A stretch of DNA of 64,000 nucleotides from Thermophilibacter mediterraneus (GTDB lineage Bacteria; Actinomycetota; Coriobacteriia; Coriobacteriales; Atopobiaceae), in assembly GCF_900119385.1 (NCBI RefSeq), contig NZ_FPKO01000009.1:457405-521404 (forward strand), in the 5' to 3' direction. The translations under genes were made by a program, and so were the position numbers. Of this stretch, positions 1-64,000 are shown one piece after another; the first letter of the stretch is position 1, and each line of letters starts with the position of its first letter. The notes beneath the pieces are model-generated. The model ran no database searches and was not told the origin of the DNA. It worked only from the letters and a program-made list of their open reading frames with translations.

Positions 1-355
1 CGTGCTCCATGAGGCACGCCTCGCGATCGGCAACGTCGGGGTCCACGCCGAGATCCGTCTCGAGGAAGAGTCGCAGCGCCCGGTGCGCGCGCCACACCAG
101 CGCAGCGTAGTCTCGGCCGCGCGAGGTGAGCGTCACCCTGCCGTAGCGGCTCTGCTCGACCATGCCGGTCTCCTTGAGCGTGGAGAGAGCCTTGTTGACG
201 CTCGCCTTCGAAACGCCGAGCTGCTCCGCGACATCGACCGAGCGGACCGTCCCGTCCGCCACCTGATCGTGGAGCGAAAGACGGTAGATTGCCTCGAGGT
301 AGTCCTCGCTCGCCTTGGTCAGGACGTGGTCGTCGTGATTCTCTGCTCCGGGCAC
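1..355 (-). CDS. DtxR/MntR-family metal-dependent regulator (partial)
   Basis: Metal-sensing transcriptional repressor; its 3' end lies beyond the window. The first ~118 codons begin at a GTG preceded by GAGAGGAGGCGAC. They show an N-terminal winged helix (TKASEDYLEAIYRL, then the recognition region VAEQLGVSKASVNKAL and the wing YGRVTLT) and the start of the dimerisation/metal-binding helix (HRALRLFLETDLGVD, then ADREACLMEH). The Cys-x3-His pattern in EACLMEH is a conserved metal-ligand region of DtxR/MntR proteins. Whether it senses Fe or Mn cannot be decided from this part. It follows murA on the same strand with a ~35-base gap, so it may be read from the murA side. Confidence 0.85.
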   Translation of the reverse strand, partial: MPGAENHDDHVLTKASEDYLEAIYRLSLHDQVADGTVRSVDVAEQLGVSKASVNKALSTLKETGMVEQSRYGRVTLTSRGRDYAALVWRAHRALRLFLETDLGVDPDVADREACLMEH

Positions 356-389
356 GTCGCCTCCTCTCGTCGCGTCGTCGGGAACGACG

Positions 390-1676
390 CTACATGGTGA
401 TGTCGTCGTCCTCGTCGGCAACGGTCGTGCGCTCGATGCGCGCGCCGAGCGAGGAAAGCTTCTCGACGAAGCCCTCGTAGCCCCTGTCGATGTGATGAAT
501 GTCAGAGACGGTGGTCACACCATCCGCGACGAGGCCCGCCATGACAAGCGCCGCGCCGCCGCGCAGGTCCGGGGATCGAACCTGCGCGCCCGAGAACCCC
601 TCGACGCCGTGAACAATGGCGTGATGGCCCTCGATGACGATGTCCGCACCCATGCGCGAGAGCTCGCTGGCAAACATGAACCGGTTCTCAAAGACGTTCT
701 CGGTGATGACGCAGCTTCCCTTTGCGAGCGCGAGCAGGCACATCGTCTGGGCCTGCATGTCCGTGGGGAAGCCGGGGAACGGCAGCGTCTGAATGTCCGT
801 GGGGGCCAGGGGCCGATCGCGCCAGACGGTGCAGGCGCGTGCCTCACGCTCTACGGAGGCACCCATCTGCTCAAACTTCTTGAGAACGAGGCCGAGATGC
901 GTGGGGTTGAAACCGCGCACCGTCACTGGACTGCCAGTCAGAGCGCCGATGGCCAGGAAGGTGCCCGCCTCGATGCGGTCACCGACGACCTCGTGCGTGA
1001 CCGGGTGGAGCTCGGACACGCCCTCGACCTCGATGACCGGCGATCCGGCGCCCGACACCTTCGCGCCCATCTCGTTGAGCATATTGGCGAGGTCCACGAT
1101 CTCCGGCTCGCGCGCCGCATTGTCGATTGTGGTGGTGCCCCGGGCAAAGACCGAGGCCATCATGAGGTTCTCGGTGGCCCCCACGCTCGCAAAGGAGAGC
1201 GTGACGGTGTCGCCGACAAGGCCGTGCGGCGCGCTCGCATAGATGTTGCCGTGATCGACCTTGAACTCGACCCCAAGGGCCTCGAGTCCCAGGATGTGCA
1301 TGTCGATCTTGCGGGCGCCGATGTTGCAGCCCCCCGGCATCGCGACGACCGCCTTGCCGAAACGCGAGAGCAGCGGTCCAAGCACTGCGGTCGAGGCGCG
1401 CATCTGGGCCACGAGATGATAGGGGGTCTCCCAGGAGTCAACGCCAGAGGTGTCGATCTTGAGCTCGTGCTCGTTTACGACCTCGATCTTGGCGCCGATG
1501 TTCTTGAGCACCTTTCCCATCACGTGGACGTCCGCGATGTTGGGAACGTTCGTGAGCGTGGTGGTACCCGAGGCCATGATGGTCGCTGCCATGAGCTTGA
1601 GCGCGGAGTTCTTTGCCCCCTCCACGCGCACCTCGCCCGTGACGTCGTGACCGCCCTCTACCCGTATGACGTCCAT
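390..1676 (-). CDS. murA: UDP-N-acetylglucosamine 1-carboxyvinyltransferase
   Basis: First committed cytoplasmic step of peptidoglycan synthesis: transfers enolpyruvate from PEP to UDP-GlcNAc. 428 residues, normal for the family. The N-terminal KNSALKL motif carries the catalytic lysine (K22). The PEP-reactive cysteine is C117 in MPGGCNIGARKIDMH, the fosfomycin-sensitive Cys form. The ATG at 1676 follows GGAGGTTGC. It lies 12 bases downstream of atpC on the same strand and is probably the last or next-to-last gene of the atp transcript, an arrangement seen in other Gram-positive lineages. Confidence 0.95.
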   Translation of the reverse strand: MDVIRVEGGHDVTGEVRVEGAKNSALKLMAATIMASGTTTLTNVPNIADVHVMGKVLKNIGAKIEVVNEHELKIDTSGVDSWETPYHLVAQMRASTAVLGPLLSRFGKAVVAMPGGCNIGARKIDMHILGLEALGVEFKVDHGNIYASAPHGLVGDTVTLSFASVGATENLMMASVFARGTTTIDNAAREPEIVDLANMLNEMGAKVSGAGSPVIEVEGVSELHPVTHEVVGDRIEAGTFLAIGALTGSPVTVRGFNPTHLGLVLKKFEQMGASVEREARACTVWRDRPLAPTDIQTLPFPGFPTDMQAQTMCLLALAKGSCVITENVFENRFMFASELSRMGADIVIEGHHAIVHGVEGFSGAQVRSPDLRGGAALVMAGLVADGVTTVSDIHHIDRGYEGFVEKLSSLGARIERTTVADEDDDITM

Positions 1677-1688
1677 GCAACCTCCGTG

Positions 1689-2123
1689 CTAGTGGGAAGT
1701 CGGCGCGGCGCTCCCCGTGACCTGCTTGAGCAGAAGGTTACACCACCTTATCTTCCCTTCATAATAAGCGCGCCTGTGGTCGCCCTCGTCAATCTGGTCG
1801 AGGTGCTCGATTGCCTCGTCGCGCGTCTCGCGAACCGTGTCCGGGTCGATGTCATCGGCGCGGCGCGCATGATCGGCGAGGATAATGACCTCGTCGTTGT
1901 CGATTTCGGCATAGCCTCCGGAGACGATGACGTCGTACTCGCCGCCGCCTTCCTGGGCGCGGCGGGTGATGCGAACCACGCCGTCGCCCAGGGCCACGAT
2001 CTCGGAGGCGTGGCCGGGCCACACCCCGAGCTCGCCCGCATAGGTGACGAGCACGAGGCTGGCGACCGCGCCGCGAAAGATCTGGCGATCCGGCCTGACG
2101 AACTGACAGATGAGCTCAGCCAT
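1689..2123 (-). CDS. atpC: F1Fo ATP synthase subunit epsilon
   Basis: Epsilon subunit of the F1 central stalk; couples rotation and inhibits hydrolysis. 144 residues: an N-terminal beta-sandwich (FVRPDRQIFRGAVASLVLVTYAGELGVWPGHA) then a C-terminal helical hairpin. The ATG follows AGGGAGCGTC. It begins 8 bases after the atpD stop. The C-terminal helices are the usual length, so a regulatory epsilon is likely. Confidence 0.93.
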   Translation of the reverse strand: MAELICQFVRPDRQIFRGAVASLVLVTYAGELGVWPGHASEIVALGDGVVRITRRAQEGGGEYDVIVSGGYAEIDNDEVIILADHARRADDIDPDTVRETRDEAIEHLDQIDEGDHRRAYYEGKIRWCNLLLKQVTGSAAPTSH

Positions 2124-2131
2124 GACGCTCC

Positions 2132-4515
<2,384 letters not shown>

Positions 4516-4528
4516 CGTCTGCTATCCC

Positions 4529-6165
<1,637 letters not shown>

Positions 6166-6169
<4 letters not shown>

Positions 6170-6639
6170 TTCTCCTCACCTCCAATGAACGAAGCGGAAA
6201 GCGTCTTCCTGATGTTTGCGAGCTGAGCGCGCACGGAGGCGTCGTAGCGCTTCCCGCGCACCTCGAGCATGATCCCGCCGATGATGCCGGGATCGACCCG
6301 CTCGACGAGGTACACCGGCGACCCAAGGTCCCTCTCGGCCTTGGTACGCACCTTGGCGCGCAGATCGTCGTCCATGGGGACGGCGGTCGTCACTGTCACC
6401 GAGACGGTCTTGTCGTGCGCGTCGAGAAGCTCCTTGTAGTGCTTGGCGACCTCGGCGATGAGGTCAAGGTCGTCCTCACGCTGCATGGCGGCGAGCGTCT
6501 CGATGACCTCGGGGGAGAACTTCCCGGCATGCTGCCACTGCACGAGGTCGGCGTTGGCGCGTCCCTCGGAGCGGGCGGCCTCGATGAGCGCCCTGGTGTA
6601 CGCCTCGACCTTCTCGGCGTCAACGTGCCTAGTTGCCAT
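6166..6639 (-). CDS. atpH: F1Fo ATP synthase subunit delta
   Basis: Peripheral-stalk subunit linking F1 to the b subunits. 157 residues, slightly short for OSCP/delta, but it keeps the N-terminal helical bundle ([26 protein letters not shown]) and the C-terminal signature ([35 protein letters not shown]). Its start overlaps the atpF 3' end by 11 bases and its stop overlaps the atpA start, so the three genes are translationally chained. Confidence 0.92.
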
Positions 6640-7240
6640 CTGACTTGCCCACTTCCGCGAGGTACTTCTCGGCGAGGCGGCGCTGCTGCTCCTCGCTCAG
6701 GCTCTCGCCGATGATCTTGGTCGCGATCTCGACGGAGAGGTCGACGACGGAGCCCGAGAGCTCGATCATGGCCTTGTGGCGCTCGGAGTCGACGGCGCCG
6801 CGCGCCTTGGCGATGACGTCGGCGGCCTCGTGCTGGGCCTTGGCGAGGATGCGCGCGCGCTCCTCCTCGGCCTCCTTCTTCGCCTTGGCGACGATGGCCT
6901 CGGCCTCGCGGTGCGCCTCGACGATCTTGGCGTCGTACTCGCGAGCCTGGTTGGCCGCCTCGACCTTGGAGCGCTCCGCCTCGTCGAGGTCAGACTGGAT
7001 CTTGCTCTGGCGCTTCTCCATCATCGTGAGCACGGGCGGCCACACCAGCTTCGAGAGGACCGCCAGGATGATGAGAAAGGCGATGAGCGCGGGCACGAAC
7101 TCGGCGGGCTTAGGAATCAGGATGTCGGCGCCCACCGCCGACTCCTCGGCGAGCGCCACGACCGGCGTCGCCGCGAGGGCGACGAACCCGGTCGCGAACG
7201 CGCCGATGCCGGCGCCGAGCCTACTCGGAGAATTCTTCAT
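6629..7240 (-). CDS. atpF: F1Fo ATP synthase subunit b
   Basis: Peripheral stalk. About 203 residues from the ATG at 7240, chosen because GGAGG sits eight bases upstream; an in-frame TTG five codons earlier overlaps that site and is rejected. Two hydrophobic segments are visible: residues ~8-30 (FATGFVALAATPVVALA, signal-like) and ~48-68 (FVPALIAFLIILAVLSKLVW, the usual b anchor). A long charged coiled coil (residues ~70-190) follows. The extra N-terminal hydrophobic stretch ending ALAEE could be a cleaved signal peptide, as in some Gram-positive b subunits. Confidence 0.92.
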   Translation of the reverse strand: MKNSPSRLGAGIGAFATGFVALAATPVVALAEESAVGADILIPKPAEFVPALIAFLIILAVLSKLVWPPVLTMMEKRQSKIQSDLDEAERSKVEAANQAREYDAKIVEAHREAEAIVAKAKKEAEEERARILAKAQHEAADVIAKARGAVDSERHKAMIELSGSVVDLSVEIATKIIGESLSEEQQRRLAEKYLAEVGKSDGN

Positions 7241-7273
7241 GCTGCTTGCCTCCAACTCGCTCGCGCGACAGCC

Positions 7274-7477
7274 CTACTTGACGATGAGGCTGACGACGAA
7301 GCCGATGAGGGCGAGTGCCTCGACGAATGCCGAGCCCAAGATGAAGACCGTGAAGAGACGGCCCTGAACCTCGGGCTGACGAGCCATGCCCTGCGCGACG
7401 CCGTTGGCGGCAAGACCGATGCCGATGCCCGCACCGATGACGCCGAGGCCATAACCGATTACTCCGAGAGCTCCCAC
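7274..7477 (-). CDS. atpE: F1Fo ATP synthase subunit c
   Basis: Proteolipid of the rotor ring. 67 residues from the GTG at 7477, which lies behind AAAGGAGGAACA; longer readings have no ribosome site. Two membrane helices flank the polar loop [10 protein letters not shown]. The ion-binding carboxylate is the Glu in FVEALALIG. The residues after it are Ala-Leu rather than Ser-Thr, and helix 1 ([12 protein letters not shown]) lacks the Gln of Na+ rings, so the ring is most likely proton-type. Confidence 0.95.
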
Positions 7478-7582
7478 TGTTCCTCCTTTGACATCCGCCC
7501 CTCCAGACCGTGCGGGGGCGAGTTTCAAACCAAACGACTTGACGTGCTATGCGCAGCGGACAAGCGTCCGCGTGCTGCCGAT

Positions 7583-8392
7583 CTAGTGCTCGTCCGCCTC
7601 GGCGATCTGGATGTAGATCGCGGAGAGCAGCGCGAAGACGTAGGCCTGGACACAGGCGACGATGATCTCGACGGCATAGATGACGAGCAGGATGCCGACC
7701 CACAGGACCGACGCTCCCGCCTGCAGGGCCGTCATGGCAGAGAAGGCCTCGATCATGGGCTCGAAGAAGAGTGCTGCCAGGATGGCGAAGGTGCCCATGA
7801 CGACGTGACCGGCGAAGAGGTTGCAGAAGAGTCGGACGGCCAGGGTGACGAGCCTCAGGATGGTCGAGAAGACCTCGATGAGCCACACGAGCGCGTTGAG
7901 CGGGAACATCACGCCCGCAGGAGCAAGGCTCTTGGCATAGCCGAAGGCGCCGTGCTTCTTGATGCCGCAGATGATGAAGTAGACGAACGAGCACAGCGCG
8001 AGCGCCGCCGTCGTGGAGATGGTGCCGGTCCCGGGCTTGCAGCCGGGGATGATGCCCACGATGTTGTTGGCGAGCACCACGAGGAAGATCGTCGCGATGA
8101 AGGGGAAGTGGCGCTTCCAGGAGTCGCCGAGCAGGCCCTTGCACATGTCATCGCGCACGAACTCGACGATGTACTCGACGCCGTTCACGAAGACGCCCTG
8201 AGGAACGAGGCTCTGCGACTGCTTCTTCTTGAAGACGATGAGCACGACGAGCATCAGGATGACCGCGACCGCAAACCAGAACGAGTACTGCGTGAAGCCG
8301 AGCGTGTCGAGGTTGCCGACGATCGGCTGCGACGTAAAGCTCGAGACGAGCTCGTTGACCTCCTCGCCCAGGCTGTCCAGAGGATTGCCCAC
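7583..8392 (-). CDS. atpB: F1Fo ATP synthase subunit a
   Basis: Membrane stator with the proton half-channels. 269 residues from the GTG at 8392, chosen because GGGGGGAAAGGACATAGC lies immediately upstream; the frame stays open far upstream without a start signal. At least five hydrophobic helices. The essential arginine lies in LAVRLFCNLFAGH and the final-helix motif is VQAYVFALLSAIYI. It is followed by atpE after ~105 bases, the largest gap in the operon. Confidence 0.95.
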   Translation of the reverse strand: MGNPLDSLGEEVNELVSSFTSQPIVGNLDTLGFTQYSFWFAVAVILMLVVLIVFKKKQSQSLVPQGVFVNGVEYIVEFVRDDMCKGLLGDSWKRHFPFIATIFLVVLANNIVGIIPGCKPGTGTISTTAALALCSFVYFIICGIKKHGAFGYAKSLAPAGVMFPLNALVWLIEVFSTILRLVTLAVRLFCNLFAGHVVMGTFAILAALFFEPMIEAFSAMTALQAGASVLWVGILLVIYAVEIIVACVQAYVFALLSAIYIQIAEADEH

Positions 8393-8415
8393 GCTATGTC
8401 CTTTCCCCCCTCGGG

Positions 8416-8706
8416 TCAGCGCCCGCCCGTGGCGCAGCGCCAGCCCCTCACCGCCTCGACCGCCCAGAAGAGCAGGAACGAGCCGACCATCGCGCAACCG
8501 AACTCGAGGAATCCGGCGTTCGTGGCAGTGTACACCACAAGTAGGACGACCGTGAGCGTGAAAAACGACACCCCCACGGCGGCGATCGCGGCGCCAAGGC
8601 TGACCTGGGCGCCACCTCTCAGGGCCCGCTCGAAGAGCGCGGCGGGAGCCACGCACCCCACGAGCCCGAAGAGCACGCCGGAGACGATGGCAACTGGAGG
8701 CTCCAC
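8416..8706 (-). CDS. AtpI-like small membrane protein
   Basis: First gene of the atp operon. About 96 residues with four predicted membrane segments (VAIVSGVLFGLVGCV, AAIAAVGVSFFTLTVVLLVVY, FGCAMVGSFLLFWAVEAV and a shorter one). The size and position directly before atpB match AtpI/ATP-synthase-I-type proteins, which assist c-ring assembly or Mg2+ handling. The GTG at 8706 is preferred because GGGAGACGGGTAC precedes it; an ATG at 8721 adds five residues but has no ribosome site. The family call rests on position and topology rather than strong sequence motifs. Confidence 0.7.
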   Translation of the reverse strand: MEPPVAIVSGVLFGLVGCVAPAALFERALRGGAQVSLGAAIAAVGVSFFTLTVVLLVVYTATNAGFLEFGCAMVGSFLLFWAVEAVRGWRCATGGR

Positions 8707-8745
8707 GTACCCGTCTCCCATCTGCGCGATTTCGAAAACACGACG

Positions 8746-8773
8746 AGTCTAGTTCAATCGCGCAAAAGGTCAA
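8746..8773 (-). promoter_or_regulatory. Probable atp operon promoter
   Basis: Read on the minus strand: TTGACC (8773-8768), a 16-base spacer, then TAGACT (8751-8746). It lies between the upp terminator hairpin and the first atp gene and would start transcription ~30 bases before the GTG at 8706. The -35 matches 5 of 6; the -10 is weaker. Confidence 0.5.
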
Positions 8774-8795
8774 GGGGGGCGCCGAAGCGCCCCCC
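8774..8795 (-). terminator. Intrinsic terminator after upp
   Basis: GGGGGGCGC / GCGCCCCCC stem of nine pairs closed by a UUCG loop as read on the minus strand, followed by TTGACCTTTT. It lies ~35 bases past the upp stop and directly against the atp -35 box, so it insulates upp from atp. Confidence 0.8.
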
Positions 8796-8829
8796 ATTCG
8801 CCATAAACTCAAAATAATGAGGGCCTGAG

Positions 8830-9477
8830 TTACTTGGTGCCGTAGATTCTGTCGCCCGCGTCGCCGAGGCCGGGAAGGATGTAGGCGTGGTCGTTGAGGC
8901 AGCGGTCGAGCGCGCACGTGTAGAGGCGCACGTCGGGGTCGAAGTCGAGCACGGCGCGCACGCCCTCGGGCGCGGAGACGAGCGTGAGGGCGCGGATGTC
9001 ACGGACCCCCGCCTCGCGCAGGAAGTGAATCGCGGCGGTGAGCGAGCCGCCCGTGGCGAGCATCGGGTCCACGATCAGGCAGGTGCGGCTCTCGATGTCC
9101 TCGGGGAACTTGCAGTAGTACTGATGCGGCTCATGGGTCTCGGGGTCGCGATACATGCCGACGTGCCCCACGCGGGCAGACGGAACGAGCTGGAGGATGC
9201 CGTCGACCATGCCGAGCCCGGCGCGCAGGATCGGGATGATGGCGACCTTCTTGCCCGAGAGGCGACGGCACGTGGTGGTCTCGAGCGGGGTCTCGACCTC
9301 GACGTCCTCGAGCGGGAAGTCACGCATCGCCTCGTAGCCCTCGAAGATGGCGAGCTCGGTCACGAGCTCGCGGAACTGCTTGGTGCCCGTGTCCTTGTCC
9401 CTCAGAATAGAGAGCTTGTGCTGGACGAGCGGGTGGTCGATGACGGAGAACCGCCTGGGGTCGAACTCCTCTGCCAT
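8830..9477 (-). CDS. upp: Uracil phosphoribosyltransferase
   Basis: Pyrimidine salvage: uracil + PRPP to UMP. 215 residues from the ATG at 9477 (GGGAGAAAGGAAGA upstream). The PRPP-binding loop [14 protein letters not shown] and the uracil-pocket C-terminus [17 protein letters not shown] are intact. It lies between glyA and the atp operon, the same neighbourhood as in many Gram-positive genomes. Confidence 0.96.
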
Positions 9478-9526
9478 GGATCTGTCTTCCTTTCTCCCTC
9501 TGGTATGACGTTGCGCCGCGGCCGAC

Positions 9527-10780
9527 TCAGCCGAGCTCTGGGTAGAGCGGGTGGGAATCGAGCAGCTCGCGCACCTCGAGGAGGGCTCGGTCGGCGACGG
9601 ACCGGTCGGCGATGCGGGCCACGACCTCGCCGATGAGCTCTCCCACGCGCTCGCACTCGACCTCGGAGAACCCACGCGTGGTCACCGCCGCGGAGCCGAC
9701 GCGAATGCCGCTCGTGACGAACGGAGAGCGACGCTCCCCGGGGATGGTGTTCTTGTTGACGGTGATGCCGACCTCGTCGAGCGCCCTCTCAGCGTCACGG
9801 CCCGTCACGTCCACCGGCGTGAGGTCGACGAGGAGCAGGTGGTTGTCCGTGCCGCCGGAGACCAGCCTGAGCCCGCGCGACTCCATGCCTCGACCGAGGG
9901 CCCGGGCGTTGGCGAGGACGGCGTCGGCGTACGCGGCGAACTCGGGCCTCAGCGCCTCCCCGAGCGCGACCGCCTTGCCGGCGATCACGTGCTCGAGCGG
10001 ACCTCCCTGGCTGCCGGGGAACACCGCCGAGTCGAGGCGCCTGGCGAGCTCCGGGTCGTTCGAGAGAATCATCCCGCCGCGAGGGCCGCGCAGCGTCTTG
10101 TGCGTCGTCGTGGTGACGACGTCCGCGCAGGGCACGGGAGAGGGATGGCGCCCCGTGGCGACGAGCCCCGCGATGTGGGCCATGTCGACCATGAGAAGGG
10201 CGCCCACGCCGCGGGCGATCTCGGCGAAGCGCTCGAAGTCGATGGTGCGGGGGTACGCCGAGGCGCCCGCGATGATGACCTTGGGGCGGCACTCGCGCGC
10301 GAGGGCCTCGACGGCGTCATAGTCTATGCGCTCGGTGCGCTCGTCCACCCCGTAGGACACGATGTGGTAGAGGCGCCCCGAGAAGTTGGCGGGCGAGCCG
10401 TGCGTGAGGTGCCCACCGTTGTCGAGCGCCATGCCCATGACCGTGTCGCCCGGCTCGGCGAGCGCCGAGAGCGCGGCGTAGTTCGCCTGGGCGCCCGAGT
10501 GCGGCTGGACATTGGCGAAGCCCGCCCCGAAGAGACGGCAGGCGCGCTCGCGGGCGAGGTTCTCCACCTCGTCGACCGCCCAGCAGCCGCCGTAGTAGCG
10601 CTTGCCCGGCAGCCCCTCGGCGTACTTGTTGGTGAGCGGGGACCCCACCGCCTCCATGACGGCGAGCGACACGAAGTTCTCCGACGCGATGAGCTCGACG
10701 GAGGAGCGCTGGCGGCGCAGCTCGTCGCCCATGGCGGAGAAGACCTCGGGATCGGACGCCCTCAGGTTCTCGTACGTCAT
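9527..10780 (-). CDS. glyA: Serine hydroxymethyltransferase
   Basis: PLP enzyme interconverting serine + THF with glycine + methylene-THF; the main source of one-carbon units. 417 residues. Substrate motif [12 protein letters not shown] and the PLP-lysine motif [16 protein letters not shown] are present. It lies ~50 bases upstream of upp, so the two probably share a transcript. Confidence 0.97.
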
Positions 10781-10803
10781 GCCAAACCCCCTTCATTCGC
10801 GAA

Positions 10804-10822
10804 GCGCCCGCAAGGCGGGCGC
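10804..10822. terminator. Hairpin between rpiB and glyA
   Basis: Perfect eight-pair stem GCGCCCGC / GCGGGCGC with a three-base loop in the 52-base gap. No T-run follows on the minus strand (TTCGCGAATG), so it is more likely a processing or attenuation hairpin than a strong terminator. Confidence 0.45.
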
Positions 10823-10832
10823 TCGGTGCAGG

Positions 10833-11306
10833 CTAGATTCCGAAGTCCGCGGGCACGCCGGCGAAGCCGGGGTCATCCTCGCGCATGATCTTCTCGACGC
10901 GACCGGTGTGACGCCCTCCGCCGAACTCGGTGGTGAGGAAGGCGTCGAGGATCTTCTCGTTGTCCTCGAGCGAGACGAAGCGCCCGGAGAGGCCGATGAC
11001 GTTGGCGTCGTTGTGCTCGCGCGCGAGCTGCGCGAACTCGACAGTCTGGATGGGGGTGGCGCGAACGCCGGGAACCTTGTCGGCCGCCATGGCGATGCCG
11101 AGGCCCGTTCCGCAGATGAGCACGCCGCGCTCGACGTCGCCGCGGGCGACGGCGCGGGCGACCTTGTCCGCGAAGTCGGGGTAGTCGCAGCGCTCGTCGG
11201 TCGCGGGGCCCATGTCGACGACCTCGTGCCCCTGTGAGCGGAGATACTCCGCGAGCGGGTCCTTCTGGACGAAGCCGGCGTGATCTGATGCAATGGCGAT
11301 GCGCAT
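10833..11306 (-). CDS. rpiB: Ribose-5-phosphate isomerase B
   Basis: Interconverts ribose-5-P and ribulose-5-P in the pentose phosphate pathway. 157 residues. N-terminal MRIAIASDHAG and the catalytic-cysteine motif GVLICGTGLGIAMAADKVPGVRA are diagnostic of the RpiB/LacAB fold; the single-gene context favours RpiB over LacA/LacB. The ATG follows GAGGAGAGGGAGCACC. A small stem (CCCCGC/GCGGGG, 11355-11371) lies between it and tsaC. Confidence 0.93.
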   Translation of the reverse strand: MRIAIASDHAGFVQKDPLAEYLRSQGHEVVDMGPATDERCDYPDFADKVARAVARGDVERGVLICGTGLGIAMAADKVPGVRATPIQTVEFAQLAREHNDANVIGLSGRFVSLEDNEKILDAFLTTEFGGGRHTGRVEKIMREDDPGFAGVPADFGI

Positions 11307-11375
11307 GGTGCTCCCTCTCCTCGCGGTGTCCTGCCTCCTCCTAGGGTAGCACGGCCCCGCGACGAGCGGGGGAGC

Positions 11376-12020
11376 TCAGCGGGCGAGGCGCGCGACGTCG
11401 GCGGCGGAGACCGCCCCCTCGCGCAGGACACGGGGCGCGGGCCCGGTCGCGTCGACGATGGTCGAGGCCACCCCGACGGGCGCGGGACCGGCGTCGAGGA
11501 CAAGGTCGACGGCGTCGACGATGCCCTCCTCCACGGCAGCCCCGCTCGTCGCCGAGGGCGCGCCGTGGGTGTTCGCGCTCGTCTGGGCAAGCGGGACACC
11601 GAGCGAGCGCACCACGCGGCGGCAGAGCTCCGAGTCGGGAACGCGCAGGGCTATGGTCGCCCCGCCCTCGCCGTCCTGCGCGTACTCGGGGGGCACGGCA
11701 TCGGAGGCACGCACGACGATGGTCAGGGCGCCCGGCCACAGGCGACGGGCGAGACGATGGGCCCAGGCGGGGACCTCGCGCCCGTAACGGTCGAGGTCGC
11801 CCTCGTCCGCGACGAACCACGGGAGCGTCTGCGAGCGCTCGCGACGCTTCACGTCGAAGATGCGAGCATGCCCGGGGTTGCCCGGGAGCGCGGCACAGGC
11901 GATGCCGTAGACGGAGTCCGTGGGGAGCACGACGACACCCCCGCTCGCGAGCACGGACGCGACGCGGTCCACGACCCCCTGCGCGGGGCTTGCCTGATCG
12001 ACGGCGACTACCTCGCCCAT
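11376..12020 (-). CDS. tsaC: L-threonylcarbamoyladenylate synthase
   Basis: Sua5/YrdC/YwlC family; makes threonylcarbamoyl-AMP for t6A37 modification of ANN-decoding tRNAs. 214 residues from the ATG at 12020. Conserved LPTDSVYGIAC, KRRERSQTLPWF (KR..P-type nucleotide loop) and the ALRVPD and TSANTHG motifs. It lies two bases after prmC, as in many firmicute and actinobacterial genomes. No C-terminal Sua5 domain is present, so it is the short TsaC form. Confidence 0.92.
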   Translation of the reverse strand: MGEVVAVDQASPAQGVVDRVASVLASGGVVVLPTDSVYGIACAALPGNPGHARIFDVKRRERSQTLPWFVADEGDLDRYGREVPAWAHRLARRLWPGALTIVVRASDAVPPEYAQDGEGGATIALRVPDSELCRRVVRSLGVPLAQTSANTHGAPSATSGAAVEEGIVDAVDLVLDAGPAPVGVASTIVDATGPAPRVLREGAVSAADVARLAR

Positions 12021-12022
12021 GA

Positions 12023-12937
12023 CTAGCCCTCCCTCGCGCAGACGAGGACGCGCGGCCTGCGCGTGAGGTCCTCGCGCACCTCGACGGACGCCCATCCGCC
12101 CTGTGCCCCGGCGAGCGCGGCGGCATCGTCGAGGGAGCCCTCGTAGAGCTCAACGGCGAGCGTGCCGCCGGGCTCGAGCGCGGTCGCGGAGAGCTCGAGC
12201 AGGCGCCGGAACACGTCGAGCCCGTCCGGGCCGCCGTCGAGGGCGAGCTTTGGCTCGTAGTCGACGACCTCGGCGGGGACCTCCTCGCGCAGCACCCTCG
12301 TGGGAATGTAGGGCGGGTTGGAAACGAGCACGGAGAAGGACCCCATGAGCGCAGGGTCGACCCCCGACGCAAGGTCGCATTCGACGAGCTCGACGGCATC
12401 CTCGAGACCGAGCGCCTCGCGGTTGCGCGCGGCGAGCCTGATGGCGCGATCGGAGAGGTCGGTTGCCGTGACGAGGGTCCCGGGGCGCTCGGAGGCGATC
12501 GAGAGGGCAACGCAGCCCGTGCCGGTGCCTACCTCGAGCACCCGCACGGCGCGCTCCCCCACGACATCGCCGCCCCTGCGCGAGACGGCGGCGTCGACGC
12601 CCTCGAGGGCGGCGTCCACCAGGACCTCCGTCTCGGGCCGCGGAATGAGCACCCCGCGCTCGCAGCGCAGGACGATGTGCCGGAAGGGCATCTCGCCGGT
12701 CACGTACTGAAGGGGCTCGCCCGCGGCACGGCGCTCGATGGCGGCGTGCATGGCCGTCAGCTCGGCCTGCTCGAGCGGCTTGTCAAAGTTAACGTAGAGC
12801 TCGACGCGAGAGAGGCCGCACACGTTGGCGAGCAGCCACTCGGCCGAGAGACGCGGGTGCTCGTCGCCCCTGCGCTCAAGATAGCCGCTCGTCCAGTCGA
12901 GGACGCGCTTGATCGTCCAGAGTTGCTCCTGTGCCAT
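12023..12937 (-). CDS. prmC: Peptide chain release factor N5-glutamine methyltransferase
   Basis: Methylates the GGQ glutamine of release factors. 304 residues: an N-terminal helical RF-binding domain (residues ~1-90) and a Rossmann methyltransferase with the SAM motif VLEVGTGTGCVALSIA and the catalytic SNPPYIPT. It follows prfA, its substrate gene, and the two are probably cotranscribed. Confidence 0.95.
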   Translation of the reverse strand: MAQEQLWTIKRVLDWTSGYLERRGDEHPRLSAEWLLANVCGLSRVELYVNFDKPLEQAELTAMHAAIERRAAGEPLQYVTGEMPFRHIVLRCERGVLIPRPETEVLVDAALEGVDAAVSRRGGDVVGERAVRVLEVGTGTGCVALSIASERPGTLVTATDLSDRAIRLAARNREALGLEDAVELVECDLASGVDPALMGSFSVLVSNPPYIPTRVLREEVPAEVVDYEPKLALDGGPDGLDVFRRLLELSATALEPGGTLAVELYEGSLDDAAALAGAQGGWASVEVREDLTRRPRVLVCAREG

Positions 12938-13008
12938 GGTCTCCCCTCGCCCCGCTCCGGAACCGCATCATAGCCCATGCGGGGCGCGGGCGCCCGCGGC
13001 CGGGGCCG

Positions 13009-14073
13009 CTACACCGCCTGCGCGAGCTTCTCCGCGCGCTCCGCGGCGGCGAGCGCCTCGATCACCGAGGAGAGCGAGTCGCCGAGCAGCACGCCGTTGT
13101 AGGTTCCGTTGAAGCCGATGCGGTGGTCGGTCACGCGGTCCTGCGGCTGGTTGTAGGTGCGAATCTTCTCCGAGCGGTTTCCGTGCCCGATCTGGGAGAG
13201 GCGCTCGGCGCCCTGCTCGGCCTGCTGGCGCTCGAGCTCCATCTCATAGAGTCGGGCGCGCAGCATCTGCATGCAGACCTCGCGGTTCTGGATCTGGGAT
13301 CGCTGGTCCTGGGACTGGACCACGGTATTGGTGGGCAGGTGGGTGATGCGCACCGCCGAGTAGGTGGTGTTGACGCACTGGCCGCCGGGGCCGGAGGCGC
13401 AGTAGGTGTCGATGCGCAGGTCCGACTGCTCGATCTGGATGTCGATCTCGTCGGCCTCGGGAAGCACCGCCACGGTCGCGGTCGAGGTCTGGATGCGACC
13501 CTGGCTCTCGGTCTTGGGGATGCGCTGGACGCGATGGACGCCGGACTCGTACTTGAGCACGGAGTAGACCTTGTCGCCGGAGACCTTGAACTCGATGGTC
13601 TTGAATCCGCCCGCCTCGGAGGGGCTCGAGGAGAGCACCTGGATCTTCCAGCCGCGACCCTCGCAGAAGCGCTGGTACATCTTGTACAGGTCGCCCGCGA
13701 AGATGGCGGCCTCGTCTCCGCCGACGCCGGCGCGGATCTCGACGATGGTGTCCTTCTCATCGTTGGGGTCGGCCGGAATGAGCAGGAACTTGATGTCCTC
13801 CTCGAGGGCCGGGAGCTTGGCCTCGTTTCCGGAGATGTCCTCCTGCAGCATCGCCTTCTCCTCGGCGTCCGCCTCGTGCAGCATCTCCTTGGCCGCCTCG
13901 ATGTCATCGAGGGCGCCCAAGTACTCACGGGCCTTCGCCACGAGCTCCGCCTGGCTCGCGTGCTCCTTGGCAAGGCGCGCGTACTCCTTGGGGTCGGAGA
14001 CGACGGCGGGGTCCATGAGCTTCTTCTCGAGCTCCTCGTATGCCTGAATGATCTTGGTGAGCTTGTCTCGCAC
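13009..14073 (-). CDS. prfA: Peptide chain release factor 1
   Basis: Reads UAA and UAG. 354 residues. The stop-codon tripeptide position is PKT (in HRVQRIPKTESQGR), consistent with the PxT form of RF1 rather than the SPF of RF2. The catalytic GGQ is in GPGGQCVNTTYSAVR. GTG start with AAGGAGAACTACC upstream. Its 5' region (14074-14320) carries a small UAG-terminated reading frame, listed separately. Confidence 0.97.
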   Translation of the reverse strand: MRDKLTKIIQAYEELEKKLMDPAVVSDPKEYARLAKEHASQAELVAKAREYLGALDDIEAAKEMLHEADAEEKAMLQEDISGNEAKLPALEEDIKFLLIPADPNDEKDTIVEIRAGVGGDEAAIFAGDLYKMYQRFCEGRGWKIQVLSSSPSEAGGFKTIEFKVSGDKVYSVLKYESGVHRVQRIPKTESQGRIQTSTATVAVLPEADEIDIQIEQSDLRIDTYCASGPGGQCVNTTYSAVRITHLPTNTVVQSQDQRSQIQNREVCMQMLRARLYEMELERQQAEQGAERLSQIGHGNRSEKIRTYNQPQDRVTDHRIGFNGTYNGVLLGDSLSSVIEALAAAERAEKLAQAV

Positions 14074-14139
14074 GGTAGTTCTCCTTATGGGGTCGTGTGG
14101 CCGGGCATGCGTGATGGGGGGCGCGGGCCCCGGGCGCAG

Positions 14140-14166
14140 CTAGAGCATGTCAAACCTCGGATACAC
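14140..14166 (-). other. Possible 8-codon leader ORF before prfA
   Basis: On the minus strand GAGGAGG stands four bases before a GTG that opens an eight-codon frame (MYPRFDML) ending in TAG, 66 bases upstream of the prfA start. The same frame is closed 11 codons further upstream by TAA, so it is not the tail of a larger gene. Whether it is translated is unknown. Confidence 0.3.
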
Positions 14167-14320
14167 GAAGCCTCCTCGGAGCCAGTCGAATTAACCCTCT
14201 TATCTTACCCCGAACCAAGAGCCGCGACGGCCGTTCGCGCAAAGTCCACGCGAGCGGCCACGGGCGCGAACCGCACGCGCGTTGTGAGACACTAGGGACG
14301 CGAAACAGGGAGGTGCCACG

Positions 14321-15736
14321 ATGCCAGACGAGCTTGAGAGCGGGCGCACGGAGACGGGGGCGACAGCGGGTCCGGAGCGCGGGCAGCTGCCCGACGAGAC
14401 CCTCGCGGGCGAGACGGCCACGCTCCGAGACGGCACGTCGCACCCCGGCACGACCGAGCGCAGGCCGGCCGTGGGCGAGGCGCCGTCGCGCGCGGGCGAG
14501 GACGCAGGGGAGCGAGACGCGGGCGAGACGAGCTCGCGCCCGTCCGCGACCGAGCGGGCCGCAGCGCTCGTCGGGCTCGTCCGGAGGCATCGCGTCGCGG
14601 CGGGGCTCACGGCGCTCGCCGTCCTCGCGCTCGTGACGGGCATCGCCCTCGTCATCACCTCGACGCCCGGCCTCCCCTCCCGGGAGCTCGTCGAGCGCGA
14701 CGCGCGGGAGCTGCTCGCAACCCCTGCGTACGACCCCGGAAGCTTCGGGTGGGACGACATCATCGTGCGGCGCGACGTCGAGGTCCGCTCGGTGAGGCCG
14801 GGTGACGGAGAGGGGCGCGCCGTCGCGGACGTGCTCGTCACCTACGAGGGCGAGAGCGTCTCCGCGCGGCAGGCGGCAGAGATCGACTACTCCCGCGTGA
14901 ACGGCTCCTGGCATGCCGACGGCGAGCCGAGAGACGTCCGCGTCTCCTGGGAGGAGCACGACGGAATCGATCCGGAGAAGCTGTCCTCCGGCAAGGGCGC
15001 GCTGCTCGCCCGAGCGGACGGGAAGCTCGCCGCGGAGGGGGACGACGGGGGCACCACGCTCTCGCAGCTCTACGCGACCTCCGACCTGAGCGTCGACTCC
15101 TACACCCACGACCCCGAGACCGCGACCTGCTTCGCCGAGCTCACCCTCACGCGCCCCGGAACCTTCGAGACGTACAGCTGCCACATGAGCGTCACCCTCT
15201 CCTTCCGCACCTCGAGCGGTCAATGGGAGATCGAGGAGCTCGAGGTCGCCGACGGGGCCAAGGCGAGGAGCCTCGAGCCTCTGACGGGCACCTGGCTGGG
15301 AACGTTCGTCAGCCAGGAGACCGACGGCACGAAGTGCCTCGCAGCACGCGAGGAGGGGCTGACGCTCGTGGTGGAGTCCTCCGTCACCGAGGCGGGGGTC
15401 ACGCAGGTGACGGGGGTCGTCTCCAGCGTCGCGCACTACCACGACCACCCCGCGCAGGACGCGCAGAGCTGCCAGGGGGACCTCTCCTTCTCTGAGGTCC
15501 CGCTCACGGCGACGCTCACCGACGACTCCGACGGGGCGCTCGTCCTCGAGGGAACGCTGCCGGAGGACGTGGGCGGGGTGGTCTCCGTCGTCATTCGCCT
15601 TGGCGAGAAGGACCGTCCGTCCGCGGCCACGGTGGAGGTGACGACGTCCTACTCGACCACGGGGTCGATCATCTTCATCCCCTACGAGAGGACGATCACC
15701 TACACGGACACCTTCAGCCTCTCGCGTGCGACGTAG
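14321..15736 (+). CDS. Membrane-anchored protein of unknown function
   Basis: Not recognised. 471 residues: a ~90-residue acidic, low-complexity N-terminal tail, one hydrophobic helix at ~93-115 (VAAGLTALAVLALVTGIALVI), then ~350 residues that would lie outside the cell. The outer part has two similar halves with YTHDPETATCFAELTL-like beta strands and paired cysteines (CFAEL, YSCHM, TKCLA, AQSCQG), which could form disulfides. No enzymatic motif seen. ATG with GGGAGGTGCCACG upstream. It is the only plus-strand gene here, inserted between rpmE and prfA, which are usually close neighbours. Confidence 0.8.
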   Translation: MPDELESGRTETGATAGPERGQLPDETLAGETATLRDGTSHPGTTERRPAVGEAPSRAGEDAGERDAGETSSRPSATERAAALVGLVRRHRVAAGLTALAVLALVTGIALVITSTPGLPSRELVERDARELLATPAYDPGSFGWDDIIVRRDVEVRSVRPGDGEGRAVADVLVTYEGESVSARQAAEIDYSRVNGSWHADGEPRDVRVSWEEHDGIDPEKLSSGKGALLARADGKLAAEGDDGGTTLSQLYATSDLSVDSYTHDPETATCFAELTLTRPGTFETYSCHMSVTLSFRTSSGQWEIEELEVADGAKARSLEPLTGTWLGTFVSQETDGTKCLAAREEGLTLVVESSVTEAGVTQVTGVVSSVAHYHDHPAQDAQSCQGDLSFSEVPLTATLTDDSDGALVLEGTLPEDVGGVVSVVIRLGEKDRPSAATVEVTTSYSTTGSIIFIPYERTITYTDTFSLSRAT

Positions 15737-15801
15737 CATTGCGGCGGGCGTCCGGGCGGGGGCGAATCGGTGCGTGCCCGGCGCCCGCGGCCTAAAACAA
15801 G

Positions 15802-15838
15802 GAGCGCCCCGCACCTCGAAGCGAGGGGCGGGGCGCTC
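15802..15838 (-). terminator. Intrinsic terminator after rpmE
   Basis: An 11-pair outer stem (GAGCGCCCCGC / GCGGGGCGCTC) encloses a second CCTCG/CGAGG stem. On the minus strand it is followed by CTTGTTTTAGG. It also sits ~65 bases past the stop of the convergent plus-strand gene and may serve both. Confidence 0.8.
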
Positions 15839-15857
15839 GTGACGCGTGATGCGGGCG

Positions 15858-16268
15858 CTACTCGGCCTCGGTGGCCTCCGGCTCGGCGGGAGCCTCGGCG
15901 GCGGGGGCGGCAGCAGCCTCGGCCTCGGCCTTCTTGGCGTACTCGGCGGCACGCTTGGCCTTCTCGGCGGCCTTGGCCTCCTTGGCGGCCTTCTTGGCAG
16001 CGGCCTCCTCAGCAGCCTTGGCGGCACGGGCGGCCTTGGCCTCCTCGGCCTTCTTGAGCTGGGCGGCAGCGGCGCCACCAAACTTGTCGGCGAAGCGCTG
16101 GACGCGACCGCCGGTGTCGACGAGCTTCTGCTGGCCGGTATAGAACGGGTGGCACTTGTCGCACAGGTCGACCACGATCTCCTTCTTGGTGGAGCGGGTC
16201 TTCCAGGTGTTGCCGCAGGTGCAGCGGACGGTGCACTCCACGTAGTCGGGGTGGATACCTTGCTTCAT
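15858..16268 (-). CDS. rpmE: 50S ribosomal protein L31 with long C-terminal tail
   Basis: 136 residues from the ATG at 16268 (GAAGAGGAGTCCTGCC upstream). Residues 1-68 are a zinc-type L31: [34 protein letters not shown] and the terminal GRVQRF. Cysteines for the zinc site are present, so it is the C+ form, expected when zinc is replete. Residues ~75-136 add an Ala/Lys/Glu-rich helical tail roughly as long as L31 itself. Such tails occur on several ribosomal proteins in high-GC anaerobes, but their role is not known. Confidence 0.95.
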
Positions 16269-16449
16269 GGCAGGACTCCTCTTCTTCGGCCCTGGTTTCC
16301 GACCAGAGCGGGGGTTCGTCTTGGTTCCGACCAAGACACAATAGCCGTATGACTATATCAGAAAGACTGTGAGGCGTCTGTGAAGATTTGCGCGTAATAT
16401 GGGGCGAGAAGTACGCGCCGCCGCAGGCGTAAAACCTCGGGGAGGCCCC

Positions 16450-17229
16450 ATGTTTCTTGCCATCGACGTTGGCAACACGCAGTCCACGCTCGGTCTCTTT
16501 GACGACGGCGGAACGCTCGTGCACGGCTGGCGCATGTCCACGGACGCCACGGACACCTCCGACATGCTGCACTCCCGCCTCTGGGGCTTCTTCATGAAGG
16601 ACGGGCTCGAGCTCGGGTGCGTGAGCGAGGCCGGGGTCGCCAGCGTGGTCCCCGCCCTCGAGAGGTCGTGGAGGCGCTGCCTTGGGCAGCACCTCGGTCA
16701 CGAGCCCCTTGTCGTGAGCGCCGGCAGGGGCTATGGCATGAGGGTCGCCATGCCCGACCCGCGCCAGGTCGGCGCGGACCGCATCGCCAACGCCATCGCG
16801 GCGCGCGCGACCTACGGGGCGCCAGTCATCGTGGTGGACTTTGGCACGGCAACCAACATCGACGTCGTCGATGCCGCGGGGGCCTATCGCGGCGGCGCGA
16901 TCTCGCCGGGCCTCATGCTCTCCGCGAACGCCCTCTTCGCGCGAGCGGCCAAGCTCGCAAGCGTCCCCATCGAGGCGCCGGAGCGCGCGCTTGGCGACGG
17001 GACCGAGGCCGCGCTCCAGTCGGGCCTCGTCATCGGTGCGGCGGCCCAGGCCGAGGGGCTCGTGGCCCGCATCCAGGCGGAGCTCGGCGGACCGCGCGCC
17101 ACGGTGGTGGGAACAGGAGGCCTCGCGCGCACGGTCGCCCGCGCCACGAGCCTCTTCGACGCCATCGACCCGGACCTCACCCTGCGCGGCATCCGCGAGA
17201 TCTGGCTCTGGGGTCAGGGGCGCGCGTAG
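16450..17229 (+). CDS. coaX: Type III pantothenate kinase
   Basis: First step of CoA synthesis, ATP-dependent phosphorylation of pantothenate. 259 residues from the ATG at 16450, directly behind GGGGAGGCCCC. ASKHA-fold motifs: FLAIDVGNTQSTLGLF (phosphate 1), VVDFGTATNIDVVDA and GGAISPGLML. Divergent from rpmE across a ~180-base gap. Confidence 0.95.
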   Translation: MFLAIDVGNTQSTLGLFDDGGTLVHGWRMSTDATDTSDMLHSRLWGFFMKDGLELGCVSEAGVASVVPALERSWRRCLGQHLGHEPLVVSAGRGYGMRVAMPDPRQVGADRIANAIAARATYGAPVIVVDFGTATNIDVVDAAGAYRGGAISPGLMLSANALFARAAKLASVPIEAPERALGDGTEAALQSGLVIGAAAQAEGLVARIQAELGGPRATVVGTGGLARTVARATSLFDAIDPDLTLRGIREIWLWGQGRA

Positions 17230-17247
17230 AGGCGCCGGGGCCGCCCG

Positions 17248-17772
17248 CTACACGCGCCTCAGCAGCGCCTGCTCGGGGGCGATCTCCAGCTCCTGGGCGG
17301 CGTCCTCGAGGCGCACCGTGGCCCGACCCCACACGTCAACGCCGGCCAGCGCCCCGCGACCGATCACGCGGCCGCCGCGCACGACCTCCACGCGCTCCCC
17401 CATGCCGAGAAGCACATCAAAGTAGTCGCCCAAGACGGACGCCAGGGGGCCGGCGGAACCGCGGCCGGCGGCATACGCCCCCTCCCAGGCGCCGATCCCG
17501 TCAAGGACCGCCCGCTCGATGGCCGCGGCATCGAGGTTCCTCTCGCCCTCCCACGTGAGGTCGCAGCGAACGAAGACGCCCTCGTCGTCGTAGCCCGCCC
17601 GAGCCTCGACGGACACGAGCTCGTCGCCCGCCCCCGTCACCACCTCGTGCGGCCAGGCCACGCGCGCGCCGAGCTCGTGGGCGAGCGCCAGGGCGCACAC
17701 GTAGGGGACGCCGGTCACGAAGCCCATGGGCACGCTCGGCCGCAGCGTGAGGGAGGTCCCGGCTACTCCCAT
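17248..17772 (-). CDS. BirA/biotin-ligase-like protein lacking catalytic motifs
   Basis: 174 residues from the ATG at 17772 (GGGGGAGATCGC), overlapping the folP-folK stop by ten bases. SLTLRPSVP, VPYVCALALAHELGARVAWP and a C-terminal RVEVVRGGRVIGRGALAGVDVWGRATVRL match the later part of the biotin-protein-ligase catalytic domain and its C-terminal SH3-like domain. The N-terminal HTH and the GRGRxGR adenylate loop are absent. The usual KWPND is AWPHE, so the lysine that contacts biotinyl-AMP is lost. Ligase activity is therefore unlikely; it may be a decayed or repurposed copy. Confidence 0.65.
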   Translation of the reverse strand: MGVAGTSLTLRPSVPMGFVTGVPYVCALALAHELGARVAWPHEVVTGAGDELVSVEARAGYDDEGVFVRCDLTWEGERNLDAAAIERAVLDGIGAWEGAYAAGRGSAGPLASVLGDYFDVLLGMGERVEVVRGGRVIGRGALAGVDVWGRATVRLEDAAQELEIAPEQALLRRV

Positions 17773-19235
17773 GCGATCTCCCCCAGGTCGGCGGTCACGT
17801 GACCGACGCGCTCCTCGCGCGGGAGCACGCTCACCCCGGCGTGGGCGAGGAAGCGCTCGGGATCGTGCATGAGGTCCTCCATGGGCACGATCACGTAGTC
17901 GCGCTCGCCGAGGCGGGGGTGCGGCAGCGTGAGGCGCGAGCCCGCGTGACGCTCTCCCTCGACCCACGCGAGGTCGCAGTCGATGGTGCGCGGGCCGTTT
18001 CCGGGCCTCTTCTTGGCGCCGACGGCAGGCGCGGCGGCCTCGGCGGCCTTCTCGCGAATCCTACCGAGCTCGTTTTCCACCTCGAGGAGCTTACCAAGAA
18101 GAACGAGCGGGTGGAGCTCGCTTCTGATCTCCGCCACGGCGTTGGCCACCGGCGTGGCGATGCCGTAGGCGGGCTCGGTCTCGTAGGCGTGGCTCACGCT
18201 GACCACGCAGGTGAGGGGGATCTCGTCGATGAGCTGCACGGCGCGGGCGAGGTTGCCCACGCGGTTGCCCACGTTGGATCCCAGGCTCACGAAGCCCTGG
18301 CGCGCGTCCTTGTGCGAGGCGGCCCAATAGGCGTTGACGGCCTGCGAGACGCCGGCGACGTCATGGACCCGCAGTATGCGGGCGCCGTTCTCGATGGCTG
18401 AGATGCAGACGCCCGCCGTCGCCGCGTCGCGGGCGGCGGCGTCGGCCACGCCGGAGACTGCCCCCACGAAGCGCTTGCGCGAGACGGCGCAGGCGAGCGG
18501 GTACCCCATCGAGGCCATGGAGCGCGTGGCGCGCTGGATGACCACGTCCTCGTCGGCAAACTTGTCGAAGCCCGCGCCCGGATCCATGCAGATGCGGTCA
18601 TGGCTCACCCCCGCGCGCATGAGCGTGCGGGCCTGGTCGCCCAGAAACCCCATGACCTGCCGCATGATGGGTGCCTCCTCGGGCAGGGTGAAGCGGCGCT
18701 GCGACAGGACGGGGCGCGGCAGCGCGCTGCCGGTGGGACGCGACTCGTCGAGCGTGACCTGGCGGCGCGGGGCGCGCGTGCCCAGGCCGCCTCGGTTCCA
18801 GTGCATGACGATGCAGCCGCACGAGGTGTCCGCCGCAACCTCGACCATCTTGGGGTCGGTGAAGCCCGAGACGTCGTTCACGATGGCGGCGCCGAGCCGG
18901 ACGCACATGCGGGCGACGTCGGCGTGACGCGTGTCCACCGAGACGATCGCGCCGGCGTCGACGAGGGCGCGCACCACCGGCACGATGCGCTCCGCCTCGA
19001 CCCTCGAGTCGACCGGCGTATGGCCCGGGCGCGTGGACTCACCGCCCACGTCGATGATGTCGGCGCCCTCGTCGAGCATCTCGAGGCCGCGGGCGATGGC
19101 GGCCGCATGGTCGAGGTTCTCCCCACCGTCCGAGAAGGAGTCCGGGGTCACGTTGAGGATGCCCATGATGCGCGGGCGCGCGAGCGAAATCTCGAACGCC
19201 CCGCAGTGCCAGGTGCCATAGTTCTCTCGAAGCAT
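17763..19235 (-). CDS. folP-folK: Dihydropteroate synthase - HPPK fusion
   Basis: Two consecutive folate steps in one chain of 490 residues. Residues ~1-300 are DHPS: RIMGILNVTPDSFSDGG, DVGGESTRPG and DPGAGFDKFADED (pterin and sulfonamide-site region). An insertion around the VLSQRRF segment lengthens it. Residues ~320-490 are HPPK: FVSLGSNVGNR, GPRTIDCDL (Mg-binding DxD) and LTLPHPRLGERDYVIVPM. The start is the ATG at 19235 after CTGGAGGGAGCGGTC. Known folP and folK fusions exist; the DHPS-first order should be compared with relatives. Confidence 0.92.
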   Translation of the reverse strand: MLRENYGTWHCGAFEISLARPRIMGILNVTPDSFSDGGENLDHAAAIARGLEMLDEGADIIDVGGESTRPGHTPVDSRVEAERIVPVVRALVDAGAIVSVDTRHADVARMCVRLGAAIVNDVSGFTDPKMVEVAADTSCGCIVMHWNRGGLGTRAPRRQVTLDESRPTGSALPRPVLSQRRFTLPEEAPIMRQVMGFLGDQARTLMRAGVSHDRICMDPGAGFDKFADEDVVIQRATRSMASMGYPLACAVSRKRFVGAVSGVADAAARDAATAGVCISAIENGARILRVHDVAGVSQAVNAYWAASHKDARQGFVSLGSNVGNRVGNLARAVQLIDEIPLTCVVSVSHAYETEPAYGIATPVANAVAEIRSELHPLVLLGKLLEVENELGRIREKAAEAAAPAVGAKKRPGNGPRTIDCDLAWVEGERHAGSRLTLPHPRLGERDYVIVPMEDLMHDPERFLAHAGVSVLPREERVGHVTADLGEIAWE

Positions 19236-19322
19236 GACCGCTCCCTCCAGGTTCTTGTCCATCGCTCCATTGTACCCGGTGCGAGACCGTCCGCGCCGCG
19301 CGCGGGCTCCGGGCGACGCCCG

Positions 19323-20060
19323 TCAGAAGTCGAACGCCGCGGCTATGTCGCAGGCGCAGACGAGGTCCGCCCCCGCATCCGCGGGCGTGGGGTCCCGGTT
19401 GACGACCACCAACTCCGAACCCCCGTAGTAGTTCACCAGGCCGGCGGCGGGGTAGACGACGAGCGACGTCCCCCCGATGACGAGCAGGTCTGCCGCCGAG
19501 ATCGCCCTCACGCTGGCGATAAGGACGCGCTCGTCGAGCTGCTCCTCGTAGAGCACGACGTCGGGCTTCACGAGGCCGCCGCACTTCTCGCAACGGGGAA
19601 CTCCCTCGGTCCCCATGACCCACTCCGCCGAGTAGGTTGCTCCGCAGGCCTGGCAGACGTTGCGATGGACCGACCCGTGGAGCTCTAAGACCTCACGCGA
19701 CCCCGCCGCCTGGTGGAGCCCGTCGATGTTCTGGGTGACCACGGCGGCGAGATGCCCCTCGCGCTCGAGCTCCGAGAGCCTCAGGTGGGCGCGGTTGGGG
19801 CGGGCGGTCAGGCAGACCATCCGCTCGCGATAGAAGTCGAAGAACTCCTCGGTGTGCGCGACAAAGAAGCTGTGGCTGAGCATCGTCTCGGGCGGGTAGG
19901 CGAAGCGCTGGTGATAGAGGCCATCGGCGCTGCGGAAGTCGGGGATGCCGCTTGCCGTCGAGACTCCGGCGCCGCCGAAGAACACCGCGCTTCTCGCCCG
20001 CGAGAAGCGCTCCGCGAGCTCCCCCGCCGCCTCGGCGGGATCGGTGACGGTACGTGACAT
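19323..20060 (-). CDS. cobB: NAD-dependent protein deacylase (sirtuin)
   Basis: Removes acyl groups from lysines using NAD+. 245 residues from the ATG at 20060 (GGAAGGGGAGCC). NAD motifs GGAGVSTASGIPDFRS and TQNIDGLHQAAGS, the catalytic His in LELHGSVHR, and a zinc ribbon CQAC...CEKC. Stands alone between folP-folK (same strand) and a divergent patatin gene. Confidence 0.93.
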   Translation of the reverse strand: MSRTVTDPAEAAGELAERFSRARSAVFFGGAGVSTASGIPDFRSADGLYHQRFAYPPETMLSHSFFVAHTEEFFDFYRERMVCLTARPNRAHLRLSELEREGHLAAVVTQNIDGLHQAAGSREVLELHGSVHRNVCQACGATYSAEWVMGTEGVPRCEKCGGLVKPDVVLYEEQLDERVLIASVRAISAADLLVIGGTSLVVYPAAGLVNYYGGSELVVVNRDPTPADAGADLVCACDIAAAFDF

Positions 20061-20228
20061 GGCTCCCCTTCCCTCGGCGCGACCACGGGGGCGGGCCGCC
20101 CCCATAGCAATCGTAGCCCTCGCGGAGCGCTAGGGCCTGGCCGAACCAGCCCCCATATCTGGAGAATCCGTCGGGAAGGGTTCGCGGATGGCGGTTTGGG
20201 GAAGAAACAGGCTTATGCGCAATGTGCC

Positions 20229-20259
20229 TTCGCGCGGCGTCCGGCGAGCGCCGCGCGAA
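20229..20259 (+). promoter_or_regulatory. 5' UTR hairpin before the patatin gene
   Basis: Perfect 11-pair stem TTCGCGCGGCG / CGCCGCGCGAA with a nine-base loop, ending two bases before the GTGAGGGAGG ribosome site. It could restrict or time translation initiation; no known riboswitch consensus is visible. Confidence 0.45.
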
Positions 20260-20276
20260 CGTGAGGGAGGCAAGCC

Positions 20277-21230
20277 ATGGAGCCACTGTCCAGCAACGTG
20301 TTCGACTGCGCCCTCGTCTTCGAGGGGGGCGGGTACCGGGCAAGCTACACCTGCGCGTTCGCCAACGTGCTGCTCGAGCAGGGCATCTACTTCGACTACG
20401 TCTGCGGGCTCTCCGCCGGGGCGAGCAACTCCGTCAACTACCTCTCGCGTGACCGCACCCGCGTCCGGGAGGCCTTCATGACCGACGGTGCCGCCAGGGG
20501 GCTCGTCGGCATGCGCTCGGTGCTGCGCGGCCGGGGCTACTTCGACGCCGATTCCCTCTACGAGGGGGCGCTCCGCGACGGGACGCTCACGTTCGACTGG
20601 GAGACGTTCTCCGCCAACCCCGCGCGCCTGCGCATCCAGGCCTTCGAGCGCGACACCGGCAAGACGGTACGCTTTGGCCGAGAGGACATGACCGACCCCA
20701 TGCGCATGATCGACCTGGTGCGCACCAGCTCCACCCTGCCCGGCATGATGAAGCCGCTCGCCGTCGACGGACGGGTCCTTCTGGACGGGGGCCTCGGAGC
20801 GGGCGCGGGCATCCCCGTGTGCATGGCGGAGGACGACGGCATGGAGCGCTTCCTCTTCGTGGCCACGCGCCCGCGAGGCTACCGCAAGCAGGAGCCGACC
20901 GCACGCGAGCGCCGCATGTTCCAGGCCGTCTCCAGGGACTACCCCTATCTCAGGAACGCGCTGCTCACCCGATGGGAGCGCTACAACGCCGCGATCGACC
21001 ACGTCGAGGAGCTTGCCGCCGAGGGGCGCGCGCTCATCATCTACCCCGACGAGATGCCCGTGGAGAGCTCCACCGTCAACCCCCGCAAGCTCGCGGCGGC
21101 CTACGACGCCGGCCACGCCCAGTATCTGCGCGAGCTCCCGCGCATTCGTGAGTTCCTGTTCGGCTCGCCCGACGCCGGGCCGTGCCCGAGCGACCCCGAC
21201 GAGGGGACGGGCTACATCACGCTGGGATAG
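20277..21230 (+). CDS. Patatin-like phospholipase (RssA/YjjU type)
   Basis: Serine acyl hydrolase with a Ser-Asp dyad. 317 residues. Oxyanion loop EGGGYRASYT, nucleophile elbow YVCGLSAGASNS (GxSxG) and catalytic Asp in VLLDGGLGAG. Residues ~220-300 carry the C-terminal region common in YjjU-like proteins. No signal peptide, so probably cytoplasmic and acting on the inner membrane face. Physiological substrate unknown. Confidence 0.88.
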   Translation: MEPLSSNVFDCALVFEGGGYRASYTCAFANVLLEQGIYFDYVCGLSAGASNSVNYLSRDRTRVREAFMTDGAARGLVGMRSVLRGRGYFDADSLYEGALRDGTLTFDWETFSANPARLRIQAFERDTGKTVRFGREDMTDPMRMIDLVRTSSTLPGMMKPLAVDGRVLLDGGLGAGAGIPVCMAEDDGMERFLFVATRPRGYRKQEPTARERRMFQAVSRDYPYLRNALLTRWERYNAAIDHVEELAAEGRALIIYPDEMPVESSTVNPRKLAAAYDAGHAQYLRELPRIREFLFGSPDAGPCPSDPDEGTGYITLG

Positions 21231-21296
21231 GCGTCTGGCTGGTACGCGGCGCAGCGGCTACACTTGGCTGAGCAACCGCCCCGAGAGGAGACTCCC

Positions 21297-22076
21297 ATGC
21301 CCGAGCCCAGAGAGCTGCGACTCGTTTCCTGGAACGTCAACGGCCTGCGCGCCGTCATGAAGAAGGACCCGAGCTTCGTCGACGTCGTCGAGGCGACCGA
21401 CGCCGACGTCTTTGCCATCCAGGAGACCAAGCTCCAGGAGGGGCAGATCGACCTTGACCTGCCCGGCTACCACCAGACGTGGAGCTACGCCGAGCGCAAG
21501 GGCTACTCGGGCACCGCCGTCTTCTCCCGCGAGGAGCCCCTGCGAGCGATTCACCACATCGGCGCGCCCGAGGCCGACGACGAGGGGCGCGTGTGCGCGC
21601 TCGAGTTCCCCTCCTACTGGTTCGTGGACGTCTACACGCCCAACGCACAGAACGAGCTCGCCCGCATAGACACGCGCCTGGCGTGGGACGAGTGCTACCG
21701 CGAGTTCCTCGCCGGGCTCGCGGCGCAGAAGCCCGTGGTCACGTGCGGGGACTTCAACGTCGCCCACAACGAGATCGACCTCAAGAACCCCGGCCCCAAC
21801 CGAGGCAACGCCGGCTTCTCCGACGAGGAGCGCGCGAGCTTCACCCGGCTCCTCGAGGCGGGCTTCACCGACACCTTCCGCATGCTGCATCCCGACGTCA
21901 CCGGAGCCTACAGCTGGTGGAGCTACCGCTTCAACGCGCGCAGGAACAACGCCGGCTGGCGCATCGACTACTTCCTCGTCAGCGACGACGTCGCCGACCG
22001 CGTGACCGGCGCGTCCATCCTCTCGGAGGTGTACGGTTCGGACCACTGCCCCGTCGAGCTCACGATCAGGCTCTAG
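21297..22076 (+). CDS. xth: Exodeoxyribonuclease III / AP endonuclease
   Basis: Base-excision repair nuclease cleaving at abasic sites. 259 residues from the ATG at 21297 after CGAGAGGAGACTCCC. Motifs: RLVSWNVNGLRA, FAIQETKLQEG (metal Glu), TCGDFNVAHNEIDL and the terminal YGSDHCPVELTI. Reads on from the patatin gene after 66 bases; functional linkage is not apparent. Confidence 0.95.
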   Translation: MPEPRELRLVSWNVNGLRAVMKKDPSFVDVVEATDADVFAIQETKLQEGQIDLDLPGYHQTWSYAERKGYSGTAVFSREEPLRAIHHIGAPEADDEGRVCALEFPSYWFVDVYTPNAQNELARIDTRLAWDECYREFLAGLAAQKPVVTCGDFNVAHNEIDLKNPGPNRGNAGFSDEERASFTRLLEAGFTDTFRMLHPDVTGAYSWWSYRFNARRNNAGWRIDYFLVSDDVADRVTGASILSEVYGSDHCPVELTIRL

Positions 22077-22119
22077 GCGCCACGTCCCGGCGGCGGGGTC
22101 GGGGCGAGGGACACCTCGG

Positions 22120-22947
22120 CTAGAGCCCCGAGACGGGGAGGCCGGCGCCCTCCATGGCGGCGAGGAACGCCTCCGCAGACCGGGTCGCGACGAGCTCCTG
22201 CGGGAACCCGATCTCCTCGAGCATCGCGAGGGCCCTCGGGGCGCGGCCGACCGCGGAGCAGATGTGCGCGTCGGTGCTCACCGCCACCTGACACCCCAGC
22301 TCCGCGCACGCCTCCGCAATGGAGCGGCAGCTCGACCAGGTCCTCCCCTCGCGACGAGCCGTCTCGAGGCTATGCTCATTGATCTCGATGATCTTGCCCA
22401 GCCGCGCCGCCTCGCCCACGACCTCCCTGACGTCGAACGGCACGCCGGCGCGACCGGTATGTCCGAGCACGAGGACCTTGGGCTGCCCGAGCGCGGCAAG
22501 GTACATCTGCGTGGTCTGCGAGACGGAGGCGCCGTCCGCGAAGCCCTTATAGTGCACGCTCGCGATCACGTAGTCACACGATGCGACGACGCGGTCGTAG
22601 AGCGTCGAGGGGGAGCGCGCCGGACGGCCCGTGATGTCCTCCGCGACCTCGATCTCCTGCCCGAAGAGCCCCCCGTCGAGCGAGCGTATGTCGGACTCGG
22701 CCCCACGGAGCAGGCGGACCCCCTCCCAGGACCGGGGCCAGACGCGCATGTTGACGAAGTGCTGGTAGTCGCGCAGACTGCCGTGCGAGAGGTCGGTGCC
22801 GGGGAAGAGCATGTCGCTGAAGTGGTCCGTCACGCCCAGGAGCTCGAGGCCCGCGTCGCGGGCGGCGAGCACGTTCTCGCGCACCGTCGAGTAGGCGTGG
22901 CGCGAGTAGAGCGTGTGCGTATGGACGTCGCAGCGGTTCTGCAGCAT
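22120..22947 (-). CDS. PHP-domain phosphoesterase (YcdX type)
   Basis: Trinuclear-metal hydrolase family. 275 residues from the ATG at 22947 (GAGGGAGAAACGC). Metal motifs: CDVHTHTLYSRHAYST, LLGVTDHFSD, VIASVHY, VLGHTGR and VSTDAHICS, i.e. the full set, so it should be active. Substrate is not predictable; YcdX-like relatives act on phosphate esters. It follows the aminotransferase by 54 bases, with a hairpin between. Confidence 0.85.
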   Translation of the reverse strand: MLQNRCDVHTHTLYSRHAYSTVRENVLAARDAGLELLGVTDHFSDMLFPGTDLSHGSLRDYQHFVNMRVWPRSWEGVRLLRGAESDIRSLDGGLFGQEIEVAEDITGRPARSPSTLYDRVVASCDYVIASVHYKGFADGASVSQTTQMYLAALGQPKVLVLGHTGRAGVPFDVREVVGEAARLGKIIEINEHSLETARREGRTWSSCRSIAEACAELGCQVAVSTDAHICSAVGRAPRALAMLEEIGFPQELVATRSAEAFLAAMEGAGLPVSGL

Positions 22948-22970
22948 GCGTTTCTCCCTCACATGATCCA

Positions 22971-22997
22971 ATGGGGGCCAAGGGGCGCTGCCCCCAT
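22971..22997 (-). terminator. Hairpin after the aminotransferase gene
   Basis: Eight-pair stem ATGGGGGC / GCCCCCAT with an 11-base loop, immediately past the aminotransferase stop. Only TTGGATC follows on the minus strand, so termination would be partial. Confidence 0.4.
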
Positions 22998-23000
22998 GAA

Positions 23001-24185
23001 TCACCTATAGGTCGCGGCGAGCTGCTCCCAGGCGGGCAGGGAGCTCACGATGGTCTCGTAGGAGACGCAGTAGCCCACGCGCACCCAGCCCGGGCAGCCA
23101 AACGACGTGGAGGGGACGGGCAGCAGCTCGAAGCCCTTTGCGCGCTCGAAGAACGCCTCGGCATCCGGCTCGAGCGCCTTGACCCACAGGTAGAAGGCAC
23201 CCTCGGGCTCGATGAACTCATAGCCGATCCGCGCGAGGCCCTCGGTGAGGGCGCGACGGTTGCGCGCGTAGGCCTCGACGTCGCTCGGGCAGTCGACGCA
23301 GTCCATGAGCACGCGCTGGAAGAGCGCCGGCGCGCAGACGAAGCCAAGCTTTCGACCAGACCCCGCAACTGCGAGAACGAGCTCGTCGTGCTCGGGGTTG
23401 GTGGGCGGCACGAGGACCCACCCGATGCGCTCGCCGGGGAGCGAGAGGCTCTTGGAGTAGCTGTAGCAGACGATGGTGCGGTCGTAGAGCGAGGGCACCC
23501 ACGGGACCTCCGCGCCATAGGCGATCTCGCGATACGGCTCGTCGGAGACGAGGTAGATCGCGGTTCCGAACCTCCGCTCCGCCTCGTGCAGGGCCTGCGC
23601 GAGGGCGGTCAGGTTGGAGCGGGAGTAGACGGATCCCACGGGGTTGTTGGGCGAGTTGACCACCACGGCCTTGGTCCGCTCGGTGAGAGCCGCCGCAAGG
23701 GCGTCCACGTCAATCTGGAACGTCCGCTGGTCCGCGAGGACCTCGACGCAGGTGGCGCCCGAGGTCTCGATCCACACGCGGTACTCGGGGAAGTACGGCG
23801 CGATCACGACGACCTCGTCGCCGGGATTGACGATGGCGTTGAACGTGATCGAGAGCGACGCCGCCGCGCCGCAGGTCAGGTAGATGTCGCCCGCCTCGGC
23901 CGCGGCGTCGCCGAAGCGGCGGCGCAGGCTCGCCGCAACGGCCTCACGAGCGGCGGGAAGGCCCGCAGCAGGGGTGTAGCCGTGCAGCTGGGACGCTGGG
24001 AGCGCAAGGCTGCGCTCGATGGAGGCGCGCACGGCGTCGGGTGCGGGGACGGAGGGGTTGCCGAGGGAGAAGTCGTAGACGCGCTCCGCGCCGATCTCGG
24101 CCTTACGTGCCGCCGCGTACGCGGAAATCTCTCGGATGGACGACTTCTGGGCACCGTAGGCACGGCTCTTCTCGTTGATGGACAT
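23001..24185 (-). CDS. Class I/II pyridoxal-phosphate aminotransferase
   Basis: 394 residues from the ATG at 24185 (GGGAGGGAAGGGCC). Fold type I motifs: YTPAAGLPAAREAVA, VVNSPNNPVGSVYS (Asn for PLP), LVSDEPYREI (Asp for the ring N) and YSYSKSLSLPGERIGW (PLP-Lys). The close match of spacing to aspartate/alanine-type aminotransferases is clear, but the amino acid substrate is not. A clustered YFPEYRVWIE insertion could influence specificity. Confidence 0.88.
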   Translation of the reverse strand: MSINEKSRAYGAQKSSIREISAYAAARKAEIGAERVYDFSLGNPSVPAPDAVRASIERSLALPASQLHGYTPAAGLPAAREAVAASLRRRFGDAAAEAGDIYLTCGAAASLSITFNAIVNPGDEVVVIAPYFPEYRVWIETSGATCVEVLADQRTFQIDVDALAAALTERTKAVVVNSPNNPVGSVYSRSNLTALAQALHEAERRFGTAIYLVSDEPYREIAYGAEVPWVPSLYDRTIVCYSYSKSLSLPGERIGWVLVPPTNPEHDELVLAVAGSGRKLGFVCAPALFQRVLMDCVDCPSDVEAYARNRRALTEGLARIGYEFIEPEGAFYLWVKALEPDAEAFFERAKGFELLPVPSTSFGCPGWVRVGYCVSYETIVSSLPAWEQLAATYR

Positions 24186-24301
24186 GGCCCTTCCCTCCCG
24201 CGGCACGGCCGCTCGCAGCTTGCTGCAGCCATTGTACCCGCGCATGGCAACGCGCTCGGGCAGGCCCGCAAGTTGCGAGCGAAGCGTTCACAGAAGGGCG
24301 G

Positions 24302-24652
24302 TCACCTTGAGGGCGACGTCGAGGAGCCACGCGCCTCTGAGGGGGCGAGGGGGCGCATCGACCCTTCGCCGTCGAGCACCATCCAGCCGATGTCGGTGAT
24401 GACGTAGGCGTTCGCCGAGCGTCCCCCGTCGTCGCGCGCCGTCTCGTACGCGGAGATGAGACCGGTCCTCGCGAGCGAAGCACACGAGCGGCGAACGGTG
24501 ACCGTGCTCTTCTTGACGCGGCGTGAGAGCGCCTCCGCCGTGATGACGACGCGCTCGCCCCGGGCGCTCGTGCAGTCGCGCAGGCAGCGAAGGACCGTCC
24601 GCTCCGTCTCGTTTATCGAGAAGGAGATCTTGTACTTCACCTTGCGCGCCAT
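24302..24652 (-). CDS. Small winged-helix DNA-binding protein
   Basis: 116 residues. Residues ~8-100 form a winged helix: INETERTVLRCLRDC, ITAEALSRRVKKSTVTVRRSCASLARTGLI (recognition region) and a wing with AYVITDIGWMVL. No sensor domain. The tail (PSEARGSSTSPSR) is disordered. ATG after GGGAGGAGCCCGCTCG. Separate promoter likely, since ~280 bases with two hairpins separate it from ftsH. Targets unknown. Confidence 0.75.
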   Translation of the reverse strand: MARKVKYKISFSINETERTVLRCLRDCTSARGERVVITAEALSRRVKKSTVTVRRSCASLARTGLISAYETARDDGGRSANAYVITDIGWMVLDGEGSMRPLAPSEARGSSTSPSR

Positions 24653-24791
24653 CGAGCGGGCTCCTCCCGTCCGCCTTGAGCGGGGCGAAGCGTTTCCGCC
24701 CCCGGGGTCGTGCGTTCACGCTAGCACCCGGAAACGTTGCGAGAGCATCTCGCATGGCCTCTGACCTGCAGATTATTTGACCAGTGCAGAC

Positions 24792-24829
24792 AAGTGCGCC
24801 GTCAGGGCACCAACCCTGACGGCGCACTT
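24792..24829. terminator. Long perfect hairpin between ftsH and the wHTH gene
   Basis: Sixteen consecutive pairs (AAGTGCGCCGTCAGGG and its complement) with a six-base loop CACCAA. No T-run on either side. It lies downstream of the hairpin at 24848-24869 in the ftsH direction and upstream of the wHTH gene, so it may be a backup terminator or a structured leader. Confidence 0.5.
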
Positions 24830-24847
24830 CTCGAACATGCGAGGAAA

Positions 24848-24869
24848 AGTGATGAATCCCCTCATCACT
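24848..24869 (-). terminator. Intrinsic terminator after ftsH
   Basis: Eight-pair stem AGTGATGA / TCATCACT with a six-base loop, followed on the minus strand by TTTCC, ~65 bases past the ftsH stop. Confidence 0.55.
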
Positions 24870-24934
24870 ATTGTGGGCAAGGTGACGTAACCGCTGGTAA
24901 AACGTTCACGATTACCACATAACCAATGCCTCTA

Positions 24935-26860
<1,926 letters not shown>

Positions 26861-26920
26861 GTGCTGCTCCTCGGGTTGCCGCCGCCCCGGCGACCAGCGG
26901 CGCACCGGGGCCGTGCGCGG

Positions 26921-27472
26921 CTAGTGCTTGTAGACCTCGGGCTTGAGGATACCGATGTAGGGAAGGTTGCGGTAGCGCTCGGCGAAGTCAAGGCCGTACC
27001 CGACGATGAACTCGTCGGGCACATGGGCGCCCACGTAGCGGGGCTTCACCGCGGGCTCGTTGCCGGGAACGTCCTTCACGAGGAAGGCGGCCACCTCGAC
27101 AGAGGCGGGGTTGCGCCCCTTGAGCAGGTTGATGAGGTACGAGAGGGTGAGACCCGAGTCGAGGATGTCCTCGATGATGAGGACGTCGCGACCCTCGATC
27201 TTGGTGTCGAGGTCCTTGACGATGCGCACGACGCCCGAGCTCTTGAAGCCGTCGCCGTAGCTCGACACGGCCATGAAGTCGATCGCCATGGGACACTCGA
27301 TGGCGCGCATGATGTCGGCCATGAAGACCACCGCGCCGCGCAGGACGGCGACTACCAGCGGGTTCTTGTCGGCGTAGTCGCGAGTGATCTCCTCCCCCAT
27401 GCGACCAACGATCTGGCGGATGTCCTCCTCGCCCAGCAGGACCTCCTTGACGTCCGGGTGCAGCTCACCCAT
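26921..27472 (-). CDS. hpt: Hypoxanthine phosphoribosyltransferase
   Basis: Purine salvage: hypoxanthine or guanine + PRPP to IMP or GMP. 183 residues from the ATG at 27472 (AAAGGGGAGCGCA). PRPP loop DVLIIEDILDSGLTLSYL and the purine-contact end VGYGLDFAERYRNLPYIGIL are intact. Between tilS and ftsH as in Bacillus-type clusters. Confidence 0.95.
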   Translation of the reverse strand: MGELHPDVKEVLLGEEDIRQIVGRMGEEITRDYADKNPLVVAVLRGAVVFMADIMRAIECPMAIDFMAVSSYGDGFKSSGVVRIVKDLDTKIEGRDVLIIEDILDSGLTLSYLINLLKGRNPASVEVAAFLVKDVPGNEPAVKPRYVGAHVPDEFIVGYGLDFAERYRNLPYIGILKPEVYKH

Positions 27473-27543
27473 TGCGCTCCCCTTTCCTGGCGCCGCGCGA
27501 CCCCATGCGCCCGGCATGACTGCACACAGCATAGCGCAGGCGG

Positions 27544-29049
27544 CTACGCTCCGGAAACGAGGGTCAGCTCGAGCAGCCACTCGGTCTGCGGGACGCATCG
27601 TGCGCGCTCGTCGGCGCGCACCCCCGCGACCCAGAGAACGGGCCCGGTGGGCGAGGCGTGCACGACGGGCACAAGCGCGCGGTCCGCGCGGGACATGTGC
27701 GTCTCGCCGAGGAGGTCAGAGAGCTTCTTTGACTGCCCGTGCATGCCGAGCGGACACAGCAGCTCCCCCGCGCGCGGCGCATCGACCCACAGCCTGCCGC
27801 CGCGCGCAGGGTCCACGCCAGCCGCCACGGCGTCGAGCAGCACCGACTCGCCGGACCACTCGAGCGCGTGGGAGCGCGCGTATGCCGGTACGTCCGTGGC
27901 ACGCGGCGCGCGCAGCACCCGAGCCTCGAGCCCCCTCCCGCCCGGAAGCTCGAGGCGTCCCGGCACCTCGAGCCACGACGCGATGACGCGCGGGTCCGCG
28001 GAGCGCGCGCGAATGCTCAGGAGGGCGTGCTCGACGCGGACGTCGACGCCCAGGGGGACCGTGAGCGACCCCTCGCCCGCCGCGACCGCGGCGAGCACGC
28101 CCGCGACGTGACGCGCCTCGAGCCGGGCCTCGGGACAGAGCGACAGCACGGCCTCGCGCACCACGCGGCGCGCGATCGCGACCTCCGTCGCCCCGAGACG
28201 CGCGGCGTCGAGCACGACAAGGCCGTCGCCGCGCCGACGCGTGAGGTCGCGCAGCGCGCGCGACGCCACCGCGGTCAGGTAGGCGTCCTCGTCGGACAGA
28301 ATGTCGCAGGTGGTGGCGAGACTCTGGACCACGCGCGGGTTGCGCTCGCGCGCAACGGGCATGACCTCGTGGCGCACGAAGGCCCTGAGGTAGCGCGTGT
28401 CGGCGTTGGTGGCGTCCTCGCGCCAGACGATGCCGCGCATCCTGAGGAGGTCGCAGAGCTCGTCGTGCGTTCGGTCGAGAAGGGGGCGCACGATCCGGTT
28501 GCGCCGGCGCGGAATCGACGAGAGCCCCGCGGCGCCCGTGCCGCGAATCGCGTTCATGAAGAAGGTCTCCGCGCGGTCGTCCGCCGTGTGCGCGGTGAGG
28601 ATGCGAGCCGCGGAGCGGGGCGTGCCGAGAGCCGCGGAGAGCTCGTTGGCGAGGCGCGACGCCTCCTCGTAGCGCGCGATCCTCCCCGCGTTCTCGACGT
28701 TGCCGTCCCCACGAGCCGCGATCTCGGCGGCATCGATCCTCCTGATGGTGCAGGGAATGCCATATCGCCCGGAGAGGTCGCGCACGAACTCCTCGTCCTC
28801 CTCGGCGTCGAGGCCGCGCAGGCCGTGGTTGACGTGCAGCACGTGGAGCCGCTCGCGGGCGATGCGCGCAAGGCCTCGGCCGTCGTCGATGTCGAGGCTC
28901 GAGGTCGCCGCGAGCACGAGGAGCGCCGTCGAGTCCGCCCCGCCCGAGACCATGAGCACCACGGGGGCCGACAGACCCTCGTCAGTCCTTCCGCTCGGGC
29001 GGTCGAACCGACTTCTGGCAATAGCGTATCGACGCGAGACGCTCGGCAT
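27544..29049 (-). CDS. tilS: tRNA(Ile)-lysidine synthase
   Basis: Converts C34 of the AUA-reading tRNA-Ile to lysidine with ATP and lysine. 501 residues. N-terminal PP-loop MVSGGADSTALLVLA, then LHVNHGLRG, LTAHTADDRAETFFMNAIRG (His/Asp of the active site) and RPLL. C-terminal TilS domain ends in VLWVAGVRADER. Starts divergently from the WalJ-like gene across ~80 bases. Confidence 0.93.
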   Translation of the reverse strand: MPSVSRRYAIARSRFDRPSGRTDEGLSAPVVLMVSGGADSTALLVLAATSSLDIDDGRGLARIARERLHVLHVNHGLRGLDAEEDEEFVRDLSGRYGIPCTIRRIDAAEIAARGDGNVENAGRIARYEEASRLANELSAALGTPRSAARILTAHTADDRAETFFMNAIRGTGAAGLSSIPRRRNRIVRPLLDRTHDELCDLLRMRGIVWREDATNADTRYLRAFVRHEVMPVARERNPRVVQSLATTCDILSDEDAYLTAVASRALRDLTRRRGDGLVVLDAARLGATEVAIARRVVREAVLSLCPEARLEARHVAGVLAAVAAGEGSLTVPLGVDVRVEHALLSIRARSADPRVIASWLEVPGRLELPGGRGLEARVLRAPRATDVPAYARSHALEWSGESVLLDAVAAGVDPARGGRLWVDAPRAGELLCPLGMHGQSKKLSDLLGETHMSRADRALVPVVHASPTGPVLWVAGVRADERARCVPQTEWLLELTLVSGA

Positions 29050-29132
29050 ACCACACCCTCCGCAACGGCTACCCTAGGGAACGCGCGCGGGCAGTCCCCG
29101 CAACCTGAGTGTACGACACCGAGAGGAGCGCC

Positions 29133-29945
29133 ATGACCCCCAGGATCCACCTGCACGTCCTCGCCAGCGGCTCGAAGGGCAACGCCGCCGTGGTCGAGGG
29201 CCCCGGCGGGCTTGTGCTCGTCGACTGCGGCATATCGCGGCGCGCCCTGCTCGAGAGGGCGGGACAGCTCGGGCTGGACATGGGTCGCGTGACCACGGTC
29301 CTTCTCACTCACGAGCACTCCGACCACGTGGGCGGCCTCACGGTCTTCTGCAACCACTTCGACGGGGAGCTCGTGACCACCGCGGGAACCGCCGCGGCAA
29401 GAGGCTACCTCTCCGCGCTCCCGTTCACGCTGATCGGCCACTCGGACACCTTCGAGGCTGCGGGGATGCTGGTGGAGGTCTTCCCGACCTCGCACGACGT
29501 CGCCGATCCCGTGGGGTTTCGGTTCTCGACCGACGACGACGCGCTCGGCTACTGCACCGACACCGGCGGGCTCGGGGCGGAGGCGCTCGAGCGACTCTCG
29601 GGCGTCCGCATCCTCGCGCTAGAGTCGAACCATGACGAGCGCATGCTCGCCGGAGGCCCCTACCCCGCGTACCTCAAGCAGCGCGTAGCCGGCCCGACCG
29701 GGCACCTCTCCAACGCGCAGGCCACCCGCGCGCTCGGCTCTCTCGTGACCGAGAACACCGAGACGGTGGTGGCCATGCACCTCTCGCAGGAGAACAACCG
29801 CCCGAGCGTGTGCGTGCGCACCCTCGCCGAGGCGGTCGGCGCCGTGCCCGTGCAGGGAGAGGACGGGCGGCCTGAGGCGCGCACCCCGGACGGCGGCCTC
29901 AGCATCTGCTGCGCCGCCCAGGACTGGCCGCTCAGCGTGTGGTAG
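29133..29945 (+). CDS. WalJ/YycJ-type metallo-beta-lactamase-fold nuclease
   Basis: 270 residues from the ATG at 29133 (GAGAGGAGCGCC). MBL metal motif LLTHEHSDHVGG, N-terminal LHVLASGSKGNAAVVE, then PTSHDVADPVGF, and LALESNHDERML, typical of the YycJ/WalJ branch linked to DNA mismatch repair and cell-wall signalling. The usual WalRK neighbours are not here, so the symbol is left blank. The C-terminus (DGGLSICCAAQDWPLSVW) extends past the core fold. Confidence 0.85.
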   Translation: MTPRIHLHVLASGSKGNAAVVEGPGGLVLVDCGISRRALLERAGQLGLDMGRVTTVLLTHEHSDHVGGLTVFCNHFDGELVTTAGTAAARGYLSALPFTLIGHSDTFEAAGMLVEVFPTSHDVADPVGFRFSTDDDALGYCTDTGGLGAEALERLSGVRILALESNHDERMLAGGPYPAYLKQRVAGPTGHLSNAQATRALGSLVTENTETVVAMHLSQENNRPSVCVRTLAEAVGAVPVQGEDGRPEARTPDGGLSICCAAQDWPLSVW

Positions 29946-29963
29946 TCGCCCGGACACAAAACG

Positions 29964-29989
29964 GGGCCGGCGCCCGAAGGCGCCGGCCC
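29964..29989. terminator. Bidirectional terminator between convergent genes
   Basis: Eleven-pair stem GGGCCGGCGCC / GGCGCCGGCCC with a four-base loop. On the minus strand, after hsp20, it is followed by CGTTTTGTG; on the plus strand no T-run follows. It separates hsp20 from the WalJ-like gene. Confidence 0.75.
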
Positions 29990-30037
29990 GACGCGTCGCA
30001 CGTCACGTTGACGCTATAACCTGACGTCAGTGCCAAG

Positions 30038-30469
30038 TTAGTCGATGGAGACCTTGGTGACGTTGGTCTTCTCCTGCTGCTTGGGGACGTTCACCGAGAG
30101 AACGCCGCCCTCGAGCTTGGCGGAGAGGCCCGCAACAGCGGCGTCCTTGAGGTAGACCCCGCGCGTTGCGCTCCAGTCGGAGGTCTCCTTGTAAAGGTAG
30201 TTCCTGCCCTTCTCCTCGTCGGTCTCCTTCTTGTCGACGGAGATGGAGAGGCGTCCCTCGTTGAGCTCGACGTCGATCTCCTCGCGCTTGACGCCCGGAA
30301 GCTCGGCGGTGACCACGTACCTGTCGCCCGCGTCCTCAACGTTCATCTTGAAGCTGGCAGCCGTGGACGAGAGCGGCGCGAAGGGCGCGTCGAAGAAGCT
30401 GTCCAGCGCGTCAAAGGGCCAGTTGCGAAGAGCGCGAGAATAACGGTCATACGGAATCATGCTTGCCAT
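30038..30469 (-). CDS. Hsp20/alpha-crystallin small heat-shock protein
   Basis: ATP-independent holdase chaperone. 143 residues: a short N-terminal arm (MIPYDRYSRALRNWPFDALDSFF) and an alpha-crystallin domain (FKMNVEDAGDRYVVTAELPGVKREEIDVELNEGRLSI ... GVLSVNVPKQ), with the final A-x-L-x-x-GVL motif present. ATG after GGGAGTGATGAGGT. Its upstream region holds a perfect HspR-type inverted repeat (separate entries). Confidence 0.93.
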   Translation of the reverse strand: MASMIPYDRYSRALRNWPFDALDSFFDAPFAPLSSTAASFKMNVEDAGDRYVVTAELPGVKREEIDVELNEGRLSISVDKKETDEEKGRNYLYKETSDWSATRGVYLKDAAVAGLSAKLEGGVLSVNVPKQQEKTNVTKVSID

Positions 30470-30780
30470 ACCTCATCACTCCCTTGTGACTGCGGCTTGT
30501 GCCGCATCTGCTGTACATAGGTACTTGTTCCCCTCGCCGTTCGATTTATACATCTCCGGTCATTTATTCTGAGCGTCATATACTCACCATATCTAAGTCG
30601 ATATGACTTAGATATGGTGAGATGAACCACATTGCGAGGAGACGGGGCGTGTGCGGGCGAGCCGCCGGGCTCACACGGCATACCTTACGCTTTGTATAGT
30701 TTCGCTGACCGGGGCGCCTGCCCAGCGCGCCTGCCCTATCATGGGGTGCAACACTGTTCGCGCCTGCCGTCGGAGACACC
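30470..30780. other. Divergent intergenic region upstream of hsp20
   Basis: 311 bases without a gene, AT-richer than the surroundings. It carries the hsp20 leader and a perfect 17-bp inverted repeat (30583-30621) that includes the HspR-like box. The right part (30622-30780), before the plus-strand gene, shows no further structure I can name beyond a GGAG ribosome site at ~30773. Confidence 0.7.
30583..30621. promoter_or_regulatory. HspR (HAIR-like) operator at hsp20
   Basis: Perfect inverted repeat with 17-base arms (CTCACCATATCTAAGTC and its complement) and a five-base centre GATAT. Inside it, TCTAAGT-N7-ACTTAGA (30592-30612) has the spacing of the HspR inverted repeat (canonical CTTGAGT-N7-ACTCAAG). 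On the minus strand ACTTAGAT is followed eight bases later by TATATG, a possible -10 box. Confidence 0.65.
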
Positions 30781-31218
30781 ATGGACAACGACACCGACCT
30801 TGAGCTGACCGACCACGAGGGCATAGAGGGCGAGGCCACGCCCGTCCCCGCGCCGGCACGCGCGCCCTACGTGCGACAGCGCCCGGCGCACCGCAGCGTC
30901 GAGCCCATCGACGACCTTGCCGCCGATGAGGAGGAGAGCGCCCCGATCACGCACGACTCGGGGTACACGATACGCGGCGGCGCCCTCTCGGGACGCGCGT
31001 ACAGGCGCTCGCGCTCCGAGGGCCAGCAGCTCAGGCGCGACCTCCACTACGGGCAGTACCTCGAGATTCCCAAGGGGCGCCGCGACATCTTCGTATCGCG
31101 CGAGCGCAAGACGCGCGTCAAGACCTTCATCGCGCTCGTCTTCGTGCTCGCCCTGCTCGCCGTGGTGGTGTACTTCCTCTGGGGCTACATGCAGAGCAAC
31201 TGGGGCTCCACGAGCTAG
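30781..31218 (+). CDS. C-terminally anchored membrane protein, unknown
   Basis: Not recognised. 145 residues. Acidic, Pro/Ala-rich N-terminal ~60 residues, a basic middle (RAYRRSRSEGQQLRRDL), a segment YGQYLEIPKGRRDIFVSRERKTR, then one C-terminal helix (FIALVFVLALLAVVVYFLWGYM). Topology suggests a cytoplasmic domain tethered by a tail anchor. ATG after GGAGACACC. It has its own start site opposite hsp20. Confidence 0.7.
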   Translation: MDNDTDLELTDHEGIEGEATPVPAPARAPYVRQRPAHRSVEPIDDLAADEEESAPITHDSGYTIRGGALSGRAYRRSRSEGQQLRRDLHYGQYLEIPKGRRDIFVSRERKTRVKTFIALVFVLALLAVVVYFLWGYMQSNWGSTS

Positions 31219-31252
31219 CCTCCCCGCGCACGGCGAGCCGCCCGTCCGCGGC

Positions 31253-31438
31253 TCAGCCCCAGGGGTCCCGCTCGAAGAGCGGCTCAGGCTCGGGGCGACG
31301 GTCGGAATAGGGGTCGTACCCGTCGTCGTCCTCGTTCTCGGCCCGAATGAACTCGCTCTCGGAATCCTCCGCGCGACCGCTCGCGTCACGCCCCCGGCCG
31401 CCCTCGGCGCCCGGGCGCCGCATCATCGTGTCTTCCAT
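31253..31438 (-). CDS. Small acidic hypothetical protein
   Basis: 61 residues, very rich in Glu, Asp, Arg and Pro (DSESEFIRAENEDDDGYDPYSDRRPEPEP). It is probably disordered. ATG behind GGGATAGGAGCC, five bases after the PASTA-protein stop on the same strand, so probably cotranscribed. No family recognised. A real gene is favoured by the ribosome site and tight spacing. Confidence 0.5.
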   Translation of the reverse strand: MEDTMMRRPGAEGGRGRDASGRAEDSESEFIRAENEDDDGYDPYSDRRPEPEPLFERDPWG

Positions 31439-31443
31439 GGCTC

Positions 31444-33087
31444 CTATCCCGTATACAGGTCGATGTAGGCAATGTAGTCGCAGAGGCTGCCGCCGAAGTC
31501 CGAGAGGTCGACCCCCGCGAAGTGAGACTCGGGCGCGGCGAGGGCAACAACCCTGACCTGGCCGTCATAGCCCCCGATGATGACCGACCAGACGTAGCCG
31601 CCCTGTCGCCCGACGCCGCAGACGAAGCTGGGCGAGGGCGCCGCGTCGCCCTCGCCGGCAGACGCGACCGGAGCGACGAGGTCCTCGTGGGTGCAGGTGT
31701 CCTCGAGCCCCTCGAGACGGCACGCGCGCATCACGGCGCGCAGGCCGTCCTCGTTCATCTCGGATCCTCCCTCGGGCAGCGTCGCGGATGAGAACGCGTA
31801 GCGGACACCGCCCACGCCGGCGCCCTGCGCGAGCACGTCGGCTCGCGACGCGTCTCCCCCGTAGTGCCCCGTCTCCGGGTAGTCCGAGAGGCGCAGCAGC
31901 TCCCCGCCCGGCCCCTCGTAGCCGGCGTCCGCGTTTCCGGTTGCCACCGACACGCCGCTGAAGAGCGGAGAGAAGCCCTCCTGCGCAAGGTAGCCCGAGA
32001 GCGCCCGCGGGGCGACGTCGAAATAGGCAAGGAGGTCGTACGGGTCGCGCGGGTACGTAACGGCAACCTGCAGCTCGACGGACGAGCCGCCTGCGACCTC
32101 GGTGCCGACCTCGGGACTCGTCCCCACGACCGTGCCCGACGGCGAGGACGACTCGACGTAGGAGACGGTCGCCGAGAAGCCGCCCTGCGCGAGCAGGTCG
32201 CGCGCGGCCGAGAGCTCCATCCCCAGGACGTTGGGGACGGTGAAGGCGCTCGCCACGACGAGCGTCACCCTGTCGGAGGAGAGGAAGGGCTCCCCCTCCC
32301 CCGGACTCACCGAGAGCACCGTGTCGGCCGGCTGACCCGAGCTCTCGTACCCGATCTCGATGTTGAGCGCCCCCGCCTCGGAGAGCGCCTGGCGGGCCCG
32401 CTCGACGTCGAGCCCGACGACCTCGGGGACCACGCGGCTCGAGGCGACCGAGATTGTGATGCCCGCGGCCGGGTCCACGCGCCGGCCCTCCTCGGGGTCG
32501 GAGGCGAGCACGAGGCCGATTCCGTCATCGGCGGCAACGGGCTCGACCTGGACGACGAACCCGAGGTCCTCGAGGGTCTCCGTCGCCTCCTCCTGCCCCA
32601 TACCGACGACGGCGGGAACGGTCCTGCCTCCCCAGAGCTCACGATCATAGGTGTAGAGCGCGACGAGGGCACCGACGGCGAGAAGGACGACGGCCAGCAG
32701 TGCGACCGCCCAGCGCGGAATCCGCCTGCGGCGCTCGGGAAGGCTCTGCACGGGAGAGGGAATCGAGACCGGGGCGCGAGCCGAGGTGAGCTCGTCTGGA
32801 GCCGCCGCCTGGAAGTACGGGTCGTCGAGGGCGTCGATTCCGTCGGCGACGTCATCCACCGCGCGGACGACGGCTATCGTCGGCAGGTCGTCAGGGGGCA
32901 CGGGACGCGCGGGCCCCTCGTCCGCGTCGGGCGCGCTCGAGGCGGCGACGGTGGCGTCGGGGTCGGGAGCGGCGGCGACTGTGGCGTCGGGGTCGGGAGC
33001 GGCGGCGACGGTGGCGTCGGGGTCGACGCGCGGCTCGGGGGCGGGCGCCGGGACCCCGTTCTTCTCGTCCTCTCGGTCGCGCCTCAT
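31444..33087 (-). CDS. Membrane protein with three PASTA domains, no kinase
   Basis: 547 residues from the ATG at 33087 (GACGGGAGGCGAG); an upstream in-frame start at 33111 has no ribosome site. Cytoplasmic ~120 residues with a Pro/Asp/Ala repeat (PDPDATVAAA three times), one helix (WAVALLAVVLLAVGALVALY, ~125-145), then three PASTA modules (VPAVVGMGQEEATETL, VPEVVGLDVERARQAL, VPNVLGMELSAARDLL; ~152-345) and a ~200-residue C-terminal domain with six cysteines. PASTA domains bind peptidoglycan fragments or lipid II. Here they are not attached to a kinase, so it may act as a wall sensor or scaffold. Terminal domain unknown. Confidence 0.85.
   Translation of the reverse strand: MRRDREDEKNGVPAPAPEPRVDPDATVAAAPDPDATVAAAPDPDATVAASSAPDADEGPARPVPPDDLPTIAVVRAVDDVADGIDALDDPYFQAAAPDELTSARAPVSIPSPVQSLPERRRRIPRWAVALLAVVLLAVGALVALYTYDRELWGGRTVPAVVGMGQEEATETLEDLGFVVQVEPVAADDGIGLVLASDPEEGRRVDPAAGITISVASSRVVPEVVGLDVERARQALSEAGALNIEIGYESSGQPADTVLSVSPGEGEPFLSSDRVTLVVASAFTVPNVLGMELSAARDLLAQGGFSATVSYVESSSPSGTVVGTSPEVGTEVAGGSSVELQVAVTYPRDPYDLLAYFDVAPRALSGYLAQEGFSPLFSGVSVATGNADAGYEGPGGELLRLSDYPETGHYGGDASRADVLAQGAGVGGVRYAFSSATLPEGGSEMNEDGLRAVMRACRLEGLEDTCTHEDLVAPVASAGEGDAAPSPSFVCGVGRQGGYVWSVIIGGYDGQVRVVALAAPESHFAGVDLSDFGGSLCDYIAYIDLYTG
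32941..33030. repeat. Three 30-bp tandem repeats inside the PASTA gene
   Basis: Units 32941-32970 and 32971-33000 differ at one base; the third (33001-33030) diverges only in its last few bases. They encode the PDPDATVAAA repeat in the cytoplasmic tail. In-frame length variation by slippage is possible. Confidence 0.9.
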
Positions 33088-33205
33088 CTCGCCTCCCGTC
33101 GTCATGGCCAACTGAGAACCGAGGCTATCGTAGCGTGCTTTCTCGACGACCGGGGCGCCGTCGTCCCAAGCGTCACGAGCGAGCCCCCGAGCGCGTCATG
33201 CGAAA

Positions 33206-33231
33206 AGGGGCCCCGGTCCTCCGGGGCCCCT
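33206..33231 (-). terminator. Intrinsic terminator after clpB
   Basis: Eleven-pair stem AGGGGCCCCGG / CCGGGGCCCCT with a four-base loop; the minus strand continues TTTTCGC. It lies 27 bases past the clpB stop. Confidence 0.8.
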
Positions 33232-33257
33232 CTCCATGCCGCCGCGACGCGACGGCG

Positions 33258-35927
<2,670 letters not shown>

Positions 35928-35998
35928 GGTTGCCCCCTTCGTGGGTCGTTGTTTATCAACGACTATTGTTCCCGCACGAGCTGGGGCGTATACGCAAA

Positions 35999-36019
35999 TC
36001 TAAGTGTCTACATGATAGA
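35999..36019. promoter_or_regulatory. HspR-like operator at clpB
   Basis: TCTAAGT (35999-36005), seven bases, then TGATAGA (36013-36019). One half-site is identical to hsp20 and the other keeps the outer -TAGA, so it is a degenerate inverted repeat. On the minus strand ACTTAGAT is followed five bases later by TATACG. It lies 72-92 bases before the clpB start. Confidence 0.55.
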
Positions 36020-36039
36020 TTATATAAGCGTGAGGAGAA

Positions 36040-36067
36040 GGGCGGGGCACCCGCAGGCACCCCGCCC
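36040..36067 (-). terminator. Terminator after the 6-phospho-beta-glucosidase
   Basis: Eight-pair GC stem GGGCGGGG / CCCCGCCC with a 12-base loop, immediately past the stop at 36074; the minus strand then reads TTCTCCTC, a weak T-rich tail. Confidence 0.5.
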
Positions 36068-36073
36068 CGACGC

Positions 36074-38985
<2,912 letters not shown>

Positions 38986-39067
38986 GGGGTATCACTCCTT
39001 TCAGAGCGTCATGGACGTACGATGGGTTGTCTTGATGTGTGCCCGGAGCGTCGGGCTCCGTCAGGCG

Positions 39068-39376
39068 CTACCTGTCGGCAGCCACGAGCTCCTCGGCCTG
39101 CTTGAGCACGGCGGCTCCGTCACAGCGACCATAGGCCATCGGGTTGATGACGGCGACCGGGGCGGCGTCCCCGACCACCTTGGCAAGCCTTCGCTCCATG
39201 TGGCGAATCTGGGGACCCAGGAGCAGGACGTCGAAGTTGCCGAGCTCCGACTCCACCTGACCCTGCTCGACTGCCCAGATCTTGTAGTCCTTGCCCTGGC
39301 TCTCGGCGGCCTCACGCATCTTGCTTACCACCAGGGACGTCGACATTCCTGCGGCGCATGCCAGCATGATGTTCAT
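39068..39376 (-). CDS. PTS cellobiose-type IIB
   Basis: Phosphoryl carrier from IIA to sugar. 102 residues. Phospho-cysteine in MLACAAGMSTSLVV (C8 region), with the conserved FDVLLLGPQIRHM strand. ATG after GAGAGGAGCTGAGTC. ~80 bases separate it from the IIC gene. Confidence 0.93.
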   Translation of the reverse strand: MNIMLACAAGMSTSLVVSKMREAAESQGKDYKIWAVEQGQVESELGNFDVLLLGPQIRHMERRLAKVVGDAAPVAVINPMAYGRCDGAAVLKQAEELVAADR

Positions 39377-39435
39377 GACTCAGCTCCTCTCTCTTCGCGG
39401 GGTCGAACCCCGATGCTCCACTCTGGTCGGTCCCG

Positions 39436-39765
39436 TTACTTTCCCGACTCGATTCGGGCCATGCGCTCGTACATCTCGACCATGCGCTCGGCCACGTCGC
39501 TTGCCGTAATCGCCATGCTCAGGTGGTCCTGGGCGTGCACGAGGATGATGTTCACCTCGACGCCCTCACCGTTGGCCTCCCCCTGGATGAGGGAGAGCTG
39601 GGTGTCGTGCGCCTCGTGCATCTCCCTCTGAGCCTCCGCGAGATGCTCTCTCGCCGCACCGAAGTCTCCCTCGGCCGCATCGTCAACCGCCATGAGCGCG
39701 GCGGACTTGGCGTTGCCCGCGTGCAGGATGATCTGCATGGCGTTCTCGTACTTGCTCTCGTCCAT
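39436..39765 (-). CDS. PTS lactose/cellobiose-type IIA
   Basis: Trimeric phosphocarrier between HPr and IIB. 109 residues from the ATG at 39765 (GAGAGGAGGAACG). All-helical; the phosphorylated His lies in NIILVHAQDHLSMAI. Directly follows the regulator gene. Confidence 0.93.
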   Translation of the reverse strand: MDESKYENAMQIILHAGNAKSAALMAVDDAAEGDFGAAREHLAEAQREMHEAHDTQLSLIQGEANGEGVEVNIILVHAQDHLSMAITASDVAERMVEMYERMARIESGK

Positions 39766-39796
39766 CGTTCCTCCTCTCGTCATGATGCGTGCGTGT

Positions 39797-41782
39797 TCAC
39801 CGGTTCACTAGCTCCAGCAGGGTGGTGAAGTCCCGCTGGCTGATCAGCGTCTGAATATCCTCCTTGCTCAGGAGGAGGCGTGAGATCCTGTCGTAGAACC
39901 CCTGGAGGTTCTTCTCGGCGCTCGTCGAAATGCTCACGAGAAAGATTGCCTGCACCCAGACCTCGGGCGCCCAGAGGACGGGACTGTCGAGGATTGCCAC
40001 GGCGACGAACGTGTCGGGCGTGCACGGCCTCGCGGGATGGGGCATGCTCACGTTGTTGCCAAAGGCAGTGGGAGCCGCATCCTCGCGTTCCCAGACGAGC
40101 CTCGCGAAGCCCTCCGGGACCTCGCGACGCTCGGCGACGAGGGCGCAGAGGCGATCGATCGCCTCCTTCTTGTCCTGCGCAACAAGATGCGAGAAGAACA
40201 GGCGCTCGTCGAAGTAGGACTCGACGCCCTGCGGGCGGGGGCTTACCTCGAGCGCCTCGCGCACGAGGTGGAGGTCCCCCTCGTCAAGGAAGAAGCCGAC
40301 CTCGCGAACGGGAACGGGGAGCGGGTGCGCCAGGGGCACCGTGGTGAAGACGTAGTCGATGTCCGTGAGGTCGACGGCGTCGACGCCGCCCACGTCGCAG
40401 GTCTCGATGCGGTCGAGGTAGGCGCCGAACTCCCTGCGGTAGCGGTTCTCGAGCAGGCGCGCGCTTCCCGCGCCGGAGGCGCAGACGATGAGGATGTTCT
40501 TGCGCGACGGGCCGCCCTTCTGGCGCTCGAGGGCAAGCTCGAACGCCAGCGCGACGTAGCCGATCTCCTCGTCGCTGAGCCGAGCGTCGTAAGCATCGGC
40601 GAGCACGGCACTCGCCTCGACCGCCATGGTCCAGGCGAGCGGGTAGCGATTCTTGATGTCCGAGAGCAGCGGGTTGTCCATGCGCATGTGGAAGCGCAGG
40701 CGCACTGCGAGCGGAGTCACGTGCTGCGCGAGGTTCATGCGCAGCTCGAGGTCGTCGCGAAAGTCGAAGCGAAAGACAGTCCACACGTGCTCGATCATGC
40801 GCGCGACGACGTCCCACACCTCGTCCGAAATGACGAGGTCGTTCTCCGGGGCGTCTGCGGAGAAGTACAGGCGCTGCCGTCCGGCCAGGTGGATCGCGAT
40901 GTAGGCGACCTCCTCCTCGGGAAGCGCCACGCCGAAGCGGGCCTCCACGAGCGCGGCGACATCGCGCGCGACGGAGAACTCGTGCGTGGAGCGAATCCTG
41001 TCGAGCTGCTCCTCGGGCATGGGAACATAGCAGCCCTCCCTGATGCGCGCGACGGCCACGGCGATGTGGACGATCAGGTTCTGATGGGCGAGTGCGTTGA
41101 CCTGGAAGTTGTTGCGACGCGTGGCCTCGCGCACGCACTCGTCGATGACGGTGACGACCTCGCTCGAGGCGAGCGAGGCGTCGGATGCCGCGCTGTGCCC
41201 GCTCGCGGCGACGGCGGCGAGGCACAGCCGGCGCTTGAGCTCGGGCCCGGTGACGCGAATGCCGTAGCGCGGACGGCGCTCGAGGACGAGGTCGAATCGC
41301 GCGAGGCGGCGCTCGACCTCCTTGAGCTCGTCGCTCACCGTGACGCGGGAGACATAGAGAATCTGCGCGAGGTCGTCGATGGTAATCCAGCCTGTGCGAT
41401 AGAGCAGGTCGTTCATGAGGTAGGCGACGCGCTGCTCCGAGGTGGTGGGAACGGCCTCCCCCGCATGCGAGCCCTCCGAGCCGCTGCGCCCGAGCAGCTC
41501 GTCGATGCGCGAGGGGTCAACGCCCTCGAGGCGATAGACCGATGAGCTGCGCATCTCGATGCGGCCTCGGGAGGAGGACGGGCCGCCCTCGGGGCGAGAG
41601 GCGACCATGGGTCGTGCGCCGTCCCCGCCCTGTGCGTCCGTGCGCGCGAGCAGGTCGTTCGCGCGGCTCACATAGGTGCGGACCGTCCGCACGCTCACGT
41701 CAAGACGCCGGGCGAGCTCAGCGGGGCTGATCTGCCCCTCGTCACGCAGGATCTCTATGAGCTTGGCGAGCTTTGCGTCCAC
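39797..41782 (-). CDS. LicR/MtlR-type PRD transcriptional activator
   Basis: Controls the downstream PTS operon in response to sugar flux. 661 residues, GTG start after GGAAGGAGGAGTC. Order: N-terminal HTH (ISPAELARRLDVSVRTVRTYV), Mga-like second HTH (~105-165), PRD1 (~190-290) and PRD2 (~305-400) with conserved histidines, EIIB-like domain (NILIVCASGAGSARLL, Cys kept), and a C-terminal fructose-type EIIA with active His in NNVSMPHPARP. All phospho-sites seem present, so control by both HPr and the cognate EIIB is likely. Confidence 0.92.
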   Translation of the reverse strand: MDAKLAKLIEILRDEGQISPAELARRLDVSVRTVRTYVSRANDLLARTDAQGGDGARPMVASRPEGGPSSSRGRIEMRSSSVYRLEGVDPSRIDELLGRSGSEGSHAGEAVPTTSEQRVAYLMNDLLYRTGWITIDDLAQILYVSRVTVSDELKEVERRLARFDLVLERRPRYGIRVTGPELKRRLCLAAVAASGHSAASDASLASSEVVTVIDECVREATRRNNFQVNALAHQNLIVHIAVAVARIREGCYVPMPEEQLDRIRSTHEFSVARDVAALVEARFGVALPEEEVAYIAIHLAGRQRLYFSADAPENDLVISDEVWDVVARMIEHVWTVFRFDFRDDLELRMNLAQHVTPLAVRLRFHMRMDNPLLSDIKNRYPLAWTMAVEASAVLADAYDARLSDEEIGYVALAFELALERQKGGPSRKNILIVCASGAGSARLLENRYRREFGAYLDRIETCDVGGVDAVDLTDIDYVFTTVPLAHPLPVPVREVGFFLDEGDLHLVREALEVSPRPQGVESYFDERLFFSHLVAQDKKEAIDRLCALVAERREVPEGFARLVWEREDAAPTAFGNNVSMPHPARPCTPDTFVAVAILDSPVLWAPEVWVQAIFLVSISTSAEKNLQGFYDRISRLLLSKEDIQTLISQRDFTTLLELVNR

Positions 41783-41791
41783 GACTCCTCC

Positions 41792-41814
41792 TTCCGTAGC
41801 TCAATCCTACGGAA
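41792..41814. promoter_or_regulatory. Inverted repeat before the LicR-type gene
   Basis: Perfect 8-bp arms TTCCGTAG and CTACGGAA with a seven-base centre, ending ten bases before the GTG start; the right edge of the ribosome site overlaps it. It fits an autoregulatory operator or a translation-blocking hairpin. Confidence 0.5.
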
Positions 41815-41882
41815 TGGCACACGGAGTCTCCACAAAGGGTTTTGCCGTCGCCGCGGAAGGCGCCTCGACGAATGGGGCGCCG

Positions 41883-42335
41883 CTACTTCTCGTCCTTCTC
41901 TCCGGGCGCGCCGCCGAGCAGCAGACGACGCATGACCTGCTCAGGGCTGCAACCGCTGTCATAGCGGGCAAGCGCCGTGATCTTCTCCTGCATGCGGAAC
42001 TCGTGGACCTCGTCCTCGAGCTCTCGCACGCGACGGCGCAGCTCCTCGAGCTCGTCCTCGCGCTCGAGCATCCGCTCGCGCATGTCGAGGATGCGCACGA
42101 CGCCCGCGAGGTTGATGCCCTCGTCCGTGAGCTTTGAGATGAGGTTGAGGCGATCGATGTCCGACTGCGAGTAGAGCCGCGTGTTGCCGCGCGAGCGCCC
42201 GGGGGTCACGAGGCCCTTCTGCTCGTAGACGCGCAGGGTCTGCGGGTGCATGCCGGTGAGCTCGGCGGCGACGCTGATCATGTAGAGCGGCTTGTTGCGG
42301 TCGGACCCGCGGCCCTCGTTATCGCTTCGTGCCAT
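41883..42335 (-). CDS. hspR: HspR, MerR-family heat-shock repressor
   Basis: Represses dnaK, clpB and related genes; the DnaK chaperone acts as corepressor in Streptomyces. 150 residues from the ATG at 42335 (GAGGAGGTCATGCGCT), overlapping the dnaJ end by 17 bases. Mer[52 protein letters not shown]..., then a coiled coil ([25 protein letters not shown]). HPQTLRxYE is characteristic of HspR. Last gene of the dnaK locus, so it is autoregulated if the dnaK operator is real. Confidence 0.92.
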
Positions 42336-43284
42336 AGCGCATGACCTCCTCGCGATAGTCGCGGGTATCGGCATCGCGCAGGGCCTCGAGGGCCTCGCGC
42401 TCCTTCTTGGTGAGCAGGGTGGGGACCTTCACGCGCACCGTCACGTAGAGGGCCCCTCGCGACCCCTTGCGCTTGACGCTCGGCGCCCCGAGGTCGCGGA
42501 AGCGGAACGTCTTCCCGTCCTGCGTGCCGGCGGGCACCTTGAGGCGGACCTCGGTGCCGTCGGGCGTGGGCACCTCGACCGTCGCCCCGAGCGACGCCTC
42601 GTAGACGCTGATGGGCAGGTCCATGCGCACGTCGGCCCCGTCGCGCTTGAAGACGGGGTGCTCCGCCACGTGCGTGGTGATGACGAGGTCCCCGCGGTCG
42701 CCGCCGTTGGTGCCGTACTCGCCGCGCCCGCGATAGCGGAGCTTTCCGCCGTCCACCGCGCCGGCGGGAATCTTGATGGTGAGCGTCTGCTCCTCGCCCG
42801 TCGAGGGAACGCGGTAGGTCGCCTTGCGCGTGGCGCCGCGGAAGGCCTCCTCTGCGCTCACGTCAACGGACATGGTGAGGTCGCTGCCCTTGGTCGGGCG
42901 GTTCGCCGCGCGGGCGCCCGCCGCGCCGCCGAAGATCGACGAGAAGTCGAAGCCGCCGAACCCGTCGCCACCCCGCATGTTGTTGAAGATGTCAGACCAG
43001 TCGCCACCCACGTTCGTGGTGTAGGTATAGCGGCCTCGACCGCCCGACCCACCGAAGTCGGCGCCCGGGATGCCGCCGAACATGAGCATCTGGTCGTACT
43101 CGCGGCGCTTCTGCGGGTCGGAGAGCGTGGTGTAGGCCTCGCTGATCTCCTTGAACTTCCCCTCGTCGCCGCCGGCGTCGGGGTGGTACTTGGCGGCGAG
43201 CTTGCGGAACGCCTTCTTTATCTCGTCATCGGTGGCGTCGCGCTTGACGCCCAGCACGTCGTAGTAGCTCTTCTTGGTTGCCAT
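42319..43284 (-). CDS. dnaJ: DnaJ-type co-chaperone without zinc finger
   Basis: Hsp40 that stimulates DnaK ATPase. 321 residues: J domain with HPD ([33 protein letters not shown]), a Gly/Phe-rich linker (~70-130) and the two C-terminal beta domains ([22 protein letters not shown]..., [21 protein letters not shown]). The four CxxCxGxG zinc repeats are missing, so this is a type II (CbpA-like) DnaJ standing in the canonical dnaJ position. ATG after GAAAGGGGGCTCGTGCAGA. Confidence 0.9.
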
Positions 43285-43402
43285 TCTGCACGAGCCCCCT
43301 TTCGGTATTCGCCTGGGGAGCGTCCCCAGCCGCTGTCACGTCACATGCGCCGCATCGCAGCTCCGGGGCGGGCGTCGCCCCCGATGCCCGGGCACAAAGA
43401 AC

Positions 43403-43428
43403 GCGCCCGGGCCTGCGGGTCCGGGCGC
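43403..43428 (-). terminator. Partial terminator between grpE and dnaJ
   Basis: Eight-pair stem GCGCCCGG / CCGGGCGC followed on the minus strand by GTTCTTTGTG, a few bases past the grpE stop. dnaJ-hspR would then be expressed at a lower level than dnaK-grpE. Confidence 0.55.
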
Positions 43429-43434
43429 CTCGGG

Positions 43435-44211
43435 CTACTTCGTCTCGGCCTGCTCCGCGGCCTCGCCCTCGCCTGCTGCCGGATCCTCCGTCGGCCGCTT
43501 GGGCCCCCCGTAGGTGACCGTCACCATGGCGGTCCGGATGACCTTGTCGCCCATGCGGTAGCCCTTCTGATAGACCTGGGCGACCGTCTCGTCATAGGCG
43601 TCCTTGTCCTCCACGCGACCGACCGCCTGGTGCGCGAGGGGCTCGAAGGGCTCCCCCGCCGGGTCGATGGGCTCGACCCCCTCCTTTGCGAGCACGGCAA
43701 GCATCTTGGCGTGCACCGCGGAGACGCCGTCAACGAACTGCTTGAGCTGAGCGTTCTCCTCGGTCGCACCGGCGTGCTCGATGGCGCGCTCGATGTCGTC
43801 GATCACGGGGAGCAGGTTCGTGACCAGTCCCTCCGCCGCGCGCTCGCGCTCGACGAGGCGCTCTGCCGCGGTGCGGCGACGGTAGTTGTCCCAGTCCGCC
43901 TGAAGCCTGACCAGGCGGTCCTTGGCCTCCGCGGCGTCCTTCTTGGCGGACTCGATCTGGTCCTCGACCTCGGACAGCTTCCTCTGCAGCTCGTCGCGCT
44001 CGGAGCGAATCCTGTCGGCGTCCGCCGCCAGCTCACGCTCCGCGGCCTCCTCGCCGGCACGGATGGCCGCCTCCACGCGGGCGCGCTCCTCGGCCTCCTC
44101 GTCGACCTCCTCGGGCGTCTCGGGGCTCTCGTCGCCGGCCTCCTCGGTCGTCACCTCGTCGGGCTCCACGACCTCGCTCTTCTCGTCCTCAACCTCGATG
44201 GGCACCTTCAC
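43435..44211 (-). CDS. grpE: Nucleotide exchange factor GrpE
   Basis: ADP/ATP exchanger of DnaK. 259 residues from the GTG at 44211, chosen for GAGGAGGGTGAC directly upstream; an earlier in-frame start would lie inside the palindromic repeat at 44235-44263. Long acidic N-terminal tail, a coiled coil (~65-130) and the GrpE beta domain (NLLPVIDDIERAIEHA, ..., VYQKGYRMGDKVIRTAMVTV). The C-terminal tail is also acidic. Confidence 0.95.
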   Translation of the reverse strand: MKVPIEVEDEKSEVVEPDEVTTEEAGDESPETPEEVDEEAEERARVEAAIRAGEEAAERELAADADRIRSERDELQRKLSEVEDQIESAKKDAAEAKDRLVRLQADWDNYRRRTAAERLVERERAAEGLVTNLLPVIDDIERAIEHAGATEENAQLKQFVDGVSAVHAKMLAVLAKEGVEPIDPAGEPFEPLAHQAVGRVEDKDAYDETVAQVYQKGYRMGDKVIRTAMVTVTYGGPKRPTEDPAAGEGEAAEQAETK

Positions 44212-44234
44212 GTCACCCTCCTCAAACTTCTCAG

Positions 44235-44263
44235 CGTGCAAAAGTGACTGTCCCTTTTGCACG
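44235..44263. repeat. Dispersed palindrome, copy 1
   Basis: Ten-base arms CGTGCAAAAG and CTTTTGCACG around a nine-base centre; core AAAAGTGACTGTCCCTTTT. Located between dnaK and grpE. On the minus strand the right arm contributes CTTTTG, so it may attenuate dnaK read-through. Related copies at 47680-47698 and 51711-51739. Confidence 0.75.
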
Positions 44264-44324
44264 AGGGGCGACCGCGTGACCGTGGCCGCCCCTGATTGCC
44301 ATCCGCTATGCGACCGGACCGGAA

Positions 44325-46223
<1,899 letters not shown>

Positions 46224-46332
46224 GGTTGCTCTCCTTTTCCTGCGCGGGGCGTCCGTGGCGACCGCCCCTCTCGCGTGGTTCCTTTGCTCTACGGTGGAGT
46301 TTATCCCCCATGCGCTTCGATTCTATACATTA

Positions 46333-46353
46333 TCTAAGTCTCCACATATGAGA
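46333..46353. promoter_or_regulatory. HspR-like operator at dnaK
   Basis: TCTAAGT (46333-46339), seven bases, then TATGAGA (46347-46353). The first half-site equals those at hsp20 and clpB; the second is degenerate. On the minus strand ACTTAGAT is followed four bases later by TATAGAAT, a good -10 box. 110-130 bases before the dnaK start. Confidence 0.55.
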
Positions 46354-46425
46354 TTTTTTGACGCGCAGCGTTGAGGGTAGGCCCGCGAGCGTCACCAGAG
46401 CCCCGGTGCCGCAGCGTCGTGCCCC

Positions 46426-46974
46426 CTACAGCAGGCGATGCTCGAATCGGCCGTTCTCGTAGACTCCGTAGCTGGCAGTGCCGTCCTTGGGAATGCCCGC
46501 CGAGCCGGGGTTGAAGACCCAAGCGCCGTGCTCCGAGCTCATCTCGCTCACCTTGATGTGCGTGTGCCCGTAGACGATCGCGGAGCGGTCGGGCAGCGCG
46601 GGCCATCGGTCGACGCTGTTGTGGTAGCCCGGGCCCCAGACGTGCCCATGCGTGAGGAAGAGGGTGTACGGGCCGCCATCGACGGTCGGGTCCACCAGGA
46701 TGTTGTGGTCTGCCATGCAGGGAAAGCCCAGGACCATCTGGTCGACCTCGGCCTCGCAGTTGCCGCGGACGGCGATCACACGATCCGCTATGGAGTTGAG
46801 CATCTCGATGACGCGCTTGGGGGCATAGTCTGCAGGCAGGTCGTTTCGGGGCCCGTGGTAGAGCAGGTCGCCGAGGAGCACGACGCGGTCGGGCCCCTCG
46901 GCCTCGATGGCGGACATGAGGCGGGCGCACGCATCGGCGGCGCCATGGATGTCGGAGGCGATAACGAGCTTCAT
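46426..46974 (-). CDS. YfcE/MJ0936-type metallophosphoesterase
   Basis: 182 residues from the ATG at 46974 (AAGGGAACTCCC). Dimetal phosphoesterase motifs: IASDIHGA, LLGDLLYHGPRN, VRGNCEAEVD, LTHGHVWG and VYGHTHIK, all present. Relatives hydrolyse phosphodiesters such as bis-pNPP or cyclic nucleotides; the natural substrate is unknown. The start overlaps the stop of the chelatase gene in ATGA, so translation is coupled. Confidence 0.85.
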   Translation of the reverse strand: MKLVIASDIHGAADACARLMSAIEAEGPDRVVLLGDLLYHGPRNDLPADYAPKRVIEMLNSIADRVIAVRGNCEAEVDQMVLGFPCMADHNILVDPTVDGGPYTLFLTHGHVWGPGYHNSVDRWPALPDRSAIVYGHTHIKVSEMSSEHGAWVFNPGSAGIPKDGTASYGVYENGRFEHRLL

Positions 46975-47681
46975 GGGAGTTCCCTTCGAACGTGTTGGAC
47001 AACGAGCGCGCGAACCGCGGGCAGCTCGGCGAGCGCGTGGGGCCACCGCTCGACCACGCAGCCCGCGCGCCCGAGCTCGACGCTCAGGTCGACGAGGACG
47101 TCGCGACGGGCGTGATGCCCGAGCGACATGAGGAGGGGGCCGAGAAGAACCGTGTCGCCGGGGCGCGTGCTCAGACGACCTGCCAGGCTCGAGGGCGCTC
47201 CCACGAGGACGTCCGCCCGACCCGATCGGCGCAGCGCGGCCTCGAGCCGGGCGAACGACGCCTCGCACTCGGCGCCGCGGTGCCCCGCCAGCGCGACGAC
47301 GCGCCCCGGGCGCGCGGGGAGCGCCCCATCGAGCGCGGAGGCCACGGCCTCAAAATCCCCCTCGCTCGAGAGCAGGGGCGGCGCGAGCCGAAGCTCGTCG
47401 AAGCCCGGCGACGCGGCGAGGACGGCGGCGGCGCACTCCCCCTGCAGCCGGCCGTCTGCCACGTGCGTGGTCGCCACGAGGGCGCGGCGGACCCCCGCCG
47501 AGCGCAGCTCGGCAAGGACCTCCGGGACCGTCGGCCCGACCGGTCGCCCGCCCGTCCTTGCCCGAATCGTGACGTCGGCGCGCACGGCCGAGGTCAGCTC
47601 GTCGACGAGCCGCGCGACGCCCGCGTCGTCGCGCTCTCCCGACAGGCAGCCGGCAATCACCAGCGCGTCAAAATGGTTCAA
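46971..47681 (-). CDS. Probable CbiK-type sirohydrochlorin chelatase, divergent
   Basis: About 236 residues from a TTG at 47681; GTG starts at 47702 and 47660 are alternatives. Sequence: PTVPEVLAELRSAGVRRALVATTHVADG, VVALAGHRGAECEASFARLEAAL and PLLMSLGHHARRDVLVDLSVELGRAGCVVE follow the order of the CbiK half-domains, with the two metal-insertion histidines retained in AGHRG and GHHARRD. The usual N-terminal SFGTS motif is not obvious. Product would be siroheme or cobalt-sirohydrochlorin. The first codons come from a dispersed palindrome. Assignment is moderate; it is close to the siroheme-type reductase gene. Confidence 0.55.
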   Translation of the reverse strand: MNHFDALVIAGCLSGERDDAGVARLVDELTSAVRADVTIRARTGGRPVGPTVPEVLAELRSAGVRRALVATTHVADGRLQGECAAAVLAASPGFDELRLAPPLLSSEGDFEAVASALDGALPARPGRVVALAGHRGAECEASFARLEAALRRSGRADVLVGAPSSLAGRLSTRPGDTVLLGPLLMSLGHHARRDVLVDLSVELGRAGCVVERWPHALAELPAVRALVVQHVRRELP

Positions 47682-47698
47682 AAGTGACTGTCCCTTTT
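47680..47698. repeat. Dispersed palindrome, copy 2 (degenerate)
   Basis: Core AAAAGTGACTGTCCCTTTT identical to copy 1, but the flanks (TTC on the left, CCACG on the right) do not pair, so only the AAAAG/CTTTT arms remain. It lies at the 5' end of the chelatase gene, six bases after the NifX-like stop. Confidence 0.7.
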
Positions 47699-47703
47699 CC
47701 ACG

Positions 47704-48066
47704 TCAGTGGTGGCAGGCGTGCTCCTCGCCCATGACGGGGAGCGTTCCGGCCGCCGCCATCCGGGCGACGTCGCCCACGCCCGGGGTCTGGTTCTCAAAG
47801 TAGACGGTGATCCCGGCCTGAGCGAACCCCATCATCGGCCGCATGCCCATTCCGGCCGCCACGATGGCGTCGATGCCGTTCTGCGCGAGGAGCGCCACGG
47901 GGCGCATGCAGCCGCCCTCCTCGTGGGGCGGGTTCTCAATGACGCTGACCTCGCCCACCGTGCCATCCTGCACGTCGACCACGGTGAAGCAGTCGCAGTG
48001 GCCGAAGTGGCCGGAGCGCTCGCAGTCGAGCCCGCCCTTGCCGATGGTGGGGATGGCAACCTTCAT
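47704..48066 (-). CDS. NifX/NifB-associated Fe-S/Fe-Mo cluster-binding-type protein
   Basis: 120 residues from the ATG at 48066 (GAGAGGAGCATTC). Dinitrogenase iron-molybdenum cofactor domain: MKVAIPTIGKGGLDCERSGHFGHCDCFTVVD, IENPPHEEGGCM and LLAQNGIDAIVAAGMGMRP. Three extra cysteines (DCERSGHFGHCDC) and EEHACHH at the end could bind metal. No nitrogenase is present, so a role in metal-cluster handling is inferred. It lies next to the chelatase gene. Confidence 0.8.
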   Translation of the reverse strand: MKVAIPTIGKGGLDCERSGHFGHCDCFTVVDVQDGTVGEVSVIENPPHEEGGCMRPVALLAQNGIDAIVAAGMGMRPMMGFAQAGITVYFENQTPGVGDVARMAAAGTLPVMGEEHACHH

Positions 48067-48136
48067 GAATGCTCCTCTCGTCGCGGGCCGTGCCGGCGGC
48101 CCGTGTGCTTTACGCGGCCATTCTCCCACAAATCAA

Positions 48137-48180
48137 CGGGAGCGCCGACGCGGCTCCGGGGCCGCGCGCGGCGACTCCCG
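48137..48180 (-). terminator. Terminator after the HAD gene
   Basis: CGGGAG / CTCCCG plus CGCCG / CGGCG stems with one bulged base and an internal GC-rich second stem; the minus strand continues TTGATTTGTGG. Starts four bases past the HAD stop. Confidence 0.6.
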
Positions 48181-48183
48181 GGC

Positions 48184-48987
48184 TCACGCCCCGACGAGGC
48201 CGAGCTCCTCGAGGACCCGGGCGACCCCGTCGTGGTCGTTGTCGGGCGCGAGCAGCGCGGCGCGGTCGCGAAGCTCGGCCGGCGCGTTGCCCATGAGGTA
48301 GCCGCGACCCACCGCCTCGAGCATGGGGAGGTCGTTGTAGTGGTCTCCGAAGGCGATGGCGTCGACGGGGTCGAGGCCCCAGAGGTCGCAGAGCGTGCGG
48401 ACCGCGGCGGCCTTGCTCGTGCCCGCCGGCATGACCTCGATCAGCGTGTCCGACGACACGGCGATGGACAGGTCGGGAAAGCGCTCGCGCAGCCGAAGCT
48501 CCACCTCGGGGGTGCGACCGCGCGCGCAGAGGCAGAGAATCTTCTGCACCTCGTCGCGCTCGATCGAGGAGACCGACCCCTCGCGCGCCCGTGCCATCAC
48601 GATTCGCTCCTCGGCCACCAGGCGCGGGTCGCTCCGGTCGGGGGCGACCCAGTCCTCGAAGGAGTACGCGCTCCAGGTCGCGGGGAGGCGCTCCGCCTCG
48701 ACAAAGTCCACGATCTCCTGGGCCCGGGCGCGCGAGAAGCCGTGATGGTGAATGACGCGTCGGCTCTCGTCGAGGATGACGCCGCCGCTCTGGGTGACGA
48801 CGGTGCATGAGATCCCCTGCCCCTCGAGAAGGGGGTAGGTGCCGGTCATCCCGCGCGCCGTCACGATGACGAAGGGCACGCCCGCCTCCTGCACCTCCGC
48901 GATCGCGCGCCGCGTCCGCGGCGTGATCCGATGCTCGGAGTTGATGAGCGTGCCGTCGATGTCGCTGAAAACCGCCGTTCTGGGCAT
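48184..48987 (-). CDS. Cof-type HAD phosphatase
   Basis: 267 residues from the ATG at 48987 (CGGGGGACCC). HAD motifs: FSDIDGTLINSEHR (nucleophile Asp), FVIVTARG (motif II), SKAAAVRTLC (Lys) and AIAFGDHYNDLPMLE (Mg Asp). The C2B cap fits Cof/YbiV-like sugar-phosphate or FMN phosphatases. Specificity unknown. Divergent from the fusion oxidoreductase across ~145 bases. Confidence 0.9.
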   Translation of the reverse strand: MPRTAVFSDIDGTLINSEHRITPRTRRAIAEVQEAGVPFVIVTARGMTGTYPLLEGQGISCTVVTQSGGVILDESRRVIHHHGFSRARAQEIVDFVEAERLPATWSAYSFEDWVAPDRSDPRLVAEERIVMARAREGSVSSIERDEVQKILCLCARGRTPEVELRLRERFPDLSIAVSSDTLIEVMPAGTSKAAAVRTLCDLWGLDPVDAIAFGDHYNDLPMLEAVGRGYLMGNAPAELRDRAALLAPDNDHDGVARVLEELGLVGA

Positions 48988-49133
48988 GGGTCCCCCGTTT
49001 CTCCCGACTGACGCCATGATAGGCCGAGCCCTCGCGCTTCTCGCCGATTGACAGGAAAAACCGCGGCGGGCGAGCCTACCATGGGAGTCACGCACCGCAG
49101 GGGGCGGCACATGCCACAAGGAGAGGGGCGCTC

Positions 49134-51710
49134 ATGAGGTACCTGATCGTCGGCGGCGTTGCCGCCGGGACCAAGACCGCGGCAAAGATCAAACGATGCG
49201 ACCGAGACGCGGAGGTCAAGGTCGTCACCAAGGGCCAGGACATCAGCTATGCGGGATGCGGCCTGCCCTACTACGTGAGCGGGGACATCCCCACGCGCGA
49301 GGGGCTCATCGTCAACACGCCGGCGGCCTACGCTGGCCTCACCGGCGTGGAGGTCGAGACCGGCGTGGAGGCGACCGCGCTCGACGCGGCGGCGCACGAG
49401 GTGAGCGTTCGGCGCTCCGACGGCACCGTCGGCGTCGAGAAGTACGACCGGCTGATCGTCGCGACGGGCGCCGTGCCCTTCGTTCCCCCCGTGCCGGGCA
49501 CCGACCTCCCGGGGGTCTTCTGCATGCGCACGCCCGATGATGCCTGCGGCCTGCGCGACTACGTCGAGCGGGAGGCGGCGCGGCGGGCCGTGGTGGTCGG
49601 CGCGGGCTTCATCGGCCTCGAGTGCGCCGAGGGGCTGCTGGCGCGCGGGCTCTCTGTCACCGTGGTCGACGCCATGCCGCAGATTCTGCCCAACGTCTTC
49701 GACCGGGAGATGTCCGACTTCGCAAAGCGGCAGCTCAAGGCCGCGGGCGTCCGCGTGGTCAACGGAGCCACGCTCACCGGGCTCTCGGGCGAGGGCCGCA
49801 TCCGGTCCGTCGAGACGAGCGCCGGCTCCTTCCCTGCCGACGTCGTGGTCCTGGCGATCGGCATCAGGCCCGCCACGCGCTGGCTCGAGGGGTCGGGCGT
49901 CGAGACCGTCAAGGGCTGCGTGCTCGTGAACGAGTACGGCGCCACCAACCTCCCCGACGTCTACGCCGCCGGCGACTGCGCCGAGGTGCGCAACTTCATC
50001 ACGGGCGAGCCGCAGTGGAGCGCCATGGGGTCGACGGCCAACATCTGCGGGCGCGCCATCGCCCGCACGCTCACGGGCACGCCCACGGCATACCCCGGCG
50101 CGCTCGGCACGGGCGTCGTGCGTCTCCTGCCCACGCTCAACGGCGGGCGCACGGGCCTCACCGAGGAGGCGGCGGTCGCGGCGGGCATGGAGCCGGAGTC
50201 CGTCGTCTGCGTGGTCGACGACAAGGCGCACTACTACCCCGGCTCGTCGAGCTTCTTCATCAAGCTCATCGCCTGCCGCAAGACGCACCGGCTGCTCGGC
50301 GTTCAGGTCCTCGGCGCGGGCGCGGTGGACAAGGTCGTCGACGTGATGGTCACGGCGCTCTACCAGAAGATGCGCGTCGAGGACCTCGACCTCATGGACC
50401 TCTCCTACGCCCCGCCCTTCTCGACCGCCATCCACCCGCTGGTCACGGCCGGATACATCCTCGAAAACAAGCTCTCTGGCGAGCTCGAGAGCTTCTCGCC
50501 CGCGCAGTACGCCTCCGGCGAGGCCGCGAGCTACGAGGTGCTCGACGTCCTCCCGGCGCCCACGATTCCCGGGGCGCGCTGGGTGGACCTCACCAAGATC
50601 GGCCCGGACGGGATCGAGGGGGTCGCTCGCGACGCAAAGGTCCTTCTCGTCTGCGCCAAGGGCAAGCGCGGCTACTTCGCGCAGAACCGCCTCAAGGCGG
50701 CCGGCTACACGGCGACGCGCGTGCTCGAGGGCGGCATCACGTTCAACGAGGTGCGCGTTCCGCGCCGCGACTCCAAGCTGCCCGCAGCCGAGATCAAGCG
50801 CCTCAAGGGGCTGGGGTGCCTTCAGGACAAGCGCTACGACGATGTCTTCAACATCCGCGTGATCACGCGCAACGGGAAGATCACCGTGGACGAGCAGCGC
50901 GCCGTTGCCGAGGCTGCCGAGCGGTTTGGCTCCGGCGAGGTCACCATGACGACGCGCCTCACGCTGGAGATCCAGGGGGTGCGCTACGAGCAGATCGAGC
51001 CGTGCATAGCCTTCCTGCAGGACCACGGCCTGGACGCGGGCGGCACCGGCTCAAAGGTGCGCCCCGTGGTCTCCTGCAAGGGCACCACGTGCCAGTACGG
51101 CCTCATCGACACCTTTGAACTCTCCGAGAAGCTTCACGAGCGCTTCTACGTGGGCTATCACGGGGTGGAGCTCCCCCACAAGTTCAAGATCGCCGTGGGC
51201 GGCTGTCCCAACATGTGCGTCAAACCCGACCTCAACGACCTGGGCATCGTCGGCCAGCGCGTGCCCCAGATCGACCTTGGCAAGTGCCGCGCGTGCAAGG
51301 TCTGCCAGGTCGTGAGGGCCTGCCCCATGGGCGACGCGCAGGTGGGCGCGGACGGGAAGGTCACCATCGACGCCGCCGCGTGCAACCACTGCGGACGCTG
51401 CGTGGGCAGCTGCCCGTTCGGGGCCGTCGAAGAGGGGCTCGCCGGCTACAAGGTCTACATCGGCGGGCGCTGGGGCAAGAAGACGGCGCACGGCCGGGCG
51501 CTCGACAAGATCTTCACGAGCGAGGACGAGGTCATGGGCGTGGTCGAGCGGGCCATCCTCTTCTTCCGCGACGAAGGCGAGTCGGGCGAGCGCTTCGCCG
51601 ACACCGTCGCGCGCCTCGGGTTTGACTACGTGCAGGACAAGCTGCTGACGGCCCCGATCGACAAGGAGGCCATCCTGGCCAAGGACGTCACCGGCGGCGC
51701 CACCTGCTAG
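49134..51710 (+). CDS. CoADR-rhodanese-sulfite reductase-ferredoxin fusion
   Basis: 858 residues, four modules in one chain. (1) ~1-450 flavoprotein disulfide reductase: FAD motif YLIVGGVAAGTKTA, CoADR-type redox C42 in SYAGCGLPYYV, NAD motif VVVGAGFIGLECAEGL, and VYAAGDCAEV. (2) ~465-545 rhodanese with active C507 in VLLVCAKGKRGYFAQ. (3) ~570-715 siroheme/[4Fe-4S] sulfite-reductase module: TMTTRLTLEIQG (R608) and cluster ligands C648, C653, C691, C695. (4) ~716-765 two [4Fe-4S] clusters (C718, C721, C724, C730; C750, C753, C756, C760). A path NAD(P)H to FAD to FeS to siroheme, with sulfur relayed by rhodanese, is inferred. Substrate (sulfite, polysulfide or thiosulfate) is open. ATG after AAGGAGAGGGGCGCTC. 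Confidence 0.88.
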   Translation: MRYLIVGGVAAGTKTAAKIKRCDRDAEVKVVTKGQDISYAGCGLPYYVSGDIPTREGLIVNTPAAYAGLTGVEVETGVEATALDAAAHEVSVRRSDGTVGVEKYDRLIVATGAVPFVPPVPGTDLPGVFCMRTPDDACGLRDYVEREAARRAVVVGAGFIGLECAEGLLARGLSVTVVDAMPQILPNVFDREMSDFAKRQLKAAGVRVVNGATLTGLSGEGRIRSVETSAGSFPADVVVLAIGIRPATRWLEGSGVETVKGCVLVNEYGATNLPDVYAAGDCAEVRNFITGEPQWSAMGSTANICGRAIARTLTGTPTAYPGALGTGVVRLLPTLNGGRTGLTEEAAVAAGMEPESVVCVVDDKAHYYPGSSSFFIKLIACRKTHRLLGVQVLGAGAVDKVVDVMVTALYQKMRVEDLDLMDLSYAPPFSTAIHPLVTAGYILENKLSGELESFSPAQYASGEAASYEVLDVLPAPTIPGARWVDLTKIGPDGIEGVARDAKVLLVCAKGKRGYFAQNRLKAAGYTATRVLEGGITFNEVRVPRRDSKLPAAEIKRLKGLGCLQDKRYDDVFNIRVITRNGKITVDEQRAVAEAAERFGSGEVTMTTRLTLEIQGVRYEQIEPCIAFLQDHGLDAGGTGSKVRPVVSCKGTTCQYGLIDTFELSEKLHERFYVGYHGVELPHKFKIAVGGCPNMCVKPDLNDLGIVGQRVPQIDLGKCRACKVCQVVRACPMGDAQVGADGKVTIDAAACNHCGRCVGSCPFGAVEEGLAGYKVYIGGRWGKKTAHGRALDKIFTSEDEVMGVVERAILFFRDEGESGERFADTVARLGFDYVQDKLLTAPIDKEAILAKDVTGGATC

Positions 51711-51739
51711 CGTGGAAAAGTGACTGTCACTTTTCCACG
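51711..51739. repeat. Dispersed palindrome, copy 3 (perfect)
   Basis: A perfect palindrome: arm CGTGGAAAAGTGAC, a single central T, and the complementary arm. It begins at the base after the fusion-gene stop codon. As a hairpin it ends in TTTTCC on the plus strand and can act as terminator. Confidence 0.8.
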
Positions 51740-51752
51740 GCTGACCGAGCGA

Positions 51753-51787
51753 CGGGCCCGGGCGCACATCAAAGGCGCCCGGGCCCG
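51753..51787. terminator. Hairpin between convergent genes
   Basis: Thirteen-pair stem CGGGCCCGGGCGC and its complement with a nine-base loop, between the fusion gene and the convergent AIM24 gene. No T-run on either side. Confidence 0.55.
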
Positions 51788-51822
51788 CTCGACGTCCTTC
51801 TCGCCCGGGAGCTCGTCAAATC

Positions 51823-52623
51823 CTAGACCTCGCCGCTGCCCGCGTTGGGATCGGGGGTGAGGGCCGCCACCGGCGAGAGCAGCACGCGCCCGCGCCCGCG
51901 GTAGACGTTGACCAGGCCCTCGCCCGAGACGGCAGAGCCCACGAGCGACTTGCCGCTGCGCTCGACGGTAAAGGCGAGCGACTCGGACCACGCGATCGCG
52001 AAGTTACCGTCGACCTTGAGCTCGTCTCCCTCAAGGTCGACGGCAACGAGCTCGCTCGCCGGCACCGGAGACTCGAGCGCCACGACGCCCGCGCCCTCGA
52101 GGCCGAGGTTGAACAGCCCCTCGTTGCCCGCGACCATGGCGCTCGGGCGCTTTACCATGATGGCACGGTGCTTGATGTCCGACGTGCACGCCATGAACAG
52201 GCCGTCGTTGATCACCATGGTGTCGCCGAGGTCTGCCTGCGGGCTCATGAGCAGGATGTGGCGGTAGGTTGGCTCGCAGACGACCATGCCCGAGCCCACG
52301 TACTCCGGCTTGATGGCGGACTCGCCCGTGACCGACCCGCGAATGGCCTTTCCGAAGAAGTCGCCCACGCCCTTCACGCCCGTGGTGGCATTGATGTCAC
52401 CGGCGGTCCACTGCATGGCGCCCGCCTGCAGCGTCACGCCCATGCGGCCATCGAGCTCGGCCACGAGCTGGCGACGGCGCACGTCCATCTTCGCAGCGAA
52501 GTAGGCGGCCTGCGCGCCGAGATAGGGCACCGAGAGGTCGCGCTGCCACTCGATCACCTTGAACGGACCCTTTGCCGCAACGGTCTTGGCGTCATCGTTA
52601 TCCAGGAAGTTGTAGATGTGCAT
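51823..52623 (-). CDS. AIM24-family protein
   Basis: About 266 residues. Beta-helical AIM24/TIGR00266-like fold: WQRDLSVPYLGAQAAYFAAKMD, VTLQAGAMQWTAGDI, GKAIRGSVTGESAIKPEYVGSG and GEGLVNVYRGRGRVLLSPV. Function of the bacterial family is not established. The ATG at 52623 has GAAGGG six bases away; an ATG two codons earlier lies directly against that site and is less likely. Divergent from the EamA gene. Confidence 0.82.
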   Translation of the reverse strand: MHIYNFLDNDDAKTVAAKGPFKVIEWQRDLSVPYLGAQAAYFAAKMDVRRRQLVAELDGRMGVTLQAGAMQWTAGDINATTGVKGVGDFFGKAIRGSVTGESAIKPEYVGSGMVVCEPTYRHILLMSPQADLGDTMVINDGLFMACTSDIKHRAIMVKRPSAMVAGNEGLFNLGLEGAGVVALESPVPASELVAVDLEGDELKVDGNFAIAWSESLAFTVERSGKSLVGSAVSGEGLVNVYRGRGRVLLSPVAALTPDPNAGSGEV

Positions 52624-52772
52624 GCGCATCCCTTCGTCGTGGTGGATGGAGCAAGCGTGCGGCATGGTCGCGGGATGGCGGGCGGCTATTCGGCGGACGG
52701 CACGAGGGGCGGACGTCAGGCGCCAGAAGCGCTCACGTCGACCCCAGGGGCGCCGCCGCACCATCCCCGTCA

Positions 52773-52797
52773 CGAAATGGGGCCTGTTCCCCTTTCG
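52773..52797. repeat. Palindrome related to the dispersed family
   Basis: CGAAATGGGG and TTCCCCTTTCG flank a short centre; imperfect arms. Same plan as the dispersed family (A/G-rich arm, CTGT centre, C/T-rich arm) but with G:C pairs extended. Fifty bases before the EamA start. Membership of the same family is a guess. Confidence 0.4.
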
Positions 52798-53192
52798 CTC
52801 GGTGCCCTACGCTTGTCATGTTCTAAACGGTCTCAACTGGGAGGTCACATGAGCGAGAAGAGAACCTCCATCGTCTGGGCACTCCTCGCCGCGGCGCTCT
52901 ACGCCATCAGCTCGCCGGTCTCCAAGCTCCTTCTGCGGGAGGTTGAGCCCACGATGATGGCCGCCCTTCTCTACCTGGGGGCAGGACTCGGGATGCTCCT
53001 TCTGGGCATCGTTCGGCGCCGCCTTGGCCTCGGAGCGTCCGAGCAGCGGCTCACCCGCAGGGACCTCCCCTACACGGTGGGCATGATCGTCCTGGACGTC
53101 GCCGCGCCCATCTGCCTGATGATTGGTCTCACCTCAACGACCTCCGCCAACGCGTCCCTGCTCAACAACTTCGAGATCGTCGCCACGTCGCT

Positions 53193-53200
53193 CATCGCGC
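53193..53200. repeat. Target-site duplication, left
   Basis: CATCGCGC at 53193-53200 is repeated at 54542-54549; 8 bp fits IS256-family insertion. Confidence 0.9.
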
Positions 53201-53227
53201 GGTACCGTCAAGATTCTTGCGCACTTT
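53201..53227. repeat. Terminal inverted repeat, left
   Basis: Begins GGTACCGTC and contains TTCTTGCGCACTTT, paired with the right end. Confidence 0.88.
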
Positions 53228-53260
53228 CCGACAGCCCCATAGGCCCGCCATCCGGTGCGG

Positions 53261-54421
53261 CTACTCGTCCAGCAGCGTCACGTCCAGGTAGCGGCGGGAG
53301 CCCCACTCGCTCTCGGCGACGTACTTGAGCCTCGCGGTCACGAGCATGAGCGCGCTCCTCCCGTCAGGGAAAGTGCCGACAACGCGGGTTCGCCTGCGTA
53401 TCTCGCGGTTGAGCCGCTCGATGGCGTTGTTGGTCCTGATCCTCCGCCAGTGCTCGCGCGGGAATCGCGTGTAGGTCAGGGTCTCCGCGTACCCCTCGCG
53501 CACGGCCTTCGCGGCCTCCCCGAGCCTCGACGCCTCCAGCTCGGATGCGACCTCGAGCGCCTTGGCCTCGGAGGCCTCGCGCGACTCCATGGCGTGGACG
53601 GCCTTGAGCATGGCCGCGACCTTCGGCCTCTTCGACTTGGGCACCCTGGCCAGCACGTTGCGGTAGAAGTGCACCGTGCACCTCTGGTAGGCGGCCCCCG
53701 GGAACACCTCGGCGATCGAGCCGACCATGCCGGCCGCCTTGTCCCCCGTGAACATGCGTACCCCGCGCAGCCCGCGCGACTTGAGCCACGAGAGGAACTC
53801 CCGCCAGCACTCGGCCGACTCGGTGAACCCCTCGGCCGCGCCTATGACCTCGCGGTAGCCGTCGTCGTTCACGCCGATGGCGACCATCACGGCGACGTTC
53901 TCGTAGGAGCCGCCCCAGCTGCGCTTCAGGTAGATGCCGTCGACGTAGACGTAGGGGTAGGCGCGCTCGAGGGGACGGTTGCGCCACTCCTCGACGGACG
54001 CGAAGGCCTTCTCGTTGAGGTTCGAGACGGTGGAGGCCGAGACGCTCGAGCCCCAGAGGATCTCGCTCACGTCCTCGATGCGCCTGGTGGAGACCCCGGC
54101 GAGGTACATCTCGATCATCGCCTCCTCGACCGAGGTCTCCCGGCGCCGGTAGCGCTCGATGATGGCCGTCGTGAACCGCACGCCCTTGAGCTTGGGCATG
54201 CGGATGGTGACCTCCCCTGACGTCGTCGCGAGCTTCCGCTCGTAGTGCCCGGCGCGGTAGGCCTCGCGGTCGGCGGTGCGCTCGTAGCGCTCGGCGCCCA
54301 CGAGGTCGCCGGCCTCCTCCTCGAGGAGCCCGTTCAGCGTGTCCTCGACGGTCTTCCTGACGAGCTCGCCGAGGTCGGCCCTCAGCGACTCCTCGTTCAA
54401 AGATACAATGGGATCGGGCAT
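53261..54421 (-). CDS. IS256-family (Mutator) transposase
   Basis: 386 residues from the ATG at 54421 (GGAGGTGGACC). DDE residues: first Asp in YPYVYVDGIYLKR, second in MFTGDKAAGMVGSI, and the Glu in NNAIERLNREIRRR. The family signature GVSTRRIEDVSEILWG and the CxxH-like YQRCTVHFYRNVL are intact. The gene is complete, so the element may be active. Confidence 0.95.
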   Translation of the reverse strand: MPDPIVSLNEESLRADLGELVRKTVEDTLNGLLEEEAGDLVGAERYERTADREAYRAGHYERKLATTSGEVTIRMPKLKGVRFTTAIIERYRRRETSVEEAMIEMYLAGVSTRRIEDVSEILWGSSVSASTVSNLNEKAFASVEEWRNRPLERAYPYVYVDGIYLKRSWGGSYENVAVMVAIGVNDDGYREVIGAAEGFTESAECWREFLSWLKSRGLRGVRMFTGDKAAGMVGSIAEVFPGAAYQRCTVHFYRNVLARVPKSKRPKVAAMLKAVHAMESREASEAKALEVASELEASRLGEAAKAVREGYAETLTYTRFPREHWRRIRTNNAIERLNREIRRRTRVVGTFPDGRSALMLVTARLKYVAESEWGSRRYLDVTLLDE

Positions 54422-54514
54422 GGTCCACCTCCAGCATGTTTCTTGTCTAGGCAACTCGAATCATACCGGGGCGGGCCGTGCCCTCCTTCCTTACCTGGAC
54501 GCTATTCCGCTGTC

Positions 54515-54541
54515 AAAGTGCGCAAGAAATTGTACGTTACC
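54515..54541. repeat. Terminal inverted repeat, right
   Basis: Reverse complement begins GGTAACGTAC and shares TTCTTGCGCACTTT with the left end. Confidence 0.88.
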
Positions 54542-54549
54542 CATCGCGC
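54542..54549. repeat. Target-site duplication, right
   Basis: Second copy of CATCGCGC. Confidence 0.9.
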
Positions 54550-55146
54550 TCCTCGTGTTCAGGGAGGCCATCAGTCGCAGGCTGTGGCTCGCCATCGGCC
54601 TCATCACCCTCTCGAGCCTCATCCTCTCGTTCGAGGACGCCTCGAGCCTGCGCTTCTCCTCCGGATCTCTGCTGGTGCTTGCCGCCTGCGTCTGCTGGGG
54701 GTTCGAGAACAACTGCACGCGCATGATGTCACAGAGCGACCCGCTGGAGATCGTGGTGCTCAAGGGGTTTGGCTCTGGCCTGGGGTCGCTCGCCATAGCC
54801 CTGGCGGTGGGCGAGTCGCTCCCGGCGCTCCCCTCCGTGCTCGGGGCGCTCCTGCTGGGATTTCTCGCCTATGGCCTCAGCATCTTCTTCTACGTCTATG
54901 CCCAGCGACAGCTGGGGGCCGCAAAGACCAGCGCCTACTATGCAATCGCCCCGTTCATAGGCGTCGGGCTGTCGCTCGTGCTGTTTCACACCTGGCCGGA
55001 GCCCTCGTTTTGGGTCGCGCTGGCAATCATGGCGGCGGGAGCGTATCTCGCGGCGGAGTGAGGGCGGGGCGACCGAGGGTCACGCCGCCCTCACGAGACC
55101 GTGGCTTCAAACGCAAGCGGCAGGCGTTTGCTGGCGAGAAGGACCG

Positions 55147-55278
55147 CTAGTCGTAATACCCCCGCACGCCGAACAGGATGCTCTCCATCTTGCCGCCGGG
55201 CGCGTAGATTCCAATTCCTACCCCCAGGGCCCTATAAAGAGGCGACGCACAGTACAGCGGATTCAACTGATAGCCCAT
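55147..55278 (-). CDS. 43-residue small protein, unknown
   Basis: Short gene directly downstream of the DUF4230-type gene on the same strand (53 bases). ATG preceded by GAGAAGGACA. The product is rich in Gly and Tyr (MGYQLNPLYCASPLYRALGV ... GKMESILFGVRGYYD) with a central hydrophobic Leu/Val/Ile/Gly stretch. No family recognised. Its good ribosome site and operon position favour a real gene, but conservation is untested. Confidence 0.45.
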   Translation of the reverse strand: MGYQLNPLYCASPLYRALGVGIGIYAPGGKMESILFGVRGYYD

Positions 55279-55331
55279 TGTCCTTCTCACTCAAGGCCAA
55301 GCCTCTTCACGCAACCCGGAGATCGCCGAAT

Positions 55332-55979
55332 CTAGACGCTCTCGCCTTCCGCGGAAGCTTCTCGCCAAACAAAGCTAACCTGCACGTCTTCGCCGAGCGC
55401 AGCGTAGAAGAGCTGAGTGAGCTGGTTTTCCGCTTCAGTTTGGGCGTCAGCGAGAAGCCCTCCCTCGACAGCCTGCTTTTGGCTCTGCTCGACACACCAA
55501 CGCTGAAATGCATCGACATCACCTACTTGGATGGGATTAAGGACGTTGTTCCTCTCCTCCAGCACGCCAGACGTCTCCATATCCGGAGTATTGGAGATAA
55601 TGTACGCAGGATCAAGAGTAATCGTCAAAGAGCCGCCCTGGGCTTCGATTTCCGCAGTCTCGAGATTGACGCCAGCCTTGAGTGTCCCCTCGTAGCGATA
55701 CCAAAAACTGTTGTCAGTAAACGGAATGTCGAACAGACCAAAGAACGACGCCGAATCACCCTGCTTGTCCACGATGCTGTAGTCCTGAGAGACCGAAACA
55801 AGCTCATTCTGCTCAACGATGCGACCAAACACGGTGGACGCGCTCACCTCGATATCGTCCGACGGATTGTAGTTTGAGACAAACAATGTTCCTGCAATAC
55901 CAAGAGCCAAACCGATTGTGACACAGATAGTACCAATCTTAATTGACTTAACTGTTCCTTTATCAACTTTTATTCCCAA
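55332..55979 (-). CDS. DUF4230-type membrane-anchored protein
   Basis: 215 residues. TTG start at 55979, six bases after GAGAGGGTG; no better start. One N-terminal helix (ICVTIGLALGIAGTLFV, ~18-34), then an extracellular domain (VFGRIVEQNELVSVSQDYSIVD ... GTLKAGVNLETAEIEAQGGSLTITLDPAYIISN) of DUF4230 type, ending with a helical tail (LLADAQTEAENQLTQLFYAALG). Lower GC than the flanking genes. Function of the family unknown. Confidence 0.75.
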   Translation of the reverse strand: MGIKVDKGTVKSIKIGTICVTIGLALGIAGTLFVSNYNPSDDIEVSASTVFGRIVEQNELVSVSQDYSIVDKQGDSASFFGLFDIPFTDNSFWYRYEGTLKAGVNLETAEIEAQGGSLTITLDPAYIISNTPDMETSGVLEERNNVLNPIQVGDVDAFQRWCVEQSQKQAVEGGLLADAQTEAENQLTQLFYAALGEDVQVSFVWREASAEGESV

Positions 55980-56010
55980 TTATCTCACCCTCTCGACAAC
56001 ACTCCGCATT

Positions 56011-56277
56011 ATGACTTTTTGGAGAACACGGCTCGACTATAGCTCACCCTCCCTTTCCCACTTCGACAACGCTGCGGAGAAATGGACCATCGGCACTCGA
56101 ATTCGTGTCGAGCGCAGCCAGCGCGGATTCTCGCAACGGAGGTGCTCGCCCATGACAGGCACAAGCCGCTCCCGTCTCTGGAAAACCGAGACAGGAGCGG
56201 CTAACGTTGGTATCGACGCACCCATTCGCACTGCCTGTGCACTCGACGTGTGTGCGCGAGATCTGATTGAGGTTTAG
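56011..56277 (+). pseudogene. XRE-type HTH gene, probably frameshifted
   Basis: The frame carries a good XRE/HTH_3 domain (GTRIRVERSQRGFSQRR ... TGTSRSRLWKTETGAANVGID ... ALDVCARDLIEV). No ribosome site precedes the first in-frame ATG (56011). A better start, GGAG-AA-ATG at 56082, is in another frame; a small indel between it and the domain would join them. Substitutions of otherwise conserved positions (RRCSPMTG, DAPIRTAC) also suggest decay. It overlaps the 5' region of the divergent DUF4230-type gene. Confidence 0.55.
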
Positions 56278-56287
56278 CGACAGTCCA

Positions 56288-57157
56288 CTATTCGCCAATA
56301 AGGCTTACGTATGCGGCAATGTTCCCGCTGTACTCGCTATAGAGCAGCTCAAGGTGATGGGTTCCCTCGGCGTTGTCTGCATAATAAGTAATATCGGTGT
56401 CAGCGACGTTCTCAGTAAACCCAGCGTCCTTGCATGCTTCGACGTAGGCGGAGAACCCATCGGGTGTCGAACCCTCGGTATCAAACGAGAATCGGGTTTC
56501 CGATTCGTCAACATCCACTACCAGCTCGCCTTCCGGCCGAGGGACACTGGCGCATATTTCGCCTTCGCCCCACAAGTCAGTCTTCGTAACATCGGAGGAA
56601 AGGTCGTAGGTTCCCGACTTAAAGTCATAGTATTCCTCATAGATAAGCCCGTCATGCAGATAGCGAATCGTCATGAGATCGGGCTCCATCAACTCATACT
56701 GCTCAACGTTGTTGACGTAATACCCGGAAAAATTGAGCGTGGTTTCCTGTGATGCTTCTCCGGGAGACACGATGTGGGTGCTTCTGCAAGTCATTAGTCC
56801 GTCGCGGACCTCTTCCTCGGTCATACCCTCTTCAATTAGATAGTCAAACGCAGAGCTGATTTGCTCGGATTCAGCGTCCTCCCTTGGAAGAAGCTCGAGC
56901 TCAATCCCAACAATCGCGTAGTCGCTGTTGTTCTCGTAACTAAACATTGCCCGTCGTGTTCCACCATCAACGCCCGGTGAGACGTCGTACGGAACCTGCT
57001 CGATTTTTATTGCGTCCTCAGCCGGCTCCGCGCTTGCGTCCTGAGATTGAACGCCTTGGATCTCGTTGCCCGACTGCGAGCTCATGCTAGTTCCTGAGCA
57101 AGCCGTCAACGCAATGCCCAGCGCCGCGACCAGCATAATCTGCCAACTCTTTCTCAT
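56288..57157 (-). CDS. Lipoprotein of unknown function
   Basis: 289 residues. Lipobox LGIALTACSG with lipid-modified C20; the mature part is acidic. The core (IEQVPYDVSPGVDGGTRRAMFSYENNSDYAIVGIELELLP ... SPGEASQETTLNFSGYYVNNVEQYELMEPDLMTIRYLHDG) resembles FxLYD-like extracellular modules, and the last ~85 residues (DGFSAYVEACKDAGFTENVADTDITYYADNAEGTHHLELLY) a separate small domain. ATG after TAAGGAGGAAGATA. Part of the lower-GC accessory stretch. Confidence 0.8.
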   Translation of the reverse strand: MRKSWQIMLVAALGIALTACSGTSMSSQSGNEIQGVQSQDASAEPAEDAIKIEQVPYDVSPGVDGGTRRAMFSYENNSDYAIVGIELELLPREDAESEQISSAFDYLIEEGMTEEEVRDGLMTCRSTHIVSPGEASQETTLNFSGYYVNNVEQYELMEPDLMTIRYLHDGLIYEEYYDFKSGTYDLSSDVTKTDLWGEGEICASVPRPEGELVVDVDESETRFSFDTEGSTPDGFSAYVEACKDAGFTENVADTDITYYADNAEGTHHLELLYSEYSGNIAAYVSLIGE

Positions 57158-57295
57158 TATCTTCCTCCTTAACCGAACCGTCTCTTCTGTGGACGTGAGC
57201 CCATCCTCAATAGGGGCTGCATTTTTCGCGAGGGCGGATGACGTTGGAAGGTGACCGCCCGCACGCTCTTCTCATCTGCCCCCACGAAAGCGCCC

Positions 57296-58489
57296 CTACA
57301 GCCCGATTTCTGCCAGTCGAGCAGTCACACGACCCAGTGCCTCGGTGTAATAGGCTAGGTCGCCGGCGGAGAGCGAGCCCTCATCTATGGCGTTGGCCCG
57401 CTCCGTCATGTCTCCGTAGCGTGTCATCATGTCCACGTATTCCGACAGCATGCTCGACGTTTCTCCTGCATTGCTGTAAGCGACCATAAAGTCGGCATAT
57501 TCATTCATAAAATTTTCGTAGCTGTCGATAAATTCCCTGAAGTCGCCCGCACCAACATTGATAGAGACAGTCTCGCTCACGTTTTTCTTCACGAGAGCAT
57601 CGGATTTTTCCCGAGCTCCCCCTCCAGCCTTGTTCTCGCCCGCCGAATCCCCGGCTGGATACCCGGACTCCGGCGCTTTGGTAACGCTCAACGTAATCGA
57701 CCGCACCGACTGATTGCTGACCAGGTTGCTGTACTCCTTGCCATCGCTGTCCATGCTGTACGTCAGCTTGATGGCCGTGTTCGGCTCAACACTCTGTGAG
57801 GTGACCATATATTCGGCAAGCGACGTCTCGTCCTCAGGGTCGATGAACGTCCCGTCATCAGCAACGATGTCAAAGAATACGTAACCGTGTCCATAGGCGT
57901 CAGCAAGGCTGCCTGAGAGCGAGTAGTATCCACATTCCGCAAGATTGCGTCCAACGTAGTCACGGACGTAATGCGTGTACTTGTCAGGAGACGACTGGAT
58001 TGTCGTAAGCTCGGGCGTATCTCCAACCTCACCCGCTTTGCCCACCGAGAGGACAATCTCGTCGATAGTCTGGAAGTTAACGAGGTTATCGTACTCCTCT
58101 CCCTCGCTGTCAACTTCAAAGGTATACTTGATCTCCGTGTTGGGGCTGATACTCTGCCCAGTTACCACATACTCCTTGAGCTGTTCTTCGTTGCCCGGAT
58201 CGATATAGGTACCGTTCGCGGCAACATAAATCACCTTGAGGTTGCCCGCACCGTACGCATCGTGTCGGAAGCCGTCAATTGCCTCGTAGCCAATCGAGGC
58301 AGCGTTCATGCCGACATAACTCTTGACATACCATGTGTACTTATCGGGGGACGGCTTAATAGATACGACCTCTTGAGTTTGGACGGGAGCGGGATCGCCC
58401 TCTGCAGCTCGGCTGCCCGCTCCGCCGCCGCAGGCACCAAGGGCAAAGACCAAGGCACACGTGCCCAAAACGGATGCCGCACGCTTCAT
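57296..58489 (-). CDS. Lipoprotein with two tandem ~105-residue modules
   Basis: 397 residues from the ATG at 58489 (AGGAGGCGACACT). Lipobox ALGACGGG. Two homologous modules: SPDKYTWYVKSYVGMNAASIGYEAIDG ... NFQTIDEIVLSVGKAG and SPDKYTHYVRDYVGRNLAECGYYSLSG ... SNQSVRSITLSVTKAP. They share SPDKYT, YVG, TGQSI/TSQSV, PNTxIK and EYxNLV blocks. A Gly/Ser linker and a helical C-terminal ~95 residues (FREFIDSYENFMNEYADFMVAYSN ...) follow. Probably a surface protein. No function recognised. Eleven bases after the following membrane-protein gene, so in one operon. Confidence 0.8.
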   Translation of the reverse strand: MKRAASVLGTCALVFALGACGGGAGSRAAEGDPAPVQTQEVVSIKPSPDKYTWYVKSYVGMNAASIGYEAIDGFRHDAYGAGNLKVIYVAANGTYIDPGNEEQLKEYVVTGQSISPNTEIKYTFEVDSEGEEYDNLVNFQTIDEIVLSVGKAGEVGDTPELTTIQSSPDKYTHYVRDYVGRNLAECGYYSLSGSLADAYGHGYVFFDIVADDGTFIDPEDETSLAEYMVTSQSVEPNTAIKLTYSMDSDGKEYSNLVSNQSVRSITLSVTKAPESGYPAGDSAGENKAGGGAREKSDALVKKNVSETVSINVGAGDFREFIDSYENFMNEYADFMVAYSNAGETSSMLSEYVDMMTRYGDMTERANAIDEGSLSAGDLAYYTEALGRVTARLAEIGL

Positions 58490-58500
58490 AGTGTCGCCTC

Positions 58501-59034
58501 CTATTGCGAACTTTGCATCTTTTCCTTGCGCCTGAGCACGAACAGCCACACCGCCGCGGCAACGAGCGCCACGAACGCCACGATGTAGACCGTCGGAGCA
58601 ATGCCCCAGCCGTGCGTGCTGCTGGGGAGCACGCCGCGGTCCCCGAAGTCCCACACGAGCAGGCGGGACCCCGCGAGGGTGATCACCGCGAGCACCGTCG
58701 ACCCAATGGGCCTGCCCAGCGCCGCGAGCAGCAGCGTCAGCGCCGAGGCGCCCAGCAGCGCATACGAGATGTACGTATAGAGCTGCCAGGTCCCGCCCAT
58801 GGAGCCGTACACCTGCGCATACGAGAAGAGCGAGATGTCCTGGGCGTCGGAAACCGTCATACCCGTGGGCTCGTAGAACATCACGTCCGGCGCAAGCGCC
58901 ACCGCATCACGAAACTCCTGGTCAGCAGACCCCCAGGGCAGGAAGAACGCCGCAACCAAGCCTATGGCGCCGACGACCATCGCCGCTCGCGCCAGAAGGG
59001 GCAGCGATGCCCCGCCCCCCTTTTGTTCCGCCAT
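58501..59034 (-). CDS. Four-helix membrane protein, unknown
   Basis: 177 residues from the ATG at 59034 (GGGAGGGAGCGAGCGTG). Four hydrophobic helices (AAMVVGAIGLVAAFFLPWGS; YISYALLGASALTLLLAALG; TVLAVITLAGSRLLVW; VYIVAFVALVAAAVWLFVL) and a short extracytoplasmic loop between helices 1 and 2; the basic C-terminus is cytoplasmic. No family named. Upstream of the lipoprotein gene, with the shared 21-bp motif at 59131-59151. Confidence 0.75.
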   Translation of the reverse strand: MAEQKGGGASLPLLARAAMVVGAIGLVAAFFLPWGSADQEFRDAVALAPDVMFYEPTGMTVSDAQDISLFSYAQVYGSMGGTWQLYTYISYALLGASALTLLLAALGRPIGSTVLAVITLAGSRLLVWDFGDRGVLPSSTHGWGIAPTVYIVAFVALVAAAVWLFVLRRKEKMQSSQ

Positions 59035-59130
59035 CACGCTCGCTCCCTCCCGCCGCCCCAGGCGGCCTCGTTGCCAGCGGGCTCTTTGCCAAACGCCCGT
59101 GAGCCCATTCTGAGAAGGAAGGGGCGCCAG

Positions 59131-59151
59131 TTCCTCAGTTGGTAGCTGAAT
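59131..59151. promoter_or_regulatory. 21-bp motif shared with kinase upstream region
   Basis: TTCCTCAGTT-GGT-AGCTGAAT; 19 of 21 bases match 62432-62452. Read on the minus strand as ATTCAGCTAC... it lies ~100 bases before the membrane-protein start. Confidence 0.5.
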
Positions 59152-59277
59152 TACGCGAGCGGACGCTCCGTGAGACGAGCGTGACCGCACGATCAAGTTC
59201 TTCTTGCCCGCGAACGCTCGTCATGTACTCCTTTTTTCCGATTCGTGTATAGCTTGTACATTTTTTTACAGAATTCT

Positions 59278-59294
59278 CTGTACATCATGTACAG
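59278..59294. promoter_or_regulatory. Palindrome before the AAA ATPase gene
   Basis: Perfect CTGTACAT-C-ATGTACAG, 37 bases before the GTG start; a second TTGTACA box lies ~18 bases upstream. Looks like an operator for a dimeric regulator overlapping the promoter. Confidence 0.5.
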
Positions 59295-59331
59295 TATTTG
59301 CAGTTAGGTCTACAGGAAGGGGTAAGGGACC

Positions 59332-60693
59332 GTGGTCGAGCTCAAGCGCAAGATGGAGAAGCGCGTCGAAGCGTGGTATGTCTCGGCCGAACGCCGCCCA
59401 CTGCTCATTCGAGGGGCACGACGCACCGGCAAGACCTTCCTAATCGAGCACGTCGGCACACGCCTTGCGGGCCCCAACTTCGTGAAGCTGGACTTCCGGA
59501 CCCATCTGGGAACCATACGCTCTCTGTTTGACGGGCCGACCGACGATGTTGACGGCATCGTATCCCGCATCGGAGAGTACAAGCGAACCCGGCTCGACCC
59601 CGAAACCGCGCTGATCTTCTTTGACGAGGTGCAGCTTGACGAGCGTGCGCTCAACTCACTGCGCTTCTTTGCCGACTCCAAGTGGCGTGTCATAGCTAGC
59701 GGAAGCCTCCTTGGCGTCACAACACGGCAAAGGCACCTCCCCTTCCCGTCGGGCGTAATTCAGGAGGAGCTTCACCCGCTTGATTTTGAGGAGTTCCTCT
59801 GGGCGGCCGGCGAGTCCTTCATGGCAGGGTCCATCCGCGAGCACAGCCGGACCCTCGAGCCCTACGTGCTCCACGAGGACGCACTGGCCCTCTACCGCCG
59901 CTACCTCACCACGGGAGGCATGCCCCTTCCCGTGCGGCAGTGGTTTGATACGCATGATGAGGCCGAGGTGACCCTACTCCAGCACGAGATCGGCGAGACG
60001 TACACGGCGGACATGACCGACCCGGACAACGGAATAAGCGGCGTGTCCGCAAAGCGCATCTGGGACAGCATACCCAGGCAGCTTCTACGCGCCTCGACGA
60101 AGAAGTTCAAGTACAGCGACGTGATACGGGGAGGCAGGCGCGGGCGACTGCTTGAGCCGCTTGAGTGGCTCAACGCCGCCGGCATAGTCGCGATTCACGA
60201 CCTCACGCGCGACACCCGAGCGCCCCTGACGCCCTACAACGACGAGTCGGGCAGCTTCTTCAAGGTGTACGTCTCCGACACCGGCCTCATGTTCAACAAG
60301 CTTGGCATCGAGCCGAGCCTCGTGCTCGACCGCACGTTGAGCCCCCTTCTTTCATCGGACTTTCGCGGAGCACTCGCCGAGAACTACGTCATGCAGTCGC
60401 TCAAGGCAAACGACCTCAAGACGTTCTACTGGATGCCCGATGAGGGCTCAGGCCGCGGGGAGGTCGACTTTGTCCTCCAGACGAGAAGCGCCGAGGTCAT
60501 ACCGATTGAGGTGAAGTCCGCGCGCAACGTTGGCGCCAAGAGCCTCCGCAAGCTCATGTGCGAGGGGAGCTCTCCCTACGCGATACGCCTCTCGGAGCAG
60601 CAGTTTGGCAGGTCGGCGGGAGAGGACGGTACCGAGCTGCGCAGCCTGCCGCTCTATGCGGCGTTTTGCATTGAAGCGGGCGGGCTGGGGTAA
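59332..60693 (+). CDS. AAA ATPase with DUF4143/PD-(D/E)XK C-terminus
   Basis: 453 residues, GTG start after GGAAGGGGTAAGGGACC. AAA_14 ATPase: Walker A GARRTGKTF (K34), Walker B ALIFFDEV (D98, E99). C-terminal DUF4143 module with a PD-(D/E)XK-like site: D379 in GEVDFVLQ and E393-x-K395 in PIEVKSA. Family members are common in anaerobes; function is not established, though nuclease-like motifs suggest DNA-directed or defence-related roles. Confidence 0.85.
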   Translation: MVELKRKMEKRVEAWYVSAERRPLLIRGARRTGKTFLIEHVGTRLAGPNFVKLDFRTHLGTIRSLFDGPTDDVDGIVSRIGEYKRTRLDPETALIFFDEVQLDERALNSLRFFADSKWRVIASGSLLGVTTRQRHLPFPSGVIQEELHPLDFEEFLWAAGESFMAGSIREHSRTLEPYVLHEDALALYRRYLTTGGMPLPVRQWFDTHDEAEVTLLQHEIGETYTADMTDPDNGISGVSAKRIWDSIPRQLLRASTKKFKYSDVIRGGRRGRLLEPLEWLNAAGIVAIHDLTRDTRAPLTPYNDESGSFFKVYVSDTGLMFNKLGIEPSLVLDRTLSPLLSSDFRGALAENYVMQSLKANDLKTFYWMPDEGSGRGEVDFVLQTRSAEVIPIEVKSARNVGAKSLRKLMCEGSSPYAIRLSEQQFGRSAGEDGTELRSLPLYAAFCIEAGGLG

Positions 60694-60723
60694 GTCGCCG
60701 CGCGGCAACGGCGACGCGCTGCC

Positions 60724-62367
60724 CTACCATGCCAGCGCGTGGACCTCATAGCTCTCATAGTCGGGAACGGCGTGACAGCTCACCTCGAAGGTGGTTGTCG
60801 ACCCGGGCTCGGGGCGCGAGGCAAAGCCGACGTCGCCAAAGACGATGTTGCCGTCCTCGTCGCGCAGCAGCACCGAGAGCGCCACGTCGCTGCCGATGTC
60901 CGATCCGTCATCGCGCTCGCAGGTCACCTCTCCCACGAAGTTGGTCCCGCCCAGGCCATCCGAGACGGGTCGAGCTCCCGAGACGGCGAACGTCGCACTG
61001 CGCTCGGCCTCCGACCCCACCTGATAGTCCTCGACGCCGTTGGCGGAAAACTCGACCGTGGCGGGAGGCTGGCCGGGGTTGCCCGCAAGATCGCCCCACC
61101 AGATTGTCTCGCCGGCGCCAATGGATGAGAGGACCTGCTCCTGCGAGAAGAGCACGGCGCCCGACTCGTCGCGACCCGTGACGGTGTAGGCCGGGTACTC
61201 CACGACCGCGTCGCCGGTGTTGCGCAGCGCGATCCCGTAGTGGACGAACCCCTGGTCGTCCGCCGACCATCCGGACTCCACGACCTCGAGCGAGACGCTC
61301 GCCTCGGCGACGGATTCGGGGCTCGTCGAGGCGGGGGCGCCGGACCACGATCCCCGATCGTCGGACTCGGGCGCACCGTCCTTCTCGCCCCGTGACGTCA
61401 CCTGCCCGCCCGCCGCGTCATCGGTGGCCGCCGGAGCGCCCAGGAGGCCCGCGTCGACGAGCAGCAGCGCGATCGCGGCGAGCAGCGACACGACCGCCGT
61501 CGCCGCGAGCGCCATCATGGGCCAGCGCCGACGCGGCGCGGCGTCGACCGTCGGTGAAGCCGTTGCGCGAGGCGCGTCGGAAGCGACGCGTCCCTTCGAA
61601 ACGGGCTCGCCCCGCAGCGCTGCGGCGAGCTCGGCGGCGCTCTGGTAGCGCGCGCTCGGCTCCATGGCCGTGGCCCGTTGGACGATGACGCGGACCTCAG
61701 GGGCCACGACCTCGTCGTCGGTGAGGAGGCGTTCGTACTCGGCCGCCTCGGGCACGTCCGGGAGGGCCCCGGTGAGCAGGTAGCCGAGCACGCGACCGAT
61801 GGAGTACACGTCGGAGCGCGCATCGGTCTGGGCGAAGCCATGCTGCTCGGGCGAGGCGAAGCCTGGCGTGCCGAGCTGCGTGGTGTCGTGCGTCGCCCCG
61901 GCCGTGGTGAGGCGGGCGATGCCGAGGTCGATAAGGTGCGCGCCGTCCGCGGCGACCACCACGTTGCGCGGCGAGATGTCCCGGTGGATGATGCCGCGGG
62001 CATGAAGCGCGGCGGCCGCGTCGCAGAGCTGGGCCACGAGCTCGCACGCGCGCCCCTCACCAAGGCGCCCCCGGGTCGCGACGAGCTCCTCGAGGTTCTC
62101 GCCCGGCACGTAGTCACAGACCACGACGAACTCGTCCGGCATCTCGTAGGTTGCCACGACGCGCGGGAGGCGAGGGCAGTCGCACTCGCCGAGCAGGGCC
62201 CACACCCCGCGGCGCGCGAGCTTGGAGGGTATGCGCTTGCGGACGAACGGCCCCGAGCCGTCCAAGGTGACCAGCTCGGTCGTCCCTCCCGCGCCCGACG
62301 CGAGAACGCGCTCGACGCGATATGCGTCATCTATGCCCATGGCATGCATGACCTGCTGGTCGTCCAA
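60724..62367 (-). CDS. Membrane-anchored Ser/Thr protein kinase
   Basis: 547 residues. Start uncertain: TTG at 62367 (AGGTAGAGGGG upstream) or ATG six codons later. Hanks kinase: ATP-lysine K44, catalytic D130 in IIHRDISPRN, Mg D147 as DLG instead of DFG, then GTPGFASPEQ. One helix at ~284-306, followed by an extracellular FxLYD-like domain (SVSLEVVESGWSADDQGFVHYGIALRNTGDAVVEYPAYTV). No PASTA domains. Likely a surface-state sensor. Target unknown. Confidence 0.9.
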   Translation of the reverse strand: MDDQQVMHAMGIDDAYRVERVLASGAGGTTELVTLDGSGPFVRKRIPSKLARRGVWALLGECDCPRLPRVVATYEMPDEFVVVCDYVPGENLEELVATRGRLGEGRACELVAQLCDAAAALHARGIIHRDISPRNVVVAADGAHLIDLGIARLTTAGATHDTTQLGTPGFASPEQHGFAQTDARSDVYSIGRVLGYLLTGALPDVPEAAEYERLLTDDEVVAPEVRVIVQRATAMEPSARYQSAAELAAALRGEPVSKGRVASDAPRATASPTVDAAPRRRWPMMALAATAVVSLLAAIALLLVDAGLLGAPAATDDAAGGQVTSRGEKDGAPESDDRGSWSGAPASTSPESVAEASVSLEVVESGWSADDQGFVHYGIALRNTGDAVVEYPAYTVTGRDESGAVLFSQEQVLSSIGAGETIWWGDLAGNPGQPPATVEFSANGVEDYQVGSEAERSATFAVSGARPVSDGLGGTNFVGEVTCERDDGSDIGSDVALSVLLRDEDGNIVFGDVGFASRPEPGSTTTFEVSCHAVPDYESYEVHALAW

Positions 62368-62431
62368 CCCCTCTACCTCGCTCTTCTCGTGCCTCTTACC
62401 ATAGTAGAGGTTATATTCAGCTGTGTACTGA

Positions 62432-62452
62432 TTCCTCAGTTAGCAGCTGAAT
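62432..62452. promoter_or_regulatory. 21-bp motif shared with 59131-59151
   Basis: TTCCTCAGTT-AGC-AGCTGAAT, ~65 bases before the kinase start. Adjacent CAGCTG at 62419-62424 gives an extra TTCAGCTG/CAGCTGAA pair of arms across 20 bases. Confidence 0.5.
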
Positions 62453-62462
62453 GGAAGGGCGC

Positions 62463-62903
62463 CTACTTCAGCGGGCCGGTGCCGAGTAGCGTCTTCTCGC
62501 CCAGGCGGTAGAGCTCGTCGTCGGCCTGCTCGCGCGTGAGCCCGTGCTCCACGCACCAGATGAGAACGGCGTCGCGACGGTCCTTGGGCCACAGCTCGGC
62601 CACGCCGTCCAACCGCAGGAGCCTCTGGGTCTGACGCAGGTCACAGCCCAGCCCGAGGGCCATCATGAGGGCGTTGTCCCGTCCGAGGCGACTCTTGCCG
62701 GCAAAGACGTCATAGACGAACGTGCTGTTGAGGCCGGAGGCGCGCACCACGTCCGCGCGCTTGAGGCCCTTCTCGCCGAGAAGGTCGCGCAGGTAGTCGG
62801 GCAGCTCGCGGTCGATGGTGAGCCCCTCGTCGAGATAGGCCTCGGGAGTTGCCGCGGCGAGGAGCCGCTCGAGCAGCTCCTCCGTCAGACGTTCCTCAGC
62901 CAT
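62463..62903 (-). CDS. HTH (XRE-like) protein paired with the kinase
   Basis: 146 residues from the ATG at 62903 (GAGGGGAGGGTG). HTH: LPDYLRDLLGEKGLKRADVVRASGLNSTFVYDVFAGKSRLGRDNALMMALGLG, followed by a helical region (LRQTQRLLRLDGVAELWPKDRRDAVLIWCVEHGLTREQADDELYRLG). Same strand and just upstream of the kinase, with the 21-bp motif between them. It may regulate, or be a substrate of, the kinase. Confidence 0.8.
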   Translation of the reverse strand: MAEERLTEELLERLLAAATPEAYLDEGLTIDRELPDYLRDLLGEKGLKRADVVRASGLNSTFVYDVFAGKSRLGRDNALMMALGLGCDLRQTQRLLRLDGVAELWPKDRRDAVLIWCVEHGLTREQADDELYRLGEKTLLGTGPLK

Positions 62904-62961
62904 CACCCTCCCCTCGGTATCGTGGCGCGCCTCGCCCTCTCCGAGAAGGCGAGGCGGCTCC

Positions 62962-63936
62962 CTAGAACTTGTCGACGTGGCCGGTGGCGCGAGCGCTGCG
63001 CTCGCGCAGGTCGGCGATGGCAGCGGGAATCTCGTCCGTGTCATAGGGCGTCATCTGGTAGACCCAGTTGAGCCAGTTGCGGTAGAGCAGGTTGGCGTGC
63101 GCGCGCCAGGTGAAGAGGGGCTGCTTCTCGGGGTCGTCGTCGGGGAAGTAGTTCTCCGGGACGCGAATGGGCAGACCCTTGTGGAAGTCTCGCCAGAACT
63201 CGTCGGCAAGGGTGTCGCGGCCGTACTCGAAGTGACCGGTCACGTAGACCTCGTGGAAGTCGCGCGTGGCGAGCAGCGAGGGGCCGCTCGTGAAGCCCTC
63301 GGAGAGCACGCAGATCTCGGGGTGGTTGGCGAGCTCCGCGGTGTCGATGGCGGCGTGGCGGGAGTGCGGCATGTAGTGGACCTCGTCGAAGCCGTTGGTG
63401 AGGAAGCTGTACTCGTCGCACAGGCGCTGCTTGAACACGCCAAAGAGCTTCGAGCCGAGCTGGCGCTTGGGGATGCCGTAGAGGTGCCAGAGCCCTCCGA
63501 GCGCCGCCCAGCACAGGTACATCGTCGAGAACACGTGCTCCTGGCTCCAGTCCACGATCTCGCAGAACTCGTCCCAGTAGTCCACCTCGTCGTACTCGAG
63601 GTGCTCGACCGGCGCGCCGGTGATGATGAGGCCGTCGTAGTTCTTGTCGCGGAAGGCGTCGAAGGTGTCGTAGAACTTGACCAGGTGGTCCTGGGAGACG
63701 TGGGTCGACTCGTGCGTGGAGACGCGCATGAAGTCGCAGCTCACCTGCAGGGGCGACTTGGAGATGAGGCGCAAGATCTGGGTCTCGGTCTCGATCTTGG
63801 TGGGCATGAGGTTGAGAATCGCCAGCTTGAGCGGGCGAATCTCCTGGTGGCTGGCGACCTCCTCCTCCAGGGCGAAGATGCGCTCCTGCTGAAGGATCTT
63901 CTTGGCGGGCAGGCCGTCAGGGATGTTGATGGGCAT
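62962..63936 (-). CDS. metA: Homoserine O-acyltransferase MetA
   Basis: First committed methionine step: acylates homoserine. 324 residues. Catalytic Cys142 in MYLCWAALGG and H235/E237 in VTGHFEYGR. Residue 111 is Glu (TGAPVEHLEYDEVDYW), the position reported to favour acetyl-CoA (Glu) over succinyl-CoA (Gly), so an O-acetyltransferase is predicted although genes are often labelled succinyltransferase. ATG after GGAGACCGC. Separate from the kinase operon. Confidence 0.94.
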   Translation of the reverse strand: MPINIPDGLPAKKILQQERIFALEEEVASHQEIRPLKLAILNLMPTKIETETQILRLISKSPLQVSCDFMRVSTHESTHVSQDHLVKFYDTFDAFRDKNYDGLIITGAPVEHLEYDEVDYWDEFCEIVDWSQEHVFSTMYLCWAALGGLWHLYGIPKRQLGSKLFGVFKQRLCDEYSFLTNGFDEVHYMPHSRHAAIDTAELANHPEICVLSEGFTSGPSLLATRDFHEVYVTGHFEYGRDTLADEFWRDFHKGLPIRVPENYFPDDDPEKQPLFTWRAHANLLYRNWLNWVYQMTPYDTDEIPAAIADLRERSARATGHVDKF

Positions 63937-64000
63937 GCGGTCTCCGTTTCCGTGGCGTAACTCGTCAAGTATACGGCGGGCGGGCAGGCTCGAGCCACAG

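Follow-up and report, generated by a model that had tools for sequence, protein, structure and literature searches.

A single gene of the gut bacterium Thermophilibacter mediterraneus encodes an 858-residue protein in which a CoA-disulfide/CoA-persulfide reductase (CoADR/CoAPR)-type flavoprotein and a rhodanese domain are joined to a siroheme/[4Fe-4S] sulfite-reductase module. The fusion belongs to a real and widespread family, common rather than a one-off, and on balance we favour its being a one-chain NAD(P)H-dependent sulfite/thiosulfate reductase which is fed by salvaged tetrapyrrole.

Domain organisation of the fusion

The open reading frame starts with ATG and ends with TAG, and its position, its length and all of the cysteines named in the initial annotation proved to be correct. 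The features are given below with positions in the window, the whole stretch of 64,000 nucleotides that was analysed.

49134..51710, + strand: fusion gene (858 aa), CoADR/CoAPR-type flavoprotein, rhodanese and siroheme/[4Fe-4S] sulfite-reductase module with inserted 2[4Fe-4S] ferredoxin
49137..49991, + strand: FAD/NAD(P)H domain, Pyr_redox_2, residues 2-286, with redox-active C42 (Pfam 3e-56)
50145..50435, + strand: dimerisation domain, Pyr_redox_dim, residues 338-434 (Pfam 3.1e-14)
50565..50738, + strand: rhodanese domain, residues 478-535, with active-site loop C507-AKGKR (Pfam 7.2e-5, barely above the cut-off)
50841..51266, + strand: siroheme sulfite-reductase core, residues 570-711, with R575, R608, R643, K683, K685 and C648, C653, C691, C695
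51075..51092, + strand: non-canonical CX4C cluster motif CKGTTC, residues 648-653 (the same in 81/81 rows)
51276..51443, + strand: inserted 2[4Fe-4S] ferredoxin, residues 715-770, with C718, C721, C724, C730 and C750, C753, C756, C760 (Pfam Fer4 families)
51705..51707, + strand: Cys858, C-terminal residue of a GGATC tail, with the stop codon directly after it (Cys last in 81/81)

The initial annotation had placed four modules on one chain and a Pfam search matched them all, with hits to Pyr_redox_2, Pyr_redox_dim, Rhodanese, NIR_SIR_ferr (residues 570-629, 6e-13), NIR_SIR (residues 639-837, 5e-29) and Fer4-type families. The ferredoxin, described there as a module following the reductase, is instead inserted inside the NIR_SIR module, as it is in Fsr and AsrC. 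C42 aligns with a cysteine of the CoA-persulfide reductase 8a56 and C507 with the rhodanese cysteine of the same protein. This domain anatomy would fit the earlier view of a self-contained enzyme drawing on NAD(P)H.

Distribution of the family

Searches of genome contigs yielded 182 related stretches, and the 80 that were listed all cover residues 1-858, one of them from residue 2. They comprise 34 coriobacterial and 46 clostridial-type sequences, the latter grouped by taxon label, with L061 and L083 labelled 'Bacterium' alone. Among 329 genomes of the class that were searched, 39 gave a match over residues 1-858, counting one (G142) in which the fusion carries two stop codons. A chance or artefactual origin is ruled out by the full-length relatives and by these 39 genomes. 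The T. mediterraneus genome itself contains one full-length match; two further places match weakly and only in part, over the ferredoxin region. The fusion tree was built from 42 rows and the models from 51 and 23 rows.

In all 39 coriobacterial fusion genomes the fusion provides the sole NIR_SIR match and, as judged with the NIR_SIR model, the siroheme genes that some of them carry cannot be explained by a second siroheme enzyme.

Conserved residues and altered spacings

The earlier statement that every key cysteine is in place holds for the residues themselves: C42, C507, the four cluster cysteines C648, C653, C691 and C695, for which loss in homologues had been considered, and the eight ferredoxin cysteines are invariant in all 81 aligned rows. 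It does not hold for their spacing, which is altered at two sites throughout the 81 rows. The canonical cluster motif CX5CXnCX3C is not found in any of them; the fusion carries CX4C-Xn-CX3C, one residue short but with the four cysteines kept, while at C648-X4-C653 the aligned Fsr and DsrA sequences and 4/4 AsrC-type proteins have CX5C. In the first ferredoxin cluster C724-X5-C730 occurs where Fsr and AsrC have CX3C. The shortened CX4C motif could signify a changed or lost cluster. The C-terminal cysteine, the last residue in all 81 fusions, is not last in the three annotated AsrC proteins, AsrC alone having been used for this comparison. Judged from these alignments, cluster-motif spacing and the C-terminal cysteine separate the fusion from the Fsr, DsrA and AsrC spacings and from the AsrC ends that were compared.

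Five basic residues, R575, R608, R643, K683 and K685, are also invariant (81/81) and align with R355, R388, R423, K460 and K462 of MjFsr. PMC10229431 assigns sulfite binding in Fsr to R355, R423, K460 and K462 and describes R388 as an assimilatory trait; by that definition, the sulfite-binding Arg, Arg, Lys, Lys set is present as R575, R643, K683 and K685. The rhodanese loop CxxGKR is likewise retained in every row, with C507, G510, K511 and R512 invariant, and the rhodanese domain is therefore under selection.

Predicted structure

Fold searches with the full-length model gave no sulfite reductase among the best 50 rows of each search, the rows being filled by matches to the flavoprotein half, and a further search was therefore made with a separate model of the C-terminal part. 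Residues 547-858 then matched sulfite reductases, in agreement with the siroheme-binding fold that had been proposed at about 570-715. The best Foldseek match was Fsr (7np8, E 4.5e-19, rmsd 9.5) and VIA-align against sulfite reductases gave a Z of 16.2 over 265 aligned residues (rmsd 10.4), the rmsd to Fsr being high. Around the cluster motif (residues 638-654) pLDDT falls below 50, indicating low model confidence. The nearest solved relatives are 8a56, 6pfz and 3icr over residues 1-543 and Fsr 7npa over residues 566-830. Alignments and models together support a protein composed of a CoA-persulfide-reductase half, with C42 and C507, and a putative half-size sulfite-reductase module carrying the sulfite-binding residues of Fsr.

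Gene neighbourhood and siroheme supply

Upstream of the fusion, three genes lie on the opposite strand.

46971..47702, - strand: CbiK-like sirohydrochlorin chelatase, start codon uncertain (PF06180 1.9e-11; NF047852 3e-11)
47704..48066, - strand: NifX/MrpORP-like protein, Nitro_FeMo-Co (PF02579 3.6e-18; synteny)
48184..48987, - strand: HAD hydrolase, divergent neighbour of the fusion (PF08282 7e-54)

The chelatase scores 43 bits to NF047852 against a cut-off of 400, and both His positions of the inspected motifs are kept. The NifX/MrpORP-like gene is a conserved neighbour of CbiK in the Atopobiaceae. The HAD hydrolase is probably incidental to the system, and a functional link between it and the fusion was dropped when no pattern emerged. 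Repeats upstream of the fusion gene look like chance.

Five steps of the siroheme pathway were searched, namely HemB, HemC, CobA, Met8 and CbiK. In the T. mediterraneus genome (99.6% complete) CbiK was found and HemB, HemC, CobA and Met8 were not, and the supply of the cofactor is therefore a real puzzle. Across the 39 coriobacterial fusion genomes HemB occurs in 0, HemC in 4, CobA above the cut-off in 7 and Met8 in 15. The HemC, CobA and Met8 genomes form nested sets, each inside the next (relatedness ignored), and the pathway is thus shortened in order across these genomes. The HemC genomes sit at three places in the fusion tree.

Where they are present, the siroheme genes tend to lie close to the fusion. 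CobA, with HemC where it occurs, is encoded within about 7 kb on the same contig in six of the seven CobA genomes, and on a different contig in the seventh (G134). CbiK and/or Met8 matches occur in the analysed flanks of 31 of 34 coriobacterial loci. Loci and genomes were paired partly through contigs of equal length. One genome (G221) is without HemC, CobA and Met8 and shows no CbiK match in the 16 kb around the fusion.

Cobalamin synthesis is an unlikely reason for the T. mediterraneus CbiK because this genome gives no match at E 0.001 to the CobA model, which in relatives also picks up, more weakly, other methyltransferases. In Collinsella-type genomes with sub-cut-off CobA matches, CbiK and Met8 could have a role in making cobamides as well.

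A binding protein of a heme/B12-type importer was detected in 34 of the 39 fusion genomes, including G142 with a partial match. The five that lack it are the four HemC genomes and G150, which has the fusion and CbiK and is without HemC. G150 and G221 are points against the favoured reading. The distribution against HemC gives a Fisher value of 6e-5 within the fusion genomes, to which the importer search was confined, with relatedness ignored. In T. mediterraneus the Peripla_BP_2-FecCD-ATPase importer is encoded about 380 kb from the fusion; in G221 and G226 importer genes lie directly 3' of it, and in G228 one copy of the binding protein lies near a CobA-type methyltransferase and CbiK-like stretches. 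The cargo could instead be heme, cobalamin or a siderophore. Nevertheless, the gene content suggests that T. mediterraneus probably imports siroheme or a late precursor.

Proposed function and alternatives

In the favoured scheme, C507 would accept a sulfane sulfur from thiosulfate, polysulfide or a persulfide, and sulfite would be freed from thiosulfate. A CoA arm would bring the sulfane sulfur to C42 beside FAD, where NAD(P)H would reduce it to sulfide. Electrons would pass singly from FAD through the two ferredoxin clusters to the siroheme-[4Fe-4S] centre, for the six-electron reduction of sulfite to sulfide. CoADR flavins perform two-electron thiol chemistry, which counts against this FAD-to-cluster transfer. 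We infer a substrate range extended from polysulfide and sulfite to thiosulfate, proposed because both halves would then be used. With no de novo siroheme synthesis, T. mediterraneus would salvage a late tetrapyrrole, sirohydrochlorin or siroheme, taken up probably through the Peripla_BP_2-FecCD-ATPase importer, and the CbiK-like chelatase encoded near the fusion would insert the iron.

A more far-reaching proposal, which we advance only tentatively, is a dedicated siroheme salvage. Synthesis would have been lost stepwise from the upstream end in gut Coriobacteriia and replaced by a Peripla_BP_2-FecCD-ATPase importer of sirohydrochlorin or siroheme serving solely the fusion, and the shortened motif together with a C-terminal Cys arm, a built-in DsrC-like sulfur carrier, would define a new class of siroheme enzyme.

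It is rather improbable that the protein is mainly a CoA-persulfide/polysulfide reductase with little sulfite chemistry, its siroheme module being a structural or sulfur-binding accessory or holding another imported tetrapyrrole such as heme or iron-free sirohydrochlorin. The strongest homology is indeed to CoAPR/Npsr, and both the missing HemB, HemC, CobA and Met8 and the cluster motif one residue short speak for it, but the five Arg/Lys residues of the siroheme site and the four cluster cysteines are invariant and, where siroheme genes are present, they adjoin the fusion, the only NIR_SIR protein there.

Slightly less probable still is a conventional assimilatory sulfite reductase that takes its electrons from a new donor domain, in which the rhodanese is nothing special and salvage reflects ordinary gut auxotrophy. 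R608, the counterpart of the assimilatory trait R388 of Fsr, and the known salvage of precursors for cobamides agree with it (PMC10229431, PMC6461909), whereas the invariant rhodanese loop does not. That the protein is an NADH nitrite reductase built like NirB, and not a sulfur enzyme, is very improbable. In favour of this, three stretches match the NirB model TIGR02374 and many sulfite reductases reduce nitrite as a side reaction (PMC10229431). Against it stand a score far below that model's cut-off, the single NIR_SIR stretch and single NIR_SIR_ferr stretch among the Pfam matches listed, and rhodanese and CoADR cysteines with no evident role in nitrite reduction.

If the one-chain reductase fed by salvage is correct, gut Coriobacteriia and Clostridia possess a widespread and, as far as searched, undescribed enzyme that would make sulfide from thiosulfate or sulfite. 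In Coriobacteriia its activity would depend on an externally supplied siroheme precursor, and gut H2S output would be tied to cofactor sharing. Siroheme auxotrophy would then become directly testable, with a candidate importer already named and with natural genomes that have lost the pathway to different extents. No account of a CoADR-rhodanese-sulfite reductase fusion or of siroheme uptake was found in open literature titles and abstracts, a scope outside which most subscription papers and bioRxiv fall.

Comparison with known systems

Residues 1-543 share the fold and the FAD, NAD(P)H and dimerisation domains of the CoA-persulfide reductase/CoADR-rhodanese/Npsr proteins (E. faecalis 8a56, B. 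anthracis 3icr, A. fulgidus 6pfz, Shewanella 3nta), including the redox cysteine (C42) and the C-terminal rhodanese with its active-site cysteine (C507). The solved chains, of 551-588 residues, stop before the siroheme module, whereas the fusion continues, and it does not reach the NCBIfam cut-offs for CoA-disulfide reductase (TIGR03385, 345.5 bits against 578.8; PRK09564, 359.5 against 458).

Fsr (7np8, 7npa) likewise has a single half-size sulfite-reductase repeat, an inserted 2[4Fe-4S] ferredoxin and the same sulfite-binding residues, but its N-terminal half is an FrhB-type F420H2 oxidase in place of CoADR-rhodanese, and it has a CX5C cluster motif and a CX3C last spacing in the first ferredoxin cluster where the fusion has CX4C and CX5C. 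AsrC, too, has a half-size siroheme module with an inserted ferredoxin and aligns along its length, but it is encoded next to separate asrA and asrB genes, whose products carry the electron-donor part of AsrABC, whereas the fusion is one chain. The fusion does not reach the cut-offs for AsrC (TIGR02912, 98.9 bits against 324.1), DsrA (TIGR02064, 92.8 against 392.85) or DsrB (TIGR02066, 92.2 against 341.5).

NirB combines a pyridine-nucleotide flavoprotein and a siroheme module in one chain, and its model matches the fusion at 224 bits against a cut-off of 578.35. The fusion differs in possessing a rhodanese and a dimerisation domain and only one siroheme repeat. The 25 families listed, of 31 in the Pfam search, do not include Fer2_BFD, the [2Fe-2S] domain of NirB.

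For cofactor supply, the closest parallel is tetrapyrrole precursor salvage for cobamides, for which ALA was the precursor tested (PMC6461909) and C. aerofaciens is a possible precorrin-2 auxotroph (PMC6593275). As described there, cobamide salvagers, like the fusion genomes, have missing upstream tetrapyrrole genes, retained downstream genes and an inferred uptake; their product is a cobamide, whereas in the fusion organism, with only CbiK of the five steps, no user other than a siroheme-type enzyme is evident.

Domain architecture and fold of the fusion protein

The following open reading frame encodes 858 residues:

49134-51710, forward strand, CoADR/CoAPR-type flavoprotein fused to a rhodanese and a siroheme sulfite-reductase module with an inserted 2[4Fe-4S] ferredoxin

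Pfam domains Pyr_redox_2, Pyr_redox_dim, Rhodanese, NIR_SIR_ferr, NIR_SIR and Fer4-type were detected, with the ferredoxin falling within the NIR_SIR match, and the cysteines named in the initial annotation (C42, C507, C648, C653, C691, C695 and eight in the ferredoxin) were confirmed at their positions. Residues 1-543 are matched in sequence and fold by CoA-persulfide reductase, Npsr and CoADR-RHD (for 8a56, sequence E-value 5e-94 and Foldseek 2.6e-57), and VIA comparisons with these relatives gave Z 40-41 and rmsd 2.8-3.0 over 527-529 aligned residues. Cysteines of 8a56 align with C42 and C507; in E. faecalis CoAPR, C42 and C508 are required and C508 is persulfidated in cells, according to PMC9405070.

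Fsr is a sequence match of residues 566-830 and, when residues 547-858 were folded alone, it was also the top structural match, followed by DsrA/B, SiRHP and nitrite reductases. The sulfite-reductase fold proposed from the sequence was thereby recovered (Foldseek 4.5e-19, rmsd 9.5; VIA Z 16.2, rmsd 10.4, 265 aligned). Mean pLDDT values of 84.0 for the whole fusion and 76.8 for its C-terminal part are fair, and confidence is poor at the cluster motif.

Distribution and conserved residues

A peptide-pattern search of genome contigs yielded 182 related stretches. The 80 relatives listed all match residues 1-858 (one, 2-858); 34 of these loci are coriobacterial, and most of the remaining 46 are labelled Lachnospiraceae, Oscillospiraceae or other Clostridia. 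The fusion occurs in 39 of 329 genomes of the class and in 24/25 of the genus, and in the window's own genome once at full length, together with two weak partial matches. In a midpoint-rooted tree of 42 rows, six clostridial rows lie apart from 36 coriobacterial rows.

In MjFsr, R355, R423, K460 and K462 bind sulfite and are conserved across sulfite reductases, while R388 is an assimilatory trait and the canonical cluster motif is CX5CXnCX3C (PMC10229431). R575, R643, K683 and K685 of the fusion align with the former four and R608 with R388, and all five are invariant in the 81 rows (the window fusion and the listed relatives). The same 81 rows carry the cluster motif CKGTTC-Xn-CX3C, a CX4C spacing, whereas CX5C is found in Fsr and DsrA in the alignments listed and in 4/4 AsrC-type sequences, of which three are annotated as AsrC and the fourth is a relative without annotation. 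Likewise, all 81 rows have CX2CX2CX5C as their first ferredoxin cluster, in contrast to CX2CX2CX3C in Fsr and AsrC. DsrC has a sulfur-carrying C-terminal arm and, because C562, between the rhodanese and siroheme modules, and the last residue C858 are invariant among the rows listed, one might speculate by analogy that the fusion has a similar arm.

Missing siroheme synthesis genes

Pathway searches covered HemB, HemC, CobA and Met8. Of the 16 fusion genomes searched first, the nine coriobacterial ones, including that of the window, had neither a HemC match nor an over-cut-off CobA match, and all seven non-coriobacterial ones had both. Among the 39 fusion genomes of the class, HemB was found in none, HemC in four (G134, G145, G174, G218), CobA over cut-off in seven (these four with G173, G175 and G229; G228 has a further sub-cut-off match) and Met8 in 15, the HemC genomes lying within the CobA set and the latter within the Met8 set, nested in pathway order. 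HemC is present in 108 of 329 class genomes and HemB in 11/14 controls, so the searches work. In 39/39 the fusion is the sole NIR_SIR match.

Among 46 clostridial-side fusion genomes of unstated completeness, HemB matched in 25, so some of the 46 may also salvage. Four of them (G009-G012) show HemC but no HemB match, possibly because they salvage porphobilinogen, because HemB was missed or because the genomes are incomplete.

Candidate tetrapyrrole importer and gene neighbourhood

At L010 (genome G221), the fusion is followed by a weakly IsdE-like Peripla_BP_2 protein, a FecCD permease and an ATPase; at L020 (G226) it is followed by the first two and then the contig end, and at L082 by a CbiK-like stretch and genes clustering with the L010 permease and ATPase. 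The L010 binding protein is matched in 34 of the 39 class fusion genomes, the exceptions being the four HemC genomes and G150. In the fusion tree the HemC genomes occupy three places, two of them adjoining importer-bearing sisters. The set in the window's own genome (G000) is:

G000, contig C1, 123598-126972, three-gene importer set (binding protein, permease, ATPase)

Facing the fusion in G145 (L111) are genes for a NifX-like protein, an amino-acid permease, CbiK-Met8, HemC and CobA-HemD, then a metallophosphatase and DnaK. The window retains the order NifX-like, CbiK, metallophosphatase, DnaK, preceded by a HAD gene, and the permease, Met8, HemC and CobA-HemD were not found in its NifX-like-to-DnaK block; we therefore infer that its CbiK is a remnant of a siroheme gene cluster. 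This CbiK is divergent (profile E-value 1.9e-11) and keeps both inspected His positions. In the flanks examined, CbiK matches occur at 27 of the 34 listed coriobacterial loci, and CbiK or Met8 at 31. Many of the Atopobiaceae loci form one common syntenic block and do not count as independent cases, but several Coriobacteriaceae loci are surrounded by other genes. CbiK and Met8 share a single open frame at L103, L104, L005 and other loci, a fused chelatase-dehydrogenase arrangement.

Among the 46 listed clostridial-side loci, flanking siroheme genes were matched only at L082 (CbiK) and L075 (HemC, CobA-HemD). A regulator cluster occurs at 17 (L037, L040, L041, L069 and others), divergent from and adjoining the fusion in 16; the one member tested, from L069, is LysR-type. 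Seven loci carry genes beside the fusion that are presumably NifS/NifU-like.

G142 (L140, L141) is a single MAG which may contain assembly errors. Its fusion gene is interrupted by two in-frame TGA codons within the siroheme core, its CbiK has lost an internal segment, and only part of the binding protein is matched, the 3 kb below it giving no permease or ATPase match. This joint decay is consistent with a shared job. An internal deletion likewise affects the HAD gene, and no stops occur in the NifX-like, AIM24, metallophosphatase and partial DnaK matches.

Other features of the window include:

53261-54424, reverse strand, Mutator-family transposase, which we take to be IS256-like
53201-53227 and 54515-54541, 27-nt inverted repeat (81% complementary) bounding the element 53201-54541
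24926-28111, 1061-residue open frame with no Pfam match at 1e-5, which may be antisense

The transposase element splits an EamA transporter gene, the two parts matching PF00892 on either side.

Proposed mechanism

In the most likely scheme, NAD(P)H would reduce the FAD, and sulfane sulfur would be taken by C507, carried on CoA to C42 and freed as sulfide, a route of the type proposed for CoAPR (PMC9405070). FAD electrons would also pass through the two clusters to the siroheme-[4Fe-4S] centre, where sulfite would be reduced; with thiosulfate as substrate both sites would act in series. Siroheme would derive from imported sirohydrochlorin with iron inserted by CbiK or, where no CbiK is seen (G221), be imported itself. 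Sequence and predicted fold support the component modules, and we infer every electron- and sulfur-transfer step within the fusion.

Comparison with known systems

Salvage of tetrapyrrole precursors is already known for cobamides (PMC6461909), and precorrin-2 auxotrophy has been suggested for Collinsella aerofaciens (PMC6593275). Listings from a search of an open-access collection pointed to neither the fusion nor siroheme salvage, and cofactor salvage by fusion-bearing organisms is a testable question. The fusion falls below the curated cut-offs of CoADR, AsrC, DsrA, DsrB and NirB and departs from the canonical CX5CXnCX3C motif, and it was therefore not filed under any of these. Judged from sequence and model, it would work like a CoAPR joined to an Fsr/AsrC-type module, and we take NirB to be the nearest known one-chain logic.
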